NCBI GenBank assembly: GCA_903844155.1
Contig: CAIMSU010000166.1
Coordinates: 1 to 64,000, forward strand
From: an uncultured Pseudomonadota bacterium
GTDB lineage: Bacteria > Myxococcota_A > UBA796 > SXON01
Direction of reading: 5' to 3'
Length of the DNA stretch: 64,000 nt
The notes beneath the pieces are model-generated. The model was given only the letters and a program-made list of their open reading frames with translations, searched no databases and had not been told where the DNA came from. Positions 1 through 64,000 of this stretch are shown in pieces (within the stretch, counting starts at the first letter, position 1; every line of letters begins with the position of its first letter). A program made the translations under genes and the position numbers.

Positions 1-44
1 AGAAGGTCCAAAACGTCGTCCCAGGCCCCGTCGATGAGATCAGC

Positions 45-1688
45 GTGCGAGGTAGCGGTCGAGGCGTGGCGGCGGCGGGCGGAGTGCATGCCGCAGACTC
101 ACCCGGAACTCTTGACGTGTCAAGTAAGTTAGCGCCTATGGGGCCGACCCCGCCCGCCGATTCCGACGCGACCGAGACGGAGAACGAGCGCAGCTCCGGT
201 GGGTTCAGCCTTCATGATCCGGGGAGCGGGCATCCGGACGGCAAACCCACGTGGACTGGCGTGCTTTCGACCAGCCTCGGTGGTTGCAACAACGGCGAGT
301 GGGACATCCAGGGCGGGGCGGTCGGTGACTTCGGGGAGTTGGATTGGTTGGTGCTTGACTTCATGCTCGCGCACGAGATCCCGAACGGGGCGCTCTGCGT
401 GGTCGCGGGAGACGGGAGGTTGGTGTACTGCAAGGGGTTCACCTGGTGCGACCTCCTGACAAAGCATGGCGAGCGCGTGATCCGCACGGACGCGCACACA
501 CGGCTCCGCATCGCGAGCCTGTCCAAGGCGATCACGGCCGCCGCGACGATGGCCGCGGTCGAGGACGGCGTGTTCGGGGAGCTTGGCGTGAACGCGCCAG
601 CTTTTGCCTGGGTGAGCGCCCTGGATTCGGACGGCATCCTGCGCGTGCCCGAGCTGCTGAACGTGCGGATCCGGAACCTGTTGACCCACTCGGGGGGGTG
701 GGTGGAGGATGGCGCAGCGTATGGTGCATACCCGATTCTCCCGGTCGGGAGTCTCGTGACGTGGTACTCCCCGAACTTCATGCCCGACAGGAACGACGTG
801 AACTTCGCGCAGACCTTGAACGGCGGGCGGACGCCGATCGACGCGCCCCTCATCCGACAGGCGACGAACGCCATCGGGCTGACTTGGGATCCTGCGGAGG
901 ACACGAATTGGTCCTACAACAACTACGGCTGGAGCCTGCTCGGGCAGATCCTCGCCGCCGCGACGGGCGAGGACTACGTCACCTACGTGCAGGAGCGGGT
1001 GCTCGACAGGATCGGCGCCACAGACAGTCAGTCGGGGTCGAGCGCGACGCGCGCGCCACGGGAGGTGCGCTATTATGGGGACCTGTTCCCAGACGAAATT
1101 ACGGACGACTCCAGCAAAGGCAAATACCCAAACGTCAACGCCGACTTCGATGCGTGGCCGGAAACCGCTCCAGGCGCCTCCCCAGCCTGCGCGCCCGAGC
1201 TGCCGTGCGGGCCTGCGCCGTATTGCTACTTCCGGCTCGAAAATTCGCCGAGCGGGAGCGGTTGGATCAGCTCGATCTATGATTGGGCATTGCTGATGCG
1301 GGACCTGTTCGTCGGGCCGTCCGAGGTCCTGACCCCGGCCGGCATCGCCCAGCTCCTTGGCGGGGACGCGATCGCCTACGACGCGTCCAGGTCGCAGTAC
1401 TACGCCTGGATGGAATATGACAGCGGCGACTTCTACAAGGCGGGGGACTTGCCGGGCACCATCGCCTGGGCGTATAACGCCGGTCCTACCTTCGAGACAA
1501 GGTGGGGGGAGCAGGTCACCGTGCGGGGCCCGAGTCATGCGTTCTTCTTCAATCGCGGGAACGGCGAATTGACGGGCTCGGTTGGAGGACCGTCCCCGAA
1601 GGAGGAGTTCAAACAGTCGCTCCAGGCCCGCATCGCCGAACTCATCGCCGAGGACACGAGCACTGCCGACCTGTGGGGCGGCGTTTGA
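45..1688 (+). CDS. Serine hydrolase, class C beta-lactamase/esterase fold, possibly 5'-partial
   Basis: Penicillin-binding-protein-like hydrolase. The nucleophile motif S-x-x-K is SLSK at residues 158-161, the second motif is Y291-N-N293, and a THSGGW segment lies between them. Members of this fold act as esterases, D-aminopeptidases or beta-lactamases; the substrate here cannot be told. At 547 residues it is longer than a typical class C enzyme. The N-terminal 80 residues are low-complexity without a clear signal peptide. The GTG at base 45 is only the first usable start: the same frame stays open to base 3, so the true start may lie outside the window. ATG at 138 is a later alternative. The stop overlaps the next gene. 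Confidence 0.8.
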   Translation: MRGSGRGVAAAGGVHAADSPGTLDVSSKLAPMGPTPPADSDATETENERSSGGFSLHDPGSGHPDGKPTWTGVLSTSLGGCNNGEWDIQGGAVGDFGELDWLVLDFMLAHEIPNGALCVVAGDGRLVYCKGFTWCDLLTKHGERVIRTDAHTRLRIASLSKAITAAATMAAVEDGVFGELGVNAPAFAWVSALDSDGILRVPELLNVRIRNLLTHSGGWVEDGAAYGAYPILPVGSLVTWYSPNFMPDRNDVNFAQTLNGGRTPIDAPLIRQATNAIGLTWDPAEDTNWSYNNYGWSLLGQILAAATGEDYVTYVQERVLDRIGATDSQSGSSATRAPREVRYYGDLFPDEITDDSSKGKYPNVNADFDAWPETAPGASPACAPELPCGPAPYCYFRLENSPSGSGWISSIYDWALLMRDLFVGPSEVLTPAGIAQLLGGDAIAYDASRSQYYAWMEYDSGDFYKAGDLPGTIAWAYNAGPTFETRWGEQVTVRGPSHAFFFNRGNGELTGSVGGPSPKEEFKQSLQARIAELIAEDTSTADLWGGV

Positions 1689-2446
1689 GGCCGGCAGTGT
1701 TGGTGCTGCTGGCCGCGCTCGCGTCCGGGTGTGCGAAGGAAGCGAAGGATCCCGCGGAGGCAACCTCGGGCGCCTGCGGGGACTCCGTCGAGGCATTGAT
1801 CGGCGAGATCCGCTACGCATCGGTTCAGGCGGCGGTGGACGACGCGCCAGACTCCGGGGTGGTGACGGTGTGCGCGGGCACGCACCACGAAAACCTGACG
1901 ATCACCAACTCAGTGAACCTCGTGGGGGACTTGCGCGCAACGACGACGATCGACGGATCGAGGTCAGGGGCGGTGATTTCGAGCACGTCGCAATCCCTCG
2001 TGCTCCAGGACCTGACGCTGCAGGGCGGCACCGGGTACGTCTGGTCCCCGCCAGAGGTGAGCGGGCTGCAAACGGGCGGCGGCATCTACTGGCAGGGCGA
2101 GAATTTGGTGCTGGAGCGCGTCACGTTGCAGGAGAACACGTCCGTGCTGGGCTCCGCGCTTTACGCCCTCGGCCGGGCGGGCGGAGCCACCGCGGTGGTC
2201 GTCTCCGACAGTCATGTCTTGGACAATCTGGGGGTCGAAGGTGCCGATTCAGCCAATTCTGGGGCGCTGCTGCTCGACGGTCCCTTCTCGTTGACGGCGA
2301 ACAACTCTGAGTTTTCGGGGAACGTCGAGGGAGACGTAGCTTGGTTCACTGCAGGCACCGACACCTTGGTCCGTCAGTTCGTCCCCACCGACACCCCCTG
2401 GTTCGAGTGCGACAGCGTCCACGACGACTGCACCTTCTCCGAGTAA
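1685..2446 (+). CDS. Lipoprotein with right-handed beta-helix repeats
   Basis: The start is inferred as TTG at 1685, overlapping the TGA of the hydrolase gene upstream (TTGA). From there the product opens with a short hydrophobic signal ending in LASGC, a lipobox, so it should be a diacylated lipoprotein. The rest has the short V-x-V/L-x-N ladder of a pectate-lyase-like parallel beta-helix, beginning with an A-x-x-V-x-V-C-A-G-T-H-x-E-N-L motif typical of cell-surface proteins of this class. No catalytic residues can be identified. Coupling to the hydrolase suggests co-translation and a shared envelope role. The function is unknown. Confidence 0.65.
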   Translation: MRPAVLVLLAALASGCAKEAKDPAEATSGACGDSVEALIGEIRYASVQAAVDDAPDSGVVTVCAGTHHENLTITNSVNLVGDLRATTTIDGSRSGAVISSTSQSLVLQDLTLQGGTGYVWSPPEVSGLQTGGGIYWQGENLVLERVTLQENTSVLGSALYALGRAGGATAVVVSDSHVLDNLGVEGADSANSGALLLDGPFSLTANNSEFSGNVEGDVAWFTAGTDTLVRQFVPTDTPWFECDSVHDDCTFSE

Positions 2447-2453
2447 CCCTCGG

Positions 2454-4334
2454 TCAACGCAACACCGTCTGACTCCCCCGCTCCACCCGCACCCACACCC
2501 ACCGCCCGTCCGCCCGCCCGGGCCCGCTCCCCGCCCGCGTGATCACCAATTCAACGTTTTCACCCGGTGGAACGACGGGAACACGAAACGGCGTCGTCAC
2601 CATCAGGTCCGACGTGCCGAACGATCTCGCCCCCGTGGCGTCAACCCACGACGCCGAAAAGGCGACGCCGGGCGCGCCATCGCCGACCACCACGACGTCG
2701 GCGATGTCTCCGGCACCGTCAGGCCTCACGGCGTGGGTGCGAACGGACTCGCCAGCGTCGACCCGGTAGCCAGCCGCCTCCGGAACGTCGGGCAGCGGCG
2801 CGCTGGCGACGAGGAGGGCGGTGACCGGGTCCGCCTCGCGCCAGGGGCTGACCGCATAAAGGTCATTCGCGGCCTGTAGTTCACCGTTGTCGGCCAGCCA
2901 GCGTGCAGCCATGAAGCGCAGGGCCGGCAGCTCCGGCACGCGGTCGACGAGGCCGAGCCAGCGCGCCCGAACGCTGGCTGGACCCGGCACTGCCAGACCC
3001 GGTCGGCACCACCAGGTGACGCGGTGGCCCTCGTACTGGTAGGTACGGATCACCGTATACGCGGCCACGCGACTGCGAAACTCCGGCGTCCGCACATCGA
3101 GGTCCCCTGCGAGCCGGCGGACACAGGCGATGGCGTCATCGCCAACGTACTCGGCGTTGATCGCTGGGATGTTGTGATGGGCGCGGGCCGGGTCGGTCAG
3201 CCCCCTCGTGTCGACGATGCGGACGTCCCGGATGAGCGAGGGAACGCCGATGTCCCCAGTCTCCACCCGCCCGTTCGCCGGCACATTCTGCACGATGAAG
3301 TTCACGTCTTCCAGCAGGGGCGTCTCCAGACCATGCGCGGGGCCAACGCTCGCGTGTCGGCCGAGCGCGTCCAGCCCCGCGCGAGCGACGAGACCGCTCC
3401 CACGCGCCGGCGTGAACGCCAACAAGGGCACGGCGACGAGAGCGAGCCACCAACGCCGCGTCTCCCGCGGTGGCGACGTCGCCAGCGCTGCCAGTCCCGC
3501 GACCATCCCCGGCATGAGCATGCGCGTGTTCCCCATCCAGTCCCCGCCCATCCCGAGCAGCATGGCCAGATGAAGCGCCACGGGCGCGACCGCCCGCACG
3601 AGCACGCGACGGTCCGGCCGGAACGTGACTGCGGCCAGGGCGAGGATCGGCAGCGCGGCGACCGTCTCGATCCCCGCCTGCCTCAGCCCGTCAAAAGGGT
3701 CCAGACTTCCCGCGCTCTTCGCGATGACAGACATCGGCAGCAGGCTCCCGAAGACCGCCAGACGCCAGACATGCCACGCCGTCAGCCCCAGCGCGGCCCA
3801 CGCCACGGGTCGTCGACCCGGTCCACTACGCCCCTCCAACGCCCACAGTCCCATCGCACCGACGACGTACACCGACCCCTCCGGCCGTGTCACCGCCGCC
3901 GCCATCAGCGCCGCCATCGCCCACCCCCACTCCCGTCGCGCCGTCGCGCCCCAGCCGACCCAGACCAGCAGCGTAAATGTCGTCGTCTCCATCCCCACGC
4001 CGCCCCACCACGCCAACGCCGGCCAGCACGCGATCGCCAGCATCAGCGCGGTCCCAGGTCCGCGTGGCAGCCTCCGGTGCGCTACCGCCAGGATCGCCAG
4101 CGCCGCCGCTGCCGAAACCCCTTTCGCGACCCACGTGATCGGCAGTCCGCCACTACGCCCGACCGCGAGCAGCGCCACCCACGACGGGTTTGAGTACCCC
4201 TCGATGCCCGAGGTGTAGTACGTCATCGCGCTGCTCTCGAGCCACGTGAGCGCATACGCGTAGCTGATGTACAGGTCGTCGATGACCACGTCTCTCGCCG
4301 CATACATCCCGAGGAACAGCACGAGGACCGCCAC
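2454..4334 (-). CDS. GT-C fold membrane glycosyltransferase (AftB-like)
   Basis: Polytopic membrane protein of 626 residues with a hydrophobic N-terminal half and a soluble C-terminal half. The first luminal loop has the D-D-x-Y-I-S-Y motif, followed by EGYSNPSW and then G-M-E-T-T-T-F. This order is seen in GT-C enzymes such as mycobacterial AftB and related polyprenyl-phosphate-sugar transferases; the DD pair is the likely catalytic/metal site. It would transfer a sugar from a lipid carrier on the outer face of the cytoplasmic membrane. The start is GTG at 4334, 29 bases after the stop of the upstream ATPase gene; the frame upstream is charged, so a slightly earlier non-standard start is possible. 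Confidence 0.7.
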   Translation of the reverse strand: MAVLVLFLGMYAARDVVIDDLYISYAYALTWLESSAMTYYTSGIEGYSNPSWVALLAVGRSGGLPITWVAKGVSAAAALAILAVAHRRLPRGPGTALMLAIACWPALAWWGGVGMETTTFTLLVWVGWGATARREWGWAMAALMAAAVTRPEGSVYVVGAMGLWALEGRSGPGRRPVAWAALGLTAWHVWRLAVFGSLLPMSVIAKSAGSLDPFDGLRQAGIETVAALPILALAAVTFRPDRRVLVRAVAPVALHLAMLLGMGGDWMGNTRMLMPGMVAGLAALATSPPRETRRWWLALVAVPLLAFTPARGSGLVARAGLDALGRHASVGPAHGLETPLLEDVNFIVQNVPANGRVETGDIGVPSLIRDVRIVDTRGLTDPARAHHNIPAINAEYVGDDAIACVRRLAGDLDVRTPEFRSRVAAYTVIRTYQYEGHRVTWWCRPGLAVPGPASVRARWLGLVDRVPELPALRFMAARWLADNGELQAANDLYAVSPWREADPVTALLVASAPLPDVPEAAGYRVDAGESVRTHAVRPDGAGDIADVVVVGDGAPGVAFSASWVDATGARSFGTSDLMVTTPFRVPVVPPGENVELVITRAGSGPGRADGRWVWVRVERGSQTVLR

Positions 4335-4363
4335 GGGGAGGCGAGCGTGCCGACGGGCCCAGG

Positions 4364-5182
4364 TCAGCGTCGGGCCGCCCGGAAGTCGTCGCCTTTCACG
4401 GGCGCGAACGTCACCATCTCGCGAAGCCGGCTGTAGACGCGCTCGCCGAGGCGCTCTTCGAGGGACTCAGTGCCAGGCTGCGCAAGCGTGTGGGTCGCGC
4501 CAGCCTTGACCGGCTTCGACGGGAAATTCGTCGTTCCAAGCAGGATGTTCCGACGGTTGTAGCAACGCGACACGATCTCGTCGATGACGTTGAGCTCCCA
4601 GTCCGTCTTGCGGCCCTTGCCAAGCTCGTCGATGGCGAGGACGGGGGTGCGGGTGAGCTGCGTGAGGCGGATCGGCTCGGCGCCAGCGCGCTTGTCGAAG
4701 GACTCCTTCATGAGCGAGAGCAGGTGCGAGAACTCGATGAACTGCGCCTCCACATGGTGGCGGAACACCAGCTCGCGGAGGATGCCACAGAGGATGTGGG
4801 TTTTTCCACGTCCCGGCTCGCCTTCCAGGACCAGGCCGCGGCAAGCGCGGTTGGCGTCGTACTCCTTGAGCCAGGCCCGGGCGAGCGAAAGTCCGGGTCC
4901 GGCGCCGGGAATGTCGCCGCGGTAGGTCTCCAGGGTGCAATGCGCGTGGCGCGCCGGAACAGCCGCGTTGTTCCACAGCGCGCACCCGTCGACGACCTTC
5001 TGGCAGCGACATCGGCCGACCCGCGACGGCGCGTTCGGCACCTGCACCTCCACGCGCCCGGTTCCGCCGCACCGCGGGCAGGTCCCCCGCTTACGCACGA
5101 TGGCACGCGCGATCCCATCGTCCCCGACGACGTCGTAGCCGAGCCGCCAGTCCTCCCAGTGCGGGTCGTGGAACTCAGCCAA
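4364..5182 (-). CDS. DnaC/IstB-like AAA+ ATPase with N-terminal zinc ribbon
   Basis: P-loop ATPase of the helicase-loader type. Numbered from the chosen start, it has a zinc-binding region (C35-P-R-C38 and C58-R-C60), Walker A GEPGRGKT at about 121-128 and Walker B VLAIDE at 181-186. DnaC-type proteins load the replicative helicase; IstB-type ones assist transposition. No transposase lies nearby, so a loader role is favoured. TTG at 5182 is chosen because it overlaps the upstream stop by eight bases; ATG at 5236 or 5293 would give long overlaps. The partner gene 5175-5828 is on the same strand and probably in the same transcript. Confidence 0.75.
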   Translation of the reverse strand: MAEFHDPHWEDWRLGYDVVGDDGIARAIVRKRGTCPRCGGTGRVEVQVPNAPSRVGRCRCQKVVDGCALWNNAAVPARHAHCTLETYRGDIPGAGPGLSLARAWLKEYDANRACRGLVLEGEPGRGKTHILCGILRELVFRHHVEAQFIEFSHLLSLMKESFDKRAGAEPIRLTQLTRTPVLAIDELGKGRKTDWELNVIDEIVSRCYNRRNILLGTTNFPSKPVKAGATHTLAQPGTESLEERLGERVYSRLREMVTFAPVKGDDFRAARR

Positions 5183-5828
5183 GCAGGCCGCCGGCGCAGA
5201 GGCGCGGGTACTGCCGACGGAGCCGCTCGCGGGCATATTCCTCGCAAAGCGACGCGCGGGTGGTGTCGTCAACGAGCGCGGCCACGTCGCCAAGGTCTTC
5301 CAGGGCGCTGGCGAGGAGGGTCGGGTGATGGGACGTCAGTTCGAGCCATGCCTCGGCAAAGAACATGCGGATCTTCGCCGCGAGTTGGAGGAACTCAGCC
5401 TCCGGCGGCGGGTCGTCGAGTCCGACCAGCGTAACAGCAATCTCCGCCTCCAAACCGGACGAATCAGGCCACGGCACGTCGTCGATGGTGGGTTGCACCA
5501 CGGCGGTCCGGGGCGCTTTCGCCACTGGGCCGCGGCGCAGCGCGGGCTCGATGCTCCGCAACGTGAACGGGCCGCGCAGCCGCTTCGCCCGCCGATGGGC
5601 CGCCGTTTCGTCAATCGCCCGCAAAAGATCGCGCACGTGTACACCGCCCTCAAGCCAGTCCGCGAGCCTGCGACCGTCGCTCCCGGAGAGGAATGGCGCC
5701 CCGCCGCGGGCGCTCACCAGCCACGCACGCACCTCCTCGGCAGCGTCCGCATGGGGGTGCGTGGCCTCGTTGGAGCCGCCCAGCGCTTGTCTCGGCTCGG
5801 GGTCGGGGCTCGCTCCGGGTGCATACAT
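5175..5828 (-). CDS. Uncharacterised helical protein, partner of the DnaC-like ATPase
   Basis: 217 residues, no signal peptide or membrane segment. The N-terminal half (about 30-100) holds a compact helical pattern (LS-x-SDGRRLADWLEGGV, then LLRAIDETAAHRRAKR) that resembles small DNA-binding or DnaD-like modules often encoded beside DnaC-like ATPases in deltaproteobacteria; that resemblance is from memory. A Pro-rich linker leads to a second helical region. Being first in a two-gene unit with the ATPase suggests a role in helicase loading or replication restart. It starts at ATG 5828 and is divergent from the outer-membrane protein gene, with 43 bases between them. Confidence 0.6.
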   Translation of the reverse strand: MYAPGASPDPEPRQALGGSNEATHPHADAAEEVRAWLVSARGGAPFLSGSDGRRLADWLEGGVHVRDLLRAIDETAAHRRAKRLRGPFTLRSIEPALRRGPVAKAPRTAVVQPTIDDVPWPDSSGLEAEIAVTLVGLDDPPPEAEFLQLAAKIRMFFAEAWLELTSHHPTLLASALEDLGDVAALVDDTTRASLCEEYARERLRRQYPRLCAGGLLG

Positions 5829-5871
5829 GTCGCGGGGGTATTATCCTCCGCCGGCTACCGGAGCCCTCTGC

Positions 5872-7167
5872 ATGCGCGCCCGCCTCCTTTCCGATCGTAC
5901 GCCCGCTCCCGCGCGGTTCAGTGTGCTCCTCGCCGCAGCCCTCGCCGTGTCCTTCGTCGCACCAAACCGGGCGGAAGCCGCGGACAAGAAGGACACGAAC
6001 ACCGACTGCAGCAAAGGCGCCAAGAAGGACGCCAAGGGCAAGGATTGCCCGAAGGACGTCGAAACCTCGACGCCAACGCCCTCGCCCGACGAGTTCAAGG
6101 AGCAGGACGACGGCGACACCACGCCGGACCCGAAGCGTCTGGACAAGGCGGACACCCAGGACAACACCGATCCCGACAAGAAGGATGACGACAACTACTC
6201 GGACCCCGGGAAGGGCGACCAGCTCAACTTCACCGACGAGAACGAGCAGAACGCCGTGAAGCCCAAGGGTCCGGGCGAGGACACCGCCCAGATCTACCGC
6301 GACTTCCAGAAGAAGGTCTCCGAGCTCAACGCCGACGAAGAGCAGATCAAGTGGGAGGAGTACCTCAACAAGTACCCGAATTCCATGTTCAAGGATCGCA
6401 TCCAGTCCCGCATGGACGACCTGTCCAACGCCATGTACGGCGAGCGCATCAAGGGGCCGAACGACACGGCAGTGGACGCCAAGGACAAGGAGATCCAGTT
6501 CGCGACCGGCTGGCACCTGATGGGCCCGGACCCGCGAAGCAAGATCTCCGCCGGCTTTGAGATCGGCATCCCAAGCTGGTTCGGCCTGCACGGCGACTTC
6601 GAATACCAGATCTTGCGGTCGTTCTCGGCGCACGCCGGCGTCGATCACGGCCTCGGCGGCTGGGAGATCAAGGGCGGAGCGAAGTATTCGCTCATCAAGT
6701 CGGCGCGCACCAACACCATCCTGACCGCCGCCGTCGACCTCGGCCTGGAGACCGCGCCTGCGAACCTCTACCCGACCGTCTCGCCGACGATCGCGTTCGG
6801 CCAGCGCTTCAAGGTCCTCAACGGCCTGGACGTCTGCGCGCAGGTCTCGCTGGTCCCCGAATTCCACCAGCCGCTCACCTCCCGCTATCTCGGCGGTGTA
6901 TCCGCGGAATTGCGCGCCAACGACACGGTCTACGCGTTCGTCGAGAGCGCCGTGAACCTGAGCCCGGTCGACTCCGGCCAGTCCAGCCCGAAGCTGTTCA
7001 GCTTCGACACCGCGAGCTTCGGCCTGCGTTTTGTGCCGACAAAGCACGTCCAGGACAACGGCAGCGGCAAGGCCGAGATCGGGCTCGGCGCAAACATCCC
7101 GTACTACCACGATTATTGGTCACTGTATCAGGGCGCCGTCAACGCAGACGTCAACTACTACCTGTGA
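5872..7167 (+). CDS. Secreted acidic protein with C-terminal outer-membrane-like beta domain
   Basis: The start is ATG 5872, preceded by GGAG and followed by a good signal peptide (about residues 1-36, cleavage near NRAEA-AD). After that comes a roughly 100-residue Lys/Asp/Thr/Pro-rich acidic linker, a short helical part (about 140-200) and a C-terminal half of alternating aromatic/polar strands ending in a terminal aliphatic residue after tyrosines (NYYL), as in outer-membrane barrels. The acidic linker could bind calcium or peptidoglycan. No family could be assigned with confidence. The next gene starts nine bases downstream, so it may lead the operon that follows. Confidence 0.7.
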   Translation: MRARLLSDRTPAPARFSVLLAAALAVSFVAPNRAEAADKKDTNTDCSKGAKKDAKGKDCPKDVETSTPTPSPDEFKEQDDGDTTPDPKRLDKADTQDNTDPDKKDDDNYSDPGKGDQLNFTDENEQNAVKPKGPGEDTAQIYRDFQKKVSELNADEEQIKWEEYLNKYPNSMFKDRIQSRMDDLSNAMYGERIKGPNDTAVDAKDKEIQFATGWHLMGPDPRSKISAGFEIGIPSWFGLHGDFEYQILRSFSAHAGVDHGLGGWEIKGGAKYSLIKSARTNTILTAAVDLGLETAPANLYPTVSPTIAFGQRFKVLNGLDVCAQVSLVPEFHQPLTSRYLGGVSAELRANDTVYAFVESAVNLSPVDSGQSSPKLFSFDTASFGLRFVPTKHVQDNGSGKAEIGLGANIPYYHDYWSLYQGAVNADVNYYL

Positions 7168-7176
7168 GCCGGGCCC

Positions 7177-8085
7177 GTGGCCGAGGCTGAATCGACCGTC
7201 GTAAACCTGCGCGTGCAGGTCATCGCGATGAAGTCGTTCACCCTCGATCTGCAAGTTCCCACCTACCTCCCCGCCCGCGATCTCACCCAGCGCGTGGCCC
7301 GCGACGCCGGCCTGGACGCGTTCTGGCCGGACGGTCGACGGCGCCTGTACTGGCTGCGCGCACGCGGACGGCTGATGCGCGACGAGGAGAAGCTCTCGGA
7401 CCTCGGCGTCATCAACGGCGAGCTCGTCTACCTGCTGCCCGAGCCCCCCGCTGGCAGCGGGGTGATGGAGCAGACGCCCGAGTACCCGGTGAACCAGGGC
7501 TACGCCGGTGCGGGCTGCCTGACGCTCGCCGGCTCGCTGTTTTTCGTTGTGCTCTGGACCTTTTTGTGGGGCGCCGCGCTCGGCACGTCGAGGAGCCTAT
7601 GGGTCACGTCGCTCCCCGGCCTGGCGCTCGGCCTGCTCTGCACCTCGCTCGCACGCCACGGCTGGGGCGGGCGCGGGACGCAGGTGAAGATCGCCTTGAC
7701 GGCGTTTGTCCTGCAGATGTTCCTCTCGATCGTCGCTGTCGCAGCGCCGATCATCTTCGCGGATCAGCCGGCGCTGGACATGTACTGGCAGGGGTCACCG
7801 GGGATTCTCCTTGGAATGATCGGGGTTTTCATTGGCTGGCTCGCGTGGTGGGGCGGCGTGGAGCCGCTGCCGACGGAGCAGGAGGCGAAGGCGGAGACGG
7901 CGCAGACGCAGGTGGCGGCGGTCGTGAACTGTGGCATCTGCGGCCTCGCGATCGACCAGAAAGTGCGCGTCGAATGCCAGTATACCTGCGGGCAGCACTT
8001 CCATCAGGGCTGTCTGAAGGCCAAGACCTCCGTGCACCGGGGCGACGGGTCCAAGTGTGCGGTCTGCGGGAAGAAGGTGGCATGA
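7177..8085 (+). CDS. Ubiquitin-like (YukD/EsaB-type) - four-TM - RING-like zinc finger membrane protein
   Basis: Three parts are visible. Residues about 9-88 form a beta-grasp ubiquitin-like domain of YukD/EsaB type (beta hairpin, helix, LYWLRARGRLMRDEEKL, then LGVINGELVYLL). About 114-226 hold four hydrophobic segments. The C-terminal 51 residues have a cross-brace zinc-finger spacing: C252-x2-C255, C267-x3-C271, H274-x-H276-x2-C279, C294-x2-C297. The core CGQHFHQGCL closely resembles a RING-H2 centre. YukD-like domains are known from type VII secretion loci; bacterial RING and treble-clef fingers are described but rare. The stop overlaps the start of the next gene (ATGA), indicating coupled translation. 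The biochemical role is unknown. Confidence 0.75.
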   Translation: MAEAESTVVNLRVQVIAMKSFTLDLQVPTYLPARDLTQRVARDAGLDAFWPDGRRRLYWLRARGRLMRDEEKLSDLGVINGELVYLLPEPPAGSGVMEQTPEYPVNQGYAGAGCLTLAGSLFFVVLWTFLWGAALGTSRSLWVTSLPGLALGLLCTSLARHGWGGRGTQVKIALTAFVLQMFLSIVAVAAPIIFADQPALDMYWQGSPGILLGMIGVFIGWLAWWGGVEPLPTEQEAKAETAQTQVAAVVNCGICGLAIDQKVRVECQYTCGQHFHQGCLKAKTSVHRGDGSKCAVCGKKVA

Positions 8086-8654
8086 ACGTGCATTCGCTCT
8101 CGATTCGGCCGCGAATCGCGTTCTCCGGTTCGGCGGGGATCGGGAAGACGACGCTGGCCCGACGCCTCGCGGCGGCGCTCGGCCTGCCGTACCTCGCAGA
8201 GGGAATGCGGCAATTCCTGGAGGCGGGCGGCGACCTCCACGCGTTGGGACCCGGCGGTTTGCGCGACCTGGTCCTCCGCCTCTGGGAGCAGCAGCGCGCC
8301 GCCGAGGACGCCGCCTTTCGCGCTTTCGGCGGCTTCGTCTCCGACCGGTCCGCGTTCGACATTGGCGCGTTCTGGATCTACTACGGGTTCGCCGCGGACG
8401 ACGCCGACACCCGCCGCATCTTCGCGGAGACGCAGGACCGCACCCGCTACGACGTGGTCTGGTTGCTGCCGTGGGGCGCGTTCCCGGTGGAGGCGGACGG
8501 CGTCCGGTCGAGCGATCCGTGGCGACAACTGCACGTCCACGTGCTGATCGAGGGCATGCTGGCGCGCGCCGGAGCGCCGGTTCGCCGGGTGACGGCCGGG
8601 CCGGTCGAGGCGCGACTGGCCGAGGTGCTGGCCGGCACGGCGATGACGGCATGA
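8082..8654 (+). CDS. P-loop ATPase/kinase of the NadR (AAA_28) type
   Basis: 190 residues with Walker A GSAGIGKT at 16-23, then FVSDRSAFDIGAFW, which matches the Walker B/acceptor region of NadR-like nucleoside kinases. Family members phosphorylate nucleosides such as nicotinamide riboside or act as small ATPases; the substrate is not clear from the sequence. ATG 8082 overlaps the RING-like gene stop, and the stop TGA 8652-8654 overlaps the deacetylase start. It is therefore embedded in a four-gene coupled operon with the ubiquitin-like/RING protein, the deacetylase-like hydrolase and the selenoprotein candidate. Confidence 0.75.
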   Translation: MNVHSLSIRPRIAFSGSAGIGKTTLARRLAAALGLPYLAEGMRQFLEAGGDLHALGPGGLRDLVLRLWEQQRAAEDAAFRAFGGFVSDRSAFDIGAFWIYYGFAADDADTRRIFAETQDRTRYDVVWLLPWGAFPVEADGVRSSDPWRQLHVHVLIEGMLARAGAPVRRVTAGPVEARLAEVLAGTAMTA

Positions 8655-9721
8655 CCCCAACCAGGCAATGTGTCCTTTCAAGCCGGGTCTTTCTGGAGCA
8701 CGACGGCGGTCCCGCGCACCCCGAGAGCCCCGACAGGCTTCGCGTCCTCCTTGGCGCGCTCAACGCCCGGGCCGCACCGGTGCTGGAACGACAGCGGCAG
8801 GCCATGGCGAAGCTGGCGGCCCGGCCCGACCAGGATCCCCTCCTCGCCGACGCCGTCGCCGCAGTCCAGGCGGTCATCGGGATGGGCGACCCGGGGTGGG
8901 TGGAGGGCGGACGCGCCGCGACCGTCGCAGAGCTCGAACGCGCCCACGACCCGGCCCACATCGCGCAGGTCCTGACCATCGCCGCCGCCCCCGGCCCGTG
9001 GCCGCGTGACGTGGGGGTCGAGGTGCCCATCGGACCCGGCTCCCTGAAGGCCGCGCTGTGGTCTGCCGGGACGGTCATCGAGGCGGTGGACCTGGCCCGG
9101 CGCGGGATCGAGGTCTGGGCGCTGGTCCGCCCGCCGGGCCACCACGCAACCAGGCGGTTGTCGCAGGGGTTTTGCGTCTTCAACAACGTCGCCGTCGGCG
9201 CGCTGCACGCCCTCGCACGCCCCGTGGTTGACGGGCAGCCCGCAGGCGTTCCGCGGACAACCCGCGTTGCCGTGCTCGACTGGGACGTGCACCACGGCGA
9301 CGGCACGCAGGACATCTTCTGGAACGAGCCCCACGCCACGCTCGTCTCCATCCACCAGCACCCCCTGTACCCCGAGTCCGGGGCTGCAGACGAGCGCGGC
9401 GCCCACGACAACATCGTCAACATCCCCCTCGGCTCCGGCAGCGACGACCGCGACTACTGCAACGCCATCGCCGACCGCGCACTCCCAGCCTTGACCGCCC
9501 GGAATCCCGACCTCCTCATCGTCTCCGCCGGCTTCGACGCGCAGGTCGGCGATCCCCTCGCCGGCATGCTCGTCACCCCCGCCGGCTTCGGACGCATGGC
9601 GGCGCTGGTGCGGTCCTGGGCGCAAGCCCGGGGAACCCCGCTCGTGTTCGTGCTGGAAGGCGGCTACAAGGTGGACACGCTGGCGGACTGTGTCCTCGCG
9701 GCGATGGGAGTGCCGGAATGA
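8651..9721 (+). CDS. Histone-deacetylase-superfamily zinc amidohydrolase
   Basis: Complete arginase/deacetylase-fold enzyme of 356 residues with the family motifs in order: RPPGHHA (H164/H165), GFCVFNN, LDWDVHHGDGT (zinc ligands D212 and H214), SAGFD (zinc ligand D296) and LEGGY with the catalytic Tyr339. Bacterial members remove acetyl groups from acetylpolyamines, acetoin-related substrates or acyl-lysines. The active site looks intact, so it should be functional. An N-terminal stretch (about 40-90) has extra helical sequence. It is coupled on both sides by ATGA overlaps. Neighbouring ubiquitin-like/RING and kinase genes raise the possibility of a protein-modification role, which is inference. 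Confidence 0.88.
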   Translation: MTPTRQCVLSSRVFLEHDGGPAHPESPDRLRVLLGALNARAAPVLERQRQAMAKLAARPDQDPLLADAVAAVQAVIGMGDPGWVEGGRAATVAELERAHDPAHIAQVLTIAAAPGPWPRDVGVEVPIGPGSLKAALWSAGTVIEAVDLARRGIEVWALVRPPGHHATRRLSQGFCVFNNVAVGALHALARPVVDGQPAGVPRTTRVAVLDWDVHHGDGTQDIFWNEPHATLVSIHQHPLYPESGAADERGAHDNIVNIPLGSGSDDRDYCNAIADRALPALTARNPDLLIVSAGFDAQVGDPLAGMLVTPAGFGRMAALVRSWAQARGTPLVFVLEGGYKVDTLADCVLAAMGVPE

Positions 9722-10107
9722 CCCAGGAAGCCGAACCCGCAGGCGAGGTCTGCATCGCGAACATCGGGCCACGCGAGCGGCGCAAACGCATGTTCTTCGG
9801 CCTCGCGACCATCGGCATCGGGGTGTTCTTCGCCGCGTTCCTGATGGAGTCCGGCGCCTCGCGTTGGGTCCGGATCGCGACCGCCCTCCCGTTCTGGGCC
9901 GGCGCGCTTGGCGTCTTCCAGGCGCAGGCCCACACCTGAGTGGGGCTGGCCTCGCGCGGTCTGCGCGACATGGACACAGGCGAGGAGCAGATCACGGACG
10001 CGATGGTCCTTCAGGCCGTGCGCAAACAGGCCCGCGGCGTCCATCTCAGGTCGATCGCGCTGTCGATCGCGCTGACCGCCCTCGCCCTCGCCCTCCCGGC
10101 GGTCTGA
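9718..10107 (+). CDS. Small three-TM selenoprotein candidate (in-frame TGA at codon 74)
   Basis: The frame starts at ATG 9718 (ATGA overlap with the deacetylase gene). It codes two hydrophobic segments (about 26-42 and 50-66), meets TGA at 9937-9939, and in the same frame continues with no other stop to TGA 10105, adding a charged helix and a third membrane segment. Directly after the first TGA lies a hairpin with a GGUCU loop at the same 18-nt distance as in E. coli fdhF. I read the TGA as selenocysteine, giving 129 residues with Sec74 at the membrane edge. From memory, Cys-containing homologues may exist at this position; this was not checked. If the TGA is a true stop, the gene is 73 codons and the tail is dead or starts at GTG 9940. 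Confidence 0.7.
9940..9973 (+). promoter_or_regulatory. Putative bacterial SECIS element
   Basis: Immediately 3' of TGA 9937-9939. Stem TCGCGC (9952-9957) pairs with GCGCGA (9963-9968) around the loop GGTCT (9958-9962). CC at 9950-9951 can pair with GG at 9972-9973 across a three-base bulge. Exactly 18 nucleotides separate TGA from the loop. The E. coli fdhF SECIS recognised by SelB has the same GGUCU loop at the same distance (recalled). It lies inside the coding frame, as bacterial SECIS elements do. Confidence 0.7.
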
Positions 10108-10896
10108 CTACGGGCCCTTGCCGGCCTGCGCCGAAAGCGCCCAGTCGTAGGGGATGATCTGGGGTTTCGCGTCGACCGGGATCGTGCCACCGTGGGCATC
10201 GATGAACTTGACCACGCCGCCGGTCGCGGCAAAATCGTCGGCATACCACTCGAAGATCTGGGAGATGTGCCAGGTTCCAGCGGCATCCTGGAAGACCCGA
10301 GCGGGGCTGGTGCAGAACTCCTTCGCGGATGCGTCCAGCTCCGCGTCCATCGTGGCGGGGTCCAAGGCGTGCTGGAGCAGGCGGGGGCAGCCGGCGGACT
10401 GGCAGTTCAGCGCCATGTGGAGCCGCGGGTCGTGGAACATCGGGCGAATGACCTGGTTTTCCAGGTTGTACAGGTTCATGCTCTCGCCGCCCACGGTGTA
10501 CTTCGTGCCCGTGAAGAACCCCAGCCTGGCGTCATTCACGCTCTTGATGCCCGGCCGGTCGATGACGCCGGTGATGACGAGCGCGTTGTAGGCGTTCACG
10601 TAATAGGCGAGCTTGTCCCCCAAAGATGGGAACGTTTCGGGATTCTTCGCCGGCGAGACCAGGCCGACGTAGCCAACGTAGCTGTCGAGCGCGCCGCGGT
10701 TGGCGAGGATGCCGTGGTAGTCGAGCTTTCCGGTGGCGTCCACGTACCTGGAGAGCACTCCGGTGAGCAGGTCGTTCGGAAACGCGCCGGGCTTCGGGGC
10801 GTCGAGCGCCTCCGCCGGGGTGAGGACCGCCGAGAGGAGCGCGAGAGCAGCGCCAGCGACGAGCGGGGTAAAGCGAGGGAGGGACAAGCAAATCAC
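10108..10896 (-). CDS. Exported DUF547 protein
   Basis: The start is GTG 10896, overlapping the stop of the upstream glycosyltransferase gene (GTGA), followed by a signal peptide (LVAGAALALLSAVL, cleavage near AEALDA). The mature part has the DUF547 hallmarks: Y-V-N-A-Y-N-A-L-V-I, an N-L-E-N-Q-V-I-R segment and the D-P-R-L-H-M-A-L-N-C-x-S-A-G-C-P-R block. DUF547 proteins are secreted and often sit beside glycosyltransferases or radical SAM genes; their activity is unknown, although the conserved Cys/His set suggests an enzyme. It is the last gene of the FHA-glycosyltransferase-DUF547 unit and abuts the selenoprotein gene end to end. Confidence 0.82.
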   Translation of the reverse strand: MICLSLPRFTPLVAGAALALLSAVLTPAEALDAPKPGAFPNDLLTGVLSRYVDATGKLDYHGILANRGALDSYVGYVGLVSPAKNPETFPSLGDKLAYYVNAYNALVITGVIDRPGIKSVNDARLGFFTGTKYTVGGESMNLYNLENQVIRPMFHDPRLHMALNCQSAGCPRLLQHALDPATMDAELDASAKEFCTSPARVFQDAAGTWHISQIFEWYADDFAATGGVVKFIDAHGGTIPVDAKPQIIPYDWALSAQAGKGP

Positions 10897-11585
10897 CGGG
10901 GCTGGGAGCTGTAGGAACGCGCGAGGCGCATCGGATTCACCCCAACCCGGTAACCGAGCCGAAGCGTCCATCCCTTCACGATCGTCGCGGTCACCCCCTC
11001 GCCTGCCCACCGCCGGGCGCTGGTGACGATCCCCGGGCGGAGCACCGCGCACGACGAGACGGCCCGGGCGCGGTCGACGAAAGAAACGTCCTCAAACGCG
11101 GAGAGTGCGCCGAACCCGCCGACAGAGTCGAACAGGGCCCGGTCGCACCAGATTCCCATGTCGCCCGTGCATCGGCCCGTCCACCTGGCGCGGGCGTTCA
11201 TCCATGCGCCGGCGAAAGCGAGCCGGGGGTCGTCCGAGGCCACGGTCGTCTCAAAGCAGCCCCAGCCGCCCGTCGCGCGCCTCAGGGCATCGACGGATTC
11301 GCCGGTCACCGACGAATCCGCGTGGAGAAACCAGCATCGTTCGTGGCTCGCCACCGCCGCCCCCGCGTCCAGTTGCAGCCCCCGTCCGCGCGCGCTCGTC
11401 GCTACCCTCGCCCCCGCACAGCGCGCGATCCCGACCGTGTCGTCCGCGCTCCCGCCATCCGCGACGATGACCTCGTCGACCAGCGGCAGCAGCGTCGCCA
11501 ATAAACCGCCGATGCAGGCGGCCTCGTTCAACGTCGGGATCACCACCGAGATCGCCCTCAAATTGGCGCCCCCCGCACTGGTCAC
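10893..11585 (-). CDS. Family 2 glycosyltransferase, TIGR04283-like
   Basis: GT-A glycosyltransferase of 230 residues: S-V-V-I-P-T-L-N-E near the N-terminus, V-I-V-A-D-G-G-S-x-D-D-T, then F-L-H-A-D (metal site), G-D-M-G-I-W and F-E-D-V. This set matches the TIGR04283 group, annotated as radical SAM/selenodomain-associated or arsenosugar-pathway transferases. No ArsM or ArsS gene is in the window, so the arsenosugar link cannot be supported here. The start is GTG 11585, overlapping the FHA gene stop (GTGA); TTG slightly downstream is possible. Donor and acceptor are unknown. Confidence 0.8.
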   Translation of the reverse strand: MTSAGGANLRAISVVIPTLNEAACIGGLLATLLPLVDEVIVADGGSADDTVGIARCAGARVATSARGRGLQLDAGAAVASHERCWFLHADSSVTGESVDALRRATGGWGCFETTVASDDPRLAFAGAWMNARARWTGRCTGDMGIWCDRALFDSVGGFGALSAFEDVSFVDRARAVSSCAVLRPGIVTSARRWAGEGVTATIVKGWTLRLGYRVGVNPMRLARSYSSQPR

Positions 11586-13543
11586 CGTGCCGCTTGCAGC
11601 GCGTCCATCCGGCGCTTGGCCTTGGCGCCCAGCTCGTCCGTCTCGCCCACCAGCGCGATCACCTGCCGGTACATGCGGATCGCGTCGCTCGTCTTGTCGA
11701 TGTCCTCCTGGATCCTCGCTTCCTTGTAGATGTCCTGGGCCTGGGCGCCGAGCTCGTCCTGCACCTCGGTGAGCTTGGCGCGCGCGGCGTTGTTGAAGGG
11801 GTCGGCCGCGACGGCCTGCTCCAATTGCTGACGCGCGGTCGGGTATTGCTTGGCGTTCAACGCCGTCAGCGCGGCCTGGTAGTGCTTGTCGCCCTCGGAC
11901 TTGAGCTGGTCCTTGGCGGAGCGGATCGACGCCTGCGCCTTGTAGTACTCGGGCGTGACCTGGTCGGGATCCTGGTTCATCACCGACTGCCACTGCTTGA
12001 TTGCGCCGGCCTCGTCCCCTGCGTCGGCCAGCGCCTGGCCCCGGTTGTAGGCGCTGGAGAGGTCGGGGAGGGCGTGGGAGGCGGTGGTGCGCGATGGGGT
12101 CGGCGGCGGCGGGCTGGCCGTCGTCCGAACGGGGGCGATGCGCGTCTGGGCGGGCTCGGGCGCGACGGGCGCGGGGGAGGCAGGGGCGACCGCAGCGGCC
12201 ACGGGCTCAACGGGGAGTGGGGCGACGGGCGCGGCGACGGGCGGTGGCAACGTCGTGCGCATCTCGGCGAACGCGATCTCCGTGCAGGCGCGGTAGCCCA
12301 ACCGTTCAGCAACCGGATTCTTCCCGTCGATCTGCAGCACCTTGTAGAACTGCGCCGCGGCATCAAAGAACTTGCCTTCCGACTCCAGCTTTCGCCCATC
12401 CTGCAGCAGCCGCTCGACCTCCCCGGCCTGGGTGGGCGAGAGAGCGACGGTCGCGGTCTGTGTGGCCGCGTGCTGCTTGTAGACGACGGTGCCGAGCACG
12501 ATGCAGGCGACGAGCCCGATCCCGCAGACGGCCAGCGCGACAACCGCCGCGATCGCCGTGTTGACCGGATTCGCGAAAACGCCCGGCTTGGCCGCGCCAA
12601 CGGTGGGTGCCACGTCCGCCGGACGGACGACGGAGGGGCGCCCCGCAGACGGGTTCGGGCTCGCCTGGGGCCGCTGCGGGGCGAGGCTGTTGCTGGTCTG
12701 GCGAGGGGCTGACGAGGCTGACGACGAGGGCGTGACGGGCGCACGCGATGCGGTCGGTGCCGGAATTGCCGCTGGCGCGGGCTGGGTGGCACGGGCTTGC
12801 GACGCGGGCGTTGGCGGCGCGATTGGCGCGCGGGTGCGCGTTGGCGTGTCCGGCTGCGATGCGGCGAAGTTGGCGGTCCCCTCCCCACCCGGCGCGAAGA
12901 ACTTGAGCTCGACCGTGCCGATCTTGAGCTTGTCGCCGTCCTTCAGGACCTGCTCGCGCACCTTGCGCCCGTTCACGAACGTGCCGTTGGAGCTGGCGCG
13001 ATCCCGCACCGTCCACACGCCGAGATGCCCGACGATCTCGCTGTTCACCCGCGACGCAGCGGGCTCCGGAAGCACGATGTCGTTCCGCTCGCCACGGCCC
13101 AGCGTGATCGTCGCCTCGGCTGGCACCTCGAACGCCGTGCGATCCATGCGGTGGTTGGAGACGAGCTCCAGGCGCGCAAAACCGTCTTCCAACCCGCCGA
13201 GTTTCAACGTCGACGCGGTCGACATGTTCGCCTCGTCCGTCTCGGCCGCGAGCAGCACCTGCAAGCGGAACGGGTCGATGACGATCTCGTCGCCGTCGTT
13301 CAGGCGCTGCCGTTTGAGCCGGCGCCCGTTGAATACGGAGCCGTTGCCGCTGCCGTTGTCCTCGTACTCCACGCCTTCGTCGTCCACGTGGAGCTTCGCG
13401 TGGCGCCGGGAAACGCCGATGTCCGAGAGGACGATGTCGTTGTCGTCCGCCCGACCGATGCTCATCGTGCCGCTTTCAAGCACGATTCTCCGATCCGGCA
13501 AGCCCGGACGGCGGATGACGAGTTCAACGTGGGAGGCGGCCAT
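11582..13543 (-). CDS. Two-FHA-domain membrane protein with C-terminal TPR-like region
   Basis: 653 residues. The first FHA domain (about 20-95) has S-I-G-R, S-R-R-H and a later N-G, the full phosphothreonine-binding set. The second (about 150-220) has L-G-R and S-N-G-T but reads S-R-V-N where S-R-x-H is usual, so its binding may be altered. A Pro/Ala/Thr-rich linker (about 225-330), one membrane segment (about 335-360) and, after another low-complexity stretch, helical TPR-like repeats follow. It probably senses Ser/Thr kinase activity at the membrane. It heads the unit with the glycosyltransferase and DUF547 genes, all with overlapping junctions. Confidence 0.85.
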   Translation of the reverse strand: MAASHVELVIRRPGLPDRRIVLESGTMSIGRADDNDIVLSDIGVSRRHAKLHVDDEGVEYEDNGSGNGSVFNGRRLKRQRLNDGDEIVIDPFRLQVLLAAETDEANMSTASTLKLGGLEDGFARLELVSNHRMDRTAFEVPAEATITLGRGERNDIVLPEPAASRVNSEIVGHLGVWTVRDRASSNGTFVNGRKVREQVLKDGDKLKIGTVELKFFAPGGEGTANFAASQPDTPTRTRAPIAPPTPASQARATQPAPAAIPAPTASRAPVTPSSSASSAPRQTSNSLAPQRPQASPNPSAGRPSVVRPADVAPTVGAAKPGVFANPVNTAIAAVVALAVCGIGLVACIVLGTVVYKQHAATQTATVALSPTQAGEVERLLQDGRKLESEGKFFDAAAQFYKVLQIDGKNPVAERLGYRACTEIAFAEMRTTLPPPVAAPVAPLPVEPVAAAVAPASPAPVAPEPAQTRIAPVRTTASPPPPTPSRTTASHALPDLSSAYNRGQALADAGDEAGAIKQWQSVMNQDPDQVTPEYYKAQASIRSAKDQLKSEGDKHYQAALTALNAKQYPTARQQLEQAVAADPFNNAARAKLTEVQDELGAQAQDIYKEARIQEDIDKTSDAIRMYRQVIALVGETDELGAKAKRRMDALQAAR

Positions 13544-13560
13544 GCAGCCTTACACTAGCA

Positions 13561-13911
13561 CGGTTTGGGAAGGGTGGCGTTGGGCAGCGCTGCCGCGAGC
13601 CCGAGCTCACGGCCGCCAACCCGCCCGCACTCCTGAACCCGCGCGGGCTGGTCGAGGTGTTGAGCCAATCCACGGAGAACCACGACCGCGTGGTCAAAGT
13701 GGCGCACCACCGGCACCGCGCCGGCGTGGAAGCCATCGTGCTCGTCGATTCGCGGCAGCGGCTCGTCGAGATCCACGCCCGGAACGCGAACGGCACGTGG
13801 ACGCTGGACGAACGGACCAGCGGCGACGTCCCTCCGGCTCTCCTCGGCCTGGTCATCCCGTTTGATGAGATCCATGAGCGGGTGACGTTTGACCAGGCGC
13901 CAACCGCGTAA
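13561..13911 (+). pseudogene. Remnant of a Uma2 (DUF820) family nuclease, 3' part only
   Basis: This frame reads ...P-R-G-L-V-E-V-L-S-x-S-T-E-N-H-D-R, then V-E-A-I-V-L-V-D-S-R and L-G-L-V-I-P-F-D-E-I-H. It matches the C-terminal two thirds of Uma2 proteins (restriction-endonuclease-like fold, common in large bacterial genomes). The N-terminal part with the first catalytic residues is missing, there is no convincing start, and the 5' end runs into the FHA gene's start region. I call it a decayed fragment. TTG at 13657 is the only simple start, for 84 codons. It stops 18 bases from the convergent HTTM gene. Confidence 0.6.
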
Positions 13912-13929
13912 TGCGATCGTCGGGACGGA

Positions 13930-14907
13930 TTACCGGCCAGCTTCCCGCCTGATGAACGGGAAGCGCTTCCCCCCGGCCACCAGCGCCCAGAACTCCTCCG
14001 GATGCACCAACGCCGGGTAGACCGCCAGCATTGCCGCCGGAAAGATCCCCAGAGCCATCGTCAGCGCAATGCCAACGTGGAGGCAAACCCCCAACGCCAC
14101 CCACACCCGCAACGGTCGTTTCGCATTGATGAACGCCCGTAGCCTCCCGGGGCGCTCCCGCGTGTCCCGGTACCAGTAGACGAGCGGGATGAAGCAGGCG
14201 CTCCACTCGAACACCATGGTCGTGGCGGTCGCCAGTTGGGTCAGCGGGTAGATGTTGCCGAGCCAGGCGAACGGCCAGCGGGCGATCGCGGGGTCCTGAA
14301 GGATAAGGTACAACGCTGCGAACCCACCGAGCGGTGTCCACGACATCGCGGTCTTCTGGATGCCGGCGCAGAAGTACATCACCGAGAGTTGGAGGATCAA
14401 CAGGTGGCGAGGCCACGCGGGCGCAAGCCGGCGGGTCCCAAAAATCACCGCGTCCAGACCGAACCGCCGGCCGCAGGAGGAGCACGAAAGGATGAGGATC
14501 ACGTTGCGGATCAGCGTGTCGATGCCCCGGTCACCGAGCGGCAGTACCTGCGCGAGCTGCGCAGAGACGAGCACTGCGATGACCCCCGAGAGAGGCGTGA
14601 GAAACCCAAGTCCGAACGCAGCCGTGCAGCCGACCATCACGCTCCACGCGAGCCAGGCCGTTCCGGTCGTCGCTGGAAACCAGCGATAAAGCTCGGGGAC
14701 GGGCGTCCGTGCAAGCGCGTCTGGAATACCCCCGCCCCGCTCGGGGGTGAACAGCATCTCGACGAGTCCAAGATGGGCCATGTCCAGAAAGTCGTAGAGA
14801 ACGACCGTCGCAAGCAGGATTCGGACGACCGCGAGCACGACCGGGTCCTCCTGCTTGTCCCAGAGGCGCACCCAAAGCGCCCAAAGCGCTGTGACCCGCG
14901 CTCTCAT
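13930..14907 (-). CDS. HTTM-domain membrane protein (vitamin K carboxylase-like)
   Basis: Polytopic protein of 325 residues with the HTTM (horizontally transferred transmembrane) layout. An early R-I-L-L-A-T-V-V-L-Y-D segment is followed by several helices, a loop with C-S-S-C-G-R-R-F-G-L-D, then Q-L-S-V-M-Y-F-C-A-G-I-Q-K-T, which matches the conserved helix/K motif of gamma-carboxylase-like proteins. Eukaryotic relatives carboxylate glutamate using vitamin K; bacterial ones are uncharacterised. It is coupled to the upstream gene by an ATGA overlap (14904-14907), a pairing typical of HTTM loci. Confidence 0.8.
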   Translation of the reverse strand: MRARVTALWALWVRLWDKQEDPVVLAVVRILLATVVLYDFLDMAHLGLVEMLFTPERGGGIPDALARTPVPELYRWFPATTGTAWLAWSVMVGCTAAFGLGFLTPLSGVIAVLVSAQLAQVLPLGDRGIDTLIRNVILILSCSSCGRRFGLDAVIFGTRRLAPAWPRHLLILQLSVMYFCAGIQKTAMSWTPLGGFAALYLILQDPAIARWPFAWLGNIYPLTQLATATTMVFEWSACFIPLVYWYRDTRERPGRLRAFINAKRPLRVWVALGVCLHVGIALTMALGIFPAAMLAVYPALVHPEEFWALVAGGKRFPFIRREAGR

Positions 14908-15584
14908 GGAAGCACCTGCTCACGCGACCACACGCGCGCCTGCCGCTCGACCTCCGCCGACGAATCAGCAGGAGCATCCGGCCGAACCGTATGGAACCGC
15001 CGGAACGAGACGCGGACGAACGCAACGTCCGGATCCTCCCCGCAGGCACGCGCGGCCAGCCAGCGTGTGAGGTTGTTCCAGCTTGGTCCTGGCTTGTCCG
15101 TCTGCCCGTCATAGACGCCACGGATCCGTCGATACGTCAGGATGTCATGCTTCCAGGCATGGTCGGGGTCGAGGCCCGCGTAGAGCCGCTCCCAGGGCCC
15201 TGTATGCGAGCGTCGAACCTCCACGACGAGCTGGTGGGGGAAGGTGTCCGGGTAGGTGAACAGCCCCCAAGACTGGCCGATGCCCAGTACGCGAAAGAGC
15301 GTGTTGAACGGCTTCATCACCGCGTCGTACCCGCTCGACCACAGCGTTCCCGACGCAAACGCCCAATCGACGAGCTGGGCGTGCGTCACGTGGATCCCGA
15401 CCTCCGCCAGGAGCACCCGCTGGGCCTCAATCTCCTCCGTGGCGACGGGCTCCTCGCTCAACGCCCGCTTCTGGACACCGTGGGGGATCGGCAGGGCCGT
15501 GATCCCCTCCACGAACAGCACGAGGGCCAGAAGGCCTGCGCGAGTAGCCGGCCAGGCCGTACCCCATCGGGCGACGGCGCTCAT
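14904..15584 (-). CDS. Membrane-anchored partner of the HTTM protein
   Basis: 226 residues with a single N-terminal hydrophobic segment (about 10-32) and an extracytoplasmic remainder rich in Trp/Tyr/His, with no Cys pair. The part H-Q-L-V-V-E-V-R-R-x-H-T-G-P-W-E-R-L-Y resembles the soluble partner proteins encoded next to HTTM proteins in Myxococcota; this is from memory. Overlaps at both ends (stop with the HTTM start, start with the GreB stop) make a three-gene coupled unit. No catalytic function can be assigned. Confidence 0.65.
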   Translation of the reverse strand: MSAVARWGTAWPATRAGLLALVLFVEGITALPIPHGVQKRALSEEPVATEEIEAQRVLLAEVGIHVTHAQLVDWAFASGTLWSSGYDAVMKPFNTLFRVLGIGQSWGLFTYPDTFPHQLVVEVRRSHTGPWERLYAGLDPDHAWKHDILTYRRIRGVYDGQTDKPGPSWNNLTRWLAARACGEDPDVAFVRVSFRRFHTVRPDAPADSSAEVERQARVWSREQVLP

Positions 15585-16066
15585 CCCCTGGGGTACCGCA
15601 CAGCGACGATCGTGATCTCCCGCTTTCCCCGTGGACTCTCGAAGACCACGACATCGTCTGGCTCCCGACCGATCAACGCCTGCCCGAGCGGCGCCAGGTA
15701 GCTGATCACGTGGTTCTCCATGTCGACCTCGTCCTCGCCCCGAATCGTCCAGCTCTGCTCGGTGCTCTCCGTCGTCCCATCCGAAAACTCGATGTCCACC
15801 GTCGCCCCGAATCGAACCGTCTCGCCGACAAACTTGGATGGATCGACGACCTCGATCTTCTCCAACCGGGTCCTCAGAAAGTGGAGCCGCTTGTCGATCT
15901 CACGCAGCCGCTTCTTCCCGTAGAGGTACTCGGAATTCTCTGAGCGGTCCCCAAGGGAGGCGGCGTAGGAGACCTCGGCCGTGATCCTTGGCCGCTCCGT
16001 GTTGTGCAGCCAATTGTACTCGTCGACGATCTTCTTGTAGCCCTCGGGCGTGATGTAGAAGGCCAT
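15581..16066 (-). CDS. greB: Transcription elongation factor GreB
   Basis: 161 residues with the Gre layout. The N-terminal coiled-coil (about 1-75) contains the tip region A-A-S-L-G-D-R-S-E-N-S-E-Y-L-Y-G-K-K, whose acidic residues enter the RNA polymerase secondary channel and stimulate transcript cleavage. The C-terminal FKBP-like domain ends with P-L-G-Q-A-L-I-G-R. The K-K-R-L-R-E-I-D-K-R-L-x-F-L segment fits GreB better than GreA. It is the first gene of the GreB-partner-HTTM unit; a 306-base gene-free stretch lies upstream and should hold the promoter, though no clear -35/-10 was seen. Confidence 0.92.
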   Translation of the reverse strand: MAFYITPEGYKKIVDEYNWLHNTERPRITAEVSYAASLGDRSENSEYLYGKKRLREIDKRLHFLRTRLEKIEVVDPSKFVGETVRFGATVDIEFSDGTTESTEQSWTIRGEDEVDMENHVISYLAPLGQALIGREPDDVVVFESPRGKREITIVAVRYPRG

Positions 16067-16270
16067 GCGCTATCCGCACGCCGATGTGATGGTGACGGCC
16101 CACGAAGGAGCGGGAGACGGGGGGCGACGGGACTGCATGCTGCGGAACATACCGCGCCGGCCCGCCGATCCCGGCGCTCGGCACACCTCGCGCCAGCCTC
16201 GGCGCTGAATTCCCGCAGTTCCAAGGCCACGTTCGCCGCCAGCCGGCGAGTACGCCAGCCGGCACGGTTC

Positions 16271-16288
16271 GTGCGCGGAACCGCGCAC
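16271..16288. terminator. Perfect GC hairpin, possible terminator or attenuator
   Basis: GTGCGCGG and CCGCGCAC flank a two-base AA centre: an 8-bp perfect stem (effectively 7 bp with a tetraloop). It lies 85-100 bases downstream of the pirin stop on the minus strand. There is no U-tract, so it is not a classical intrinsic terminator; Rho-dependent ending or a protein site are alternatives. Confidence 0.3.
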
Positions 16289-16289
16289 C

Positions 16290-16370
16290 GGGGGGCCATT
16301 GCTCTCGCCAATCGCGCGCTTTCAGCCACTTACGAGGTGAATGTTTGCCCAGCGCCAGCAATGGCCCCCC
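16290..16370. repeat. 14-bp perfect inverted repeat with 53-base spacer
   Basis: Left arm GGGGGGCCATTGCT (16290-16303) and right arm AGCAATGGCCCCCC (16357-16370) are exact reverse complements. The right arm ends two bases from the pirin stop codon. It could form a long hairpin at the 3' end of the pirin transcript, or be the ends of a small decayed element. No target-site duplication was recognised. Confidence 0.5.
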
Positions 16371-16372
16371 GT

Positions 16373-17080
16373 TCAGCGCAGGTTGAACAGCAGCACCTCG
16401 GCGTTGACACCGCCGCTGAGCACGACGAGGGGCGCATCTCCGGCGCCGGGATCGATGGAGACGGCGTCGCCCGCGATCATCTTCGCGCCGTTCACCTTGA
16501 GCGTGCCGCTGGCGACGTGGATCCACGCGGCGCGGCCCCGGGAGATCGTGTGTTCGGCAGACTCCTCGCCATCGAACAAACCAGCGTAGATCCGCGCGTC
16601 CTGATGCAGCGTGACGCTGCCCTCGGCGCCGTTCGGCGAGGCGATGAGCTTGAGCCGGCCGCGTTTTGAGGCCGCGTCAAAATGCACCTGCTCGTAGCCC
16701 GGGGTGTGGCCGGGCTTGTCCGGCGTGATCCAGATCTGGAGGAAGTGGACGGGATCGGTCTTCGATCCGTTGAATTCCGAGTGCCGGACGCCCGTCCCGG
16801 CGCTCATCCGCTGCACGTCGCCCGGTCGCATGACGGACCCGTTGCCCATCGAGTCCTTGTGCTCCAGCGCCCCCGCGAGCACGTAGCTGACGATCTCCAT
16901 GTTCTGGTGGCCGTGCGCACCGAACCCCATTCCGGGCGCGACACGATCGTCATTGAGCACGCGCAACGTGCGAAACCCCATGTGCGCGGGGTCGCGGTAG
17001 TCGGCGAACGAGAAGGTGTGGAAGGAGTTGAGCCAGCCGTGGTCGGCGTGGCCGCGTTCGGAGGAGCGACGATGGCGCAT
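16373..17080 (-). CDS. Pirin-family cupin protein
   Basis: Bicupin of 235 residues beginning M-R-H-R-R-S-S-E-R-G-H-A-D-H-G-W-L, the usual pirin N-terminus; this fixes the ATG at 17080. Metal ligands of the N-terminal cupin are present: H-G-H in GFGAHGHQN, and H-x-E in GVRHSEFNG. Pirins bind iron; some, like YhhW, show quercetinase activity, others act as redox-linked regulators. The C-terminal cupin lacks obvious ligands, as usual. It lies 47 bases after the Kelch lipoprotein gene on the same strand and may be cotranscribed. Confidence 0.88.
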   Translation of the reverse strand: MRHRRSSERGHADHGWLNSFHTFSFADYRDPAHMGFRTLRVLNDDRVAPGMGFGAHGHQNMEIVSYVLAGALEHKDSMGNGSVMRPGDVQRMSAGTGVRHSEFNGSKTDPVHFLQIWITPDKPGHTPGYEQVHFDAASKRGRLKLIASPNGAEGSVTLHQDARIYAGLFDGEESAEHTISRGRAAWIHVASGTLKVNGAKMIAGDAVSIDPGAGDAPLVVLSGGVNAEVLLFNLR

Positions 17081-17127
17081 TGGAGGATCCGGAGATGGCG
17101 AGTAGGGTAGACACGGCGCGGAGCCGC

Positions 17128-18351
17128 TCAAGGTGTGTAGCGTTCGACGCCGGGCTCGATGACGGGCGGGTCCGAGGCGATCCCCATGACCCGGTAGGCG
17201 GCATTGCCGAGCGCGAACGAGCCGTGCCCGGACGCCCCGATGTTCGCGACGGGGACGGCGCAGATCATGTCCGGGTTTGTTGCGACGGCGACCGGGTCTG
17301 CGCCGGGACGCCACTGATAACGTCCAGCGTCGGTCGTCATGATCACGGAGTCGGTGAGCGCCCATGCCTCAAACTGTACGGCTTGCAGGCTGAACCCTAC
17401 GCCGCTGGGCGTCTGGGTGGACGGGTCGTAGGCTGTCCAGCTCGACCCAAGGGTTGGACTGGACGTATCGCAATTATCACAGCCCGCGCCGAGGAACAGC
17501 GCGTCCCCAAAGGAGAACCCGAAGACGCTCTCGTAGTCCTGCCCGTACCCGCGCGGACGGCTCCATGTCGCTGTGGTTGGATCAAACTGCCAGATCGCCG
17601 CGGAGCCACCGTGCTGCGCCGGCTCGCCGAGGAAGACGTAGCCTCCGGCGCTGGTCATGAAGGATGGGAACGTCGTGAACGGAAGACTCCCAAGCGGTGC
17701 CCACGTGCCGGGCAGGTCGAGCGCGTAGAACGCGTTGTCGAAGACGACGTACGCCGTGCCGTCGACAGTGGCGGCCAACCCGAGATCCGTGGAGAGCGGC
17801 GCATCCGGGAGCTGGGTCCACTCAAAGGTGGCCGGGTCAAACTGCCAGACATCCTTGAATACCGCCCCGTTCTCGCCGAGTCCGCTCACGATGTAGCCGG
17901 AGCCGCCGAGCGCAAAGCTGGCCATGCGGTAGCGCGGCGCGCCGGGAAAGTCGGGAAGATCCGACAGCGCATTCGTCGTCAGGACAGTCATGTCGCGGCT
18001 GACGGTGTTCGTCTGGCCACAGCCATTCTCGGCCTGGGTGGTGATTGTCCCCGACTCGCTGCCCAGCCGGATCATCGGGTAGGCCGTGGTGCCGCCAGAC
18101 GTCACGGTAGAACCAGGAGGATATGTCCAATTGTAGTCGACGGGGTTGTCGCCAAGGATGTAGCCGACGCCGAGCTGGACGGGGTTGTCCAGATACTGCA
18201 CGCCACACCAGCCGCCCGAGGCGATGTCGTTCCCGAAGATGCCGTCTGTGGCGATGTCTCCCGGCGGGCCAGCCGAGCAGTCGAGGTGCGCGCAGCCCGG
18301 TACCACGCCGCAAAGTGCCGGTACGATGAGGTAAAGGGATCGGAAGGGCAT
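17128..18351 (-). CDS. Kelch-repeat lipoprotein
   Basis: 407 residues with a signal peptide ending in the lipobox V-P-G-C (Cys20), so an outer-membrane or surface lipoprotein. The mature part contains repeats with the Kelch signature (V-W-Q-F-D-P-x-T-x-x-W, I-W-Q-F-D-P-T-T-A-T-W) and D-L-P-F/G turns, predicting a beta-propeller; the repeats are irregular. Several Cys residues (for example C-D-N-C) could form disulfides. Propellers of this type mediate binding and occasionally galactose-oxidase-like chemistry; no active site was recognised. It is divergent from the methyltransferase region at 18.4 kb. Confidence 0.75.
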   Translation of the reverse strand: MPFRSLYLIVPALCGVVPGCAHLDCSAGPPGDIATDGIFGNDIASGGWCGVQYLDNPVQLGVGYILGDNPVDYNWTYPPGSTVTSGGTTAYPMIRLGSESGTITTQAENGCGQTNTVSRDMTVLTTNALSDLPDFPGAPRYRMASFALGGSGYIVSGLGENGAVFKDVWQFDPATFEWTQLPDAPLSTDLGLAATVDGTAYVVFDNAFYALDLPGTWAPLGSLPFTTFPSFMTSAGGYVFLGEPAQHGGSAAIWQFDPTTATWSRPRGYGQDYESVFGFSFGDALFLGAGCDNCDTSSPTLGSSWTAYDPSTQTPSGVGFSLQAVQFEAWALTDSVIMTTDAGRYQWRPGADPVAVATNPDMICAVPVANIGASGHGSFALGNAAYRVMGIASDPPVIEPGVERYTP

Positions 18352-18383
18352 CGAAAATGAATAACACGAGCGTGCGGACTCTA

Positions 18384-18424
18384 CGCCCCCGGCCGCAACG
18401 CCCCCGGCCGCAACGCCCCCGGCG
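18384..18424. repeat. 15-bp tandem repeat (2.7 copies)
   Basis: CGCCCCCGGCCGCAA is present at 18384-18398 and 18399-18413, followed by a partial copy at 18414-18424. It lies between the Kelch lipoprotein start and the methyltransferase gene, where the methyltransferase's expected start is missing, and may be connected with that defect. Confidence 0.75.
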
Positions 18425-18442
18425 ACCCCGCCGACGGCTTAG

Positions 18443-19078
18443 GAGCGCCGTTCCCCCGAGCACCGCCTGCCCGCCGACGCCCGCCTCTACTTCCCGGCCA
18501 CCGCCCGAAACCGGTCGCCGATCCTCGACGTTTTGCGGGAGCGCTTTGCACCGCCCGCGGGACGCGTCCTTGAGCTTGCAGGTGGCTCTGGCGAGCATGC
18601 CGCGGCGTTCGCGGCTGAACTTCCCTGGCTCACCTGGCAACCGACCGACGCCGATCCCGCTCACCTCGCCAGCATCGACGCCTGGCGCGAGTCGACGGGC
18701 CTCGGGAACATCGCTCCGGCCGTTCGCCTCGACCTCCTCACCGATCCATGGCCACAAGGCCCGTTTGACGCCGTCTTCTGCGCAAACCTCATCCACATCG
18801 CGCCCTGGGAGGTCGCCCTGGCAGTCTTGACCGGAGCTGCCGAGGCCCTCGCCCCCGGCGGACTGCTTGTGCTGTACGGGCCCTTTCGCCGCGCGGACCG
18901 CCCAACTGCGCCGAGCAACGAGGCTTTTGACGCGTCCCTGCGCGCCCGCGACCGGCGCTGGGGCGTGCGGGACCTGGACGCCGTCGTCGCCGCTGCACGT
19001 GACTTCGCCCTCGACGCGATCGTGGAAATGCCCACGAACAACCTAACAGTCATCCTCCGGAGAACCTCACCCTCATGA
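18443..19078 (+). CDS. DUF938 SAM-dependent methyltransferase, start unresolved
   Basis: The frame shows the DUF938 methyltransferase: R-L-Y-F-P-A-T-A-R-N-R-S-P-I-L-D-V-L, then motif I V-L-E-L-A-G-G-S-G-E-H-A, a D-A-D acid, and N-L-I-H-I-A-P-W. The conserved N-terminal block lies upstream of the first usable start codon (TTG 18533). Back to an in-frame TAG at 18440 there is no ATG, GTG or TTG, only CTG at 18467. Coordinates therefore begin after the TAG. A lost base in the C-run at 18452-18456 would join it to an ATG frame at 18357. It may be a frameshifted gene or a CTG start. The stop overlaps the DUF3224 gene. Confidence 0.65.
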   Translation, partial: ERRSPEHRLPADARLYFPATARNRSPILDVLRERFAPPAGRVLELAGGSGEHAAAFAAELPWLTWQPTDADPAHLASIDAWRESTGLGNIAPAVRLDLLTDPWPQGPFDAVFCANLIHIAPWEVALAVLTGAAEALAPGGLLVLYGPFRRADRPTAPSNEAFDASLRARDRRWGVRDLDAVVAAARDFALDAIVEMPTNNLTVILRRTSPS

Positions 19079-19491
19079 ACATCGCCCGCGGCACCTTCGA
19101 GGTCATCCCCGTCTCCCACCCCCCCTACGACGCCGCCCCCGGCGCGACGATCGGGCGCACGTCGCTCACGAAGACCTTCGCAGGCGACCTGGTCGGCACC
19201 TCGACGGCCGAGATGATCGGCGCGCGCACGAGCACTCCGGGATCAGCCGGCTACGTGGCGATCGAGCGCGTGACCTGCAGCCTCGCGAGCGAGACCGGGC
19301 CGCGAACCGGCACCTTCGTCCTGCAGCACAGCGGCACGATGGCGCGCGGCGCGATGAACCTATCGTGCACGGTCGTGCCGGATTCGGGCACGGACGACCT
19401 GGTCGGGATCGAGGGTGCCGTGGCGATCACCATCGTCGACCGTCAACATTTCTACGCGTTTGAGTGGGGAATTCGCGTCGCGGGCACCTGA
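19075..19491 (+). CDS. DUF3224 family protein
   Basis: 138 residues, no signal peptide or membrane segment. The pattern matches DUF3224 (allene-oxide-cyclase-like barrel): G-T-F-E-V at the start, L-T-K-T-F-x-G-D-L-V-G-T-S, Y-V-A-I-E-R-V, G-x-F-V-L-Q-H-S-G, V-V-P-D-S-G-T-D-D-L-V-G-I-E-G and a final I-x-x-Q-H-F-Y-x-F. The function is unknown. It is coupled to the methyltransferase by an ATGA overlap, and ends six bases from the convergent lipase gene. Confidence 0.82.
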   Translation: MNIARGTFEVIPVSHPPYDAAPGATIGRTSLTKTFAGDLVGTSTAEMIGARTSTPGSAGYVAIERVTCSLASETGPRTGTFVLQHSGTMARGAMNLSCTVVPDSGTDDLVGIEGAVAITIVDRQHFYAFEWGIRVAGT

Positions 19492-19497
19492 CCCAGG

Positions 19498-21300
19498 TCA
19501 GTTCCGCCGTCGCCGCAGCGAAAACATCGCCAGCAACCCAACCAACCCGAAGCTCGCAGGCGATCCGCCGCCGGTAGCGCACGTCCCGCACCCAAGCGGA
19601 TTGTTGCCCGTCTCCCCTGGCGTCTTGCCACCGTGGTCGCCGTCGCCCGTGTTCCCGCCGGTGTCACCGCTGTCGAGCACGCCGCTGTCTCCTCCGCCAC
19701 TGTCGGTCCCCGTGTCGCCGCCCGTGTCGCCCACACTTGGGTCCTGCAACCATTCGTCGACCTTCCCGATGGAATCTTCGCTGGTGTAGCGTTCGCCGAC
19801 CGCGACCTCCCACGCTTTGGAGCTGTCGCTGCCGGCATCGTCGATGAGGAGCTGGCCGGTGATCGGGCTTGCGTAGAGGAGGTCGAGGTGGGAAAGATTG
19901 GCGGTGTACGTGTCCGTGATGGTCGCGCCCCGGGCGGTGAGAGCGGTGTCGTCCAGCGCGGACGTCACAAAGACCAGACCGTCGGAAGGCCCAGTGATCT
20001 CGCCGAGCACCAAAGCGCCGGAGGCCAACCCCTGAACCTCGCCAGAGGACACGCCGACGCCGATGAGCGAGTCGCCGACTGCCGTCGCGATGATGGTCGA
20101 GAACGCCGACAATCCCTGGTAGAGCGCGTCCGTGTAGACGCTGCCAAAGTAGCTCGTCAGCATCGTCTCATAGGACGCGGGCATCAGCGGATTCTCACCG
20201 GCCATGAGGTAGATCGCGACGCTTGGGTCCGCGCCCTTCATGTGGAGCGTGGCAATGAGATCGCCGCCCTGCGCGACCGCCTCGTCGATGCCGTCACTCT
20301 TTGAATAAAGGCCGGTTCCCCCTTCGTAGGTCGTGTACCAGTCCTGCTGGAGCGCGTAGGTGCCAAGCCAGGGCATGTCGCCGGGGAGGGTGGGGGTCTG
20401 GCGGGCGAGGAGCTGGTCTTGGCCGGGGAAGAGATCCTTGCCGTCGGGGAGAAAGTCCTGGTCGGACAAGGACTCTGCGCTCATCGGGTAGACCGACGTG
20501 TAGGGGTAGTAGGTGTTCCAGGACGAGGGCGAATACGCCGTGTCGGACGTGAGGGACGTCTCGTTCCCCGAGGGCCAGCGGTAAGCCGTGTCGATGCCTC
20601 CGAGGGGGGTGGCGATGAATACGGCCCGTCGAACGCTGCCATCGTACGCGGTCCCGACGGTGTTGTATGCCTTGGCCGTGGTGGTCGTCCCCCAGTCCGT
20701 CGACGCCTGGTTGGACAGGTAGACCGCCGTCGCAATGCCGCCTTTTGAGTGGCTGACGACGTCAACGTGCGTCGCCCCGGTCCTGGCCTTGACGACCGCG
20801 ACAGCGTCCGCGATCAGCTCTGCCTGCTGGAACACGTCGCCCTCGGACATGGGGAAGGTGATCGCGAAGACCGGCCGCAGCGCATAGTCAAAGTGGCTCG
20901 CGATCGTGATCATCCCGCGGCTGGCGTTGTCGCCGGCGCCCGGGACGAACAGGATCGGCGTGCCGGTCGCGAGCGCGATGTCGGGGCCTACGTGGAGCAG
21001 GAACGTGCCGGTGTCGGGCTTCTGGCTGCCAAAACACGTGGCGATCCAGGGGGCGTAGTAGTCGTTCGTCGGCCACTCGGTCTCAGAGTTGTAGTTCACT
21101 GGCCCGAAGAGCGTCGTGTCCGGGTCGCGGTAACGGGCGATCTCGGCCCACAAGTGAACGGTGCCGTCCTCCGTGTAGGTCTCCTCGCCATTGTAGACGT
21201 GCTCGGCCGTATTTGGGTCAAATCCGGAGGTGGCGAGCGCGGGCGCGACGAGGCCAGAGGCGACCAGGAGCGGGGCGAGAAGGGAGAGAGTGAGGATCAT
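19498..21300 (-). CDS. Secreted alpha/beta-hydrolase (lipase-like) with MYXO-CTERM-like tail
   Basis: 600 residues: signal peptide (about 1-23), then a lipase-class alpha/beta fold with an oxyanion region I-L-F-V-P-G-A-G-D-N and nucleophile elbow V-S-H-S-K-G-G. After a long catalytic part comes a Gly/Asp/Thr/Ser-rich linker with DTGG-type repeats, a Cys pair C-G-T-C, a hydrophobic helix and a terminal R-R-R-R-N. That tail matches the MYXO-CTERM type of surface-sorting signal used in Myxococcota. Placing the start at ATG 21300 gives an ATGA overlap with the upstream hydrolase gene. It is probably exported and displayed on the cell surface; the lipid or ester substrate is unknown. Confidence 0.82.
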   Translation of the reverse strand: MILTLSLLAPLLVASGLVAPALATSGFDPNTAEHVYNGEETYTEDGTVHLWAEIARYRDPDTTLFGPVNYNSETEWPTNDYYAPWIATCFGSQKPDTGTFLLHVGPDIALATGTPILFVPGAGDNASRGMITIASHFDYALRPVFAITFPMSEGDVFQQAELIADAVAVVKARTGATHVDVVSHSKGGIATAVYLSNQASTDWGTTTTAKAYNTVGTAYDGSVRRAVFIATPLGGIDTAYRWPSGNETSLTSDTAYSPSSWNTYYPYTSVYPMSAESLSDQDFLPDGKDLFPGQDQLLARQTPTLPGDMPWLGTYALQQDWYTTYEGGTGLYSKSDGIDEAVAQGGDLIATLHMKGADPSVAIYLMAGENPLMPASYETMLTSYFGSVYTDALYQGLSAFSTIIATAVGDSLIGVGVSSGEVQGLASGALVLGEITGPSDGLVFVTSALDDTALTARGATITDTYTANLSHLDLLYASPITGQLLIDDAGSDSSKAWEVAVGERYTSEDSIGKVDEWLQDPSVGDTGGDTGTDSGGGDSGVLDSGDTGGNTGDGDHGGKTPGETGNNPLGCGTCATGGGSPASFGLVGLLAMFSLRRRRN

Positions 21301-22310
21301 TTGGCCACCGGGTCGGAAGTATTGCTCAAGAAACGGTCGACCGCTGCGTTGAATCCGCGGGGATCGTCGTGCTGCACGGTGTGACCGGCCCCGGAGAGCA
21401 GGACGAGCTCGGAGCCGGGGATGCGGTCCGCCCCCGCCTGCGCGATGGCTTTGGTCGTTCCCCCCGTAAAGATCGGGTTGGGGATGAGGTGGTCGTCGCT
21501 CCCAAATACGATCAGGGTCGGCACGGCGATCTCGGGGAGCCGCGCCCAAACCGGGTAGTCGACCATCCCGGCGATGCTGCGGGAGACCGCGACGCTCGTC
21601 TGCGCGAACGACCGCTCGTGCCCCATCCGCACGCGCTCCTCGATCAACCGCTCCACGCCGTCGTCGTAGTGGTTGAACACGGTGGCGACGAAGTTTGCGC
21701 GGATCTCATCCTCGCTCGCCTCCATCGCGCGCGTGGGCGTCCAGTACCCCTTCATGAACGCCCCTGCGCCGTCGTTGAAGCGCTCCAGGCCTGCGGGTGC
21801 GGCGAGGACGAGCTTTTCGACACGCTCAGGGTGGTCCAGCGCGAGCGTGAGCGCGATCTGGCCGCCCATGGAGTGCCCGATGACCACGGCGCGGTCGGCC
21901 CACACCGCGTTCATCCAGTCACTCACGACGTTGGCGTACCAGGGGGGGGTATAGGGAGCGTCGGGGCGGGCGGACTGGCCGAAGCCGGGAAGATCGAGGG
22001 CGAGGACCCGGTGGTGCTTGGCGAGATGTGGGATTTGATATTCCCAGAAGCTCGAATAGCTCGACAGGCCGTGCAGGAGGACGATGGTGGAGGCGCCGTT
22101 CCCAGAGGGGGCTGCGTCCGGCGGCGCGCCGGAGTCCAGGTAGGCGAGGTCGATGCCGCGGACGGTGATGTGCTGGACCGGCAGCGGCGTCCAGATGTCG
22201 GCAGGTTGCATCGGGCCTTTCGCCGCGTAACGAGGCATGCAGGCGGACTGCATTGCTGCAAGTGCGAGCAACCCCGGGACGGCACCAAAACGGAGGTTCT
22301 TCGGCAACAT
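21297..22310 (-). CDS. Alpha/beta-hydrolase lipoprotein
   Basis: 337 residues with an N-terminal signal ending in M-Q-S-A-C, a lipobox. The fold is a classical alpha/beta hydrolase: oxyanion H-G in V-L-L-H-G-L, nucleophile G-H-S-M-G-G, acid in F-G-S-D-D-H, and histidine in G-A-G-H-T. It resembles lipases and C-C hydrolases of the MhpC type; the substrate is not predictable. It sits between a porin-like gene and a secreted lipase, all on one strand and joined by start/stop overlaps, which suggests a small uptake/degradation unit for an ester or lipid. Confidence 0.83.
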   Translation of the reverse strand: MLPKNLRFGAVPGLLALAAMQSACMPRYAAKGPMQPADIWTPLPVQHITVRGIDLAYLDSGAPPDAAPSGNGASTIVLLHGLSSYSSFWEYQIPHLAKHHRVLALDLPGFGQSARPDAPYTPPWYANVVSDWMNAVWADRAVVIGHSMGGQIALTLALDHPERVEKLVLAAPAGLERFNDGAGAFMKGYWTPTRAMEASEDEIRANFVATVFNHYDDGVERLIEERVRMGHERSFAQTSVAVSRSIAGMVDYPVWARLPEIAVPTLIVFGSDDHLIPNPIFTGGTTKAIAQAGADRIPGSELVLLSGAGHTVQHDDPRGFNAAVDRFLSNTSDPVAK

Positions 22311-23950
22311 CAGAGCACGATCCAGTCAAAGGTGCTGGTCACGACCCAGGGGTTCTCGTCAAAGCCGGAGCCGAGGACGACAGCGGCGTTGAGGCTCGCG
22401 GTCGCGAGCGGGAACGGGTGACCGGAGACGTGGGCGTTCAATTCCGTGCCTCGCATGCCGACAAGCGCGCCCGACAGAGCCGGCTGCGCGTAGCCCGCCC
22501 CGGCGGTGACGGTCATGCGATTCGGGATGGGGTCGAACCCCGCACTCGCCGACACACCAACGAGCCCAGCCCCGGCGTTGGACGGGTCATACACGACCGC
22601 GACCTGCCGGTTGATCGAGGATGGATCCGGAAAAAGGAGCAGGCAACCATGTGTAGTCCACGATGCCGCGGCGATGCCATAGCTGTTGCCAGTCACCACC
22701 CCTGTGTACGTCTGCCCGCCACCGTGCCCGGCATCGCCCGCGGCGTCGCCCGACGTGTAGATCGCCTCGGCCCGCACGACGCTGCCGGCCCCGGGCGCGT
22801 ATCGAAAGCGCGCCTCGCCGTCGAAAAGCGTGCCGAGAACGGGCACGTCCGGCTTGGTGATGACGTAGAGGCGGCCGGTGTTGAGGAACAGGGAGCCGTT
22901 CGCGCCGAACCGCCCCTGATCAAGACCGGCGTTGTAGCTGGCATCGCCGCCGAACCACGCGAGCGCGGCGTCGGTGACCGGGGCGGCCTCGGTGCTCGTC
23001 GCGCTGGTGTCGCTGCGCAGATCGAGTCGGGCGCTGCCCTGAAGCTCCGCGAGAGAGCTGGTCGGTCCAACGGAATTCAGCGGTCCCGCCGTGCTGCCCG
23101 AGCGATCGCGCAGATACCAGGCGTGCGCGCCCAAACGCACCGCAAACGCCGGTCGCCACTCGGCGTCGGCCATCCAGAGCGTGACGTCGTCGGGGTTGGC
23201 GAGCTGGTCTTCGTAGAGGGTGTACGCGCCCGCGCGGTACCGGAAGACGTCCGATTGCACCCCGTAAAGCGTCGCTCCAGCAGCCTCCGTCCCGAAGAAC
23301 AGCAGGTGCCCACCCGAGCGCTCCAGATCGTCGAGCTTCGCGGTGTCGGGGTCGTAGACCCCGTCCCCGACGAACTGCAGCCCGGCGACGAGGTCGGCGT
23401 GACTGTGGGCGGCGGACGGGGATCCTGGCGCGCCCCACAGGCGAAATTTCCCGTAGAGCCGGCTCGTCTGCAGGTTCACCTGCTCGGCGCCAAACCCGCC
23501 GCCCGTGTTCCCGCCCGTGCCATACGCGGCGTCTCCCCACACGAATTGGATGCGAAAGGCCGCGCCGAGCGTCGCCCGGCCGTCCAGCAGCCTTGGGGTG
23601 TACCGGAAGTACGTGCCGACACGTTGCTCGACTGCAAGGCCAGGTACATCGCCCGGATTCTGCACGGTAGTAGAGTTGGTGCCGCCGAGCGTTCCGACGA
23701 TCTGGCCGTTGGCGTAGGCCGACCCCGTCGTCAGGTTGGAGACGCTCGGCTTGAGGTCGAGCACGCCGATGAACTCCAGGCCGGTCTTCGGGGCTGGCTT
23801 TGGTGCGGGGACGTTCGGCTCGGCGCCATCCAGATCCATCACCTTGTCCGGTTGTTCGCCGGTTCCGGGCCAGGCGGGGGCCTGCGCCAGGGCGCGGGAG
23901 AGGATCAGCGAGAGGGTTACGAGCAGCACGTGCATGTTGTAACGCAACAT
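22310..23950 (-). CDS. Outer-membrane beta-barrel (porin-like) protein
   Basis: 546 residues. A short signal peptide ends at A-L-A-Q; a Pro-rich periplasmic linker (about 30-55) precedes about 480 residues of alternating strands with aromatic girdles (L-E-F-I-G-V-L-D-L-K-P, Y-F-R-Y-T-P-R-L, F-R-I-Q-F-V-W-G-D) ending in W-I-V-L. This is consistent with a large barrel like alginate-export or long-chain substrate porins. Met6 is an alternative start. It is the first gene of the three-gene unit with the two hydrolases, so it may import their substrate or export their product. Confidence 0.72.
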   Translation of the reverse strand: MLRYNMHVLLVTLSLILSRALAQAPAWPGTGEQPDKVMDLDGAEPNVPAPKPAPKTGLEFIGVLDLKPSVSNLTTGSAYANGQIVGTLGGTNSTTVQNPGDVPGLAVEQRVGTYFRYTPRLLDGRATLGAAFRIQFVWGDAAYGTGGNTGGGFGAEQVNLQTSRLYGKFRLWGAPGSPSAAHSHADLVAGLQFVGDGVYDPDTAKLDDLERSGGHLLFFGTEAAGATLYGVQSDVFRYRAGAYTLYEDQLANPDDVTLWMADAEWRPAFAVRLGAHAWYLRDRSGSTAGPLNSVGPTSSLAELQGSARLDLRSDTSATSTEAAPVTDAALAWFGGDASYNAGLDQGRFGANGSLFLNTGRLYVITKPDVPVLGTLFDGEARFRYAPGAGSVVRAEAIYTSGDAAGDAGHGGGQTYTGVVTGNSYGIAAASWTTHGCLLLFPDPSSINRQVAVVYDPSNAGAGLVGVSASAGFDPIPNRMTVTAGAGYAQPALSGALVGMRGTELNAHVSGHPFPLATASLNAAVVLGSGFDENPWVVTSTFDWIVL

Positions 23951-24002
23951 CGTTCATGCTGCAACATAGCAATCGCTCGAGACCGATGTTCCGGCCCAGG
24001 AA

Positions 24003-24536
24003 CTACTGCCGCCGGTAGATCTGCACGTTGTCACCGGGATTCAGCCCGTCTCCGGCCGTGGACCCGAACCCGGTGGCGGGCGTCGGCGGCGTGAAGCCGT
24101 AGTCAGGGTCGGTCTGCACGACCTCGTACGTCAACTTCGAGCCGTCTACCTGCCAGATCCCGGAAGCGGTGGCGGTGTAGGGGGCTGACTGGGAAAGCGT
24201 GATGCTGCCGGGCACCGTGGACGTGTCGACGGCGAAGGTCCCGCGCAGCGTGCCCGACTGCCCGCTGGCGTCCGTAGACTGCACGTTGTAGCTGCCATCT
24301 GCCCCAAACGCGGCGGCGATGCTGACATAGTTGAACGGGTCTGCCGAGAGCAGCGGCGCGAGGTCGGCCCCCTGCGAGAGCCAGTCGCCGACGATGGACT
24401 GCGCGCCTGCGCCCGTGTCGCCCGCGGAGTCCCCGCCGATGTCGTGCACGCCCGAGTCGATGTTGCCCGTGTCGCCGAGCACGCCGTCGGTGACGTCGTC
24501 CGGAGCGCAGGCGAGGAGCAGCAGGACCGGGATCAT
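24003..24536 (-). CDS. Small lipoprotein with Asp/Thr/Gly linker
   Basis: 177 residues from ATG 24536, which overlaps the synthetase stop (ATGA). A very short signal M-I-P-V-L-L-L-L-A-C places the lipidated Cys at about residue 10. A DTG-rich spacer (about 15-45) is followed by a lipocalin-like beta domain (G-D-W-L-S, G-A-D-G-S-Y-N-V, G-T-L-R-G-T-F-A-V, W-Q-V-D-G-S-K-L-T-Y), similar to domains that report on background-subtracted substrate binding. The function is unknown. It is the last gene of the PHA/acyl-CoA synthetase unit. Confidence 0.7.
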   Translation of the reverse strand: MIPVLLLLACAPDDVTDGVLGDTGNIDSGVHDIGGDSAGDTGAGAQSIVGDWLSQGADLAPLLSADPFNYVSIAAAFGADGSYNVQSTDASGQSGTLRGTFAVDTSTVPGSITLSQSAPYTATASGIWQVDGSKLTYEVVQTDPDYGFTPPTPATGFGSTAGDGLNPGDNVQIYRRQ

Positions 24537-26023
24537 GCGGTACCCCGTAGCTTCGGCTTGTCGATCTTGCCCGACGCCGTCCGGGGCAGGGACTCGCACA
24601 CCGTCACCGTCTTCGGCAGCTTGAACCTAGCAAGATACGCCCGAAGCTCCGCGACTATCACAGATGCGTCAGCGCCCCCCTCGGTGGTTCGCGCAGCTTC
24701 CTCCAGCACCACGAACGCCGCGCCAACCTCGCCCCAGCGCTCGTCCGGCACGCCGATCACCGCCGCCTCGCGCACGCCGCTGCATCGCAGCAGGCTCGCT
24801 TCTACTTCGGCCGGGTACACGTTTTCGCCGCCCGAGATGTACATCTCCTTGATCCGCCCGCAGACCCAGAAAAATCCCTCGGCGTCACGCGAGAGCACGT
24901 CGCCGGTGTGGAACCACCCGTCGACGCAGCTTTTCGCGGTCGCAGCATCGTCCTCGAAGTAGCCGCCGCAGACCGCGGGACCGCCGAGGATCAGCTCGCC
25001 CGGCTCGTCATCGGCGCACGCGGACCCGTCGGGGCGGACGAGGCGGGCGCCGACGTGGTGGATGGGCAGGCCAACACTCCCGGCCTTTCGCTCCGCGTCC
25101 TGCGCGGGCATGGAAAAGCAGTTCGGGCCGACCTCGGTGAGCCCAAACCCCTGTCGCAAGGGGATGTTCCGGGCCAGGTAGCGACGGAGCAGGGGAACGG
25201 CGAGGGGCGCACCGCCGCACAATGCGTCGCGGACCGATTCAATGTTCGCGGCCTCAAATCCAGGATGTTCCGCCATCATCTGGAAGATCGTCGGCACGCC
25301 CATGAGGAGCGCGATCTGCTCGGCCTCGATCACGCGCAGCGCCTCGCCCGCCTCAAACCCGCGCGTCACCACAACGCGCCCGCCGCGATGCAGCAACGGC
25401 GTGGAGAGGCAGTTCAACCCGCCCGTGTGAAAGAGCGGGGTGAAGGTGAGCGTGCTGTCCGAGGGCGCGAGATCGCAGGCGAGCGTGGTGTTGACGGCGT
25501 TCCAGTGCAATTGCGCGTGGGTGAGCAGCGCGCCCTTGGGCCGGCCGGTCGAGCCGGAGGTGAACAGGATGACCCAGGGCCCGTCGAGCGGGCTGCCCGG
25601 CCCCTCCTGCGGATCCGCGTCAGGACCATCGACGAGCGCGATGGGGACGGGAAGATCGGGGAGCGTCGTGCGCAGGGACTGGAGCGTTGGGAGGAACGCC
25701 TCGTCGCCGAGAACCGCGCGGGGACGGGTGCGGGCGAGCTGGTCCGAAAGCTCGACCGGCGTGAGCCGCCAGTTCAGCGGGACGAGCGTAGCGCCAAGCT
25801 CTGCGCACGCAAAAAGCAGGGCGAAGGTCTCGATCGTGTTGTGGGCGAGGAGCGCGACGCGGTCGCCGGGACGGACGCCCTCCTGCGCGAGCCGGCCGGC
25901 CCATCGCAAGGCGCGCTCGTGTGCCTGCGTGTACGTCCACCGCATGCCGCCGACGTCGACGAGCGCCTCCGCCGTCGGCCGAAAGCGGGCGTGCATCGCC
26001 AGCCAGTTGCTCGTCGCGCTCAT
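24533..26023 (-). CDS. Acyl-CoA synthetase (class I adenylate-forming)
   Basis: 496 residues with all adenylate-forming motifs: A3 T-S-G-S-T-G-R-P-K-G, A5 G-F-G-L-T-E, A7 G-W-F-H-T-G-D, A8 G-R-I-K-E-M-Y-I-S-G-G-E-N-V-Y-P, and the catalytic Lys near the end in R-T-A-S-G-K-I-D-K. It is of medium/long-chain or hydroxyacyl-CoA ligase type. ATG 26023 overlaps the PhaC stop. Encoded with two PHA synthases and a PhaE-like subunit, it plausibly supplies 3-hydroxyacyl-CoA monomers or salvages hydroxyacids released from polymer. This pathway role is inferred from context. Confidence 0.88.
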   Translation of the reverse strand: MSATSNWLAMHARFRPTAEALVDVGGMRWTYTQAHERALRWAGRLAQEGVRPGDRVALLAHNTIETFALLFACAELGATLVPLNWRLTPVELSDQLARTRPRAVLGDEAFLPTLQSLRTTLPDLPVPIALVDGPDADPQEGPGSPLDGPWVILFTSGSTGRPKGALLTHAQLHWNAVNTTLACDLAPSDSTLTFTPLFHTGGLNCLSTPLLHRGGRVVVTRGFEAGEALRVIEAEQIALLMGVPTIFQMMAEHPGFEAANIESVRDALCGGAPLAVPLLRRYLARNIPLRQGFGLTEVGPNCFSMPAQDAERKAGSVGLPIHHVGARLVRPDGSACADDEPGELILGGPAVCGGYFEDDAATAKSCVDGWFHTGDVLSRDAEGFFWVCGRIKEMYISGGENVYPAEVEASLLRCSGVREAAVIGVPDERWGEVGAAFVVLEEAARTTEGGADASVIVAELRAYLARFKLPKTVTVCESLPRTASGKIDKPKLRGTA

Positions 26024-27114
26024 GCGGGGACTCGCCGCGCCCAACGATCCACGAGGGGGTAGAACGTGCGCGGACCCTCGGAACCGACGACGACGCCGAT
26101 GTGGCCGCACTTCAAGGTGTGCGTCTCGGCCGTCCCGGTGACGATCGAAGCGAGCGGCAACGCCGCCTCGGGCGGGCAGATGAAGTCGCCCGAACACGTC
26201 ACGACCAGGGTGGGGCAGCGGATCGCGCGGAGGTCCACGGGGCGCCCGTCAATGACCCACTCGCCAGTGAGAAGCTGGTCTTTCTGGTAGGTCGCGGCGA
26301 TGAACTCGCGCGCGAAGCGACCGGGCATCGGGACGTTCTCCTCCAGCCAGCGTTCACGGGCGAGGACCCGCGCAAGCTTTTCGGGCGCGTCAGCCGCAGC
26401 ATCGACCGCCCGGTACTTGGTGACGGATCCAACGGGGTCAAGCAGGTTGAACGCGGGCTTCATCACGTTGACCGGGACGAGGCCGTCCGCGTCCAACAGG
26501 CGCGGGAGGTCCCGGTCGACGTCGAGGTGCTCCGGCGCGACGAGGTCGCGAAACCGGCCGGCGTGCGCGAAGGCGACGGGCGTGTTCAGGGCGATGAAGC
26601 CCGCGATTGGCGTGTGAGGACCCGCAGCCGCCAGCCGCGCGATGCTGATGGCCGCGACGATGCCGCCCATGCAATACCCGAGGACGATGGCGCCGAGCAC
26701 GCGATCGCCGGACCGACCTTGCTGCGCTGCACAATGCCGGACCGCGCGGTCGACGGCGCGGGGGAGCAGCTCGTCGACGACGTAGGCGACGCCCTCGTCG
26801 GCGTCCTCGGGCCCCGGCGTGCCCCAGTCGACGAGGTAGACGGGGTGGCCGCGCTCCGCCAGGGCGGCGCAAAGCGAGCGCCCCGGCTCAAGATCAAGGA
26901 TGTAGGCCTTGTTGATGAGGGAGGGGACGAGGACGAGGGGGTGCCGATCCGTCACAACGGCGGCGGGCGCCTGCGGAATCGGGGCGTAGTACCGCACCAC
27001 AAGCTTGTCCTGCGCGTGGACGACGACGTGCGGCGTCTGGCCGACGGGCGGCCGGGGCGTCACGGCGTGGACCGCCATGCCGCGGGCGATCTGGCTCCAT
27101 GGATCGGTGGTCAC
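26020..27114 (-). CDS. phaC: Class III-type poly(3-hydroxyalkanoate) synthase, paralogue 1
   Basis: 364 residues, the length of class III PhaC. The PhaC box G-x-C-x-G-G is GYCMGG, with the catalytic Cys in place of the lipase Ser. The Asp lies in T-C-S-G-D-F-I-C and the His in C-G-H-I-G-V. It polymerises 3-hydroxyacyl-CoA on the granule surface together with PhaE. GTG 27114 overlaps the stop of the second synthase gene (GTGA), so both are cotranslated. The sequence differs considerably from its neighbour (GYCMGG versus GYCVGG), suggesting a heteromeric enzyme or different substrate range. Confidence 0.87.
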   Translation of the reverse strand: MTTDPWSQIARGMAVHAVTPRPPVGQTPHVVVHAQDKLVVRYYAPIPQAPAAVVTDRHPLVLVPSLINKAYILDLEPGRSLCAALAERGHPVYLVDWGTPGPEDADEGVAYVVDELLPRAVDRAVRHCAAQQGRSGDRVLGAIVLGYCMGGIVAAISIARLAAAGPHTPIAGFIALNTPVAFAHAGRFRDLVAPEHLDVDRDLPRLLDADGLVPVNVMKPAFNLLDPVGSVTKYRAVDAAADAPEKLARVLARERWLEENVPMPGRFAREFIAATYQKDQLLTGEWVIDGRPVDLRAIRCPTLVVTCSGDFICPPEAALPLASIVTGTAETHTLKCGHIGVVVGSEGPRTFYPLVDRWARRVPA

Positions 27115-28178
27115 GAGCCCGCCTGCAGCCACGCGATCAGCGCATCGGGGAGCAGGTTTGCGACGCAGATGCCGACGTGGCCGCCGCGGATGGTCTCGGT
27201 CGTCACGGCGCCGCCCCAGGTCCCGGTAAGGCCGAAACAGGCCGAAGCGGGCGCGATGTGATCGGCGGCGGCGGCGATCGCGTGCGCGGGTACGGTCGCG
27301 CGGGAGAGGTCGACAGGCGCGCCGTCCATCGTCCACCCGCCGGCGACGAGCGCGTTGTCGAAGTAGCAACGCCGCACATACTCGCGGTATGCCTCACCAG
27401 GAAAGTCGACGCCGTCGGCGTTCCAGTCCTCGAGCGCGGCCCAGAGCGTGCGGAAGTCTGCGTCCTCGATCCGCGACCACAAGCCTTGCCACTTTGCAGC
27501 ATCGCCGGTCGGCCGCAACATGCGGAAGCTGTCGCGCATCAGCTCCTTCGGGTAGTTGCCGAGGCCGTCGACGAGCGCGTCCAGCGGGAAGTGGGCGGGC
27601 TTCGACCAGTCGGCGAGGCGGCCGGAGGCGTGGAAGTCCACGGGCGTGGCGACGGTGCAGAGGCGCCGAAACGTGGCCTTGCCGGCCGCACACGCGCGGG
27701 CGACGTGCATCGCAAGGAAGGTACCACCAACGCAGTAGCCGATCGCGTCAAGCTGGTCGGGCGCGTCCGTTCCGCGAGCCTCGGCCTGGGCGCGCGCGTG
27801 ACGCAGCGCTCGATCCGCCATGCGCCATAGGGTGGCATCGACGTAGCGGGAAAGCGGGTTTTCGCGGTCCTCCGATCCCGGGCGGCCCCAGTCGACCACG
27901 TAGACCGCATGGCCCGCCGAAGTGAGCCGCTCGATGACGGATCTGCCAGGGAGCAGGTCGAAGATCGTCCACGTGTTGATCAGCGGCATGCTGATGAGGA
28001 CGGGTAGGCCGACCGGCGCGCCGACCGGCGCGAAGTACCTCAGGCTGGCCTTGTTGTCGCGGTGCAGTACGGCGTGGGGGGACTGCCCGGTCTGGACCCG
28101 GAACGAGCCGGACGCGCGCGCGAAGAGGAACGCGCCAAGCTGGGTGGTGCGGTCCAACCTGCCGATTTCGGCGTTCAC
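27111..28178 (-). CDS. phaC: Class III-type poly(3-hydroxyalkanoate) synthase, paralogue 2
   Basis: 355 residues. Catalytic Cys in GYCVGG, Asp in A-A-A-D-H-I-A-P, His in G-G-H-V-G-I. It has the characteristic L-I-N-T-W-T-I-F-D-L and V-Y-V-V-D-W-G-R-P segments of PHA synthases. The start is GTG 28178, overlapping the PhaE-like gene stop (GTGA). Order is PhaE-like, PhaC2, PhaC1, acyl-CoA synthetase, lipoprotein, all minus strand. Two class III synthases side by side is uncommon. Transcription probably begins upstream of 28696, where a weak sigma-54-like element is seen. Confidence 0.87.
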   Translation of the reverse strand: MNAEIGRLDRTTQLGAFLFARASGSFRVQTGQSPHAVLHRDNKASLRYFAPVGAPVGLPVLISMPLINTWTIFDLLPGRSVIERLTSAGHAVYVVDWGRPGSEDRENPLSRYVDATLWRMADRALRHARAQAEARGTDAPDQLDAIGYCVGGTFLAMHVARACAAGKATFRRLCTVATPVDFHASGRLADWSKPAHFPLDALVDGLGNYPKELMRDSFRMLRPTGDAAKWQGLWSRIEDADFRTLWAALEDWNADGVDFPGEAYREYVRRCYFDNALVAGGWTMDGAPVDLSRATVPAHAIAAAADHIAPASACFGLTGTWGGAVTTETIRGGHVGICVANLLPDALIAWLQAGS

Positions 28179-28696
28179 CGCCGACCCCGGCGAGCGCTGG
28201 CGGACGTGGCTGGCGCTTCGGTCGCGGCGTCCAACTGGGCAGCCGCAGCGGCGACCGGCGGTGTGCTGACCGGGGGCCCCTGCGACGACGCCTGCGCGGC
28301 GATCCGCGCCTCCGCAGCCTCAATCCGCGCCTTCAGCGTCTCCCGCTCCATGCTGATCAGCCGGTCCTGCACCTGAAGCAGCAGATCCTCCTGCGCGAGC
28401 AGCCGGTCCTCGACCTGCGTGACGATCTTCGTGAGCCGGACGACATCATCGCGCGTCGGGAGCTGCAATTCCCGCAGCGCGGCGTCCATCGCCGTTCGGT
28501 ACTGCCCGCGCGCCTGGGCCATCGGGCCGACGGTCTTGATCGTCTCGTGGAACGCCGGGCTTTCGAGGACCTGGTCCCACCATGCGCCCATGGACTTCTC
28601 CCAGGTCTTGTAGAGGTCACCCTGCATTTTCTGGAAGTCGCCGTCGGTGGCGGTCGAGGCGCCGGCAAAGGGATTGGCGTAGGGGTTGGAAGGCAT
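28175..28696 (-). CDS. phaE: PhaE-like PHA synthase subunit / phasin
   Basis: 173 residues. The N-terminal half is helical with Trp-rich segment Y-K-T-W-E-K-S-M-G-A-W-W-D; the second half has L-Q-L-P-T-R-D-D-V-V-R-L and a coiled coil (about 85-130), as in PhaE and phasins; the tail is Ala/Pro-rich. PhaE activates class III PhaC and helps granule association. It is shorter than typical PhaE (about 350 residues), so a phasin-like role is possible. ATG 28696 has GGAG nine bases before it and fits the family N-terminus. It is the first gene of the PHA operon. Confidence 0.72.
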   Translation of the reverse strand: MPSNPYANPFAGASTATDGDFQKMQGDLYKTWEKSMGAWWDQVLESPAFHETIKTVGPMAQARGQYRTAMDAALRELQLPTRDDVVRLTKIVTQVEDRLLAQEDLLLQVQDRLISMERETLKARIEAAEARIAAQASSQGPPVSTPPVAAAAAQLDAATEAPATSASARRGRR

Positions 28697-28742
28697 CGCA
28701 GGCTCCGTTGTTGCGATGCAGTATAACAACGGCGGAAAGATG

Positions 28743-28758
28743 TGCAAATGCACAACCG
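28743..28758 (-). promoter_or_regulatory. Weak sigma-54-like promoter candidate for the PHA operon
   Basis: On the minus strand this reads CGGTTGTGCATTTGCA. GG and GC have the required 10-base spacing and TTGCA is consensus, but the CAC of TGGCAC is replaced by TTG. A start near 28732 would leave a leader of about 36 bases including GGAG. It is supported mainly by the enhancer-like dyads about 190-250 bases upstream. Confidence 0.4.
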
Positions 28759-28807
28759 GACTACTTGCAGGCTGATCGGTCTAAACAGCTCCAACCGTCG
28801 CGTGGTG

Positions 28808-28910
28808 GATGAGGGCATCACGCAGGATCTTTGGGCAATTGTATCGGGTTCGAGCGCCGGCCGAGCGGCAGAGGGAGCCCCGCCGACGAGCCCTCGGTGA
28901 TGCCCTCATC
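28808..28910. repeat. 14-bp perfect inverted repeat with 75-base spacer
   Basis: GATGAGGGCATCAC (28808-28821) and GTGATGCCCTCATC (28897-28910) are exact reverse complements. The spacer is GC-rich. It lies between the PHA promoter candidate and the two dyads and could bring distal sites close to the promoter, form an RNA hairpin, or be a decayed element. Confidence 0.5.
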
Positions 28911-28923
28911 CGGGTCCGGGGTG

Positions 28924-28952
28924 TATCAAAAGTGACGTCGTCGGTTTTCGTA
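28924..28952. promoter_or_regulatory. 29-bp dyad operator/enhancer, copy 1
   Basis: Matches TA-N2-AAAA-N2-GACG-N-CGTC-N2-TTTT-N2-TA, centred on 28938. The A4, GACG/CGTC and T4 blocks are perfectly symmetric. The same pattern recurs at 28955-28983 and at 45276-45304. Its size and symmetry fit a dimeric activator site such as one for a sigma-54 enhancer-binding protein. Confidence 0.7.
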
Positions 28953-28954
28953 GG

Positions 28955-28983
28955 TATGAAAAGTGACGTCGTCGGTTTTGGTA
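28955..28983. promoter_or_regulatory. 29-bp dyad operator/enhancer, copy 2
   Basis: Second copy, centred on 28969, 31 bp (about three helical turns) from copy 1, so both face the same side of the helix. Reverse-complemented, this copy matches the copy at 45.3 kb over about 30 bases, including the flank CTTTTCATACCT. Confidence 0.7.
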
Positions 28984-29086
28984 TGTTTGGGGAGGGCGTA
29001 GGATCAACCGGCCGTTCCGCGACAGATCAAAAACGGCGCAAGGCCGAGCGAGGCCGCCAAAGGGACCGATAGACCCCGCGAAAGGC

Positions 29087-29956
29087 CTATTTCTTGTCGA
29101 CGAGATCAGCGTAGGCGTCCGGGCGGCGGTCGCGGTAGAACTGCCACGTCTGCCGGACCTCGTCGATCACGTTGAGATCGAGGTCCGCGATGACCAATTC
29201 GTCGTTGTCCTCGGACGCTTCGGCGAGGAACTGGCCACGCGGGTTGACGAAGTAACTATGCCCGTAGAACTTGCCGATGTTCCACGGTCCCTCGGTGCCG
29301 ACGCGGTTGATCGCGCCAACGTAGTAGCCGTTCGCGACGGCGTGCGCGGGCTGCTCGATCTTCCAGAGGTACTGCGAGAGGCCGGCGACGGTGGCGCTGG
29401 GGTTGAAGACGATCTCGGCGCCGTTCAGGCCGAGGCAGCGGGCGCCCTCGGGAAAGTGCCGGTCGTAGCAGATGTAGACGCCGATGGTGGCGTACTTGGT
29501 CTTGAAGATGGGGTAGCCGCCATCGCCCGGTTTGAAGAAGAACTTCTCCCAGAAGCCCGCGACCTGCGGGATGTGTTGCTTGCGGTACTTGCCGAGGTAG
29601 GTCCCGTCGGCATCGATGACGGCGGCGGTGTTGTAGTAGACGCCGCGCATCGCCTTTTCGTAGATCGGGACGACGATGACCATGCCGTACTGCTTCGCGA
29701 TGGGGGCGAGGCGCTCGGTGGTCGGGCCGGGGACGGCTTCTGCGGCTTCGTACCAGCGCTTGTCCTGGCTCGGGCAGAAGTAGGGACCGTTGAAGATCTC
29801 CTGCAGGCAAAGGATCTGCACGCCCTTCTTGCCGGCGTCGTGGATCATCGGCAGGTGCTTCTGGAACATCGCCTCCTGGATCGTGGCGACGGGCACGGTC
29901 TCGTCGTTGATGGGGTTGGCGCACTGGATGAGGCCGCAGCGGACGTTCTGGCTCAT
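29087..29956 (-). CDS. Carbon-nitrogen hydrolase, beta-ureidopropionase-like
   Basis: Nitrilase-superfamily amidase of 289 residues. The Glu-Lys-Cys triad is visible: E in I-L-C-L-Q-E-I-F-N-G-P, K in Y-R-K-Q-H-I-P, and C in V-Y-I-C-Y-D-R-H-F-P-E. The segments G-A-E-I-V-F-N-P-S-A-T-V, G-A-I-N-R-V-G-T-E and F-Y-G-H-S-Y-F are characteristic of N-carbamoyl-beta-alanine amidohydrolases (pyrimidine breakdown) and close N-carbamoylputrescine amidases. No other pyrimidine-degradation genes are adjacent. ATG 29956 is divergent from the hemerythrin-radical SAM gene with 123 bases between. Confidence 0.87.
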   Translation of the reverse strand: MSQNVRCGLIQCANPINDETVPVATIQEAMFQKHLPMIHDAGKKGVQILCLQEIFNGPYFCPSQDKRWYEAAEAVPGPTTERLAPIAKQYGMVIVVPIYEKAMRGVYYNTAAVIDADGTYLGKYRKQHIPQVAGFWEKFFFKPGDGGYPIFKTKYATIGVYICYDRHFPEGARCLGLNGAEIVFNPSATVAGLSQYLWKIEQPAHAVANGYYVGAINRVGTEGPWNIGKFYGHSYFVNPRGQFLAEASEDNDELVIADLDLNVIDEVRQTWQFYRDRRPDAYADLVDKK

Positions 29957-30051
29957 GGTGGATCCGGGTTCTTGAGACGTGGAAGGAACTGGCGACGGGC
30001 GAAAGGGACCGGCAGGGTATCACAATTCGGCCGTTCGGACGACGCGCCCGG

Positions 30052-30067
30052 TGGCACGCTCGTTGCA
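30052..30067 (+). promoter_or_regulatory. Consensus sigma-54 promoter before the hemerythrin-radical SAM gene
   Basis: TGGCACGCTCGTTGCA matches TGGCAYG-N4-TTGCW at every position. With C30066 at -12, transcription should start near 30078, only two bases before ATG 30080, so the mRNA would be almost leaderless. No copy of the 29-bp dyad was found in the 100 bases upstream. Confidence 0.8.
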
Positions 30068-30079
30068 TGCTGCGGGGGC

Positions 30080-32011
30080 ATGACCAACGCAGACGTCGCC
30101 CTCCTAGCCCGCCGCATCCTCGACACGCACCACGCGCTCCTGCACGCGGAATTACCGCGATTGGATGCGGCGCTTGTCGGCCAGAGCCGTCAGGTGCGGG
30201 CGCCGTTCGCGCACCTGCGCCGCGTCATGGACGAGCACATGATGAAGGAGGAGAACATCCTGTTCCCGGCGATCCTGGCGCTGGCGGAGCGCGGGGAGTC
30301 CAGCGGGTGTGGCGTCGAGGGGCCGATCCTGCAGATGCTGGCGGAGCACGACGAGATCCGCACGTTGGAGTGGGCGCTTCGGGAGGCGTCCCGGGACGCG
30401 GGAGTGCATGAAGCCGCGCTGCTCGCCATGCTCGACGACCTCTCGGAGCACGCGCGCACCGAGGACGAGGAGCTTTTCCCAGCGGCGCTCGCGCTCATGG
30501 CGCCTGAAGGCCAGGTGCGCGCGGAGGAGCTTCGCCGAGGCGAAGCGTCCCGGCCTTCGCAAACTCGGCCTTCGTCGCCCGATTCCGCTCGCTCGCCTCG
30601 CCGGATCGTCCCCGCTGAGCCCGAGGTGCCCGCGCAGGCTCGTGTCGTCCGCAACACGCGCGGCACCTGCTCGGTTTGCGCCGTCGAGGTGCCCGCAGCC
30701 GTCGTGATCCTCGACGGCAAGGCGCTCCTCCAGAAGACGTGCCCGGAGCATGGCGTCACCACCCAGCTCCTCTCCCAAAAGGCCCAGTGGTGGGCCGATC
30801 TCGACCGTTTCTACTTTGACGTGAACGACGAGGCCTACGCACAGCGCGACTACATCGTGCGCATGACGGAGCGGTGCAACCTCGACTGCCCGATCTGCCT
30901 GGCGAAGGCCAACACGGAGGACACGCCCGACCTCGATCTGTCCGGCCTGGAGCGCCTGATCGCGACGCGCCGGGGCATCAAGATCGATCTGATGGCGGCC
31001 GAGCCCACGTTGCGCGAGGATCTCGAGGACTGGGTCCGGCGGGTGAAGGCAAGCGGCAACATCGCGGCGCTCCACACCAACGGATTGAAGCTCGCGAACC
31101 TGGAATATGCTCAGAGGATGAAGGCCGCAGGGGTCGATGAGGTCTTCCTGCAGTTCGACGGTCTGGACGAGCAGGCCAACAAGGCCCTTCGCGGACGCCG
31201 ATTGTTGAAAGCGAGGATGGCGGCGTTGAAGAACCTCCGGAAGGTGGGGATCGCGACGAGCTTGATCGTGGTGATCGCGCGCGGATTGAACGAAAAGCAG
31301 GTCTCGGAGACGTTCCACTTTGCGCTGCGGCCTGAGAATGACCACATCCGCGAAGTGTTTTTCCTGGGCCTCCGCATGCTCGGGAGCGCCCGACACACCG
31401 AGGACAGCGCCCCGCTCGGACGCGCGCAAGCCATGATGCCCGACGAGCTCATCGACCTCCTCACTGAGCAGGTCCCCGCGATCAAGCGCAAGGACGTTCA
31501 CGCGTTCAACATGCTCTATTTCGCGATGCTGTCCGCCTTCAAGGTCAAGAAATGCCTGTACGTGCAGCACTACCTGGTCGCGCGGCAGGGTGAGGGCGGG
31601 TTCATCCCCGCTGCGGATTTCGTGGATTTGAAGGCGCTCTCCGGCGCGGCCCAGCGCTACGCCGACAGCCGGAAGGCGCATCCGACCCTCGCGCGCGTCC
31701 GCCTCGCCGCTGAGGTCGTCCGTCAGGGCGTGATCTCGTCGCCGGCCCGCCACATGGCGCTCGACCTCGCAAAGCTGGAGACGCTGTTCGCGACGGGCAT
31801 GAACCTCTCGCAAGTCCCGCCGCGGTTCCTGCTCATCGGGTTCATCACGGCCTGCGATCCGGACAATTTTGATTCGATGGTCGCGCAGAATTGCGGGAAG
31901 GGCGAACTGTCCGTCGACGGCGGGTTCACCGACTCGAGCGCCCGCGCGAACGTGCGACGGGAGCGGAGGTTCGCCGAGACGGACCGTGACCCGGGACCGC
32001 CGACGCGCTAA
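30080..32011 (+). CDS. Hemerythrin (HHE) - radical SAM fusion protein, Tes-like core
   Basis: 643 residues. Residues 1-140 are a hemerythrin-like four-helix domain with di-iron ligands (H17/H18, H53-MMKEE, H90, H124-ARTEDEE). After a Ser/Pro/Arg linker, a Cys-rich lead-in (C197-S-V-C200, K-T-C221-P-E-H-G) precedes the radical SAM cluster motif C266-x3-C270-x2-C273 (ERCNLDCPIC). The C-P-E-H-G lead-in followed by R-C-N-L-x-C-P-x-C is how tetraether/membrane-spanning lipid synthase (Tes/Mss) family proteins look. The HHE part may sense O2 or NO, or protect the cluster. It heads a plus-strand unit with the 146-residue protein and the GMC oxidoreductase. Confidence 0.83.
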   Translation: MTNADVALLARRILDTHHALLHAELPRLDAALVGQSRQVRAPFAHLRRVMDEHMMKEENILFPAILALAERGESSGCGVEGPILQMLAEHDEIRTLEWALREASRDAGVHEAALLAMLDDLSEHARTEDEELFPAALALMAPEGQVRAEELRRGEASRPSQTRPSSPDSARSPRRIVPAEPEVPAQARVVRNTRGTCSVCAVEVPAAVVILDGKALLQKTCPEHGVTTQLLSQKAQWWADLDRFYFDVNDEAYAQRDYIVRMTERCNLDCPICLAKANTEDTPDLDLSGLERLIATRRGIKIDLMAAEPTLREDLEDWVRRVKASGNIAALHTNGLKLANLEYAQRMKAAGVDEVFLQFDGLDEQANKALRGRRLLKARMAALKNLRKVGIATSLIVVIARGLNEKQVSETFHFALRPENDHIREVFFLGLRMLGSARHTEDSAPLGRAQAMMPDELIDLLTEQVPAIKRKDVHAFNMLYFAMLSAFKVKKCLYVQHYLVARQGEGGFIPAADFVDLKALSGAAQRYADSRKAHPTLARVRLAAEVVRQGVISSPARHMALDLAKLETLFATGMNLSQVPPRFLLIGFITACDPDNFDSMVAQNCGKGELSVDGGFTDSSARANVRRERRFAETDRDPGPPTR

Positions 32012-32019
32012 ACCACGAC

Positions 32020-32460
32020 GTGCCGTTGTTCACTCGGGTTTCTCCTCTCGTCTCGCCCGCCATCCGTACTCGCCTTGGTGTAGTGATCCGGGCGATCGCC
32101 GAGGCCGAGATCGCCGCTGAGCTTGGCCGCCACGACATCGAGGGCATCCCCTTCCTAGCGGAAACGGCCGAGGTGTTGGAGCGACGACTGCTCGGCATGC
32201 CGAAGCACTTCGCCATCGGGATGGCGGCGATGACCGTGCTTTTTGACGGCACCACCGTCTCCAGGGAGGGCGCCGCCTTCCACCGGCTCTCGGTCCCAGC
32301 ACGCCAGCGTGCGCTCGCCCGCCTACGAGCCCTGCCGTTGGGCCCCCTTGGCAACTTCACCACGTTCTACGACCGGATGGCACCGTTCATCTTCTGGTCG
32401 CACCTCGAAGAGCACGGCCAGCTGGACCTGGCGCTGGCAACCGAGCGAGCCGGCCGATGA
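32020..32460 (+). CDS. Small protein coupled to the GMC oxidoreductase
   Basis: 146 residues, start GTG 32020, eight bases after the radical SAM stop; its stop overlaps the GMC start (ATGA). It is helical, Arg/Ala/Leu-rich, with a central hydrophobic stretch (G-M-A-A-M-T-V-L-F) and a C-terminal F-T-T-F-Y-D-R-M-A-P-F-I-F-W-S-H. Genes of this size before GMC dehydrogenases are often small subunits or chaperones comparable to gluconate dehydrogenase subunit 3; that comparison rests on position, not on a recognised motif. Confidence 0.65.
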   Translation: MPLFTRVSPLVSPAIRTRLGVVIRAIAEAEIAAELGRHDIEGIPFLAETAEVLERRLLGMPKHFAIGMAAMTVLFDGTTVSREGAAFHRLSVPARQRALARLRALPLGPLGNFTTFYDRMAPFIFWSHLEEHGQLDLALATERAGR

Positions 32461-33914
32461 AGCGGATCGACGCAGACCTGCTCGTCATCGGCTCGGGGCC
32501 GGGCGGGGCGATGACAGCCTGCGTCGCCGCTGAGGCCGGCCGGGACGTGCTGATCGTCGAGGAGGGCAGCCACCACTCGGTCGACTCGGCGCCGAGCTTC
32601 AGCCTCGCGGAGATGGACCAGAAGTACCGGAATGGTGGGCTGAACGTCACTTTTGGGGGGACGAGCATCACCTACCTGGAGGGTCGGTGCGTCGGTGGGG
32701 GCAGCGAGATCAACGCCGCGCTGTACCACCGTCCGTTGGACCAGACGCTGCGCGAGTGGCGCGACCAGACGAAGATCCACGGCTTTGAACCCGCTGATCT
32801 CTGGCCACACTTTGAGGCGGTGGAGCGGGACTGCAACGTGAACCTGGTGCCGGGTGGCCCGGGGCCGGCGGCCGACCTGCTCAAGCGCGGCGCTGGGGCG
32901 ATGGGCTGGTCGACGAGGGATATCGCCCGCTTCTGGTCGTACCCGGCGAAAGGCGAACCGCCGCTCGCGGGGTCGGGGCGGCAGTCGATGACGGTGACGT
33001 TGGTGCCAAGGGCGTTGCGGGCGGGCGCTCGGTTGATGCCGGACACCCGCGTGTTGCGGCTCACACGCGAGGGCGGGCGGGTGACTGGTGCCATCGCCGA
33101 GCGGAGCCGGGCGGGCGAGCCCCACGAGCGCTACGAGCTGCGGGCAAAGGACGTTTTCGTCTGTGCGGGCGCCGTCCAGACGCCGCGCCTGCTGCGTCGC
33201 TCGGGCCTGACGCACAACGTCGGCGACACGCTCCAACTTCACCCGATGATCCGTGTCACCGCGCACTTCCCGGAGCCGATGAACGATCTCGGCTACGGCG
33301 TGCCGACCGAGCAGGTCGACGCCTTCAAGCCCGCGCTGACGCTTGGCTGCTCGTACAGCTCCGTCCCCCACCTCGCGCTGTGGATGGGCGCTGAGCCGAC
33401 CCCAGGAAACGCTTCCGCAAAGCTGGACAAGCTCCGGGACTGGCGCCGCACCGGCATCTTCTACGTCGCCGCCGTGGGCACGGGCAAGGGCCGAATCCGC
33501 GACCTCCCCGTCGTCCGCGAGCCGTTCATCCGCCTCCCGCTGACCACGGACGATCTCAAGCGCCTCGGCGAAGGCTTCCTTCGCCTTGGACAATTGCTCT
33601 TCGCCGCCGGTGCCGACGCGATCTCTACGCCCGTGAACGGCGGCCCGCCGATCCGCGATCGCGCCGCGCTCGACGCGGTCGCGAGCGCCCTGCCGCAGGG
33701 CAAGATGACCGTTTCAACAATTCATCTGTTCTCGTCGGTCCCGATGGGCGCCGACGATCGCGTCACGGGCACGGACAGCTACGGGCGCGTGCACGGGACC
33801 ACGAACCTCTACGTCAACGACGCCTCGCTTTTCCCGGCGAGCCCCGCCGTCAACCCGCAGGGGACGGTGCTGGCGGTGGCGAGGCGGAATGTCCTGGAGT
33901 GGTTGGGGGGATGA
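32457..33914 (+). CDS. GMC-family FAD-dependent oxidoreductase
   Basis: 485 residues. FAD-binding Rossmann motif V-I-G-S-G-P-G-G-A-M near the N-terminus, V-L-I-V-E-E-G, and G-R-C-V-G-G-G-S-E-I-N-A-A, the GMC signature. The C-terminus N-P-Q-G-T-V-L-A-V-A-R-R is the second FAD-contact region, and S-S-V-P-M-G supplies part of the catalytic site. Such enzymes oxidise alcohols, sugars or sterols. It is coupled to the small protein upstream and is the last gene of the sigma-54-driven unit. Its 3' end overlaps the convergent tryptophanase gene by 65 bases. Confidence 0.85.
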   Translation: MKRIDADLLVIGSGPGGAMTACVAAEAGRDVLIVEEGSHHSVDSAPSFSLAEMDQKYRNGGLNVTFGGTSITYLEGRCVGGGSEINAALYHRPLDQTLREWRDQTKIHGFEPADLWPHFEAVERDCNVNLVPGGPGPAADLLKRGAGAMGWSTRDIARFWSYPAKGEPPLAGSGRQSMTVTLVPRALRAGARLMPDTRVLRLTREGGRVTGAIAERSRAGEPHERYELRAKDVFVCAGAVQTPRLLRRSGLTHNVGDTLQLHPMIRVTAHFPEPMNDLGYGVPTEQVDAFKPALTLGCSYSSVPHLALWMGAEPTPGNASAKLDKLRDWRRTGIFYVAAVGTGKGRIRDLPVVREPFIRLPLTTDDLKRLGEGFLRLGQLLFAAGADAISTPVNGGPPIRDRAALDAVASALPQGKMTVSTIHLFSSVPMGADDRVTGTDSYGRVHGTTNLYVNDASLFPASPAVNPQGTVLAVARRNVLEWLGG

Positions 33915-35277
33915 CGGCCATCACGGCCGAAAAGTGCCTCAAGAACGCCGGCTCCTCGACAATCCGGTAGCCGGGTATGTCGCCCGCCCGCCTCGCCACC
34001 CGCTCCGCGACCTCGATCACGTAGTCGACGTGGGATTGCGTGTAGACGCGTCGCGGGAGCGCAAGCCGAACCAGTTGCAGTGAGGCATGCGGGAACATCA
34101 GGCGACCGATCTCGACGCCGCGAACGCCACCTTCCAGATACAACGCCGCAGCCAGAGCCTGTCCGGGAAGCTCGTCGGGCGAGAGGTGCGGCAAAAGCGC
34201 GCCTGCATCGCAGAAGACGGCGTGGCCACCGGGGGGCTCGACGACGGGGATCCCGGCACGCTGCAGCCCTTCCGCAAAGTACGCGACGCTACGCGCCCGG
34301 TACCGTAGATAATCTGGGTCCAACGCCTCTTCCAGGCCGACGGCGATGCACGAGAGGTCCCTCCCTGCGAGGCCGCCATAGGTCGGGAAGCCTTCGCCAA
34401 GGATCAGCTCGTTGCGGAACTTCTCGGCGAGGACCGGATCGCGCGTGGCGAACAGCCCGCCGATGTGGGAGATACCATCCTTCTTCGCCGACAAGAGACA
34501 GCCGTCGGCGAGGTCGAACGCCGCGCGGGCGATGGCGGGAATCGACGTGTCACCCCACCCCGGCTCGCGCTCGTGGACGAACCAGGCGTTTTCGGCGAAC
34601 CGGGCCGCGTCGAGCAGCATGGGGATGCCGACGGCGTGGCAACACGCGCTGACAGCGGCGATGTTGGCCATCGACACGGGTTGGCCGCCCGCCGCGTTGT
34701 TGGTGATCGTCAGGATCACGAACTTCGGGCGTTGCGCCGTCAACAACCGAACCAGCTCGTCCACGTTCAGGTCACCCTTGAAGGGCGAGCGGTCGGAGGG
34801 AACACGCGAGGAGGACACCGGGAGGTCCAGGCCGATAGCCCCCGCCTGCTCGATGTTCGCCCGCGTCGTGTCAAAAAGCGTGTTGCTGACGACCAGATCG
34901 CCGGGCTTCAGGTCGACGCGCGCGAGGATCCGCTCGGCCGCCCGCCCCTGGTGCACCGGGAACACGTATGGGTAGCCGGTCAGCCGCTGAACGACCCGTT
35001 CGAACTGCTGAAACGAGCGGCCACCCGCGTAGCTCTCGTCGCCGAGGAGCAGCGCGGCCTGCTGGGTCGCAGACAGCGCGCCCGTGCCGGAGTCCGTGAG
35101 CAGGTCGATGGTGACGGCCGTCGCGGGGAGCTTGAAGAGGTTGTGCCCGGCTGCCTCCAGCGCGGACTCCCGCTGGGCGCGCGTGAGCAGCGGGATCGGC
35201 TCCACCGCCTTGATGCGGAAGGGCTCGAAGATGGTGTGCCACGCCAGATCCGGAGACACGGCCCCGGGCCCGGCCAC
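33850..35277 (-). CDS. tnaA: Tryptophanase / beta-eliminating lyase
   Basis: 475 residues, the usual TnaA length. N-terminal E-P-F-R-I-K-x-V-E-P-I-P; PLP-binding lysine in L-S-A-K-K-D-G-I-S-H-I-G-G, where S-A-K-K-D is the tryptophanase form (tyrosine phenol-lyase has S-G-K-K-D); also D-S-G-T-G-A-L-S and T-I-T-N-N-A-A-G-G-Q-P-V-S. It converts tryptophan to indole, pyruvate and ammonia; tyrosine phenol-lyase cannot be excluded. GTG 35277 follows directly after the fasciclin gene stop, so the two are cotranscribed. The Pro-rich C-terminal extension is encoded inside the convergent overlap with the GMC gene. Confidence 0.85.
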   Translation of the reverse strand: MAGPGAVSPDLAWHTIFEPFRIKAVEPIPLLTRAQRESALEAAGHNLFKLPATAVTIDLLTDSGTGALSATQQAALLLGDESYAGGRSFQQFERVVQRLTGYPYVFPVHQGRAAERILARVDLKPGDLVVSNTLFDTTRANIEQAGAIGLDLPVSSSRVPSDRSPFKGDLNVDELVRLLTAQRPKFVILTITNNAAGGQPVSMANIAAVSACCHAVGIPMLLDAARFAENAWFVHEREPGWGDTSIPAIARAAFDLADGCLLSAKKDGISHIGGLFATRDPVLAEKFRNELILGEGFPTYGGLAGRDLSCIAVGLEEALDPDYLRYRARSVAYFAEGLQRAGIPVVEPPGGHAVFCDAGALLPHLSPDELPGQALAAALYLEGGVRGVEIGRLMFPHASLQLVRLALPRRVYTQSHVDYVIEVAERVARRAGDIPGYRIVEEPAFLRHFSAVMAVIPPTTPGHSASPPPAPSPAG

Positions 35278-35844
35278 CTACTTGCTCGGGGGGAGGATGA
35301 CCGCGTCCACCACGTAAACAACCCCATTCATGGCGTGCACGGTGCCGACGACATTCGCGTCGTCGATCTTGACCTTGTCGCCGGTCACGTGGGCCGTGAC
35401 GGAGGTGCCGTCGGACATGCCGATCTTCTGGCCGTCCTTGAGCGTGGCAAGGTCGAGGATCGGAACGCAGGCGTGGTGCTGGACGATGGCCTTGAGCTGG
35501 GCCTTGTTCTCGGGCTTCAGCAGGGTGTCGAGCGTGCCGGGCGGCAGCTTCGCAAAAGCCTCGTTGGTTGGGGCGAAGACGGTGTAGATGCCGCCGGGGC
35601 TGCCGAGCGCGGGGGCCAGGTCGGTCGCCTTCACGGCCGCGACGAGCGTGGAGTGGTCGGGCGAGCCCAGCGCCACGTCGAGGACGGTCTTTTCGGCGTC
35701 CGACTTGGGTGTTGCGGGCGCGACGTACTCGGCCTGCTTTGCCGCGGGTTTGGGCGCGGCGACGGACGCCGCGGCGGGAGCGGCGGGCTCGTTGTTGCAG
35801 GCGGCGAGCACGACGAAGGCGAGGATGGAAATCGAGCGGAACAT
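35278..35844 (-). CDS. Fasciclin (FAS1) domain lipoprotein
   Basis: 188 residues. Lipobox V-L-A-A-C (Cys17), an Ala/Pro/Lys-rich spacer (about 20-50), then one FAS1 domain: T-V-L-D-V-A-L, Y-T-V-F-A-P-T-N-E-A-F-A-K-L-P, V-Q-H-H, and V-H-A-M-N-G-V-V-Y-V-V-D-A-V. FAS1 domains mediate adhesion or binding at the cell surface. A consensus sigma-54 promoter lies 28-43 bases upstream, giving a leader of about 17 bases with GGAG. Tryptophanase follows without a gap. Confidence 0.88.
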   Translation of the reverse strand: MFRSISILAFVVLAACNNEPAAPAAASVAAPKPAAKQAEYVAPATPKSDAEKTVLDVALGSPDHSTLVAAVKATDLAPALGSPGGIYTVFAPTNEAFAKLPPGTLDTLLKPENKAQLKAIVQHHACVPILDLATLKDGQKIGMSDGTSVTAHVTGDKVKIDDANVVGTVHAMNGVVYVVDAVILPPSK

Positions 35845-35871
35845 GGCTTTCTCCAGAGGGATCTCCGGCGA

Positions 35872-35887
35872 AGCAAGGAGCGTGCCA
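35872..35887 (-). promoter_or_regulatory. Consensus sigma-54 promoter of the fasciclin-tryptophanase unit
   Basis: On the minus strand TGGCACGCTCCTTGCT, a full match to TGGCAYG-N4-TTGCW. The predicted start is near 35861, giving a leader of about 17 bases that contains the GGAG ribosome-binding site of the gene starting at 35844. No dyad like that at 28.9 or 45.3 kb was seen upstream; a 14-bp minisatellite begins three bases away. Confidence 0.8.
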
Positions 35888-35889
35888 GT

Positions 35890-35980
35890 GGAGGTTTCAG
35901 GCTGGAGGCTGGAGGCTTCAGGCTGGAGGCTTCAGGCTGGGGGCTTCACGCTGGAGGCTTCAGGCTGGGGGCTTTGGGCG
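35890..35980. repeat. 14-bp minisatellite (about 6.5 copies)
   Basis: Unit GGAGGCTTCAGGCT. Copies lie at 35890, 35911, 35925, 35939, 35953 and 35967, with a half unit at 35904; some carry A-to-G or G-to-C changes. It lies directly upstream of the sigma-54 promoter, where enhancer spacing matters. Copy-number change would alter distance by 14 bp (about 1.3 helical turns) per unit. Confidence 0.85.
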
Positions 35981-36106
35981 ACTGCTCCGCATCGCGGCGT
36001 CCTCACCGCTGGCGGCGGAGGCCTCCCCGGTTTTCTCGCTCGCGGTCGAGTGAGCGGGCTCACCTCTCCCCAAACCGTGTCATTCCACCCACCCCGCTGG
36101 GCGTCC

Positions 36107-36847
36107 CTACCCTCGGTCGGGTGACGGATCGACGCCGGACGAGACATCGAGCAGCAGCTCTGCGCCGTCCTCCAGCGCCATCGTGCCAGGGGGCGCGTCG
36201 GCCAGCGCGACCGCCAGCGGGCGCACGGGGAGCCCGAGCTTGCGGCGGATCGGGCCCGTCAGATCGGCGATCACTCGGTGCGGCGCGTCAAACGCGGAGA
36301 GCATGCGCCCCGTGGCGCCCTCGTCGTCGTAGTCGGTGCCTGCGACGACGACGTCGGCCGGGCTGGCCCAGCGCGCGATCGCGTCGACATCCGCGGGGGT
36401 CGCGAAGCGGTGCAGGGCCTGAGAGAGCAGCGCGACCCGGACTCCGCCGCGCTCCAGGGTCAACATCACCGGTGGCACCTTCGGGCGCGTTCGCAGGAAC
36501 GCCAACCTCCCAAGGGCGAGCACGGGATTCCTCGCCGCCGACCACGTCTTTCGCAACGCCTCCGCGGGGGTGGCATAGGGAATCGGCTCAAACGCCCGCG
36601 CGCGGACGCGGAACCCTGCGACCGTCACTGGCCCCGCCTCCGACAGGCAGACGCCCTCTCTCGCCAGCCACGCCAACACGGCCGGCAACGCCGCAAGCCG
36701 GCCGGTCCCCGCCTTCACCCCCGACACCCGCTCGCGCTCCGTCCACGTCACCACGGCGGGCTCGTCCCCCGGCAACGTAGGCGGATCCACGCAGATCGCG
36801 GCACCGGCCCACTCCAGACGCAGCCCGCTGTAGCCGAGGTGGCGCAC
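36107..36847 (-). CDS. Metallo-beta-lactamase-like fold protein lacking the HxHxDH motif
   Basis: 246 residues from GTG 36847 (M-R-H-L-G-Y-S-G-L-R-L-E-W). The strand order recalls UlaG/MBL-superfamily proteins: a first H-L-G-Y-S-G-L strand, an I-C-V-D-P-P segment, a V-V-T-W strand, later V-A-L-L-S-Q and V-V-V-A-G-T-D-Y-D-D. The zinc motif normally following the V-V-T-W position is replaced by T-E-R-E-R-V, so it is either catalytically dead or different. A CTG at the radical SAM stop would be an earlier start. It is the last gene of the FAAL/radical SAM unit. The fold assignment is tentative. Confidence 0.55.
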   Translation of the reverse strand: MRHLGYSGLRLEWAGAAICVDPPTLPGDEPAVVTWTERERVSGVKAGTGRLAALPAVLAWLAREGVCLSEAGPVTVAGFRVRARAFEPIPYATPAEALRKTWSAARNPVLALGRLAFLRTRPKVPPVMLTLERGGVRVALLSQALHRFATPADVDAIARWASPADVVVAGTDYDDEGATGRMLSAFDAPHRVIADLTGPIRRKLGLPVRPLAVALADAPPGTMALEDGAELLLDVSSGVDPSPDRG

Positions 36848-36912
36848 CGCCAGCCAGCCAACGCCAAGCTCGGCCGGGCCGCGCCCGGAGGCCTGCGGGC
36901 CGCCGGCGGGGA

Positions 36913-38139
36913 TCAGTGCGCCTCCGCCGCCCGCGGCCGGCAGGACAAGAACGTGCCATGCCGTTTGAGCTCGTCCAACCGGCATGACCACACGAGCTGA
37001 CCGTCGTGCACCGTCATGTCCGGGCACCCGTCGCACATGTTCGCCTCGCCGTCGGCCATGTGGTCGATCGGCTGGATGAACGCGATGGATTGGAAGTGGA
37101 GCGCCTGAACGACGCGACCAGGGTGACGGGCCACCGTCTTGACCCAGTCCTTCGCCGCCCGACGCACCCCCGCGTCCACCGGCGCGAACCCCGCCAGCAT
37201 CGCCTTTCCCTGTGAGAGGAGCCGCGGGTCCGAATAGGCCAGGTATCGACCCGCGAAAAAGTGATGCCCCGTCTGGATCAGCTCCATGAAGCGCTTGCCG
37301 ACGTAGCCATGCACGCGACCGTCCTTCCCCGGCGTCCCCACCCGTCCCACGAGCGTCCACTTAAAGCTCGACGGATCCTTCGTCCCGCCAAGGTAGGCGG
37401 CAGCGTCAAAATCGGGCTCCTGCTCGCGGATGAGCGCGATGAGCTCCGGCGTGGTCATCGGCGCCGGGTTCTTCTCCTGGTCGTAGTAGATCACCTCGTC
37501 CATCGCCACTTCTTTCGGGCCGGCGTGGTAGGTGAACTCCCGACTGCGGGCGGTGCGGAAGAGGATGAAGACCATGGAGTGCACGATGTCGATGTGCTCC
37601 TGCGCCCATCGCACCAGCCTTGGGACGTGCTTCGCGGTGTCCCGGTACACGGTCATGTTGAACGCGCACGACAGTCCGCCCTCCCGCTGGACCATCTCCG
37701 CAAAATGGAGCCGCAACGCGCATAGCTCCAGCTCGTCCCTGTTCTTCCAGTTCGGCCGCCCCTGCCCCGAGTCGATGTGGAACGTCACCCCATGCAGGCC
37801 AGCCATGCGGAGGTCGTGCAGGAACTCCGGCGTCATCGCGTGGCCGTTCGTGTTCACGACCGGCTTCAAGTTGTACTCATCCCGGATCATCCGGACGATG
37901 TCGACGATCTGGGGGTGGGTGAGCGGGTCGCCGCCCGCGATGGACATCGAGTCCATCTTGCGCTTGGCCGTGAACACGTCCATGTCGGAGCGGACCTGAT
38001 CGAGCGTCTTGTGGCTGTCGTGCTCGTTTGTAGAGTAGCAACCTTCACAATAGATGTTGCACTTCTTCGTGGGCTCCAGCCAGGAGAGCACGTTGTCGTT
38101 CAGCGTCCACGGGAGGCGGTAGTAATTGGCGGGATCCAT
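36913..38139 (-). CDS. Radical SAM protein with C-terminal Cys cluster
   Basis: 408 residues. Radical SAM motif C27-x3-C31-x2-C34 (KCNIYCEGCYST), S-I-A-G-G-D-P-L as the glycine-rich SAM-binding part, and V-V-N-T-N-G. Near the C-terminus N-M-C-D-G-C-P-D-M and W-S-C-R form a SPASM-like auxiliary cluster region. SPASM proteins modify peptides or carry out demanding redox steps. It lies 12 bases after the B12-type radical SAM gene and 66 bases before the MBL-like gene, in the acyl-ACP gene unit, so its substrate may be an acyl-thioester or a derived lipid. Confidence 0.82.
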   Translation of the reverse strand: MDPANYYRLPWTLNDNVLSWLEPTKKCNIYCEGCYSTNEHDSHKTLDQVRSDMDVFTAKRKMDSMSIAGGDPLTHPQIVDIVRMIRDEYNLKPVVNTNGHAMTPEFLHDLRMAGLHGVTFHIDSGQGRPNWKNRDELELCALRLHFAEMVQREGGLSCAFNMTVYRDTAKHVPRLVRWAQEHIDIVHSMVFILFRTARSREFTYHAGPKEVAMDEVIYYDQEKNPAPMTTPELIALIREQEPDFDAAAYLGGTKDPSSFKWTLVGRVGTPGKDGRVHGYVGKRFMELIQTGHHFFAGRYLAYSDPRLLSQGKAMLAGFAPVDAGVRRAAKDWVKTVARHPGRVVQALHFQSIAFIQPIDHMADGEANMCDGCPDMTVHDGQLVWSCRLDELKRHGTFLSCRPRAAEAH

Positions 38140-38151
38140 GAAAAACTCCGG

Positions 38152-39441
38152 TCAGAACTGAATGGTTCGCTCGAAGAGCGGCAGGTCGGCGAGGTGGCCG
38201 CGGCCGGCGTAGAACTCGCGCCACAGGCGGATGTAGGCGGCGTGGAGCGCTTCCGGGCTCATCTTCGCCGGTTGGAACACGACATTCGCGTCGTTGTACT
38301 TCGACCAGTCGCGGTGGAGGATCCGGTCCTCGGTGAGGAGGCGGTACCAGGAGGGCGTGCCGGGGTAGGGCGTGAAGATGGCAAATTCAGCCTTGCGAAT
38401 CCCGCTGCGGTCCGCGAAGTCGAGCATCCTGTCGACCGTGCCCTCGTCGTCGTCGTCGAGGCCGATGAGGAAAGACGTGTAGGGCTCGATGCCGACGTCG
38501 TGGCACTTGGCGATGGCCGCCTCGGCGCGGGCGAGGGCCTTGGCGTCCTGCCCGGTGAACGCGCGTGTCGTGACCGGGTCAAAGCCGCCGACAAGGTAGA
38601 ACATGTCGACCCCTGCGGTCTTCGCTTTCTGCAGGAACGACGTGGAGGTTGCGAGGATCATCGGCATGGAGATGCCGGCGTAGCTGATCTGCGCGGCAGT
38701 CCCGCCCGCAACCGCCGCCCGGGCGATGACGGCGTCAAAGAGCTCCGACATGCGGCGGTGCGCGGCGCCGGGGAACCAGCCGGTGTCCTCCGTCAGACAG
38801 CCTCGAACCCCCGCGCGGGTGAGCTGTTCGAGCTGGCCGAGGACATGATCAAGGGAGAACGTACGGATGTGGCGATCCATGACGCCGGGGATGGCACAGG
38901 CCTGGCAGGTCATGGCGCACCCGCGCGAGACCTGAAGCGGGTAGTCGTCCGCCCCGGTCCCGAAGTAGAGGTCGACGCGCGGGAGCGGGACGGTGGTGAG
39001 GTCCACGGGAGCCGCGTTGTAGCGGGGTTTCAGGCGTCCGGCGGCGGCGTCCGCCAGCACCGTCGGCCAGACGCCTTCGCCCTCGCCGACCACCACGGCG
39101 TCGACGTGGTGGCCGACGACCTCGGGCATCATCGTGGGGAAGAGCCCGCCTGCGACGACCGGTTTTCCGTGAGCTCGGAAGTAGTCGGCGAGCGCCATGC
39201 CGCGCGTTGCCGCGGGTGTGAAGAACGAGAGGGCGACGAGGTCCGCGTCGGTGGGGACGTCGGCCGGGACGATGCGGTCGTCGCGGTACTCGATCGTCCA
39301 GTCGGGCGGCGTGCAGGCGGCGAGCGACGCGATGCCGAGCGAGGGCGAGCCGAGGTACTCGTTCATCGGGACGAATTCGAGCAATTCCGGGTTGGACGCT
39401 GCGTGTCGGTCGAACGCGGCGTAGACGAAGAGGACCTTCAT
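38152..39441 (-). CDS. B12-binding-type radical SAM protein
   Basis: 429 residues. The N-terminal Rossmann part (about 1-130) fits a cobalamin-binding domain (L-F-V-Y-A-A, L-V-A-L-S-F-F-T, V-V-A-G-G-L-F-P-T, V-V-G-E-G-E). The radical SAM cluster follows: C175-x3-C179-x2-C182 (SRGCAMTCQACAIP). Such enzymes methylate unactivated carbons or rearrange skeletons. ATG 39441 overlaps the acyl-CoA dehydrogenase stop (ATGA), so it is translated together with the acyl carrier protein and dehydrogenase and probably acts on their product. Confidence 0.85.
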   Translation of the reverse strand: MKVLFVYAAFDRHAASNPELLEFVPMNEYLGSPSLGIASLAACTPPDWTIEYRDDRIVPADVPTDADLVALSFFTPAATRGMALADYFRAHGKPVVAGGLFPTMMPEVVGHHVDAVVVGEGEGVWPTVLADAAAGRLKPRYNAAPVDLTTVPLPRVDLYFGTGADDYPLQVSRGCAMTCQACAIPGVMDRHIRTFSLDHVLGQLEQLTRAGVRGCLTEDTGWFPGAAHRRMSELFDAVIARAAVAGGTAAQISYAGISMPMILATSTSFLQKAKTAGVDMFYLVGGFDPVTTRAFTGQDAKALARAEAAIAKCHDVGIEPYTSFLIGLDDDDEGTVDRMLDFADRSGIRKAEFAIFTPYPGTPSWYRLLTEDRILHRDWSKYNDANVVFQPAKMSPEALHAAYIRLWREFYAGRGHLADLPLFERTIQF

Positions 39442-40907
39442 GCGTGGACTCCTTCGGGGTGGGCGACAGGTGCGGCGCCGGTGACGACGCGGGTGGACTG
39501 GTTCGGCTCGGCCAGGAGCGAGAGGCTGCGAGCCTTGGCGAGGGCAAGCCAGCGGGCGGCGAGCGTGCCGTCCGCATGCGCGCGAGCGACGACGGCATCC
39601 GTCGCCTCGCGCAGCACGACAAGCTGGCCGACCCGATGAAGCAGGCGTTGCTCGCGGGCGATGCGGACACCGTGACGGGCGACGAGATCGTCGCGGAGGG
39701 CAGCGACCCGCATCGCGAAGTCGTCCGCGGCGCGTCCCAACGGTCCCAGCGCCGAGAGCGGCTGACGGGAGGCGGCAGGGGCGACCTCGATCATCCCGAG
39801 GTGCACGCGCAGGACGTCGTTGGCGCCCTCAAAGATGCGCGTCACGCGTGCGTCGCGCAGGAGCAGGGCGAGGCCGGTCTCCTCGATGTACCCGCTCCCG
39901 CCGTGCAATTGCAGCGCCGTGTCCACGATCTCCCAGTTTGCCTCACTGCAAAATACCTTCGCCGCGATGGACTGGGCGAGGAGCCGGTCCCCGCTGGTCG
40001 CCGACCCGACCAGCGCCTCCATCGCGTAGAGCGTGGCGGCCATGTCGGCGACCTGCTCGCGGACGACCTCAAAAGCGTCCAGCGTACGGCCGAATTGGAC
40101 GCGCGTGGCAACGTGCCCCTTCGCCGCCGCAAACGCCGCGGATGCGCTGCCGATGCACCCGGCCGCCATCACGGTTCGGCCCCAGGCGAGCACGTGCTGA
40201 AGCTGGCTCATGCCCTCGCCCGCCACGCCGATGACGCGGTCCATCGGCACGCGGGTGCCGTCAAAATGGAGCGTGGTCGTGGAGGATCCGCGCAGGCCGA
40301 GCTTCTCCTCCTCGGGCCCCACGGTCACGCCGCCGTCGTTCGGCGAGAGGAGCAGGAGGCTGTGCCCTCGTCGCGCGCCACCGAGCCCCGGGGTCGACGC
40401 GGTGATCGTGTAGACCTTCGCAAAACCGCCGTTCGTCACGAAGATCTTCTCGCCATCGACCTGAAGCGCCGGTGTTTCCGCGGTTTCGGCCACCTCGACG
40501 CCGCGCGTGCGGATCGCCGCGAGATCGCTGCCCGCGCCCGCCTCTGTCGTCGCGAACGCCGCGAGGCATTCTCCCGCCGCGATCGCCGGTAACCATCGCT
40601 CCTTCAGCGCCGCCGACCCGTAGGCCACGAGCCCGCGCCTCCCAAGCCCGAGGTGCAGGCCGACCGTCGTGGCGACCGAGCGATCATGCCGCGCCAACGT
40701 CGTCACCACCGCGCAAGCGTCGGCGAGGTCCAGCCCCGCCCCGCCGAATTCTTCAGGGATCGACGCGCCAAACACACCAAGCTCGGCGAGGCCGCTCAGC
40801 ACGCCGGACGGAATCGCGTGCGCGCGGTCGATCGCGCGTGCGTTGATTTTTTTGCGCGCAAAGCGGTCGATGCCCTCGCAGAACTCGGCGATGACCGCGG
40901 AATTCAT
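39438..40907 (-). CDS. Acyl-CoA/acyl-ACP dehydrogenase with C-terminal extension
   Basis: 489 residues, about 100 longer than the usual acyl-CoA dehydrogenase. Family motifs: F-G-G-A-G-L, A-F-A-T-T-E-A-G-A-G-S-D (FAD), F-V-T-N-G, G-R-T-V-M-A-A-G-C-I-G-S, and L-H-G-G-S-G-Y-I-E-E; the Glu in I-F-E-G-A-N-D is the likely catalytic base. It introduces a double bond next to a thioester. Sitting directly after an acyl carrier protein gene with overlapping codons, it may act on an ACP-bound acyl chain, as dehydrogenases do in prolyl-carrier pathways. The helical extra C-terminus resembles the long members of the family. Confidence 0.87.
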   Translation of the reverse strand: MNSAVIAEFCEGIDRFARKKINARAIDRAHAIPSGVLSGLAELGVFGASIPEEFGGAGLDLADACAVVTTLARHDRSVATTVGLHLGLGRRGLVAYGSAALKERWLPAIAAGECLAAFATTEAGAGSDLAAIRTRGVEVAETAETPALQVDGEKIFVTNGGFAKVYTITASTPGLGGARRGHSLLLLSPNDGGVTVGPEEEKLGLRGSSTTTLHFDGTRVPMDRVIGVAGEGMSQLQHVLAWGRTVMAAGCIGSASAAFAAAKGHVATRVQFGRTLDAFEVVREQVADMAATLYAMEALVGSATSGDRLLAQSIAAKVFCSEANWEIVDTALQLHGGSGYIEETGLALLLRDARVTRIFEGANDVLRVHLGMIEVAPAASRQPLSALGPLGRAADDFAMRVAALRDDLVARHGVRIAREQRLLHRVGQLVVLREATDAVVARAHADGTLAARWLALAKARSLSLLAEPNQSTRVVTGAAPVAHPEGVHA

Positions 40908-41149
40908 GCGATGTGCCGGCGAGCGAGCGCCATGAGTCCGGCGACGTCGGAGACCGCGGCCGCCTCCTCCATCTCCACGTCGATGTCGAATTCCTCGGCC
41001 AACATCGACAGCAACTCCATCGATCCGACTGAATCCAGGCCGAGATCCTCGCGGAGCCGGTCGCCCGCCTTGATCTCGGTGGGTGGGACGTTCGTGAGGT
41101 CCGAGAGGATGCGGCGGACGCGGGATTCCTGGATGTCGGGGGTCATCAT
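40904..41149 (-). CDS. Acyl carrier protein
   Basis: 81 residues with the ACP four-helix pattern and the phosphopantetheine site D-S-V-G-S-M-E-L (Ser40). The acidic second half (E-E-F-D-I-D-V-E-M-E-E) is typical of ACPs. Two ATG codons (41149 and 41146) are possible; the first overlaps the epimerase stop. It should carry the acyl chain loaded by the fatty acyl-AMP ligase encoded two genes upstream. No ketosynthase is encoded nearby, so it is unlikely to be the fatty-acid synthesis ACP. Confidence 0.9.
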   Translation of the reverse strand: MMTPDIQESRVRRILSDLTNVPPTEIKAGDRLREDLGLDSVGSMELLSMLAEEFDIDVEMEEAAAVSDVAGLMALARRHIA

Positions 41150-42189
41150 GGCGATTGCTCCGGAGGGTGGGGTTCGGGCGCGGACAGCATCTCCACGGAC
41201 GGGGCGTCGATGGATGGCGGGATGATCCGCATGCGACGGGCCCAATCGTCGTAGCGGTCGAGCGTCTGGGCGAGGGGGGTGTACTGCAGTCCAAGCGCGC
41301 GGGTCGCGAGGCTTGCATCGACCGGCACGCCGTGGACAACGAGGTCGACGATCTCGCGCGAGAGCTCCGGGCGGCGACGCTCGGCGAGCGCCCGTCGCTC
41401 CTCGGTGTCGGCGCGGGCCTCGGCCTCCGCAGCGCCGATGGGCGGCGCCGGGAGCGAACCGCCATAGCGCAGCGCCAACGCCGTCCTCAGCGTGTGTAGC
41501 CGGTAGTTCCCGCCGGCGTACAGCACCCTGTCCGGGGCGCGCTCGGCCAGCCCCTGCGCCGCGATCCCGCGCGCCGCGTCCATCCCATCCACGAGCGCAA
41601 CGATGCCGTCCGGATGCGGCACATCGACGTGGCGGGCGGCCGCAACGAGCAGCGCCGAGGTGCCCACGCGCAGGTCCCACGGGCCGATGCAGGCGCCCGG
41701 GCAGGCGACGCGGATCTCGAACCGGTCCTCGGCCGAGGCACGTCGCTCCATCAGCCACTTGAGGTCGTGGTAGACGCCAAAACCGGGGCTGGTCAGGAAC
41801 TGGTCGGACTCGTCCGAAAGCCCCTTCGGGCTTGGTGCCACGGTCGCTGTGCTGGACACGTAGACAAGGCGTGAAACGCCCGCTTCGGCCGCTGCTTCCA
41901 GCACGTTGTCGAGCTGCCGGAGGCCGGTTTCGAACGTCGCCAGCGCGTCCTGCGAGTGGCGCGGGTAGTGCCCCGCCGCGTGGAACACGACGTCGATCCC
42001 GTCCATCGCCGCTCGGATGGACGCCGGATCGTCCAGATCCGCCACGACCATCCTCGCCTTGCGCGACCGGAGCGGGATCACGTTGGTTCTACGCCGACGA
42101 GCGCAGAGCGGGTCGACCCCGAGGTCGCGCAGCGCGTCGACAAGGTTCAGCCCGAGGAACCCGGCAGCGCCCAGGACGAGCGCGTTCAC
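41146..42189 (-). CDS. NAD-dependent epimerase/dehydratase-family oxidoreductase
   Basis: 347 residues of the extended SDR family: N-terminal G-A-A-G-F-L-G nucleotide-binding motif, V-F-H-A-A-G-H-Y, V-Y-V-S-S-T-A-T and the catalytic pair Y-H-D-L-K. It resembles dihydroflavonol-reductase/3-beta-hydroxysteroid dehydrogenase-like enzymes that reduce ketones or epimerise sugars. The start is GTG 42189 overlapping the ligase stop (GTGA). Its place between ligase and ACP suggests that it acts on a carrier-bound intermediate, or releases it reductively; this is inference. Confidence 0.83.
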   Translation of the reverse strand: MNALVLGAAGFLGLNLVDALRDLGVDPLCARRRRTNVIPLRSRKARMVVADLDDPASIRAAMDGIDVVFHAAGHYPRHSQDALATFETGLRQLDNVLEAAAEAGVSRLVYVSSTATVAPSPKGLSDESDQFLTSPGFGVYHDLKWLMERRASAEDRFEIRVACPGACIGPWDLRVGTSALLVAAARHVDVPHPDGIVALVDGMDAARGIAAQGLAERAPDRVLYAGGNYRLHTLRTALALRYGGSLPAPPIGAAEAEARADTEERRALAERRRPELSREIVDLVVHGVPVDASLATRALGLQYTPLAQTLDRYDDWARRMRIIPPSIDAPSVEMLSAPEPHPPEQSP

Positions 42190-43718
42190 GAGTACCGCTC
42201 CACGCACGCGGCCCGCCGCAACTTTCCGCTCGTTGTCCGCGGTAGATCCCCCGGCGTGACGGAGACGACGCGGTGCGGCCGGACGCCCAGCGACGCCAGC
42301 AGCTCTCCGCGCACAAGCCGCTCCACATCGACCGGCCCATCGCCGGGCGCCTCGACAACGACCACCAGCTCCTCGTCTCGCGCGGCAAACGCCGCAGCGC
42401 CGTTCGGAGGTGCGCGCACCGCAGCCGCCGCGATGCGCTCGATGTCATAGGGGTGGAACTTCCGACCATTCTGGATGACGAGGTCCTTCTCCCGGCCCGT
42501 CACGTAGAGCCTTCCGTCCGCGATGCACCCGAGGTCGCCGGTGTGCAGCCAACCGTCGCGCAGCGCCCGACCCGTCGCCTCCGGGTCCTCGAAATAGCCA
42601 GCCATCAACGTCGGCCCACGCACCAGGACCTCGCCCGAATCGGCGATGGCGACGTCCATCCCGGGGAGCGGTCGACCCGCCGAGACGAGCGTACGGTCGC
42701 CAGCGCTCAGGTCCGGCTCGCCGGGCGCGGAGAAGCTGACGCCCAGCGTGTTTTCAGCGAGGCCGTAGACCGGGCGAGGCGCTTCGGCCGAGAACCCGAC
42801 CGGCCCGAAGCGCTCGACGAACGCTTCGATCGTCGCACGATGCACAGGCTCGGAGCCGTTGAGCGCGTGACGCCAGGTCGAGAGGTCGAGGCCGTCGACG
42901 TTCGCGACGCGACGGGCCGTGAGCGCGTAGGCAAAGTCAGGTGCGGCGGCAACCGTCCCGCGGTGCTCGCTGATGCACGCGAGCCAGCGGCGCGGGTGAA
43001 GCAGGAATTCACCCGGTGCGAGCAGGTGTACTGGAAATCCAGCCAGCAGCGGGCAGAGCAGTCCGCCGACGAGCCCCATGTCGTGAAAGAGCGGCAGCCA
43101 GGAAACACCGACATCGTCCGGGCCGACCCCGAGCGCCTGCGCCATGCTCCACGCGCTGGCGACGGCCGCGCGCTGCGAGATGAGTGCGCCCCGAGGCCGA
43201 CCCAGACTGCCGGATGTATACTGGATGAACGCCGTGTCTTCCGGACTCCAAGCGGGCTGTGACCCAGCGGGGAGTGCGTGCGGCTCGGCGAGGGCCGGAC
43301 GCCCGAACGGCGCAAGACTGACGACGCCCGGCGTTGTGACGATCACGCTCGGACGTGCGTGATCGACGAGCGGCTGCAACATCGCCACCGTGCGGCCGAG
43401 GTCCAGCGCGGAGACCGGCCAGGCCAGGGGGACCGGGGTCGCACCGGCATACTGGCACCCAAAGAACGCCGCAACAAACGCCACGTCGTTGGGGAGCAAC
43501 AACGCGGCCCGGTCGCCCGGCCGAACGCCCGCCTCCTGCAGCGCGCGCGCCCAGCGTCGGGCGAGCATGAGCACCTCGCCCGCCGTGTAGGCCGTCGACG
43601 CGCTGCCACGATGCACCGTCAGCCACGGCCCTGCCCGGCACGCCAGCCGCTCCAGCGCCGCGCCGAGCGTGGCTACGGGCGGATCCGCGAGCGTTGGGCC
43701 GGAGATTGACGGATGCAT
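42186..43718 (-). CDS. Fatty acyl-AMP ligase (FAAL)
   Basis: 510 residues. Adenylation motif Y-T-S-G-S-L-G-R-P-R-G, followed by the FAAL-type segment W-L-P-L-F-H-D-M-G-L-V-G-G-L-L, then F-A-Y-A-L-T-A-R; A7 G-W-L-H-T-G-D and A8 G-R-E-K-D-L-V-I-Q-N-G-R-K-F-H-P; terminal R-T-T-S-G-K-L. FAALs activate fatty acids as adenylates and pass them to an ACP rather than to CoA. An ACP lies two genes downstream. ATG 43718 is chosen; in-frame ATG 43757 is an alternative. It is the first enzyme of the coupled cluster ending at 36107. Confidence 0.86.
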   Translation of the reverse strand: MHPSISGPTLADPPVATLGAALERLACRAGPWLTVHRGSASTAYTAGEVLMLARRWARALQEAGVRPGDRAALLLPNDVAFVAAFFGCQYAGATPVPLAWPVSALDLGRTVAMLQPLVDHARPSVIVTTPGVVSLAPFGRPALAEPHALPAGSQPAWSPEDTAFIQYTSGSLGRPRGALISQRAAVASAWSMAQALGVGPDDVGVSWLPLFHDMGLVGGLLCPLLAGFPVHLLAPGEFLLHPRRWLACISEHRGTVAAAPDFAYALTARRVANVDGLDLSTWRHALNGSEPVHRATIEAFVERFGPVGFSAEAPRPVYGLAENTLGVSFSAPGEPDLSAGDRTLVSAGRPLPGMDVAIADSGEVLVRGPTLMAGYFEDPEATGRALRDGWLHTGDLGCIADGRLYVTGREKDLVIQNGRKFHPYDIERIAAAAVRAPPNGAAAFAARDEELVVVVEAPGDGPVDVERLVRGELLASLGVRPHRVVSVTPGDLPRTTSGKLRRAACVERYS

Positions 43719-43775
43719 CGTGGGCCCCGGGTAGGGCGGGCGGACAATTCCGCCCATACGTCCGTCGGCGGAGCC

Positions 43776-44267
43776 CTACTCGATCTGGCCGAGCGCCAAC
43801 GCCCGCGCCACAGCCTGCGAACGCGTGCGCACACCGAGCTTGGTGCGGATGTGCTCGACGTGTGTCCGGATGGTCGACGTCGCCACGCCGAGCCTCCGTC
43901 CGATGACGTGGCTCGTGAACCCACGCGCAACGAGGACGAGCACCTCGCGCTCCCGCTCCGAGAGCTCCGGGCCGTCGGCCGGACCGGCCGTGGGAATCAT
44001 GGCGATCACCCGGGTGCCGTCGACCTCACTGCACAGGAGCCGGCAGCTTTCGCCGCGAATCTTGACGAGCCCCTGGTCGCGCTGCTCGCCGTCCGCGAAG
44101 GTCAGCGCACAGCCGCCCTCGCAAACGCGATGGCCGCGTCCGTCCTCAGCCCGAACGACCTCGTCGCAAGGCCCGACTCCAATCTCGCCGAGCAGCGTCC
44201 TCGCGGAGGGGTTCAGATGGTCGACGGTGCCGTCTGCTTGGGTGACGACGAGGGCGATTGGGCGCAT
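43776..44267 (-). CDS. LuxR-type transcriptional regulator with PAS-like sensor
   Basis: 163 residues. The N-terminal 95 residues look like a small PAS domain (V-V-T-Q-A-D-G-T-V-D-H-L-N-P-S-A-R-T-L-L) with several Cys (C-D-E, V-C-E-G-G-C, L-L-C), possibly metal- or redox-sensing. The C-terminal HTH is a NarL/LuxR type: L-S-E-R-E-R-E-V-L-V-L-V-A-R-G, then S-T-I-R-T-H-V-E-H-I-R-T-K-L-G-V. It lies between the Usp gene (51 bases) and the FAAL gene (18 or 57 bases) on the same strand and probably controls the cluster. Confidence 0.85.
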   Translation of the reverse strand: MRPIALVVTQADGTVDHLNPSARTLLGEIGVGPCDEVVRAEDGRGHRVCEGGCALTFADGEQRDQGLVKIRGESCRLLCSEVDGTRVIAMIPTAGPADGPELSEREREVLVLVARGFTSHVIGRRLGVATSTIRTHVEHIRTKLGVRTRSQAVARALALGQIE

Positions 44268-44318
44268 GATGGACTCCAGGTTGAACGGCGGCGAAACACG
44301 GACGTGGGCGAAAAACGC

Positions 44319-45161
44319 TCAGCTCCCCCACTCGGCGGGGACGACCAGCACCGGGCGGTGAATGCCGGCGAGGATGCGCTCAACGGTGCTGCCCCGGAGC
44401 ATGTCGAACACGCTTCGGCGCCCCTCGGTCACGACGACCACGAGGTCGGCGCTCCAGGTGAACGCGGTCTGCAGGATGCTGTCGACCACTTGTCCGTCCG
44501 CACGCCAGTGGTGAACCGCCCAGCCCGGTGCAGGGCGCATCAACTCCAGGTCGGCGTGGCCGGACCCCACATGGAAGGTGGCAAGTTCCAACGTCGCTCC
44601 GGGAAGCGCACGCGCCAGGAGCGTGGCGGCGTCGAAGCCGGGCGCGGGGTTCGGGACGGTGTCGACCGGGATGAGCACCCGGGAGAGCCCGCCGGCGCCA
44701 AACTCCGGATCCACAAAACCCTTGCTGCCGGCCGGAAGCAGCAGCACGGGGACGGGCGCGCGAAGGGCGACGGGCTTGGACACGCTCGGCTGGAGCAAGC
44801 GGGAAAGCCCGGATCGGCCGTGCGTCGCCATGACGATGAGGTCGGCGTGCGTCTCGGCCATCTCGCGCAGGATGGCCTCCTCCGCGGGTTCGCCCGCCGC
44901 GAGCGTGGCACGGGCGCGGATGCCGAGGGCCTCCAGATCGGCGACGGTCGCGCCTTCCTTGAGGAATCCCCAGCTTGTCAGGGTGCGAATCACCTTCGGC
45001 GCCCAGTGCCAGTCTGCCGTGTCGTTCTCGGGCTCAACGTGGAAGATGTCCAGATCCGCCTTGAGCGCGAGCGAGAGCCGGAGCGCGTGTGCGAAGGCCA
45101 GACTGGCGGGCGTGGAGAAGTCGGTGGGGATGAGGATGTTTCGGATCGTGGGCGTGGTCAT
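44319..45161 (-). CDS. Tandem universal stress protein (two Usp domains)
   Basis: 280 residues, two Usp domains (about 5-145 and 155-280). The first has M-A-T-H-G-R-S-G-L-S-R-L-L, close to the ATP-binding G-x2-G-x9-G-S/T loop. The second has V-T-E-G-R-R-S-V-F-D-M-L-R-G-S-T, also near consensus. Usp proteins respond to energy, oxygen or nutrient stress. A consensus sigma-54 promoter lies 27-42 bases upstream, giving a leader of about 16 bases with GGAG. It could be the first gene of a long transcript through LuxR, FAAL and the radical SAM genes. Confidence 0.87.
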   Translation of the reverse strand: MTTPTIRNILIPTDFSTPASLAFAHALRLSLALKADLDIFHVEPENDTADWHWAPKVIRTLTSWGFLKEGATVADLEALGIRARATLAAGEPAEEAILREMAETHADLIVMATHGRSGLSRLLQPSVSKPVALRAPVPVLLLPAGSKGFVDPEFGAGGLSRVLIPVDTVPNPAPGFDAATLLARALPGATLELATFHVGSGHADLELMRPAPGWAVHHWRADGQVVDSILQTAFTWSADLVVVVTEGRRSVFDMLRGSTVERILAGIHRPVLVVPAEWGS

Positions 45162-45187
45162 CGGTGCTCCGTGCGTCAGACGACGGA

Positions 45188-45203
45188 TGCAACTGTCATG
45201 CCA
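45188..45203 (-). promoter_or_regulatory. Consensus sigma-54 promoter of the usp gene
   Basis: Minus strand TGGCATGACAGTTGCA matches TGGCAYG-N4-TTGCW. Predicted start near 45177, leader of about 16 bases with GGAG before ATG 45161. It is divergent from the ric promoter, and the 29-bp dyad at 45276-45304 lies about 113 bases upstream of the predicted start. Confidence 0.82.
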
Positions 45204-45275
45204 GCGCCCCGCAAACGCCCCCTCGGCCGAGCCATCGCCGGAGAATCACCAATCGATCCTTGTTAAAGCAAAATG

Positions 45276-45304
45276 TATCAAAACGGACGACGTCGCTTTT
45301 CATA
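45276..45304. promoter_or_regulatory. 29-bp dyad operator/enhancer, copy 3, between usp and ric
   Basis: Matches TA-N2-AAAA-N2-GACG-N-CGTC-N2-TTTT-N2-TA, centred on 45290. It is almost equidistant from the two sigma-54 start sites (about 113 bp to usp and 112 bp to ric), a position from which one activator could serve both promoters. The other two copies lie upstream of the PHA operon. Confidence 0.75.
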
Positions 45305-45375
45305 CCTCCGTGGGGGGTGGATGTTGGATTTCCCCCATCGGCGTGTGCCACCTTGCCCATGGCCCAGCCGGGCGC

Positions 45376-45391
45376 TGGCACGGGGATTGCT
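45376..45391 (+). promoter_or_regulatory. Consensus sigma-54 promoter of the ric gene
   Basis: TGGCACGGGGATTGCT is a full match to TGGCAYG-N4-TTGCW. With C45390 at -12 the start is near 45402, leaving a 12-base leader with GAGG six bases before ATG 45414. Confidence 0.85.
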
Positions 45392-45413
45392 AGTGTCCGG
45401 TCCGAGGTGCTTC

Positions 45414-46082
45414 ATGATGACCGTCTCCGAGCTTGCCACGTCCCGCCCCCTCTCCGTCCGAGTACTCCAACGCCACGGCATCGACTTCTGCTGCGGCGGC
45501 GCCCGACCGTTGGACGCCGCCTGCACCGCCCGCGGCCTCCGCGCCGAGACCCTCCTGCAGGAAGTCGACGCCGTCGAAGCGGAAGCCCGCCCCGATGCGC
45601 GTCGGTGGGATCAGGCGCCCATCCCCGAGCTCGTCGCCCACATCCTCGCCCGTCATCATCGCCCCCTCGACACCGAGCTCGACCGGCTCGATTTCCTCGT
45701 CGGCAAGGTCACCACCGTCCACCACGACAAGGACCCGGCGATGATGGACGGCATCCGTCAGGCCTGGCAGGACCTGCTCGACGACCTGCTGCCCCACATG
45801 AAGATGGAGGAGGACCTGCTCTTCCCGCGGATCCTCGCGGGCGTCCGGGCGGGCCCCGACCCGGGTCTGGGCAGCCCCATCGAGGTGATGGAGGAGGAGC
45901 ACAAGGCGGTCGGCCGCACGCTGGCGACGCTGCGGGCGCTCACCAAGGACTACGTCGTGCCCGACGAGGCCTGCGGGAGCTGGCGGGCGCTCTGGCAGGG
46001 CCTGGAGGCGCTGGAGGCGGACCTGCACCAGCACATCCACCTCGAGAACAACGTGCTGTTCCAGCGGGTCCTGCGCTCGTAG
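45414..46082 (+). CDS. ric: RIC-type di-iron protein (ScdA/YtfE family)
   Basis: 222 residues. The ScdA N-terminal domain is present with the conserved I-D-F-C26-C27-G-G; then a hemerythrin-like four-helix domain with ligands in I-L-A-R-H-H, L-L-P-H-M-K-M-E-E-D, M-E-E-E-H-K and L-H-Q-H-I-H-L-E-N-N. YtfE/ScdA proteins repair iron-sulfur clusters damaged by nitric oxide or oxidants. ATG 45414 is chosen (ATG 45417 also possible) because the sigma-54 promoter start and GAGG sit directly before it. It ends near the convergent peptidase gene. Confidence 0.9.
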   Translation: MMTVSELATSRPLSVRVLQRHGIDFCCGGARPLDAACTARGLRAETLLQEVDAVEAEARPDARRWDQAPIPELVAHILARHHRPLDTELDRLDFLVGKVTTVHHDKDPAMMDGIRQAWQDLLDDLLPHMKMEEDLLFPRILAGVRAGPDPGLGSPIEVMEEEHKAVGRTLATLRALTKDYVVPDEACGSWRALWQGLEALEADLHQHIHLENNVLFQRVLRS

Positions 46083-46108
46083 TCGCGCGATCGCGGCGCG
46101 GTCGACTA
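46080..46108. terminator. Hairpin between convergent genes
   Basis: TAGTCGCGCG (46080-46089) can pair with CGCG-GT-CGACTA (46097-46108) with a two-base bulge, overlapping both stop codons of the convergent ric and peptidase genes. No U-run on either side; it may act as a bidirectional terminator with Rho, or only protect 3' ends. Confidence 0.35.
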
Positions 46109-47092
46109 GTTCCAGGTCGCCCGGCGTTGTTGCGCCCGCCATTGCCGTCGCAGCTCCTCCTCGTGCTCCTGCGCTTCAAGGCGGGCGAGCCCGGCGTGGT
46201 ACCGTCGACGGCGCCGCCACGCCCCGTAGGCCAGCAGGGTCGCGGCGAACAACGCGGGGATGCCGCTCTCCGCGAGCCCGCTGAAGCGGATCCACGGCGA
46301 GGACCAGCGCGCCTGCCACTGCGCCTCCACCAGCGGCAATTCCTGACCGGTGGCCGCGTAGACGGCGTCCGAAAGCGTCGCCCCGCGTTGGCCCGCCGCG
46401 AGCAGCTTTCGAAGGACGACGTCGGCTTTTTCACCCCCGCCCGCGCGTTCTGCGAGGAAGGCCGTGAAGTCCGCCGTCTCCGCGTAGGCAAGCTGCGCGC
46501 CGAGGGGATCCGCGGGAAACCCGGCTGATATGCGGCGTAAAGGGAGGAGGCGCCCGGTTCCGGAGGCGCGGGTGAGGGTTTCGGCGACCTGGGGTCCAAG
46601 CTCGCCCGCGTAGAACTGCGCGAGGCCCTCCTGCAGCCACCGGGGCACGGGCCGGCCGCCGAACGCCCGACCGACGAGGATGTGCACGATCTCGTGGTCG
46701 AGCACCTGTTCGAGCTTCGGAGCGGTGCCGCGCCGGACGGACGGGGAGTGCAGGAAGATGTCGCCGTCGTCGGGCCAGGCGGTGCCGTCGGCCCAGTCGG
46801 GCGTCTGTCCAGGTTGGAGGGCCTGGAACTGGGCCTCATCGGGGGCGACGACGACGTCCATCGGGGCGCCAGCGGGGACGCCGAGGCGGGCCGAGAGGCC
46901 GGGGATGGCCTCGGCGGCGTGATCAGCGAGCCGGCGAACGGTCACGAGGTCCTCCGGGGCGCCGTGGACGACCGCGTAGTCGCCCGGAGAGGTGACCCAG
47001 CCGGCGGGGAGGGTGAGGGGCTCGTGCGCCTGCGACTCGCCGGAGAGCGCCAGCGTGAGGACGGGGACCAGGAGGAGGCGGAGCCAGCGCAC
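46106..47092 (-). CDS. Membrane-anchored gluzincin peptidase (peptidase MA-like)
   Basis: 328 residues: signal peptide (about 1-22), then a zinc-peptidase domain with H133-E-I-V-H137 and downstream E155 in R-W-L-Q-E-G-L-A-Q-F-Y, the gluzincin pattern of the MA-like family. A single membrane segment lies near 278-296 (I-P-A-L-F-A-A-T-L-L-A-Y-G-A-W), followed by an Arg-rich cytoplasmic tail. The catalytic domain should face the periplasm. The target is unknown. It lies 43 bases from the acyl-CoA ligase gene on the same strand. Confidence 0.8.
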   Translation of the reverse strand: MRWLRLLLVPVLTLALSGESQAHEPLTLPAGWVTSPGDYAVVHGAPEDLVTVRRLADHAAEAIPGLSARLGVPAGAPMDVVVAPDEAQFQALQPGQTPDWADGTAWPDDGDIFLHSPSVRRGTAPKLEQVLDHEIVHILVGRAFGGRPVPRWLQEGLAQFYAGELGPQVAETLTRASGTGRLLPLRRISAGFPADPLGAQLAYAETADFTAFLAERAGGGEKADVVLRKLLAAGQRGATLSDAVYAATGQELPLVEAQWQARWSSPWIRFSGLAESGIPALFAATLLAYGAWRRRRRYHAGLARLEAQEHEEELRRQWRAQQRRATWN

Positions 47093-47135
47093 GCCTTAGT
47101 CTACGCGCCGTTCGCCTCCGGACCAGCAGAACCGC

Positions 47136-48857
47136 TCACTCGCGGGAGGCGTACAGCCGCTCGATGATCTCGGCGTGCGCGGCGAGGATCGCCCGCCGCT
47201 TGGGCTTGAGCGTGGGCGTCAAGAGGCCATTCTCTACCGTCAACGCTGGGATCCACGCCCACTTCTTGATGCGCTCAAAGGGGGGCGACTCGGCGTTCAC
47301 CTGCGCGATCCGGGCGCGCGCGAAGGCCTCGGGGTCTGCCGGGGGGCGCTCGGGGTCTGCCGCGAGCAGCGCGATGAGGAACGGGCGCTCGCTGCCGATG
47401 ACCACGGCCTGGCCGATCCCGGCGCCGCCGCCCTCAGCCGTCGGCGGGCGTTCGATCCGACGCTCGATCGGCACCGGGGCGATGTTCTTGCCGCCCGCGG
47501 TCACGATCAGCTCCTTCTTGCGGTCGACGATGCGCAGGAAGCCGTCCGTGTCGACCTCTCCGATGTCGCCAGTGCAGAACCAGCCGTCCTCCATCGCCGC
47601 GGCCGTCGCCCCAGGGTCGCGCCAGTAGCCGGAAAACAGGCCGGGACCGCGCACAAGCACCTCGCCATCGTCCTTGAGCCGGATCTCGACACCGTCGAGC
47701 GGGGTTCCGACCGTCCCCAGCCGCACCTTCCCCGGCCGGTTCAGCGTCGCCGGCGCGCACGTCTCCGTCAGCCCCCACGCCTCCAGGACCTCGATGCCGA
47801 CAGCCCCGAAGAACCGCGCGGTCTCCACGTTCAGCGCGGCCCCGCCAACCCCGATGTACTGGATCCCGCCGAGGCGCTGCCGGACTTTTCGGAGCACGAG
47901 CAGCTCGGCCAGCCGTTCCTCGACGCGCGCCATCACCCCCGCCCGCGTTCCCCGGGCCCGCCCGACCCCGACCGCCCACCCAAAAAGCTTCCGAACAACC
48001 GGCGATTGCGTGGCGACGGTGCCCTCAATCCGCGCCTGCATCTTCTCCAGCACCCGCGGCACCGCCACCATCACCGTCGGCTGCGCGACGCCGATGACCG
48101 CAGGGAGATCCTTCAGATCCGGGCACCACCAGCCTTCGATGTCGTCGAGAAAACTGCGGTAGGCCGCCATGCGCTGCAGCGAGTGCGCCAACGGGAGGTA
48201 GACGATGCTGCGATGCCGGCCTTCAAGCGGCAAAGCAAGCCGGCTCGCGTGGCAAACCGCCGCCATCGCCGCGTGCGTGATGACCGCACCCTTGGGCTCG
48301 CCCGTCGTGCCGGACGTGTAGATCAGCGTGCAGATCTGGTCCGGCCGCACGGACGCGATCGCCGCTTCCAACCTGTCGATAGCACCAGGCGGCGCAGTGT
48401 CCCCACGCGCCGGCGAGGCGATGTCCCACACCCGCGCAGGGATTCCCGCGACCTTGCCGTCGACCGCGCCGAGCCTGCCCAGCTCCGCCGCCGACTCGAC
48501 GAGGAGTAGGCGGGACTCGGAATGACGTAGGATGTACGCCACGCTCTCAGGCAGCAGCGTCGGGTAGATGCCCACGGTGACGCCGCCGGCCGCCAGCGCA
48601 GCGAGATCCGCGGTGAGCCACTCGGGGTGCGGGTTTCCGAGGATCGCGACCCGGTCGCCCGCGGTCACGCCCGCCGCCCGCAGGGTGTCGAGGGCCTCCG
48701 CCACATGGGCCTCGGCGTCTCGCCAGGTGATGACCTGCCAGGCCCCAGACCCGTCGCGAACATGCATCGCGGGGGCGTCGGGCGAGCGCCGCGCACGTGC
48801 GAGGAAGAGCGCAGGGAGCGTGTCCACGCCGAGAGGGCCGGGCCCGGCGGCGGGCAT
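47136..48857 (-). CDS. Long-chain fatty-acid-CoA ligase (FadD15-like)
   Basis: 573 residues. Motifs Y-T-S-G-T-T-G-E-P-K-G-A, L-P-L-A-H-S-L-Q-R, G-L-T-E-T-C-A-P-A, G-W-F-C-T-G-D-I-G, D-R-K-K-E-L-I-V-T-A-G-G-K-N-I and the final L-T-P-T-L-K-P-K-R-R. The linker W-A-V-G-V-G-R-A-R and V-R-Q-R-L-G-G are typical of the long-chain ligases of FadD15/ACSL type. It activates long-chain fatty acids for beta-oxidation or lipid synthesis. ATG 48857 overlaps the pseudokinase stop. Confidence 0.88.
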   Translation of the reverse strand: MPAAGPGPLGVDTLPALFLARARRSPDAPAMHVRDGSGAWQVITWRDAEAHVAEALDTLRAAGVTAGDRVAILGNPHPEWLTADLAALAAGGVTVGIYPTLLPESVAYILRHSESRLLLVESAAELGRLGAVDGKVAGIPARVWDIASPARGDTAPPGAIDRLEAAIASVRPDQICTLIYTSGTTGEPKGAVITHAAMAAVCHASRLALPLEGRHRSIVYLPLAHSLQRMAAYRSFLDDIEGWWCPDLKDLPAVIGVAQPTVMVAVPRVLEKMQARIEGTVATQSPVVRKLFGWAVGVGRARGTRAGVMARVEERLAELLVLRKVRQRLGGIQYIGVGGAALNVETARFFGAVGIEVLEAWGLTETCAPATLNRPGKVRLGTVGTPLDGVEIRLKDDGEVLVRGPGLFSGYWRDPGATAAAMEDGWFCTGDIGEVDTDGFLRIVDRKKELIVTAGGKNIAPVPIERRIERPPTAEGGGAGIGQAVVIGSERPFLIALLAADPERPPADPEAFARARIAQVNAESPPFERIKKWAWIPALTVENGLLTPTLKPKRRAILAAHAEIIERLYASRE

Positions 48858-50713
48858 CAGCTACCGCCCGTGCACGTCACCTTGCCGTTGTCCTCCGAGC
48901 ACGTCACGGTCGTGGACTTCCCGACCTGCACAGCGCCGCGGCCCTTGTCGATCTGCACGAGGCAGGTCACCGTGCCGGAGAAGCTCAACGTCGTCGCGCC
49001 CGCGAACTCGGCGGTCTGGCCGTCCCCGCAACGGATCTTGCCTTCGCGGCCGGGAACGCTGAACTTCACCGGGTAGCTGGCGGTCGAGGGAGCGGGCGCA
49101 GGGGCAGCCGGCGGGGCGACTACCGCGGCCGGAGGTTGGGCGGCCGGGGCCGAAGTGGGCTTGTGCGATGTGGTGGGCGCAGCGGCGGCCGTGGTCGAGG
49201 GGTGCGACGAGGCCGGCGCCGTCGTGGTCGTCGGGTGGGAGGCGGCCGGCGCAGCGGCGGGCGGCGCGGCGACGGGAGCGGACGGGGCAGCGACGGCAGT
49301 GGACGGGGCGACAGGGGTAACGGCCGGGGTGGTTGCGGCCGGGGTCGCCGGCGACGAGGTCGCTGCGGGCGGCGGTGAGCCAGCCAGCGTGTCCGCAGGC
49401 TTGTCGGCCGGCTTGTCCGTAGCCATCACCGCGGAGGGGACGTCGGTCGACGCGGTCCCGGGCGTGCGCGCCATGAACCAGTACCCGCCGCCGGAGAGAA
49501 GCACGCCGCCACCGCAAAGCACGATGAGCAGGACCGCAACCACGCCGACAATCACCATCGTGTTCGAGCCCTTCGGCTCCTCGTCCGGCTCGTCCGGCAC
49601 GCTGGCGACGATCGGCGCGCGCATGGGCTGGACCACCGAAGGCTTCGCCGCTGGAGCGCCTGCGGAGATGGCGGGCGACGGGGACGAGGGCATCGACTGG
49701 GCCCTCGGGCCCTGGGACGGGCTCGGGCGGGTGTCCGCGCTCGCGACCATGGGCGGCGGCGCCGGCGGCGGCCGCGACGGGGCTGCGGGCATCGGCGCGA
49801 CGACGGGACGGGCAGCGTCGAGGTCCTCCCTCGGCCGCGCACTCGATTGCTCGCGCGCCCGGGCGGCCGAGCGGCGATCGTCCTCCTCGTCCTCCTCGGC
49901 GAACATGGCCGCCAGCTTCTCGCGGCTCCACATCGCCGTGCTCTCGCCTTTGGAAGAGGGCGCCTTTCGCGCGGTGTCCTTGTGCTCGCCCTTCTTGAAG
50001 TACCCGGAGAGGGCGACAGGTCCCGCGAGATCCTCCTGGACCTGCCGCGCCGGCGGTCGCCCGCCCTGCTGCCGGAGGTGAGCGCGCTTGGCCCAGGTCG
50101 CGATGTCGTCGCCCGGGCACTGGCCGGCAACGGTGGCGAGGACGTTCGCCGCGTCCAGCGCCGGTGGGCGGCCGGAAGGGTCGAACGCCAGGATCTTGCA
50201 GAGAAACTCGCGGACCTCAGCGAGCCAGCGCTTGGCCGACACGGCGCTGAAGTCCATGGCGAGGACGCGGTCGACGACGGCATCGTCGTGGCCATCCGCA
50301 TCGTTCGGGAGCGTGCCGAGGCCCTCTTTGGACAACGAGGCGTGCATCACCAGCCCGAGCCCGTAGATGTCCGCCGCCGGCTGGTCCGGCTGGCCTCCGG
50401 GCGCGCGCGTGACCCGCCGGACGATGCCATAGCCCTCGATGCTCACGGCCCCCTGCTCGTCCACCTTGACGTGAACGGGCCGGATGTCGCCGTGAACCTG
50501 GTGATCCTCCGCGGCGATGCACAGGATGTCGGCCACAGCCGAGCCGATCTCCAGCGCAGCCCGCAATGGCGGCCGATCCACGTCCAGGAGCTGGTCGAGG
50601 CCGACGCCGGGTGCGGTGCCCTCACCGCTCAGGATCTCGCCTTCGGCGCCGGGCTCTCGGGTGTAGTAGGTGCCGCTCACCGGCGGCTTGTATCCACAAA
50701 CCGGCCCGAACAC
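48857..50713 (-). CDS. Membrane pseudokinase with Pro/Ala-rich linkers and periplasmic beta domain
   Basis: 618 residues from GTG 50713; another GTG in the stretch V-S-G-T-Y-Y-T-R-E is possible. The N-terminal 250 residues are Ser/Thr-kinase-like, but the catalytic loop reads V-H-G-D-I-R-P-V-H-V (Asn replaced by His) and no glycine-rich loop or VAIK Lys is evident, so it is probably inactive. Pro/Ala-rich linkers surround a membrane segment near 395-420 and a K-P-A-D repeat. The last 70 residues form a beta domain (Y-P-V-K-F-S-V-P, then C pairs) also seen in myxobacterial kinase tails. A scaffold or sensor role is likely. Confidence 0.75.
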   Translation of the reverse strand: MFGPVCGYKPPVSGTYYTREPGAEGEILSGEGTAPGVGLDQLLDVDRPPLRAALEIGSAVADILCIAAEDHQVHGDIRPVHVKVDEQGAVSIEGYGIVRRVTRAPGGQPDQPAADIYGLGLVMHASLSKEGLGTLPNDADGHDDAVVDRVLAMDFSAVSAKRWLAEVREFLCKILAFDPSGRPPALDAANVLATVAGQCPGDDIATWAKRAHLRQQGGRPPARQVQEDLAGPVALSGYFKKGEHKDTARKAPSSKGESTAMWSREKLAAMFAEEDEEDDRRSAARAREQSSARPREDLDAARPVVAPMPAAPSRPPPAPPPMVASADTRPSPSQGPRAQSMPSSPSPAISAGAPAAKPSVVQPMRAPIVASVPDEPDEEPKGSNTMVIVGVVAVLLIVLCGGGVLLSGGGYWFMARTPGTASTDVPSAVMATDKPADKPADTLAGSPPPAATSSPATPAATTPAVTPVAPSTAVAAPSAPVAAPPAAAPAASHPTTTTAPASSHPSTTAAAAPTTSHKPTSAPAAQPPAAVVAPPAAPAPAPSTASYPVKFSVPGREGKIRCGDGQTAEFAGATTLSFSGTVTCLVQIDKGRGAVQVGKSTTVTCSEDNGKVTCTGGS

Positions 50714-50727
50714 GAATAGGGCGCCAC

Positions 50728-51342
50728 ATGGCCCTCCGCTCCGCCCTCATCGCCCTCGCACGCCGCGTCACCCGCCGCCCAACGCGCGATGTCCCAGAAG
50801 TGCTCTCCGCAGTTGTGGCGCGCGCCGCGGATGCCCACCCACGCGCCGTCCCAAGCCCCGATGCCCCACAACTGCAGAGAGCACTTGTGGTAGATGCGCC
50901 GCTTGAGGTCGCCGAGGTGGTCCCTGGAAGCCTGCTTCTCGACATCCGCGAGCCGGGCGAGCTGGCCGGCGGCGTCGCAGCCGAGGCCCTGCTGCTGCCG
51001 ATGAACGCGGTCCCACACCACCTGGACGCCCTCGACCGCGCCCGCCCCATCACCGTGTACTGCGCGGCGGGCGCCCGTAGCCTCGGCGTCGCGCACTGGC
51101 TGCGCGAGCAGGGCTACAACGCTGTCAGCCTCGAAGGCGGAATTTCGAGCTTGCGCTGGGGGGCGTCGCCCACGCCGATGCGCGTTCCAGACCGGGCGGG
51201 TGAGCGCGTCACGCTTCCAACGGGCGCGACGGTCGACGGGGTCGGCGTCGGCGCGACGACGGCGGAGCGGGTGGACGGTGACCGGGTGCGGGTGCTCGAC
51301 GCCACCGGGCTGGAGCTGGTCGGCCACCTAGCGCTCCGCTAA
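50728..51342 (+). CDS. Rhodanese-domain protein
   Basis: 204 residues from ATG 50728. The rhodanese domain begins near residue 57: L-L-L-D-I-R-E-P-G-E-L, active-site loop Y-C112-A-A-G-A-R-S, then A-H-W-L-R-E-Q-G-Y and L-E-G-G-I-S-S-L. It transfers sulfane sulfur to an acceptor. The first 50 residues are Ala/Arg-rich and encoded over a 20-bp inverted repeat, with less GC-biased third positions there. A later start at GTG 50887 would leave a proper divergent promoter region to the pseudokinase gene. Its last 15 bases overlap the convergent hydrolase gene. Confidence 0.78.
   Translation: MALRSALIALARRVTRRPTRDVPEVLSAVVARAADAHPRAVPSPDAPQLQRALVVDAPLEVAEVVPGSLLLDIREPGELAGGVAAEALLLPMNAVPHHLDALDRARPITVYCAAGARSLGVAHWLREQGYNAVSLEGGISSLRWGASPTPMRVPDRAGERVTLPTGATVDGVGVGATTAERVDGDRVRVLDATGLELVGHLALR
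50799..50885. repeat. 20-bp inverted repeat (one mismatch) in or before the rhodanese gene
   Basis: AGTGCTCTCCGCAGTTGTGG (50799-50818) and CCACAACTGCAGAGAGCACT (50866-50885) are reverse complements with one mismatch, spacer 47 bases. It could be a palindromic mobile remnant, or a regulatory hairpin if the rhodanese gene starts at 50887. Confidence 0.7.
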
Positions 51343-52380
51343 CCACTCCTCGATCCTTGGAAAAACCTCGGTGGGCGCGTTGTCGGCCAACGCGTAGTCC
51401 AGGTGCCCGTACGCGTGGGCGACGCCGCCGTCAGACGCAAGGAAGAACGCGTGCTTTCCACCCACCGCCTCCGAGAAGGCCTGCACGCGCGCCGCGGGCA
51501 CGACCTGGTCGTGGCTGCTCCCGATGGCGAGCACCGGAATGTGAACGCCCGAAAGCGCCGCCCGGTAGTCGATCTTCCGGTCCCAGCTCTCAAAGCGCTC
51601 GTCCTTGAGCATGCGCCCGAAGTGCTGCATCTCCTTGCGCGCGAGGGGGCTCGCCACCGCGCGGAGCATCTCGTCCACCGTCGCGGCATCGTAATTCTCG
51701 GGGTTGTAGAGCCGCTCCTGCAAGTGGCCAGGCACCACCCCTCCCAGGTCCGCGGCGATGGACCCGAACGCCGGCGTGTCCACCCACAGCAGCGACGCCC
51801 CGCCCATCGCCATCCCCGCCTGTGCCAGCCCAACGAGCGGGTCCTTCATCGAAAACGCCGCCGGACTGCCGAGAACCACCATCGCCCCGAGCGATGCCGT
51901 CCCATGCCGAACGGCGTAGATCGCCCCGACCATTCCGCCCATCGAATGCCCAATGTAGTCCACGCGCGCCGCCCCGGTCACCGACCGGATGTGCTTGATG
52001 GCGGTGTCGACGTCGTACTCGCCATAGTCGTCGACGGTCCAGCCGTCGAACTGTCGGCCGTGATCGCCGTAGACGGCGTCGCCGTGGCCGCGCAGATCCA
52101 GCATCCAGACGTCGTGGCCGTGGGCGCAGAGCCAGTCGGCGAGGTTGTGTTTGGGGTCGAGGTCGAAAAAACGATGGTTGGACGAGATCCCGTGGACGAG
52201 CAGGACCGGGGGACCGGCAGCGGGATGGTGATGCAGCGCGATCGTCGCCCCGTCGGCCGTCTCGAGCCGGGTGGTGGTCGCCAGGAAATCAGCTTCGGTG
52301 TCGTTGGGCAGCGGATCCCAGCATGCCGGGGCGAGCGCCAGCAGGAGCGCGGGTGGGAGCAGCACGGGACGTGGGCGCAC
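51328..52380 (-). CDS. Alpha/beta-hydrolase lipoprotein
   Basis: 350 residues from GTG 52380: signal with lipobox L-A-P-A-C, then an alpha/beta hydrolase. Oxyanion region L-L-V-H-G-I-S-S-N-H-R-F-F-D, M-L-D-L-R-G-H-G, nucleophile in Y-I-G-H-S-M-G-G, acid in I-G-S-S-H-D-Q-V-V-P, histidine near A-Y-G-H-L-D-Y-A. The pattern resembles triacylglycerol/gastric-type lipases and PHA-related hydrolases. It lies on the outer or inner membrane as a lipoprotein, and is convergent with the rhodanese gene. Confidence 0.82.
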   Translation of the reverse strand: MRPRPVLLPPALLLALAPACWDPLPNDTEADFLATTTRLETADGATIALHHHPAAGPPVLLVHGISSNHRFFDLDPKHNLADWLCAHGHDVWMLDLRGHGDAVYGDHGRQFDGWTVDDYGEYDVDTAIKHIRSVTGAARVDYIGHSMGGMVGAIYAVRHGTASLGAMVVLGSPAAFSMKDPLVGLAQAGMAMGGASLLWVDTPAFGSIAADLGGVVPGHLQERLYNPENYDAATVDEMLRAVASPLARKEMQHFGRMLKDERFESWDRKIDYRAALSGVHIPVLAIGSSHDQVVPAARVQAFSEAVGGKHAFFLASDGGVAHAYGHLDYALADNAPTEVFPRIEEWLAER

Positions 52381-52426
52381 GGAAAGGCCGGGTTGTGCGA
52401 CCGCTAACCGACCTCGCCAGCGCCGG

Positions 52427-52858
52427 TCACCCCGCGACTTTTCCGACGATGCGGGCGAGCGCCTCCCGCGTGAGCGTGAACGGCACCGCATGGCGCTCGA
52501 CCCCGGGTGCCGCATGAATCCGCTCGATGTCCGTGGTCTTTCCGTCCGTCCGCACCTCGAAATATTCGCGGTCGACGACGTCCCGCGGCGCACTCCGGAG
52601 CACCGCACCGCCAAGCTCCGGTGCCACCTCCACCGGCACGATGCGCTCGGGCAGCCCGCGGCACGCGTCCGGCAAGCGTGCGGCCGTGTCCCGCACCCCC
52701 CGCGTCGACTCGCCGCTCACCCGCACCCGCAGTATGCGCACCGCGAGCCGGTCCGCCTCGACCACCTCGACCTCTGCGGTCGCTCCCTGGCGCTCCACAC
52801 GAACCGTGCCGGTGCCGGTGATTGCGTGATCGAGCAATCGGCCGAGATCCTCGCTCAT
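52427..52858 (-). CDS. Uncharacterised protein coupled to SpoVR
   Basis: 143 residues from ATG 52858, which overlaps the SpoVR stop (ATGA). Alternating beta segments (T-V-R-V-E-R-Q-G-A-T-A-E-V-E-V-V-E, L-A-V-R-I-L-R-V-R-V-S-G) suggest a small beta-rich fold; R-Y/E-F-E-V-R-T-D-G-K-T-T and E-R-H-A-V-P-F-T-L-T-R-E follow. No Cys, no signal peptide. No family recognised. Order YeaH-like, SpoVR, this gene, on one strand, suggests a third component of that system in this lineage. Confidence 0.6.
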   Translation of the reverse strand: MSEDLGRLLDHAITGTGTVRVERQGATAEVEVVEADRLAVRILRVRVSGESTRGVRDTAARLPDACRGLPERIVPVEVAPELGGAVLRSAPRDVVDREYFEVRTDGKTTDIERIHAAPGVERHAVPFTLTREALARIVGKVAG

Positions 52859-54432
52859 CCCTTCGCCTTGCCCGACGGTTTCGGCCCATCGTAGGTGAAC
52901 TGGCGCCCGTCGTGGTGGAGCTGCGCGGGCTTGTCCTCGATCACGGTTTTGAGGTGCACGGGCCGACCCCACAGGGTCGCGAGGTTGCCCAGGGTCTGTT
53001 GCGCCCAGTCGAGCTGGATGTCGACGCCCTCGTGGTCGTGCGTCAGCTCCAATTCGCCGCGATTGCCGTGGTTTCCGTCCGTCACGCTCACCCGCGGCTG
53101 GCCGCGCCCGCCGACCATGAACAGGAGCTTTTGCTTGACGTCCGCGAACTCATGCGAATCCACAAGGTACTCGCCTGATTTCTTGTCAAACTCGTAGGTG
53201 AACAGGCCCGCGCGCTTGCAGAAGTCCTCGGTCAGGAACGCGTCGAGGAAGGTGACGTCGTTGTGCGTCTTGCGGACCTCGAAGATCTTCGTCTTTCCGG
53301 GCGTCCAACCTGGCTTCTCGCTGGGGTCGGCGGTCGGCGGACGGTTCCACTCGCGCCGCACCGTCGCATTGTCGCAGTCAAACCACTCCTTGCCGAATTG
53401 CCCACGATCCCAGCGCTTTTCGATGTCGCGGTACAGTTCGATGCCGATCTTGTACGGGTTGATCTGGCCAGGCCGCATCACGACGGTGCCCGAGTGGTGG
53501 TCGGCGTAGTCGATGACCTCGCTGTCGTCGAGGATCTCCTCGGTCATCAGCTTCGTGTGCCAGTAGCTGGCCCACCCCTCGTTCATGATCTTCGTCTGCC
53601 CCTGCGGCGCGAAATAGTAGGCTTCGTCGCGGATGATCTCCAGCAACTCGGCTTGCCAGGCGCGCATTTTGCCGTGTTGGAGGATGAAGCCCAGCACGTC
53701 CCGGACGGGTGACGCCGGAAACTGGCCGCGAACCTTGACCGCTTCGGCCTCGGCGGCCTCCTGCTGCCGGAGGAGCACGTCCGGCGGGTTGATGTAGCTC
53801 TCCATGTGATTGCGGGCGGGCAAGCGAAAGCTTTGCGGGGTGATGAGGTCGGCGTCGAGCGGTTGGACGTCGCCGCGCGGGCGGTCGTGGATGAGGTACG
53901 GGTCGATGAGGTTGTCGACGGACAAACACAGGTCCAGCCAGGCTTCCGTCGCGCTCTCGCCGACAGCGTCGGCGATCTTGCGGACACGGACCGCGTGGTT
54001 GGCCATCTGGTCGAGCATCTTGCGGTTGGTGTGCGCAAACCAGCAATTGTTCTTGAAGAAGTCCACGTGCCCGTAGACGTGCGCCATCACCAGCTTCTGG
54101 TCGACGAAGGCATTGTTGTCGAGCAGGTAGGCGTAGCTGGGCTTCGTGTTGATCACGAGCTCGTAGATCTTCTGCAGGCCGTACTCGTAGCCCTTGGCCA
54201 TCTGCTGGAATTCCATCCCCCAGCGCCAGTGCGGGTAGCGCACGGGAAAGCCGCCGTACGCCGCGATCATGTTGATCTCGTCGTAGTCGCACATCTCGAA
54301 CACGGTGTCGAAGGTGTCGAGCCCGTGGCGCTTTGCGATGGCGAGGATGCGGAGCCGCTGCTCTTCGAGGTTGGCGGGCAGGCGGCGCTGCGCGCGGTGG
54401 AGGACGGTCTCGGTCGTAGCGACGTTTGGCAT
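52855..54432 (-). CDS. SpoVR/YcgB family protein
   Basis: 525 residues, the usual SpoVR length. Typical blocks: C-D-Y-D-E-I-N-M-I-A-A-Y-G-G-F-P-V-R-Y-P-H-W-R-W-G-M-E, then Y-L-L-D-N-N, H-V-Y-G-H-V-D-F-F-K-N-N, and W-A-S-Y-W-H. SpoVR was named for a spore-cortex phenotype in Bacillus; in proteobacteria it is encoded with the kinase PrkA/YeaG and YeaH in starvation responses. Here YeaH-like precedes it by three bases and PrkA is not in the window. Its molecular function is unknown. Confidence 0.93.
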   Translation of the reverse strand: MPNVATTETVLHRAQRRLPANLEEQRLRILAIAKRHGLDTFDTVFEMCDYDEINMIAAYGGFPVRYPHWRWGMEFQQMAKGYEYGLQKIYELVINTKPSYAYLLDNNAFVDQKLVMAHVYGHVDFFKNNCWFAHTNRKMLDQMANHAVRVRKIADAVGESATEAWLDLCLSVDNLIDPYLIHDRPRGDVQPLDADLITPQSFRLPARNHMESYINPPDVLLRQQEAAEAEAVKVRGQFPASPVRDVLGFILQHGKMRAWQAELLEIIRDEAYYFAPQGQTKIMNEGWASYWHTKLMTEEILDDSEVIDYADHHSGTVVMRPGQINPYKIGIELYRDIEKRWDRGQFGKEWFDCDNATVRREWNRPPTADPSEKPGWTPGKTKIFEVRKTHNDVTFLDAFLTEDFCKRAGLFTYEFDKKSGEYLVDSHEFADVKQKLLFMVGGRGQPRVSVTDGNHGNRGELELTHDHEGVDIQLDWAQQTLGNLATLWGRPVHLKTVIEDKPAQLHHDGRQFTYDGPKPSGKAKG

Positions 54433-54435
54433 GAT

Positions 54436-55527
54436 CTACCTCCCCTTCCCGAGGAAATCGCGGATCGAGGCCATGATCGCGCTGCGATCGGCGATGCGGG
54501 AGATGACGACGCGCTCGTCGTCCGAGAAGCCGCCGGCGATGTCCTGGAGGAACTGTCCGCTTCCATACTCGCTCTCCACCTGGCCGTAGGCGAAGAGGTT
54601 GACCTTCGGGAGGATGCGGTCGCGCAGCATCTCCATGCAGATCTTCGTGTCGGAAGCCGACCAATTGTCGCCGTCCGAAAATTGGAAGACGTACAGGTTC
54701 CACTCCTCGGGTGGGTAGTGGTCGAGGATCGTGCGCTCGATGAGGGTGTAGGCGCTGGAGATCAGCGTGCCGCCGGACTCCTTGACGCGGAAGAAGGTGT
54801 CGCGGTCGACCTCCTTCGCGGCGGCGTCGTGGATGATGAACCGCGTTTCCAGGTGCTTGTAGTTGGCTTTCAGCCAGGTGTCGATCCAGAACGCTTCGAG
54901 ACGGACGATCTCCTTCTGCTCCTTGCCCATCGAGCCCGAGACGTCCATGACGTAGAGGATCGCGGCCGAGGATTGCGGCTCCTGCTTGGCTTTCCACGAG
55001 CGAAAGCGCATGTCCTCGCGCGTGGGGACGAGCATGGGGCGCTCGGGGCTCCAGGCGCCCGCGGCGACTTGCCGCTGGAGCGACGCCTGAAACGTGCGCC
55101 GCGTGTGCCTGAGCGAGTTGGGGCCGATGCGCGCGATGCCCGTGTACTTGTCGTGGGTGGCGGTCACCTGCTTCCGGCCCTTCGGCTCGATGCGCGGGAG
55201 CTTCAGCTCCTCGCCGAGGATCTCGGCCAACTCCTCAAGCGAGACCTCCGCTTCGTACTCATGTTCCCCGGGTTGGTCGCCCGCCTTCTGCCCGTCGCCC
55301 GGCATCTTCTCCCCGTCCTCGCCCTCCCCCTGCCCAACGCCGCCGGCCTCGTTCTTGCCGTAGCGCAGCCGCGGGATGTTGATCTCCGGCAGCGGAATCT
55401 TGACGTACTTGTCGCCTTGTTTGCCGATCATCTCGCCCTCGGACATGAACCGCTTCAGGTCCTTGCGCACACGTCCCTTGACGATGTTGCGGAAGCGTTG
55501 AACGTCCTGGTCGATGTTGAGGGGCAA
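54436..55527 (-). CDS. DUF444 (YeaH/YhbH) protein with VWA-like domain
   Basis: 363 residues if started at TTG 55527 (M-P-L-N-I-D-Q-D-V-Q-R-F), with GAGG at a suitable distance; ATG 55590 is an alternative. N-terminal R-F-R-N-I-V-K-G-R-V-R-K-D-L, an acidic Gly-rich loop (about 80-110), then a von Willebrand A-like domain with the MIDAS motif D-V-S-G-S-M and T-L-I-S-S-A. YeaH works with PrkA and SpoVR under starvation. It is divergent from the M3 peptidase gene with about 190 bases between; no sigma-54 site was found there. Confidence 0.9.
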   Translation of the reverse strand: MPLNIDQDVQRFRNIVKGRVRKDLKRFMSEGEMIGKQGDKYVKIPLPEINIPRLRYGKNEAGGVGQGEGEDGEKMPGDGQKAGDQPGEHEYEAEVSLEELAEILGEELKLPRIEPKGRKQVTATHDKYTGIARIGPNSLRHTRRTFQASLQRQVAAGAWSPERPMLVPTREDMRFRSWKAKQEPQSSAAILYVMDVSGSMGKEQKEIVRLEAFWIDTWLKANYKHLETRFIIHDAAAKEVDRDTFFRVKESGGTLISSAYTLIERTILDHYPPEEWNLYVFQFSDGDNWSASDTKICMEMLRDRILPKVNLFAYGQVESEYGSGQFLQDIAGGFSDDERVVISRIADRSAIMASIRDFLGKGR

Positions 55528-55716
55528 AGGAAGAAACCTCGGGAGGGAAGGCCGGTGGTCTCGGGCGTTCTCGGCCGGAACCACTGCCATCGGGGCGGTG
55601 ACTGGAGGCCAAAGAGCGACGGTGCTGACGATCCCATTTTGGCACAACCAGAAGGGGATCGCACTACAAACCCGGGGGCGGGCGGCACCCTTCCGTCAGC
55701 CGGTTAGCCCCGCCCC

Positions 55717-57534
55717 ATGTCCCTCGCCCCCTCCCCCGTCTGGAACCTCGACTCCATCTTCCCGGGCGGGCCCGCTGGGGAGGCATTCCGGGTCGCCGCC
55801 TGCGCCGCTGAGGACGCCCTCCGCGGGCTCCTGGCGCGCGCCGAAAAGCTTGGACCGATCGCCGACGATGCCGCCATCGCGTTGCTCGCCGCCCTGCTCC
55901 TCGATCTGGAAACCATCGGCGTGACGCTGCAGACGATGTCCACGTTCGCCGGTTGCCACGCCGCGGCCGACGCGACCGGGCGGGACGCGCTGCGGGCGGA
56001 CGCGCGCTCGAGCGAGCTCTGGACGCTGTTCGGGCGGGCATCGGTGGTGCCGACGGACCGGGTGATTCGGATGGACGAAGGCGTGTTCTTGCGGCTCCTC
56101 GCCTGGGATGGCCTCGCCCATATGCGGGGCGACCTGCTGGAGCGCCGGCGCCTCGGACGGCTGAGGCTGCCGGAGGCCGAAGAGTCGCTGTCGACGGAGC
56201 TTGCGCGCGACGGCATCCTGGCGTGGGGGGAGCTGTACGACGAGCAGGCCGGGGCGCTGAAGATGGCGTTTGACCGTGGGAACGGCGTGGAGCAGCTCTC
56301 GCCGGGGCAGCTCTCGCAGCAGCTGAGCCGGGAGGACGCTGCCGTACGGGAACGAGCGTTTGAGGCGCAGAAGACGGGCTGGCGGACGATCGGGAGCATC
56401 TGCGCGAAGGCGCTCACGCACATCACCGGGACGCGGATCGCTTTGAACGCGCGCCGCGGACTGGACGCGCTGGATGAGCCCCTGGCGACTGCCCGAATCG
56501 AGCGGTCGACGTTGGACGCGATGCTGGAGACGGCGCGGGCGGCCACCCCGCTGATGTCCAGGTACATCGCCGCCAAGGCGAGGGCGATGGGGAAGGAGAA
56601 GCTCGGCTGGACCGACACCTTCGCGTTGCTGGGGCGGTCGTCGGGGACGGTGAGCTACGACTACGCGCAGGACTTCATCGTCGAGCAATTCCGGACGTTC
56701 TCCCCTCGGTTGGCGACGTTCTCTGAGCGCGCGTTTCGGGAGTCGTGGGTGGAGGTCGAGGATCGCGGCGGCAAGCGCGGTGGCGGCTTTTGCGCGGACG
56801 TCCCGACCCGGAACGAGAGCCGAATCTTCATGACGTGGGGCAACAACGAACGCAGCCTCGCCACCCTCGCGCATGAGCTCGGTCACGCCTTCCACAACGA
56901 GATCCTCGCGGAAGTGCCGCCTGCCCAGCGTCGCCTGCCGATGACGCTGGCCGAGACCGCGTCGACCTTCGGCGAGGCCCTGGTGCGCGAAGCCGCCCTC
57001 GCGGACGCCACCGATCCCGCCGTCCGCCTCCGTCTCCTCGACGCCTCCCTGTCCGACGCGCTCGCGTATTTGAGCAACATCCCCGCCCGTTTTGAGCTGG
57101 AGCAGCGGCTTTACGAGCTGCGCGCGCAGGGCCCGCTCGACGCGCAGGAGCTGGAGGCCGAGACCACCGCGATCTTCGCCCGGTGGTACGGTCCGGGCGT
57201 CGCGGACGTCGACCCGATGTACTGGGCGAACAAGCTGCACTTCTACATCGGCAGCATCGCCTTCTACAACTTTCCGTACCTGTTCGGGTACCTCTTCTCG
57301 GCGCTCGTCTACGAGCACTTCCGCCCGCTCGGACCCGCCGGCGCTCCCGGCTACGAGCGGATGCTCCGGCGCACGGGCGACGCCTGGGCCGAGCCGATCG
57401 CCCTCGAAGAGCTTGGCTTGGACCTTGCGAAGCCTGAGACGTGGGCGCTTGCGCTGAGGTCGGTGGAGCGGGATCTGGTCGCGTTTGAGGCCGCCGTCGG
57501 CCAGAGCCGCGCCTCCGAGGCAGCGGCGGGCTGA
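55717..57534 (+). CDS. M3-family oligoendopeptidase (PepF-like)
   Basis: 605 residues. The zinc motif H-E-L-G-H in L-A-H-E-L-G-H-A-F-H-N-E lies near residue 385, with the third ligand Glu in E-T-A-S-T-F-G-E about 28 residues on. The C-terminal Y-I-G-S-I-A-F-Y-N-F-P-Y-L-F-G-Y-L and G-P-A-G-A-P-G-Y-E-R-M-L are characteristic of PepF. It degrades peptides of about 6-20 residues in the cytoplasm. No signal peptide. The stop overlaps the lgt start by one base (TGATG). Confidence 0.92.
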   Translation: MSLAPSPVWNLDSIFPGGPAGEAFRVAACAAEDALRGLLARAEKLGPIADDAAIALLAALLLDLETIGVTLQTMSTFAGCHAAADATGRDALRADARSSELWTLFGRASVVPTDRVIRMDEGVFLRLLAWDGLAHMRGDLLERRRLGRLRLPEAEESLSTELARDGILAWGELYDEQAGALKMAFDRGNGVEQLSPGQLSQQLSREDAAVRERAFEAQKTGWRTIGSICAKALTHITGTRIALNARRGLDALDEPLATARIERSTLDAMLETARAATPLMSRYIAAKARAMGKEKLGWTDTFALLGRSSGTVSYDYAQDFIVEQFRTFSPRLATFSERAFRESWVEVEDRGGKRGGGFCADVPTRNESRIFMTWGNNERSLATLAHELGHAFHNEILAEVPPAQRRLPMTLAETASTFGEALVREAALADATDPAVRLRLLDASLSDALAYLSNIPARFELEQRLYELRAQGPLDAQELEAETTAIFARWYGPGVADVDPMYWANKLHFYIGSIAFYNFPYLFGYLFSALVYEHFRPLGPAGAPGYERMLRRTGDAWAEPIALEELGLDLAKPETWALALRSVERDLVAFEAAVGQSRASEAAAG

Positions 57535-58463
57535 TGTTCAAAACCCTCTACACCCAGCACACCCAATTCGGCCCGGTCTCCTACAACAGTTGGGGCCTGA
57601 CCTTCATGCTCGCGTTCATCTTCGCCGCGATGGTCGCGCACCACCGCGCGGCGCGGGTAGGCATCGACCCCGACAAGCTCGTTGGCGTCTACCTGATCGC
57701 CGTCTTCGGGGGCCTCGGCGGGTCCCGGCTGCTGCACCTGTTGATGTCGGACGACAAGTCAGCGTTCTACGCCAACCCGATGATCTTTTTTGACCTTACC
57801 AAGGGCGGTTTTGCCGTCTACGGTGGGTTCATCGGCGCGGGCCTCGGCGCCGCGGCGTACGCAAAGCTCCGCGACATCCCCATCCTGAAGATGACCGACG
57901 CGCTCTCGCCGACCGTCATGCTCGGCGAGGCGATCGGGCGCGTCGGTTGCTTCCTCGCGGGGTGTTGCCATGGCCGGGTGACGGAGGTGCCGGCGAACGC
58001 GATGGCGCTGCTGCCAGCGTCGTGGGGACCGCAGCTCTGGCTGGTGCCGGGGCCGCCGTTCCTCATTGAAATGATGGTCGACGGGGTCGGCGAGAACCAC
58101 GTGCCGGTGCTGGCGACGCAGCTCTACGAGAGCTTCGCCTCGGTCGCGATCTTCCTGTTCACCTCGTGGATGTGGGCGAAGTACCGCAAGTTCGACGGGC
58201 AGATCACCGGCATGGTGACGATGCTCTACTCGGTCTGGCGACCGTTCAACGAGTCGCTGCGCGGCGACACCGTCCGGGGCACCGGGTACGACGTCGGGGG
58301 CATGGTGCTGACGACGTCGCAGGTCATCGCCATCCCGATGTTCCTGCTTGGATTGGCGATCTTCCTCTACAATCTTCGCCGTGGCGTCGCCCCGGAGCAG
58401 CCCTACGAGCCCCGCGCCATGGACGACAGCGGCGTGCCAGGCGGATCGGCGCCGCGGATCTGA
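57534..58463 (+). CDS. lgt: Prolipoprotein diacylglyceryl transferase
   Basis: 309 residues, about seven membrane segments. Signature G-R-V-G-C-F-L-A-G-C-C-H-G, which is the deltaproteobacterial form of the Lgt signature around the essential Arg, plus G-G-F-A-V-Y-G-G-F-I-G and the terminal L-T-T-S-Q-V-I-A-I-P-M. It attaches diacylglycerol to the lipobox Cys, consistent with the many lipoproteins in this window. It is translationally linked to the peptidase gene. Confidence 0.93.
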   Translation: MFKTLYTQHTQFGPVSYNSWGLTFMLAFIFAAMVAHHRAARVGIDPDKLVGVYLIAVFGGLGGSRLLHLLMSDDKSAFYANPMIFFDLTKGGFAVYGGFIGAGLGAAAYAKLRDIPILKMTDALSPTVMLGEAIGRVGCFLAGCCHGRVTEVPANAMALLPASWGPQLWLVPGPPFLIEMMVDGVGENHVPVLATQLYESFASVAIFLFTSWMWAKYRKFDGQITGMVTMLYSVWRPFNESLRGDTVRGTGYDVGGMVLTTSQVIAIPMFLLGLAIFLYNLRRGVAPEQPYEPRAMDDSGVPGGSAPRI

Positions 58464-58508
58464 CGCCACTCCGCGCGATGTTGCGCACAAACGGGGTATC
58501 GTAGGGCC

Positions 58509-59576
58509 ATGAAGCCCCTCCTGCGCCTGACCACCATCACCCCGCGAACCGGCGAGACCGTCATGTCCCGCCGCAACGTCCTCCTCTCCGCCGCGGCCGT
58601 CACCGCCGCCGCCTGCGTGAAGGACGGCAAGGACACCGCGCAGCCGTTCGATACGGCCGGGCTGGCGGACACGGGTATCGACCCCACTCCCCCGGGCGCG
58701 ATCACCGCAAACGACAGCTTCTACGTGACGAGCATCTCGTCACCGCCCACGATGGACGCCGAGAGCTGGACCTTCACGTTCATGGACCGCGGCGCCGTGA
58801 CCCTCGTCATGAGCCGCGCCGCCCTGCTCTCGCTGGAGGCGCGCGACAAGGAGCACACGCTCATGTGCATCGGCGGCGGGCCCCGCAACCTCGCCATCGG
58901 AAACGCCGTTTGGACCGGCCTTCCGCTCACCGAGATCCTCACCGCGCTGAATGTGCCGATCCCCGACGGCGTCGTGGAGATCAAGTTCGTCGGCGCCGAC
59001 GGGTACAGCACCTCCGTCCCCATCTCGGACCTCTACGACGAAGGCCTGCACGGCCCGCTCTGGCTCGTCTGGAAGATGAACGGCGAGGACCTGCCGCCCG
59101 AGCACGGCACCATCTGCCGCTTCCTCACCCCCGGCCGCTACGGGCAGAAGAACCCGAAATGGCCGATCTCGATGGAATTCATCGACACGCCCTACCTCGG
59201 CTTCTGGGAGAGCTACGGCTGGTCGGACGACGCGAGCTACTACCCCACCGGGCTGCTGCTCAACCCGTCCATCTACACGACCGCAGCCGTCGGCCCGGCG
59301 ACGATCTCCGGCGTCGGCTTTGCCGGCAAGGACCCGGTCGTCGCGGTGAATGTGCGCGTCGACAGCGGCGAATGGCAGCCGGCGACGATCACCTACAGCC
59401 CCGGCGCGGACATCTGGGTGGTGTGGACGTTCCACTACGACGTGCTCGAGGGCGAACACACGGTCCAGGTCCAGTCGGTAACGGCGAGCGGCGCCGTCTC
59501 CAACGACAACCCCGACGGCACCGGTGTTCAGGACGGGTACGACGGCAGCATGGAGATCACGATCAAGGGGGTCTGA
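58509..59576 (+). CDS. Tat-exported molybdopterin-domain lipoprotein (sulfite oxidase-like)
   Basis: 355 residues. Near the N-terminus S-R-R-N-V-L-L-S-A-A-A is a twin-arginine motif followed by A-A-A-C (lipobox), so it is probably a Tat lipoprotein; Met19 is a possible start. A DTG-type spacer leads to an oxidoreductase molybdopterin-binding domain with the candidate Mo-ligand Cys in H-T-L-M-C-I-G-G, V-W-T-G-L-P-L-T-E-I-L and D-G-Y-S-T-S-V-P. The C-terminal part (about 235-355) is the Mo-co dimerisation fold. The substrate is unknown. Confidence 0.84.
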   Translation: MKPLLRLTTITPRTGETVMSRRNVLLSAAAVTAAACVKDGKDTAQPFDTAGLADTGIDPTPPGAITANDSFYVTSISSPPTMDAESWTFTFMDRGAVTLVMSRAALLSLEARDKEHTLMCIGGGPRNLAIGNAVWTGLPLTEILTALNVPIPDGVVEIKFVGADGYSTSVPISDLYDEGLHGPLWLVWKMNGEDLPPEHGTICRFLTPGRYGQKNPKWPISMEFIDTPYLGFWESYGWSDDASYYPTGLLLNPSIYTTAAVGPATISGVGFAGKDPVVAVNVRVDSGEWQPATITYSPGADIWVVWTFHYDVLEGEHTVQVQSVTASGAVSNDNPDGTGVQDGYDGSMEITIKGV

Positions 59577-59629
59577 CTTTTTTGGTCTGGCGGCGGGCCG
59601 AGGGGCGGTCGGGCGTGTAGCTTGCCGGG

Positions 59630-61306
59630 ATGGTTTCGCTCCTGCCCTACGTCGCCGCCGGTCTCGCGATCGCGGGGCTGATCAGCTTTCACGAATTCGG
59701 GCACTTCATCGTGGCGAAGGCGCTCGGCGTCTACGTCCGTGTGTTCAGCCTCGGCTTTGGCGGCCGCATGTTCGGCGTGCGGTGGGGCGGGACCGACTAC
59801 CGCGTGTCCTGGATCCCGTTCGGCGGGTACGTACGGATGGCGGGCGGGGACCCGTTCGCGGAAGGGGGTGCGGAGCCCGAGGACGAGGAGCCGGTCGCGC
59901 ACGAGCAGCAGTTCATGTCAAAGCCGCCCTGGAAGCGGCTTTTGATCGTCATGGCGGGCCCTGGATTCAACCTGGCGCTCCCCTTCGCGCTCTTCACCGC
60001 GCTCGGGGCCCTCGGGGAGCCCCAACCTGCCGCGGAGATCGGCAAGGTGGAAGCGGGATCGACGGCGGAGAAGGCCGGGATCCACGTCGGCGACGACATC
60101 GTCTCGGTCGACGGGCACCACGTATTGTCCTGGTACGACCTGCTGGATGAGTTCAAGGCCTCGACCAGCGATGTCATCGCGCTCGACCTCACCCGCAACG
60201 GGGCGGCTGTCCACGTCGACCTGCCCTTCGTCGCGCCCGATCCCGCCGAGGGCGACACCACCCGGGACCCCTACGACTACGGCCTGGGCGTGTACTGCGC
60301 CGACTCCGAGATCGCGGTGGACGACCCGAAGAGCCCCGCGGGGGTCGCGGGCCTGAAGACGGGCGACCTCGTGACCGCCGTCAACGGCACGCCCCTCCAC
60401 ACCTACCATCAGCTCGCGGACGCGCTCGCCGCCATCCCGCAAGGCTCCGGCGTAGAGATCGGCTTCAAGCGCCAGGAGACAGCGTCCACCGTCACCTTCT
60501 CCGACGCCGGCTGGACCCCCGCGCCGCAGCCCGGCGACGACGCCGTGTGGACCCGCTGGGGCATCGCCTCCATCGCGCTGACCGTGGACCGCGTGGAACC
60601 CGCCTCCGCCGCCGCGAAAGCCGGCATGCTCCCCGGTGACCGGGTGCTGGCCGTCGACGACACCCCCGTGCACGCCTGGTATGACCTGATCAAGAGCGTG
60701 AGCGAGACGGCGAGCGGCGAGGGTCAGGCGATGACCGCGCACGCGCTCACCCTCACGATCCGCCGCGACGGCCTCGTCCAGCCGATCGCGATCACCCCGG
60801 ACGTCGTGACCGACAGCGACGAGCGCGGCAAGTACCACACCCGCGCGCGCCTCGGCCTCGCCGGCGCCGGAATCGCGGTCACCGGCCCGAGCGTCTCGCG
60901 CGTGTACCCGATCGGTCAGGCGTTCACGCGCGCCTGTGACCAGACCTGGCAGCTCTCCACCTACATCGTGGACACGCTCTCGCACCTCGTGATCGGGCAG
61001 CGCGACCCCAGCAAGACGCTCGGCGGGCCCGGCCTCATCTTCGGCCAGCTCAAGCAGGCCGCGGAACAAGGGATCCTGCCCCTGCTGCGCCAGATCGGCA
61101 TCCTGTCCATCAGCCTCGGCATCCTCAACCTCGTGCCCATCCCCATCCTCGATGGCGGGCAGATCTTCATGTACGTCGCGGAGTGGCTGCGTGGTCGGCC
61201 GTTGCCGCAGCGCGTGCGGGAAAGGGCCCAGCAGATCGGCATCATCTCGGTCGTGCTGCTCCTGTTCGGGGTCATGCTGATGAACTACGTGAAGCCCCCG
61301 GGGTGA
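59630..61306 (+). CDS. rseP: Site-2 protease RseP with three PDZ-like repeats
   Basis: 558 residues, about 100 longer than E. coli RseP. H21-E-F-G-H25 in the first membrane segment and N-L-V-P-I-P-I-L-D-G-G in the third are the metal and catalytic sites. Between them three PDZ-like segments can be traced (about 125-190, 220-285, 320-395), each with G-x-x-x-G-D-x-I/V/L-x-x-V-D/N-G/D. RseP-type proteases cut membrane-bound anti-sigma factors and remnant signal peptides. TsaB follows with a GTGA overlap. Confidence 0.92.
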   Translation: MVSLLPYVAAGLAIAGLISFHEFGHFIVAKALGVYVRVFSLGFGGRMFGVRWGGTDYRVSWIPFGGYVRMAGGDPFAEGGAEPEDEEPVAHEQQFMSKPPWKRLLIVMAGPGFNLALPFALFTALGALGEPQPAAEIGKVEAGSTAEKAGIHVGDDIVSVDGHHVLSWYDLLDEFKASTSDVIALDLTRNGAAVHVDLPFVAPDPAEGDTTRDPYDYGLGVYCADSEIAVDDPKSPAGVAGLKTGDLVTAVNGTPLHTYHQLADALAAIPQGSGVEIGFKRQETASTVTFSDAGWTPAPQPGDDAVWTRWGIASIALTVDRVEPASAAAKAGMLPGDRVLAVDDTPVHAWYDLIKSVSETASGEGQAMTAHALTLTIRRDGLVQPIAITPDVVTDSDERGKYHTRARLGLAGAGIAVTGPSVSRVYPIGQAFTRACDQTWQLSTYIVDTLSHLVIGQRDPSKTLGGPGLIFGQLKQAAEQGILPLLRQIGILSISLGILNLVPIPILDGGQIFMYVAEWLRGRPLPQRVRERAQQIGIISVVLLLFGVMLMNYVKPPG

Positions 61307-61983
61307 GGCTGCTCGCGATCGAGACGGCCGGCCCGGTCATCGGCGTTGCGGCGTTTGTGGGTGGTAATTGTGTGTTTTCGGCCGAGGAGCGGATCGTGCT
61401 CGGGGCCGACGGCTGGCTCCTGCCGAAGGTCGCGGAGGCGCTCGCAGCCGCGAGGGCGAGGGGGCGAAGCGGGGCGGGCGGGCTGGATGCCAACAACGCT
61501 GTGCTGGACGCGATCATCGTGGGTGTTGGGCCGGGCGCGTTCACGGGCGTGCGGGTGGGCGTGGCGACGGCGTTGGGACTGGCGACGGCGCTGGGGTGCA
61601 CGGTGATCCCGGTCTCGTCGCTGGCGATGCGAGCGGCGGCTCACCCCGGGCACGCGCGCCTCACCGTCGCGCTCGACGCGCGCAAAGGCAAGGTCTACGC
61701 TGCGGAGTTTGACACGCGCGGGCACGTCCCCGTCGCCCTCGGACCCGAACGCGACGAGGCGCCGGAGAGTGCCCTGACCGGCGAAGGGGCGCTGGTCGGC
61801 GAGGCCGCGCTCGTCTACGAAGCACTCGCTGGCGAGGGCCGGATCGTCGACGATCCCGGCGCCATCGGCATCTCAGCGGCTGTCGCCTTCGCCGGCCTGC
61901 CTGCCCTGGACGCCGCTGCCGTACGGCTGACGTACCTGCGCGGCGAGGAGCAGGTGGTGACGGTGGCCAAACCCCGCCGGTGA
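61303..61983 (+). CDS. tsaB: tRNA threonylcarbamoyladenosine biosynthesis protein TsaB
   Basis: 226 residues from GTG 61303, overlapping the rseP stop (GTGA). N-terminal L-L-A-I-E-T-A and the G-V-G-P-G-A-F-T-G-V-R-V-G motif with following A-L-G-L-A-T-A-L are the TsaB hallmarks; A-L-D-A-R-K-G-K-V-Y-A-A is also conserved. TsaB assists TsaD in making t6A37 on ANN-decoding tRNAs. An Ala/Arg/Gly-rich insertion (about 50-62) is unusual. It ends four bases from the convergent DsbA-like gene. Confidence 0.9.
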   Translation: MRLLAIETAGPVIGVAAFVGGNCVFSAEERIVLGADGWLLPKVAEALAAARARGRSGAGGLDANNAVLDAIIVGVGPGAFTGVRVGVATALGLATALGCTVIPVSSLAMRAAAHPGHARLTVALDARKGKVYAAEFDTRGHVPVALGPERDEAPESALTGEGALVGEAALVYEALAGEGRIVDDPGAIGISAAVAFAGLPALDAAAVRLTYLRGEEQVVTVAKPRR

Positions 61984-61987
61984 CGGT

Positions 61988-62716
61988 TCACCCCCCCGTC
62001 TCGCCCGCGACGGACGGCAAGGGCTGGTGCGCCCGCGCCGCGTCGATGGCCGCTGTCGCCGCTGCCGCGCCACCGTGGATCTGGATCCAGCGCGGCCCCC
62101 ACGGCCCGTACACGAAGATGGTCGGAGTCCCCTCCACTTTCACCGCCTCAGCCTCCTTCAGATCCTGCGCCAGCACCGCCGCCGGCTCCGGACCGGCGAG
62201 GCAGGCGTCAAAGCGCTTCCCCGCCACGCCCGCCTGCTTTTCGAACCCCGACATGTCCGCGAGCATGTCCTGGTGCGAGTACAGCAGGCCCGCCAGTGCA
62301 TCAAACTTGCCCTGCTCGTTCGCGCAGATGACCGCGGCAGCCGCTGCACACGCGAACTCATGGCGTGCACCCTCGATATCCGGGTTGCACAGCCCGCTGA
62401 TGGGGTAGTGCTTGACGACGAGGCGCACGTCCGCGTGCTGATGCACGTAGCTGTCCATGACACCGAAGGCTGGGCCGCAGAACGGGCACTGTAAATCGGA
62501 GAATTCGAGGATGGCGTAGGGGGTTCCGCGCGCGCCGACCACGCCGTCTTTGGCGTCCTCGACAACCGGGCCCGCCGGGATGGTGGCGACGGGCGGAGCG
62601 CCGGGCGGCTGCGTCAGCGGCGGCGTTGGCGGGACCAGCTCGGGGGGCGGGACGGGCTTGGCACAGCCGGCGAGGACGAGGGCGACCAACGGGAAAGTCA
62701 AGAAGCGCGAGGGCAT
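61988..62716 (-). CDS. DsbA-like thioredoxin-fold lipoprotein
   Basis: 242 residues. Lipobox V-L-A-G-C (Cys18), Pro-rich spacer (about 20-50), then a thioredoxin/DsbA fold: L-E-F-S-D-L-Q-C77-P-F-C80, V-K-H-Y-P-I, and the cis-Pro segment V-E-G-T-P-T-I-F-V. It should catalyse disulfide formation or isomerisation in the periplasm, tethered by lipid. Similar proteins are in cytochrome c or protein-folding systems; no partner is adjacent. Confidence 0.87.
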   Translation of the reverse strand: MPSRFLTFPLVALVLAGCAKPVPPPELVPPTPPLTQPPGAPPVATIPAGPVVEDAKDGVVGARGTPYAILEFSDLQCPFCGPAFGVMDSYVHQHADVRLVVKHYPISGLCNPDIEGARHEFACAAAAAVICANEQGKFDALAGLLYSHQDMLADMSGFEKQAGVAGKRFDACLAGPEPAAVLAQDLKEAEAVKVEGTPTIFVYGPWGPRWIQIHGGAAAATAAIDAARAHQPLPSVAGETGG

Positions 62717-62725
62717 CGTCGCCGG

Positions 62726-63628
62726 CTATCCCGCGATTTGTCGCTTCGGCTCGGTGCGCCGGGCGACGAGGATGAGCGTCTGCGGACGACCACGCCTCGG
62801 AAACCACGCGCCGAGCCGGTACGTGAGCCAGAAGCGCAGCCGGTTCGTCAGCCGGCCGAGCCCCAACGCGCGGAGCACGGCGGGGCCACGCTTTTCGGGG
62901 ATCCGCGAGTACCGGTGCAGGGCGACGAGGTCCAGATCGACCATCGTCAGCAGCCGGCCGAGGGACGCCTCGCCGAAGAAGGTGAGATGCTCGGGCAACT
63001 GGAAGCGCTCCGTCGCGGCGATCAAGCCGTGGTAGCGGGGGTCGACATCTGCGAAATTTCCTGTTTCAATGACCATGATCCCACCCGGGGCCAGCCGCTC
63101 CGCCATCAATCGCAGCGCGGCGACAGGGTCGTCGAAGTGCGAGAGGACGTTCACATGGACGATGACGTCAAAAGGCCGGCCGCCGAAGCTGGTGGACGAA
63201 AGCGGCGCTTCTTCACAGGCAACGCCGCGAACACGCAGGAACGTGGCGAGGACGGCGTTTGGCTCGATGGCGGAAACGTCGTAGCCCCGGGTCTGTGCCT
63301 CCGCGAGCAGAACGCCCCCGCCGGCCCCGACCTCCAGCACCGTGCACGCCGGACCTTGCGCGAGGACGTGCGGGCGGAGCAGGTCGAGCACGTGGCGCGC
63401 CCGGGCGACCGCGTAGGGGTCGCGCGCCTTCGCGACGTGCACGCGCGCGGCGGTCTGCGAGGCGTCGTGCTCGTAGATCGCCAGGACCTGCGAGGGCTCC
63501 GGGCGCGGTGTCACGTAGATGAGCCCACAGCCGACGCACCGAAAGGCCGTGTGCCCGCTCTCGGCGATCGCAGGCGCCTCCCCGGCTCGCGGGCGACCTC
63601 CGCACAACGGGCATCCGACCTCAACCAT
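62726..63628 (-). CDS. Class I SAM-dependent methyltransferase with N-terminal zinc ribbon
   Basis: 300 residues from ATG 63628. N-terminal C-P-L-C-G-G and F-R-C-V-G-C-G-L-I-Y-V form a zinc ribbon found in natural-product and sugar methyltransferases; motif I is V-L-E-V-G-A-G-G-G, and F-D-V-I-V-H-V-N-V-L-S-H follows. The P-E-H-L-T-F-F segment is shared with the methyltransferase_23 group. The C-terminus is Arg-rich, perhaps membrane-binding. The substrate cannot be told. It lies nine bases from the DsbA-like gene on the same strand. Confidence 0.82.
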   Translation of the reverse strand: MVEVGCPLCGGRPRAGEAPAIAESGHTAFRCVGCGLIYVTPRPEPSQVLAIYEHDASQTAARVHVAKARDPYAVARARHVLDLLRPHVLAQGPACTVLEVGAGGGVLLAEAQTRGYDVSAIEPNAVLATFLRVRGVACEEAPLSSTSFGGRPFDVIVHVNVLSHFDDPVAALRLMAERLAPGGIMVIETGNFADVDPRYHGLIAATERFQLPEHLTFFGEASLGRLLTMVDLDLVALHRYSRIPEKRGPAVLRALGLGRLTNRLRFWLTYRLGAWFPRRGRPQTLILVARRTEPKRQIAG

Positions 63629-63712
63629 CCGCCCGCCTATCGCATCACCGGCCTCGCCAACGCGGCGGCGGGGGGGAACTGACGCGGGCTGCCGGCCGTG
63701 GTAGTCCTCTGG

Positions 63713-64000
63713 ATGCCTTCGGTTTCCCCCGCCACGACGGCGCGAATCCTGCTCGTCGAGGACGACACCACCGACCCCGGCCTCCACGCTGCCCTCGGGG
63801 ACGGGGGCCATGCGATCTCCCGCGTCGACGACGCCGAATCGGCCGTGACGGCCCTCCTCGCGGCCCCGTTTGACTTGATCCTCAGCGATGTCCACCTCCG
63901 CGACGGCACCGGCTTTGACCTCTGCCGCCGCGTGAAGGCCACCCCGATGCTCGCGAAGCTGCCCGTGCTGCTGGTCACCAGCGAGGCCGAGCCCATCAAC
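63713..64000 (+). CDS. Response regulator receiver domain, cut by the window end
   Basis: Open frame from ATG 63713 to the last base (96 codons) without a stop. The CheY-like fold is clear: R-I-L-L-V-E-D17-D18, phosphoacceptor D59 in L-I-L-S-D-V, the G-T-G-F-D-L loop, and L-P-V-L-L-V-T-S. The output domain lies beyond the window. Family length and target are unknown. Confidence 0.85.
   Translation, partial: MPSVSPATTARILLVEDDTTDPGLHAALGDGGHAISRVDDAESAVTALLAAPFDLILSDVHLRDGTGFDLCRRVKATPMLAKLPVLLVTSEAEPIN

Follow-up and report, generated by a model that had tools for sequence, protein, structure and literature searches.

Selenocysteine appears to be encoded by an in-frame TGA within a small membrane protein gene of the window (the whole 64,000-nucleotide stretch of DNA that was analyzed). 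On comparative sequence evidence, positions 9718 to 10107 of the forward strand encode, with a probability of about 0.94, a genuine 129-residue selenoprotein that depends on a SECIS element. A preliminary description had proposed this as a candidate, and the proposal is now supported by homologues, by covariation in a hairpin behind the TGA, and by selA, selB, and tRNA-Sec genes in the same genome. SelB and tRNA-Sec would decode the TGA at 9937 via the hairpin at 9952 to 9968, a mechanism supported by comparative evidence. The features are as follows.

9718..10107, forward strand: putative selenoprotein gene; 129 residues, selenocysteine (Sec) at residue 74, three predicted membrane helices
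9937..9939, forward strand: in-frame TGA, the predicted selenocysteine codon 74; across the family TGA in 52/78, TGC or TGT in 26/78, other codons in 0
9769..9852, forward strand: predicted transmembrane helix 1, residues 18 to 45; invariant Asn15 lies just N-terminal
9862..9930, forward strand: predicted transmembrane helix 2, residues 49 to 71, ending just ahead of Sec74
10000..10092, forward strand: predicted long helix 3, residues 95 to 125, charged at its start and membrane spanning at its end
9952..9968, forward strand: putative bacterial SECIS hairpin with a 6-bp stem and a GGTCT loop that lies 18 nt from the TGA
8654..9721, forward strand: upstream gene for a histone-deacetylase-family enzyme (Hist_deacetyl, E value of 3e-71)

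The reading frame begins with ATG at 9718 and closes with a TGA at 10105 to 10107, and, as first described, the TGA at 9937 to 9939 is its sole internal interruption. An ordinary gene finder would stop at this codon, and the fold energy of the single sequence (z = 0.59) also sits well with a real stop after residue 73, or with a pseudogene carrying a nonsense mutation, where the downstream frame would be due to chance. However, third-position G+C is 0.90 upstream of the internal TGA, is still 0.91 downstream of it, and is 0.60 past the final stop, and the fold predicted by AlphaFold2 is continuous across the TGA with high confidence. The homologues also speak against termination: 51 other copies have TGA at this codon and 26 have a cysteine codon, all run into a common C-terminal region, and no homologue ends at codon 74. 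A real stop is therefore very improbable.

The family was found in a first search of 379 genomes of the window's phylum, in which the best matches carried one TGA inside; named copies place this phylum as Myxococcota. An alignment of 78 members was then assembled from profile searches of Myxococcota, Gemmatimonadota, Acidobacteriota, and named genome contigs. A single-protein query returned no match in the named genome contigs, where a profile built from eight Sec members did retrieve homologues, including one further member in Anaerolineae (Chloroflexota). The family thus occurs in four phyla (Myxococcota, Gemmatimonadota, Acidobacteriota, and Chloroflexota), across which the TGA-carrying members are themselves spread, with extra Cys copies in Acidobacteriota outside the 78-member set. 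The identity of residue 74 among homologues had been proposed as a check, and every member has either TGA (52) or a cysteine codon (TGC in 19, TGT in 7) there, with no other codon in any of the 78. None of the 78 has a second in-frame TGA. Asn15 and Sec/Cys74 are the sole invariant positions apart from the start.

This pattern also bears on two ways in which the codon might be passed without selenocysteine. A sense reading of the TGA is required in any case, and the codon could in principle specify another amino acid, such as Trp in an alternative code, or be crossed by general readthrough. Against this, all 26 members without the TGA have Cys in its place, the genome contains SelA, SelB, and tRNA-Sec, and the gene's own final stop is TGA, so that this reading has next to no probability. 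Alternatively, translation might terminate at the TGA and restart at once to give two coupled polypeptides of 73 and 55 residues; the window does read TGA-GTG, with a 55-amino-acid open reading frame beginning at GTG 9940. Restart is scarcely credible, however, given that many Sec members have a different codon behind the TGA (AGC, AGT-type, ATC, ACG, ACC, CCG, GTC, or GTA) and that Cys members, which are single fused chains, have lost the hairpin that covaries in Sec members.

The hairpin consists of TCGCGC (9952 to 9957), the loop GGTCT (9958 to 9962), and GCGCGA (9963 to 9968), confirming the perfect 6-bp stem, the loop, and the 18-nt spacing from TGA to loop that had been reported; the stem starts twelve bases past the TGA. 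When the downstream codons were shuffled in 200,000 trials, 0.1% of them produced a hairpin of 6 bp closing a 5-nt loop at precisely this position, and in none was the loop GGTCT. The DNA is GC-rich, and the minimum free energy of the hairpin alone is not unusual (z = 0.59), so the case for the hairpin had to rest on conservation and covariation; an Rfam scan of the window gave no match. The SECIS of E. coli fdhF likewise has GGUCU as its loop, equally far from the UGA. The likeness to formate dehydrogenase H (fdhF) is confined to this recoding signal, as the proteins are unrelated.

Comparison among members supplied that case. Allowing either of two registers one base apart, at least 5 of the 6 stem pairs form in 51/52 Sec members, compared to 6/26 Cys members. 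Eight Sec members (L105, L107, L108, L211, L213, L215, L217, and L221) have the hairpin shifted by one base, which is a natural SECIS register variant. Among the 41 distinct Sec sequences of the main register, the covariation score was 0.098, compared to 0.035 in shuffles (0 of 500); slid controls did not exceed 0.043. In these sequences, one stem pair varies as GC, AU, CG, UA, and GU, and changes on both sides of the stem occupy six cells versus 0.4 in shuffles. In three genomes a TCG-to-TCA change is paired with a CGC-to-CGT change; both are synonymous, indicating selection on the RNA. The glycine codon in the loop is GGT in 44/52 Sec members, GGG in 8/52, and GGC in 0/52, while GGT is found in only 2/26 Cys members and GGC is the commonest glycine codon in neighboring genes and in Cys members. 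Fisher values are not strict probabilities here, as the members are related.

Of the genes proposed as a genome-level check, selA, selB, and selC (tRNA-Sec) were found in the window's genome, which encodes SelB (279 bits, in a 610-residue open reading frame), SelA (441 bits), and a tRNA-Sec with anticodon TCA (65.6 bits, confirmed by ARAGORN). Across Myxococcota, tRNA-Sec was detected in 18/18 genomes with a TGA copy versus 3/19 with Cys copies only, and among named genomes it was clear in 16/18. The corresponding Gemmatimonadota values were 21/22 for TGA carriers, 3/3 for Cys carriers, and 10/15 for sampled genomes without the gene; co-occurrence adds no discrimination there because tRNA-Sec is common anyway. 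Three genomes (G592, G599, and G860) have a TGA copy without a clear tRNA-Sec, which may reflect incomplete assembly.

A tree of the family, which is based on few columns and weakly resolved, implies at least nine Sec/Cys changes, three of them on well-supported branches. A Sec copy and a Cys copy occur side by side in three genomes, namely G100 (L084 and L070), G308 (L022 and L069), and G469 (L091 and L072). A Cys copy in Gemmatimonadota (L200, in G896) is likely a recent Sec-to-Cys change, since it is nested in a well-supported Sec clade and its genome still has tRNA-Sec. Distribution is patchy, with a clear copy in only 2/71 genomes of the window's own class, a pattern that hints at acquisition by transfer or at repeated loss. 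Weak matches in G371, G573, G010, and G1193 were rejected as nonmembers.

The joined product is predicted to be a three-helix inner-membrane protein. An AlphaFold2 model built with 42 members (pLDDT of 94.3, pTM of 0.83) places helices at residues 18 to 45 and 49 to 71, a short helix after Sec74 (75 to 79), a beta hairpin, and a final helix at 95 to 125. Hydropathy agrees with the three membrane passes, matching the earlier prediction of two membrane helices before the TGA and a third after it. In the model, Sec74 would sit where helix 2 ends and would share a membrane face with the invariant Asn15. Positive charge is concentrated in the N terminus and in the stretch following Sec74, which under the positive-inside rule should make this face the cytoplasmic one. 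A sequence search of the PDB gave no match, and a Foldseek search of the PDB gave none with an E value of ≤0.001; the 50 matches listed did not include YgaP.

The window protein does not exceed the cutoff of any Pfam model. Among very weak Pfam matches, YgaP-like_TM (PF11127, DUF2892) came up most often, with a score of 8.6 bits versus a gathering cutoff of 25.3; SLATT, holins, and other DUFs gave weak, scattered similarities. Against a PF11127 set assembled from Myxococcota, hhalign scored the family at 26.1, compared to at most 17.1 in 200 shuffles and at most 13.3 for 46 membrane decoys (segments from one unrelated membrane protein family). This alignment places Asn15 on the PF11127 Asn and Sec74 on the Cys of the GxCPLY motif. 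In Acidobacteriota, the family profile retrieves a protein (L228, 31.3 bits) that is itself above the Pfam cutoff for YgaP-like_TM, and here too the Asn residues align with each other and its Cys aligns with Sec. We take the family and the YgaP-like transmembrane domain to be distant relatives and not one family. Both have an N-terminal Asn with an R..R...G segment, a pair of helices that brings the chain back to the side where it began, and one conserved Cys (or the aligned Sec74) just after helix 2. However, the family has Sec in place of Cys, an extra beta hairpin, and a third membrane helix, and it lacks the CPLY motif and the rhodanese domain and falls below the Pfam cutoff. E. coli YgaP is a membrane sulfurtransferase with a cysteine at site 159, inside its transmembrane domain (PMC4730233).

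This selenoprotein family could be found in no catalogue that we searched, consistent with the earlier impression that no family of its type had been described. A 2026 catalogue lists 119 prokaryotic selenoprotein families and includes no small three-helix membrane family like the window protein (PMC13188914); the passages on the nine additions of deep-Sep likewise name no small membrane family of this kind (PMC12013277). NCBIfam (release 20, June 2026), which models many catalogued selenoprotein families, has no match to the window protein at an E value of ≤10 and only weak, scattered matches to other members. Searches of openly accessible journal papers for a connection of selenoproteins to Myxococcota, Gemmatimonadota, YgaP, or DUF2892 returned nothing relevant. 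Features shared with known prokaryotic families are SelB/SECIS decoding and Sec/Cys pairs among homologues (PMC13188914). What appears new, judging from profile alignments, is the distant homology to the YgaP transmembrane domain, with its conserved Cys aligned with Sec.

Most characterized selenoproteins have a thioredoxin-like fold (PMC13188914), and here selenocysteine is instead placed in a tiny membrane protein. The prokaryotic selenoproteome would gain a family in at least four phyla, large-genome Myxococcota included, whose genes would look like truncated 73-residue proteins under ordinary gene calling. Selenocysteine is retained only where its chemistry pays, and for this reason its presence in the family suggests a working role for the conserved Cys, otherwise obscure, of the widespread YgaP/DUF2892 domain.

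Tentatively, and at somewhat less than even odds, we infer that the protein carries out membrane-bound thiol/selenol chemistry at the cytoplasmic face, either transferring sulfur or reducing peroxides. Near the membrane, the selenol would take up sulfane sulfur or reduce a peroxide or disulfide, and cytosolic thiols would afterwards reduce the selenol again. Thiol/selenol redox or sulfane-sulfur handling is suggested by the chemistry of selenocysteine and by the roles of YgaP and DoxX, the mycobacterial form of which is a component of a membrane-associated oxidoreductase complex (PMC6930017). A DoxX/MauE-like small membrane protein is encoded within about 1 kb in five family loci, one of which (G243) has a peroxiredoxin gene directly upstream. 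The DoxX-SodA-SseA complex is an analogy only, as the selenoprotein is unrelated in sequence and the window gene has no adjoining DoxX gene. An N-terminal cysteine (Cys12) was considered as a resolving partner and is found in 26/43 Sec and 13/23 Cys sequences; since many members lack it, an intramolecular Sec-Cys bond would not be general.

Soft metals are bound well by selenocysteine, and the protein might instead bind a metal or metalloid. Such a role would resemble that of the putative mercuric transport proteins among known selenoproteins (PMC13188914). However, only one Sec/Cys is invariant, a second Cys is absent from many members, and neighbor analysis revealed no metal-resistance gene common to the family, making metal binding unlikely. 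A broader and slightly more speculative suggestion is that the YgaP-type transmembrane domain might be a membrane thiol catalyst by itself and the family its selenium-boosted form, a minimal membrane enzyme. In such an enzyme, a single selenol at the cytoplasmic interface could act on sulfane sulfur or peroxides or in quinone-linked redox, and DoxX-like proteins and peroxiredoxin might at times be its partners.

The gene neighborhood differs among members, and no neighbor is common to the whole family. In the window, the end of the deacetylase gene (9721) overlaps the selenoprotein start by ATGA, and this overlap is real; the proposed operon with the deacetylase and a ubiquitin-like/RING protein, however, is local and was not seen in relatives, and it gives no basis for inferring function. 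The stretch from 7177 to 8082 (forward strand) encodes a protein that combines a YukD (ubiquitin-like) domain at its N terminus with apparent membrane helices and, at its C terminus, a RING-like zinc motif; such a joining of ubiquitin-like and RING parts is unusual for a bacterium. On the reverse strand, 11582 to 13540 encodes a protein in which TPR repeats accompany two FHA stretches, and 13930 to 14904 encodes an HTTM-domain membrane protein. PADLOC returned no match. In relatives, two loci have an NAD(P)H-binding NmrA-like protein as a neighbor. Polyangiaceae-type loci (L087, L086, L098, L077, and 14 more) have a divergent upstream protein of ~912 residues that combines a TLC ATP/ADP-transporter-like part with HEAT repeats, and in many of them a protein with two cyclic-nucleotide-binding-like regions comes next. 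We regard the TLC/HEAT neighbor as synteny by descent within this clade. Many members, including L068, L087, L088, L089, L096, and L091, have a −10-like box (e.g., TAGACT or TATAGT) 8 to 14 bases upstream of the start codon, a position as expected for leaderless mRNAs.
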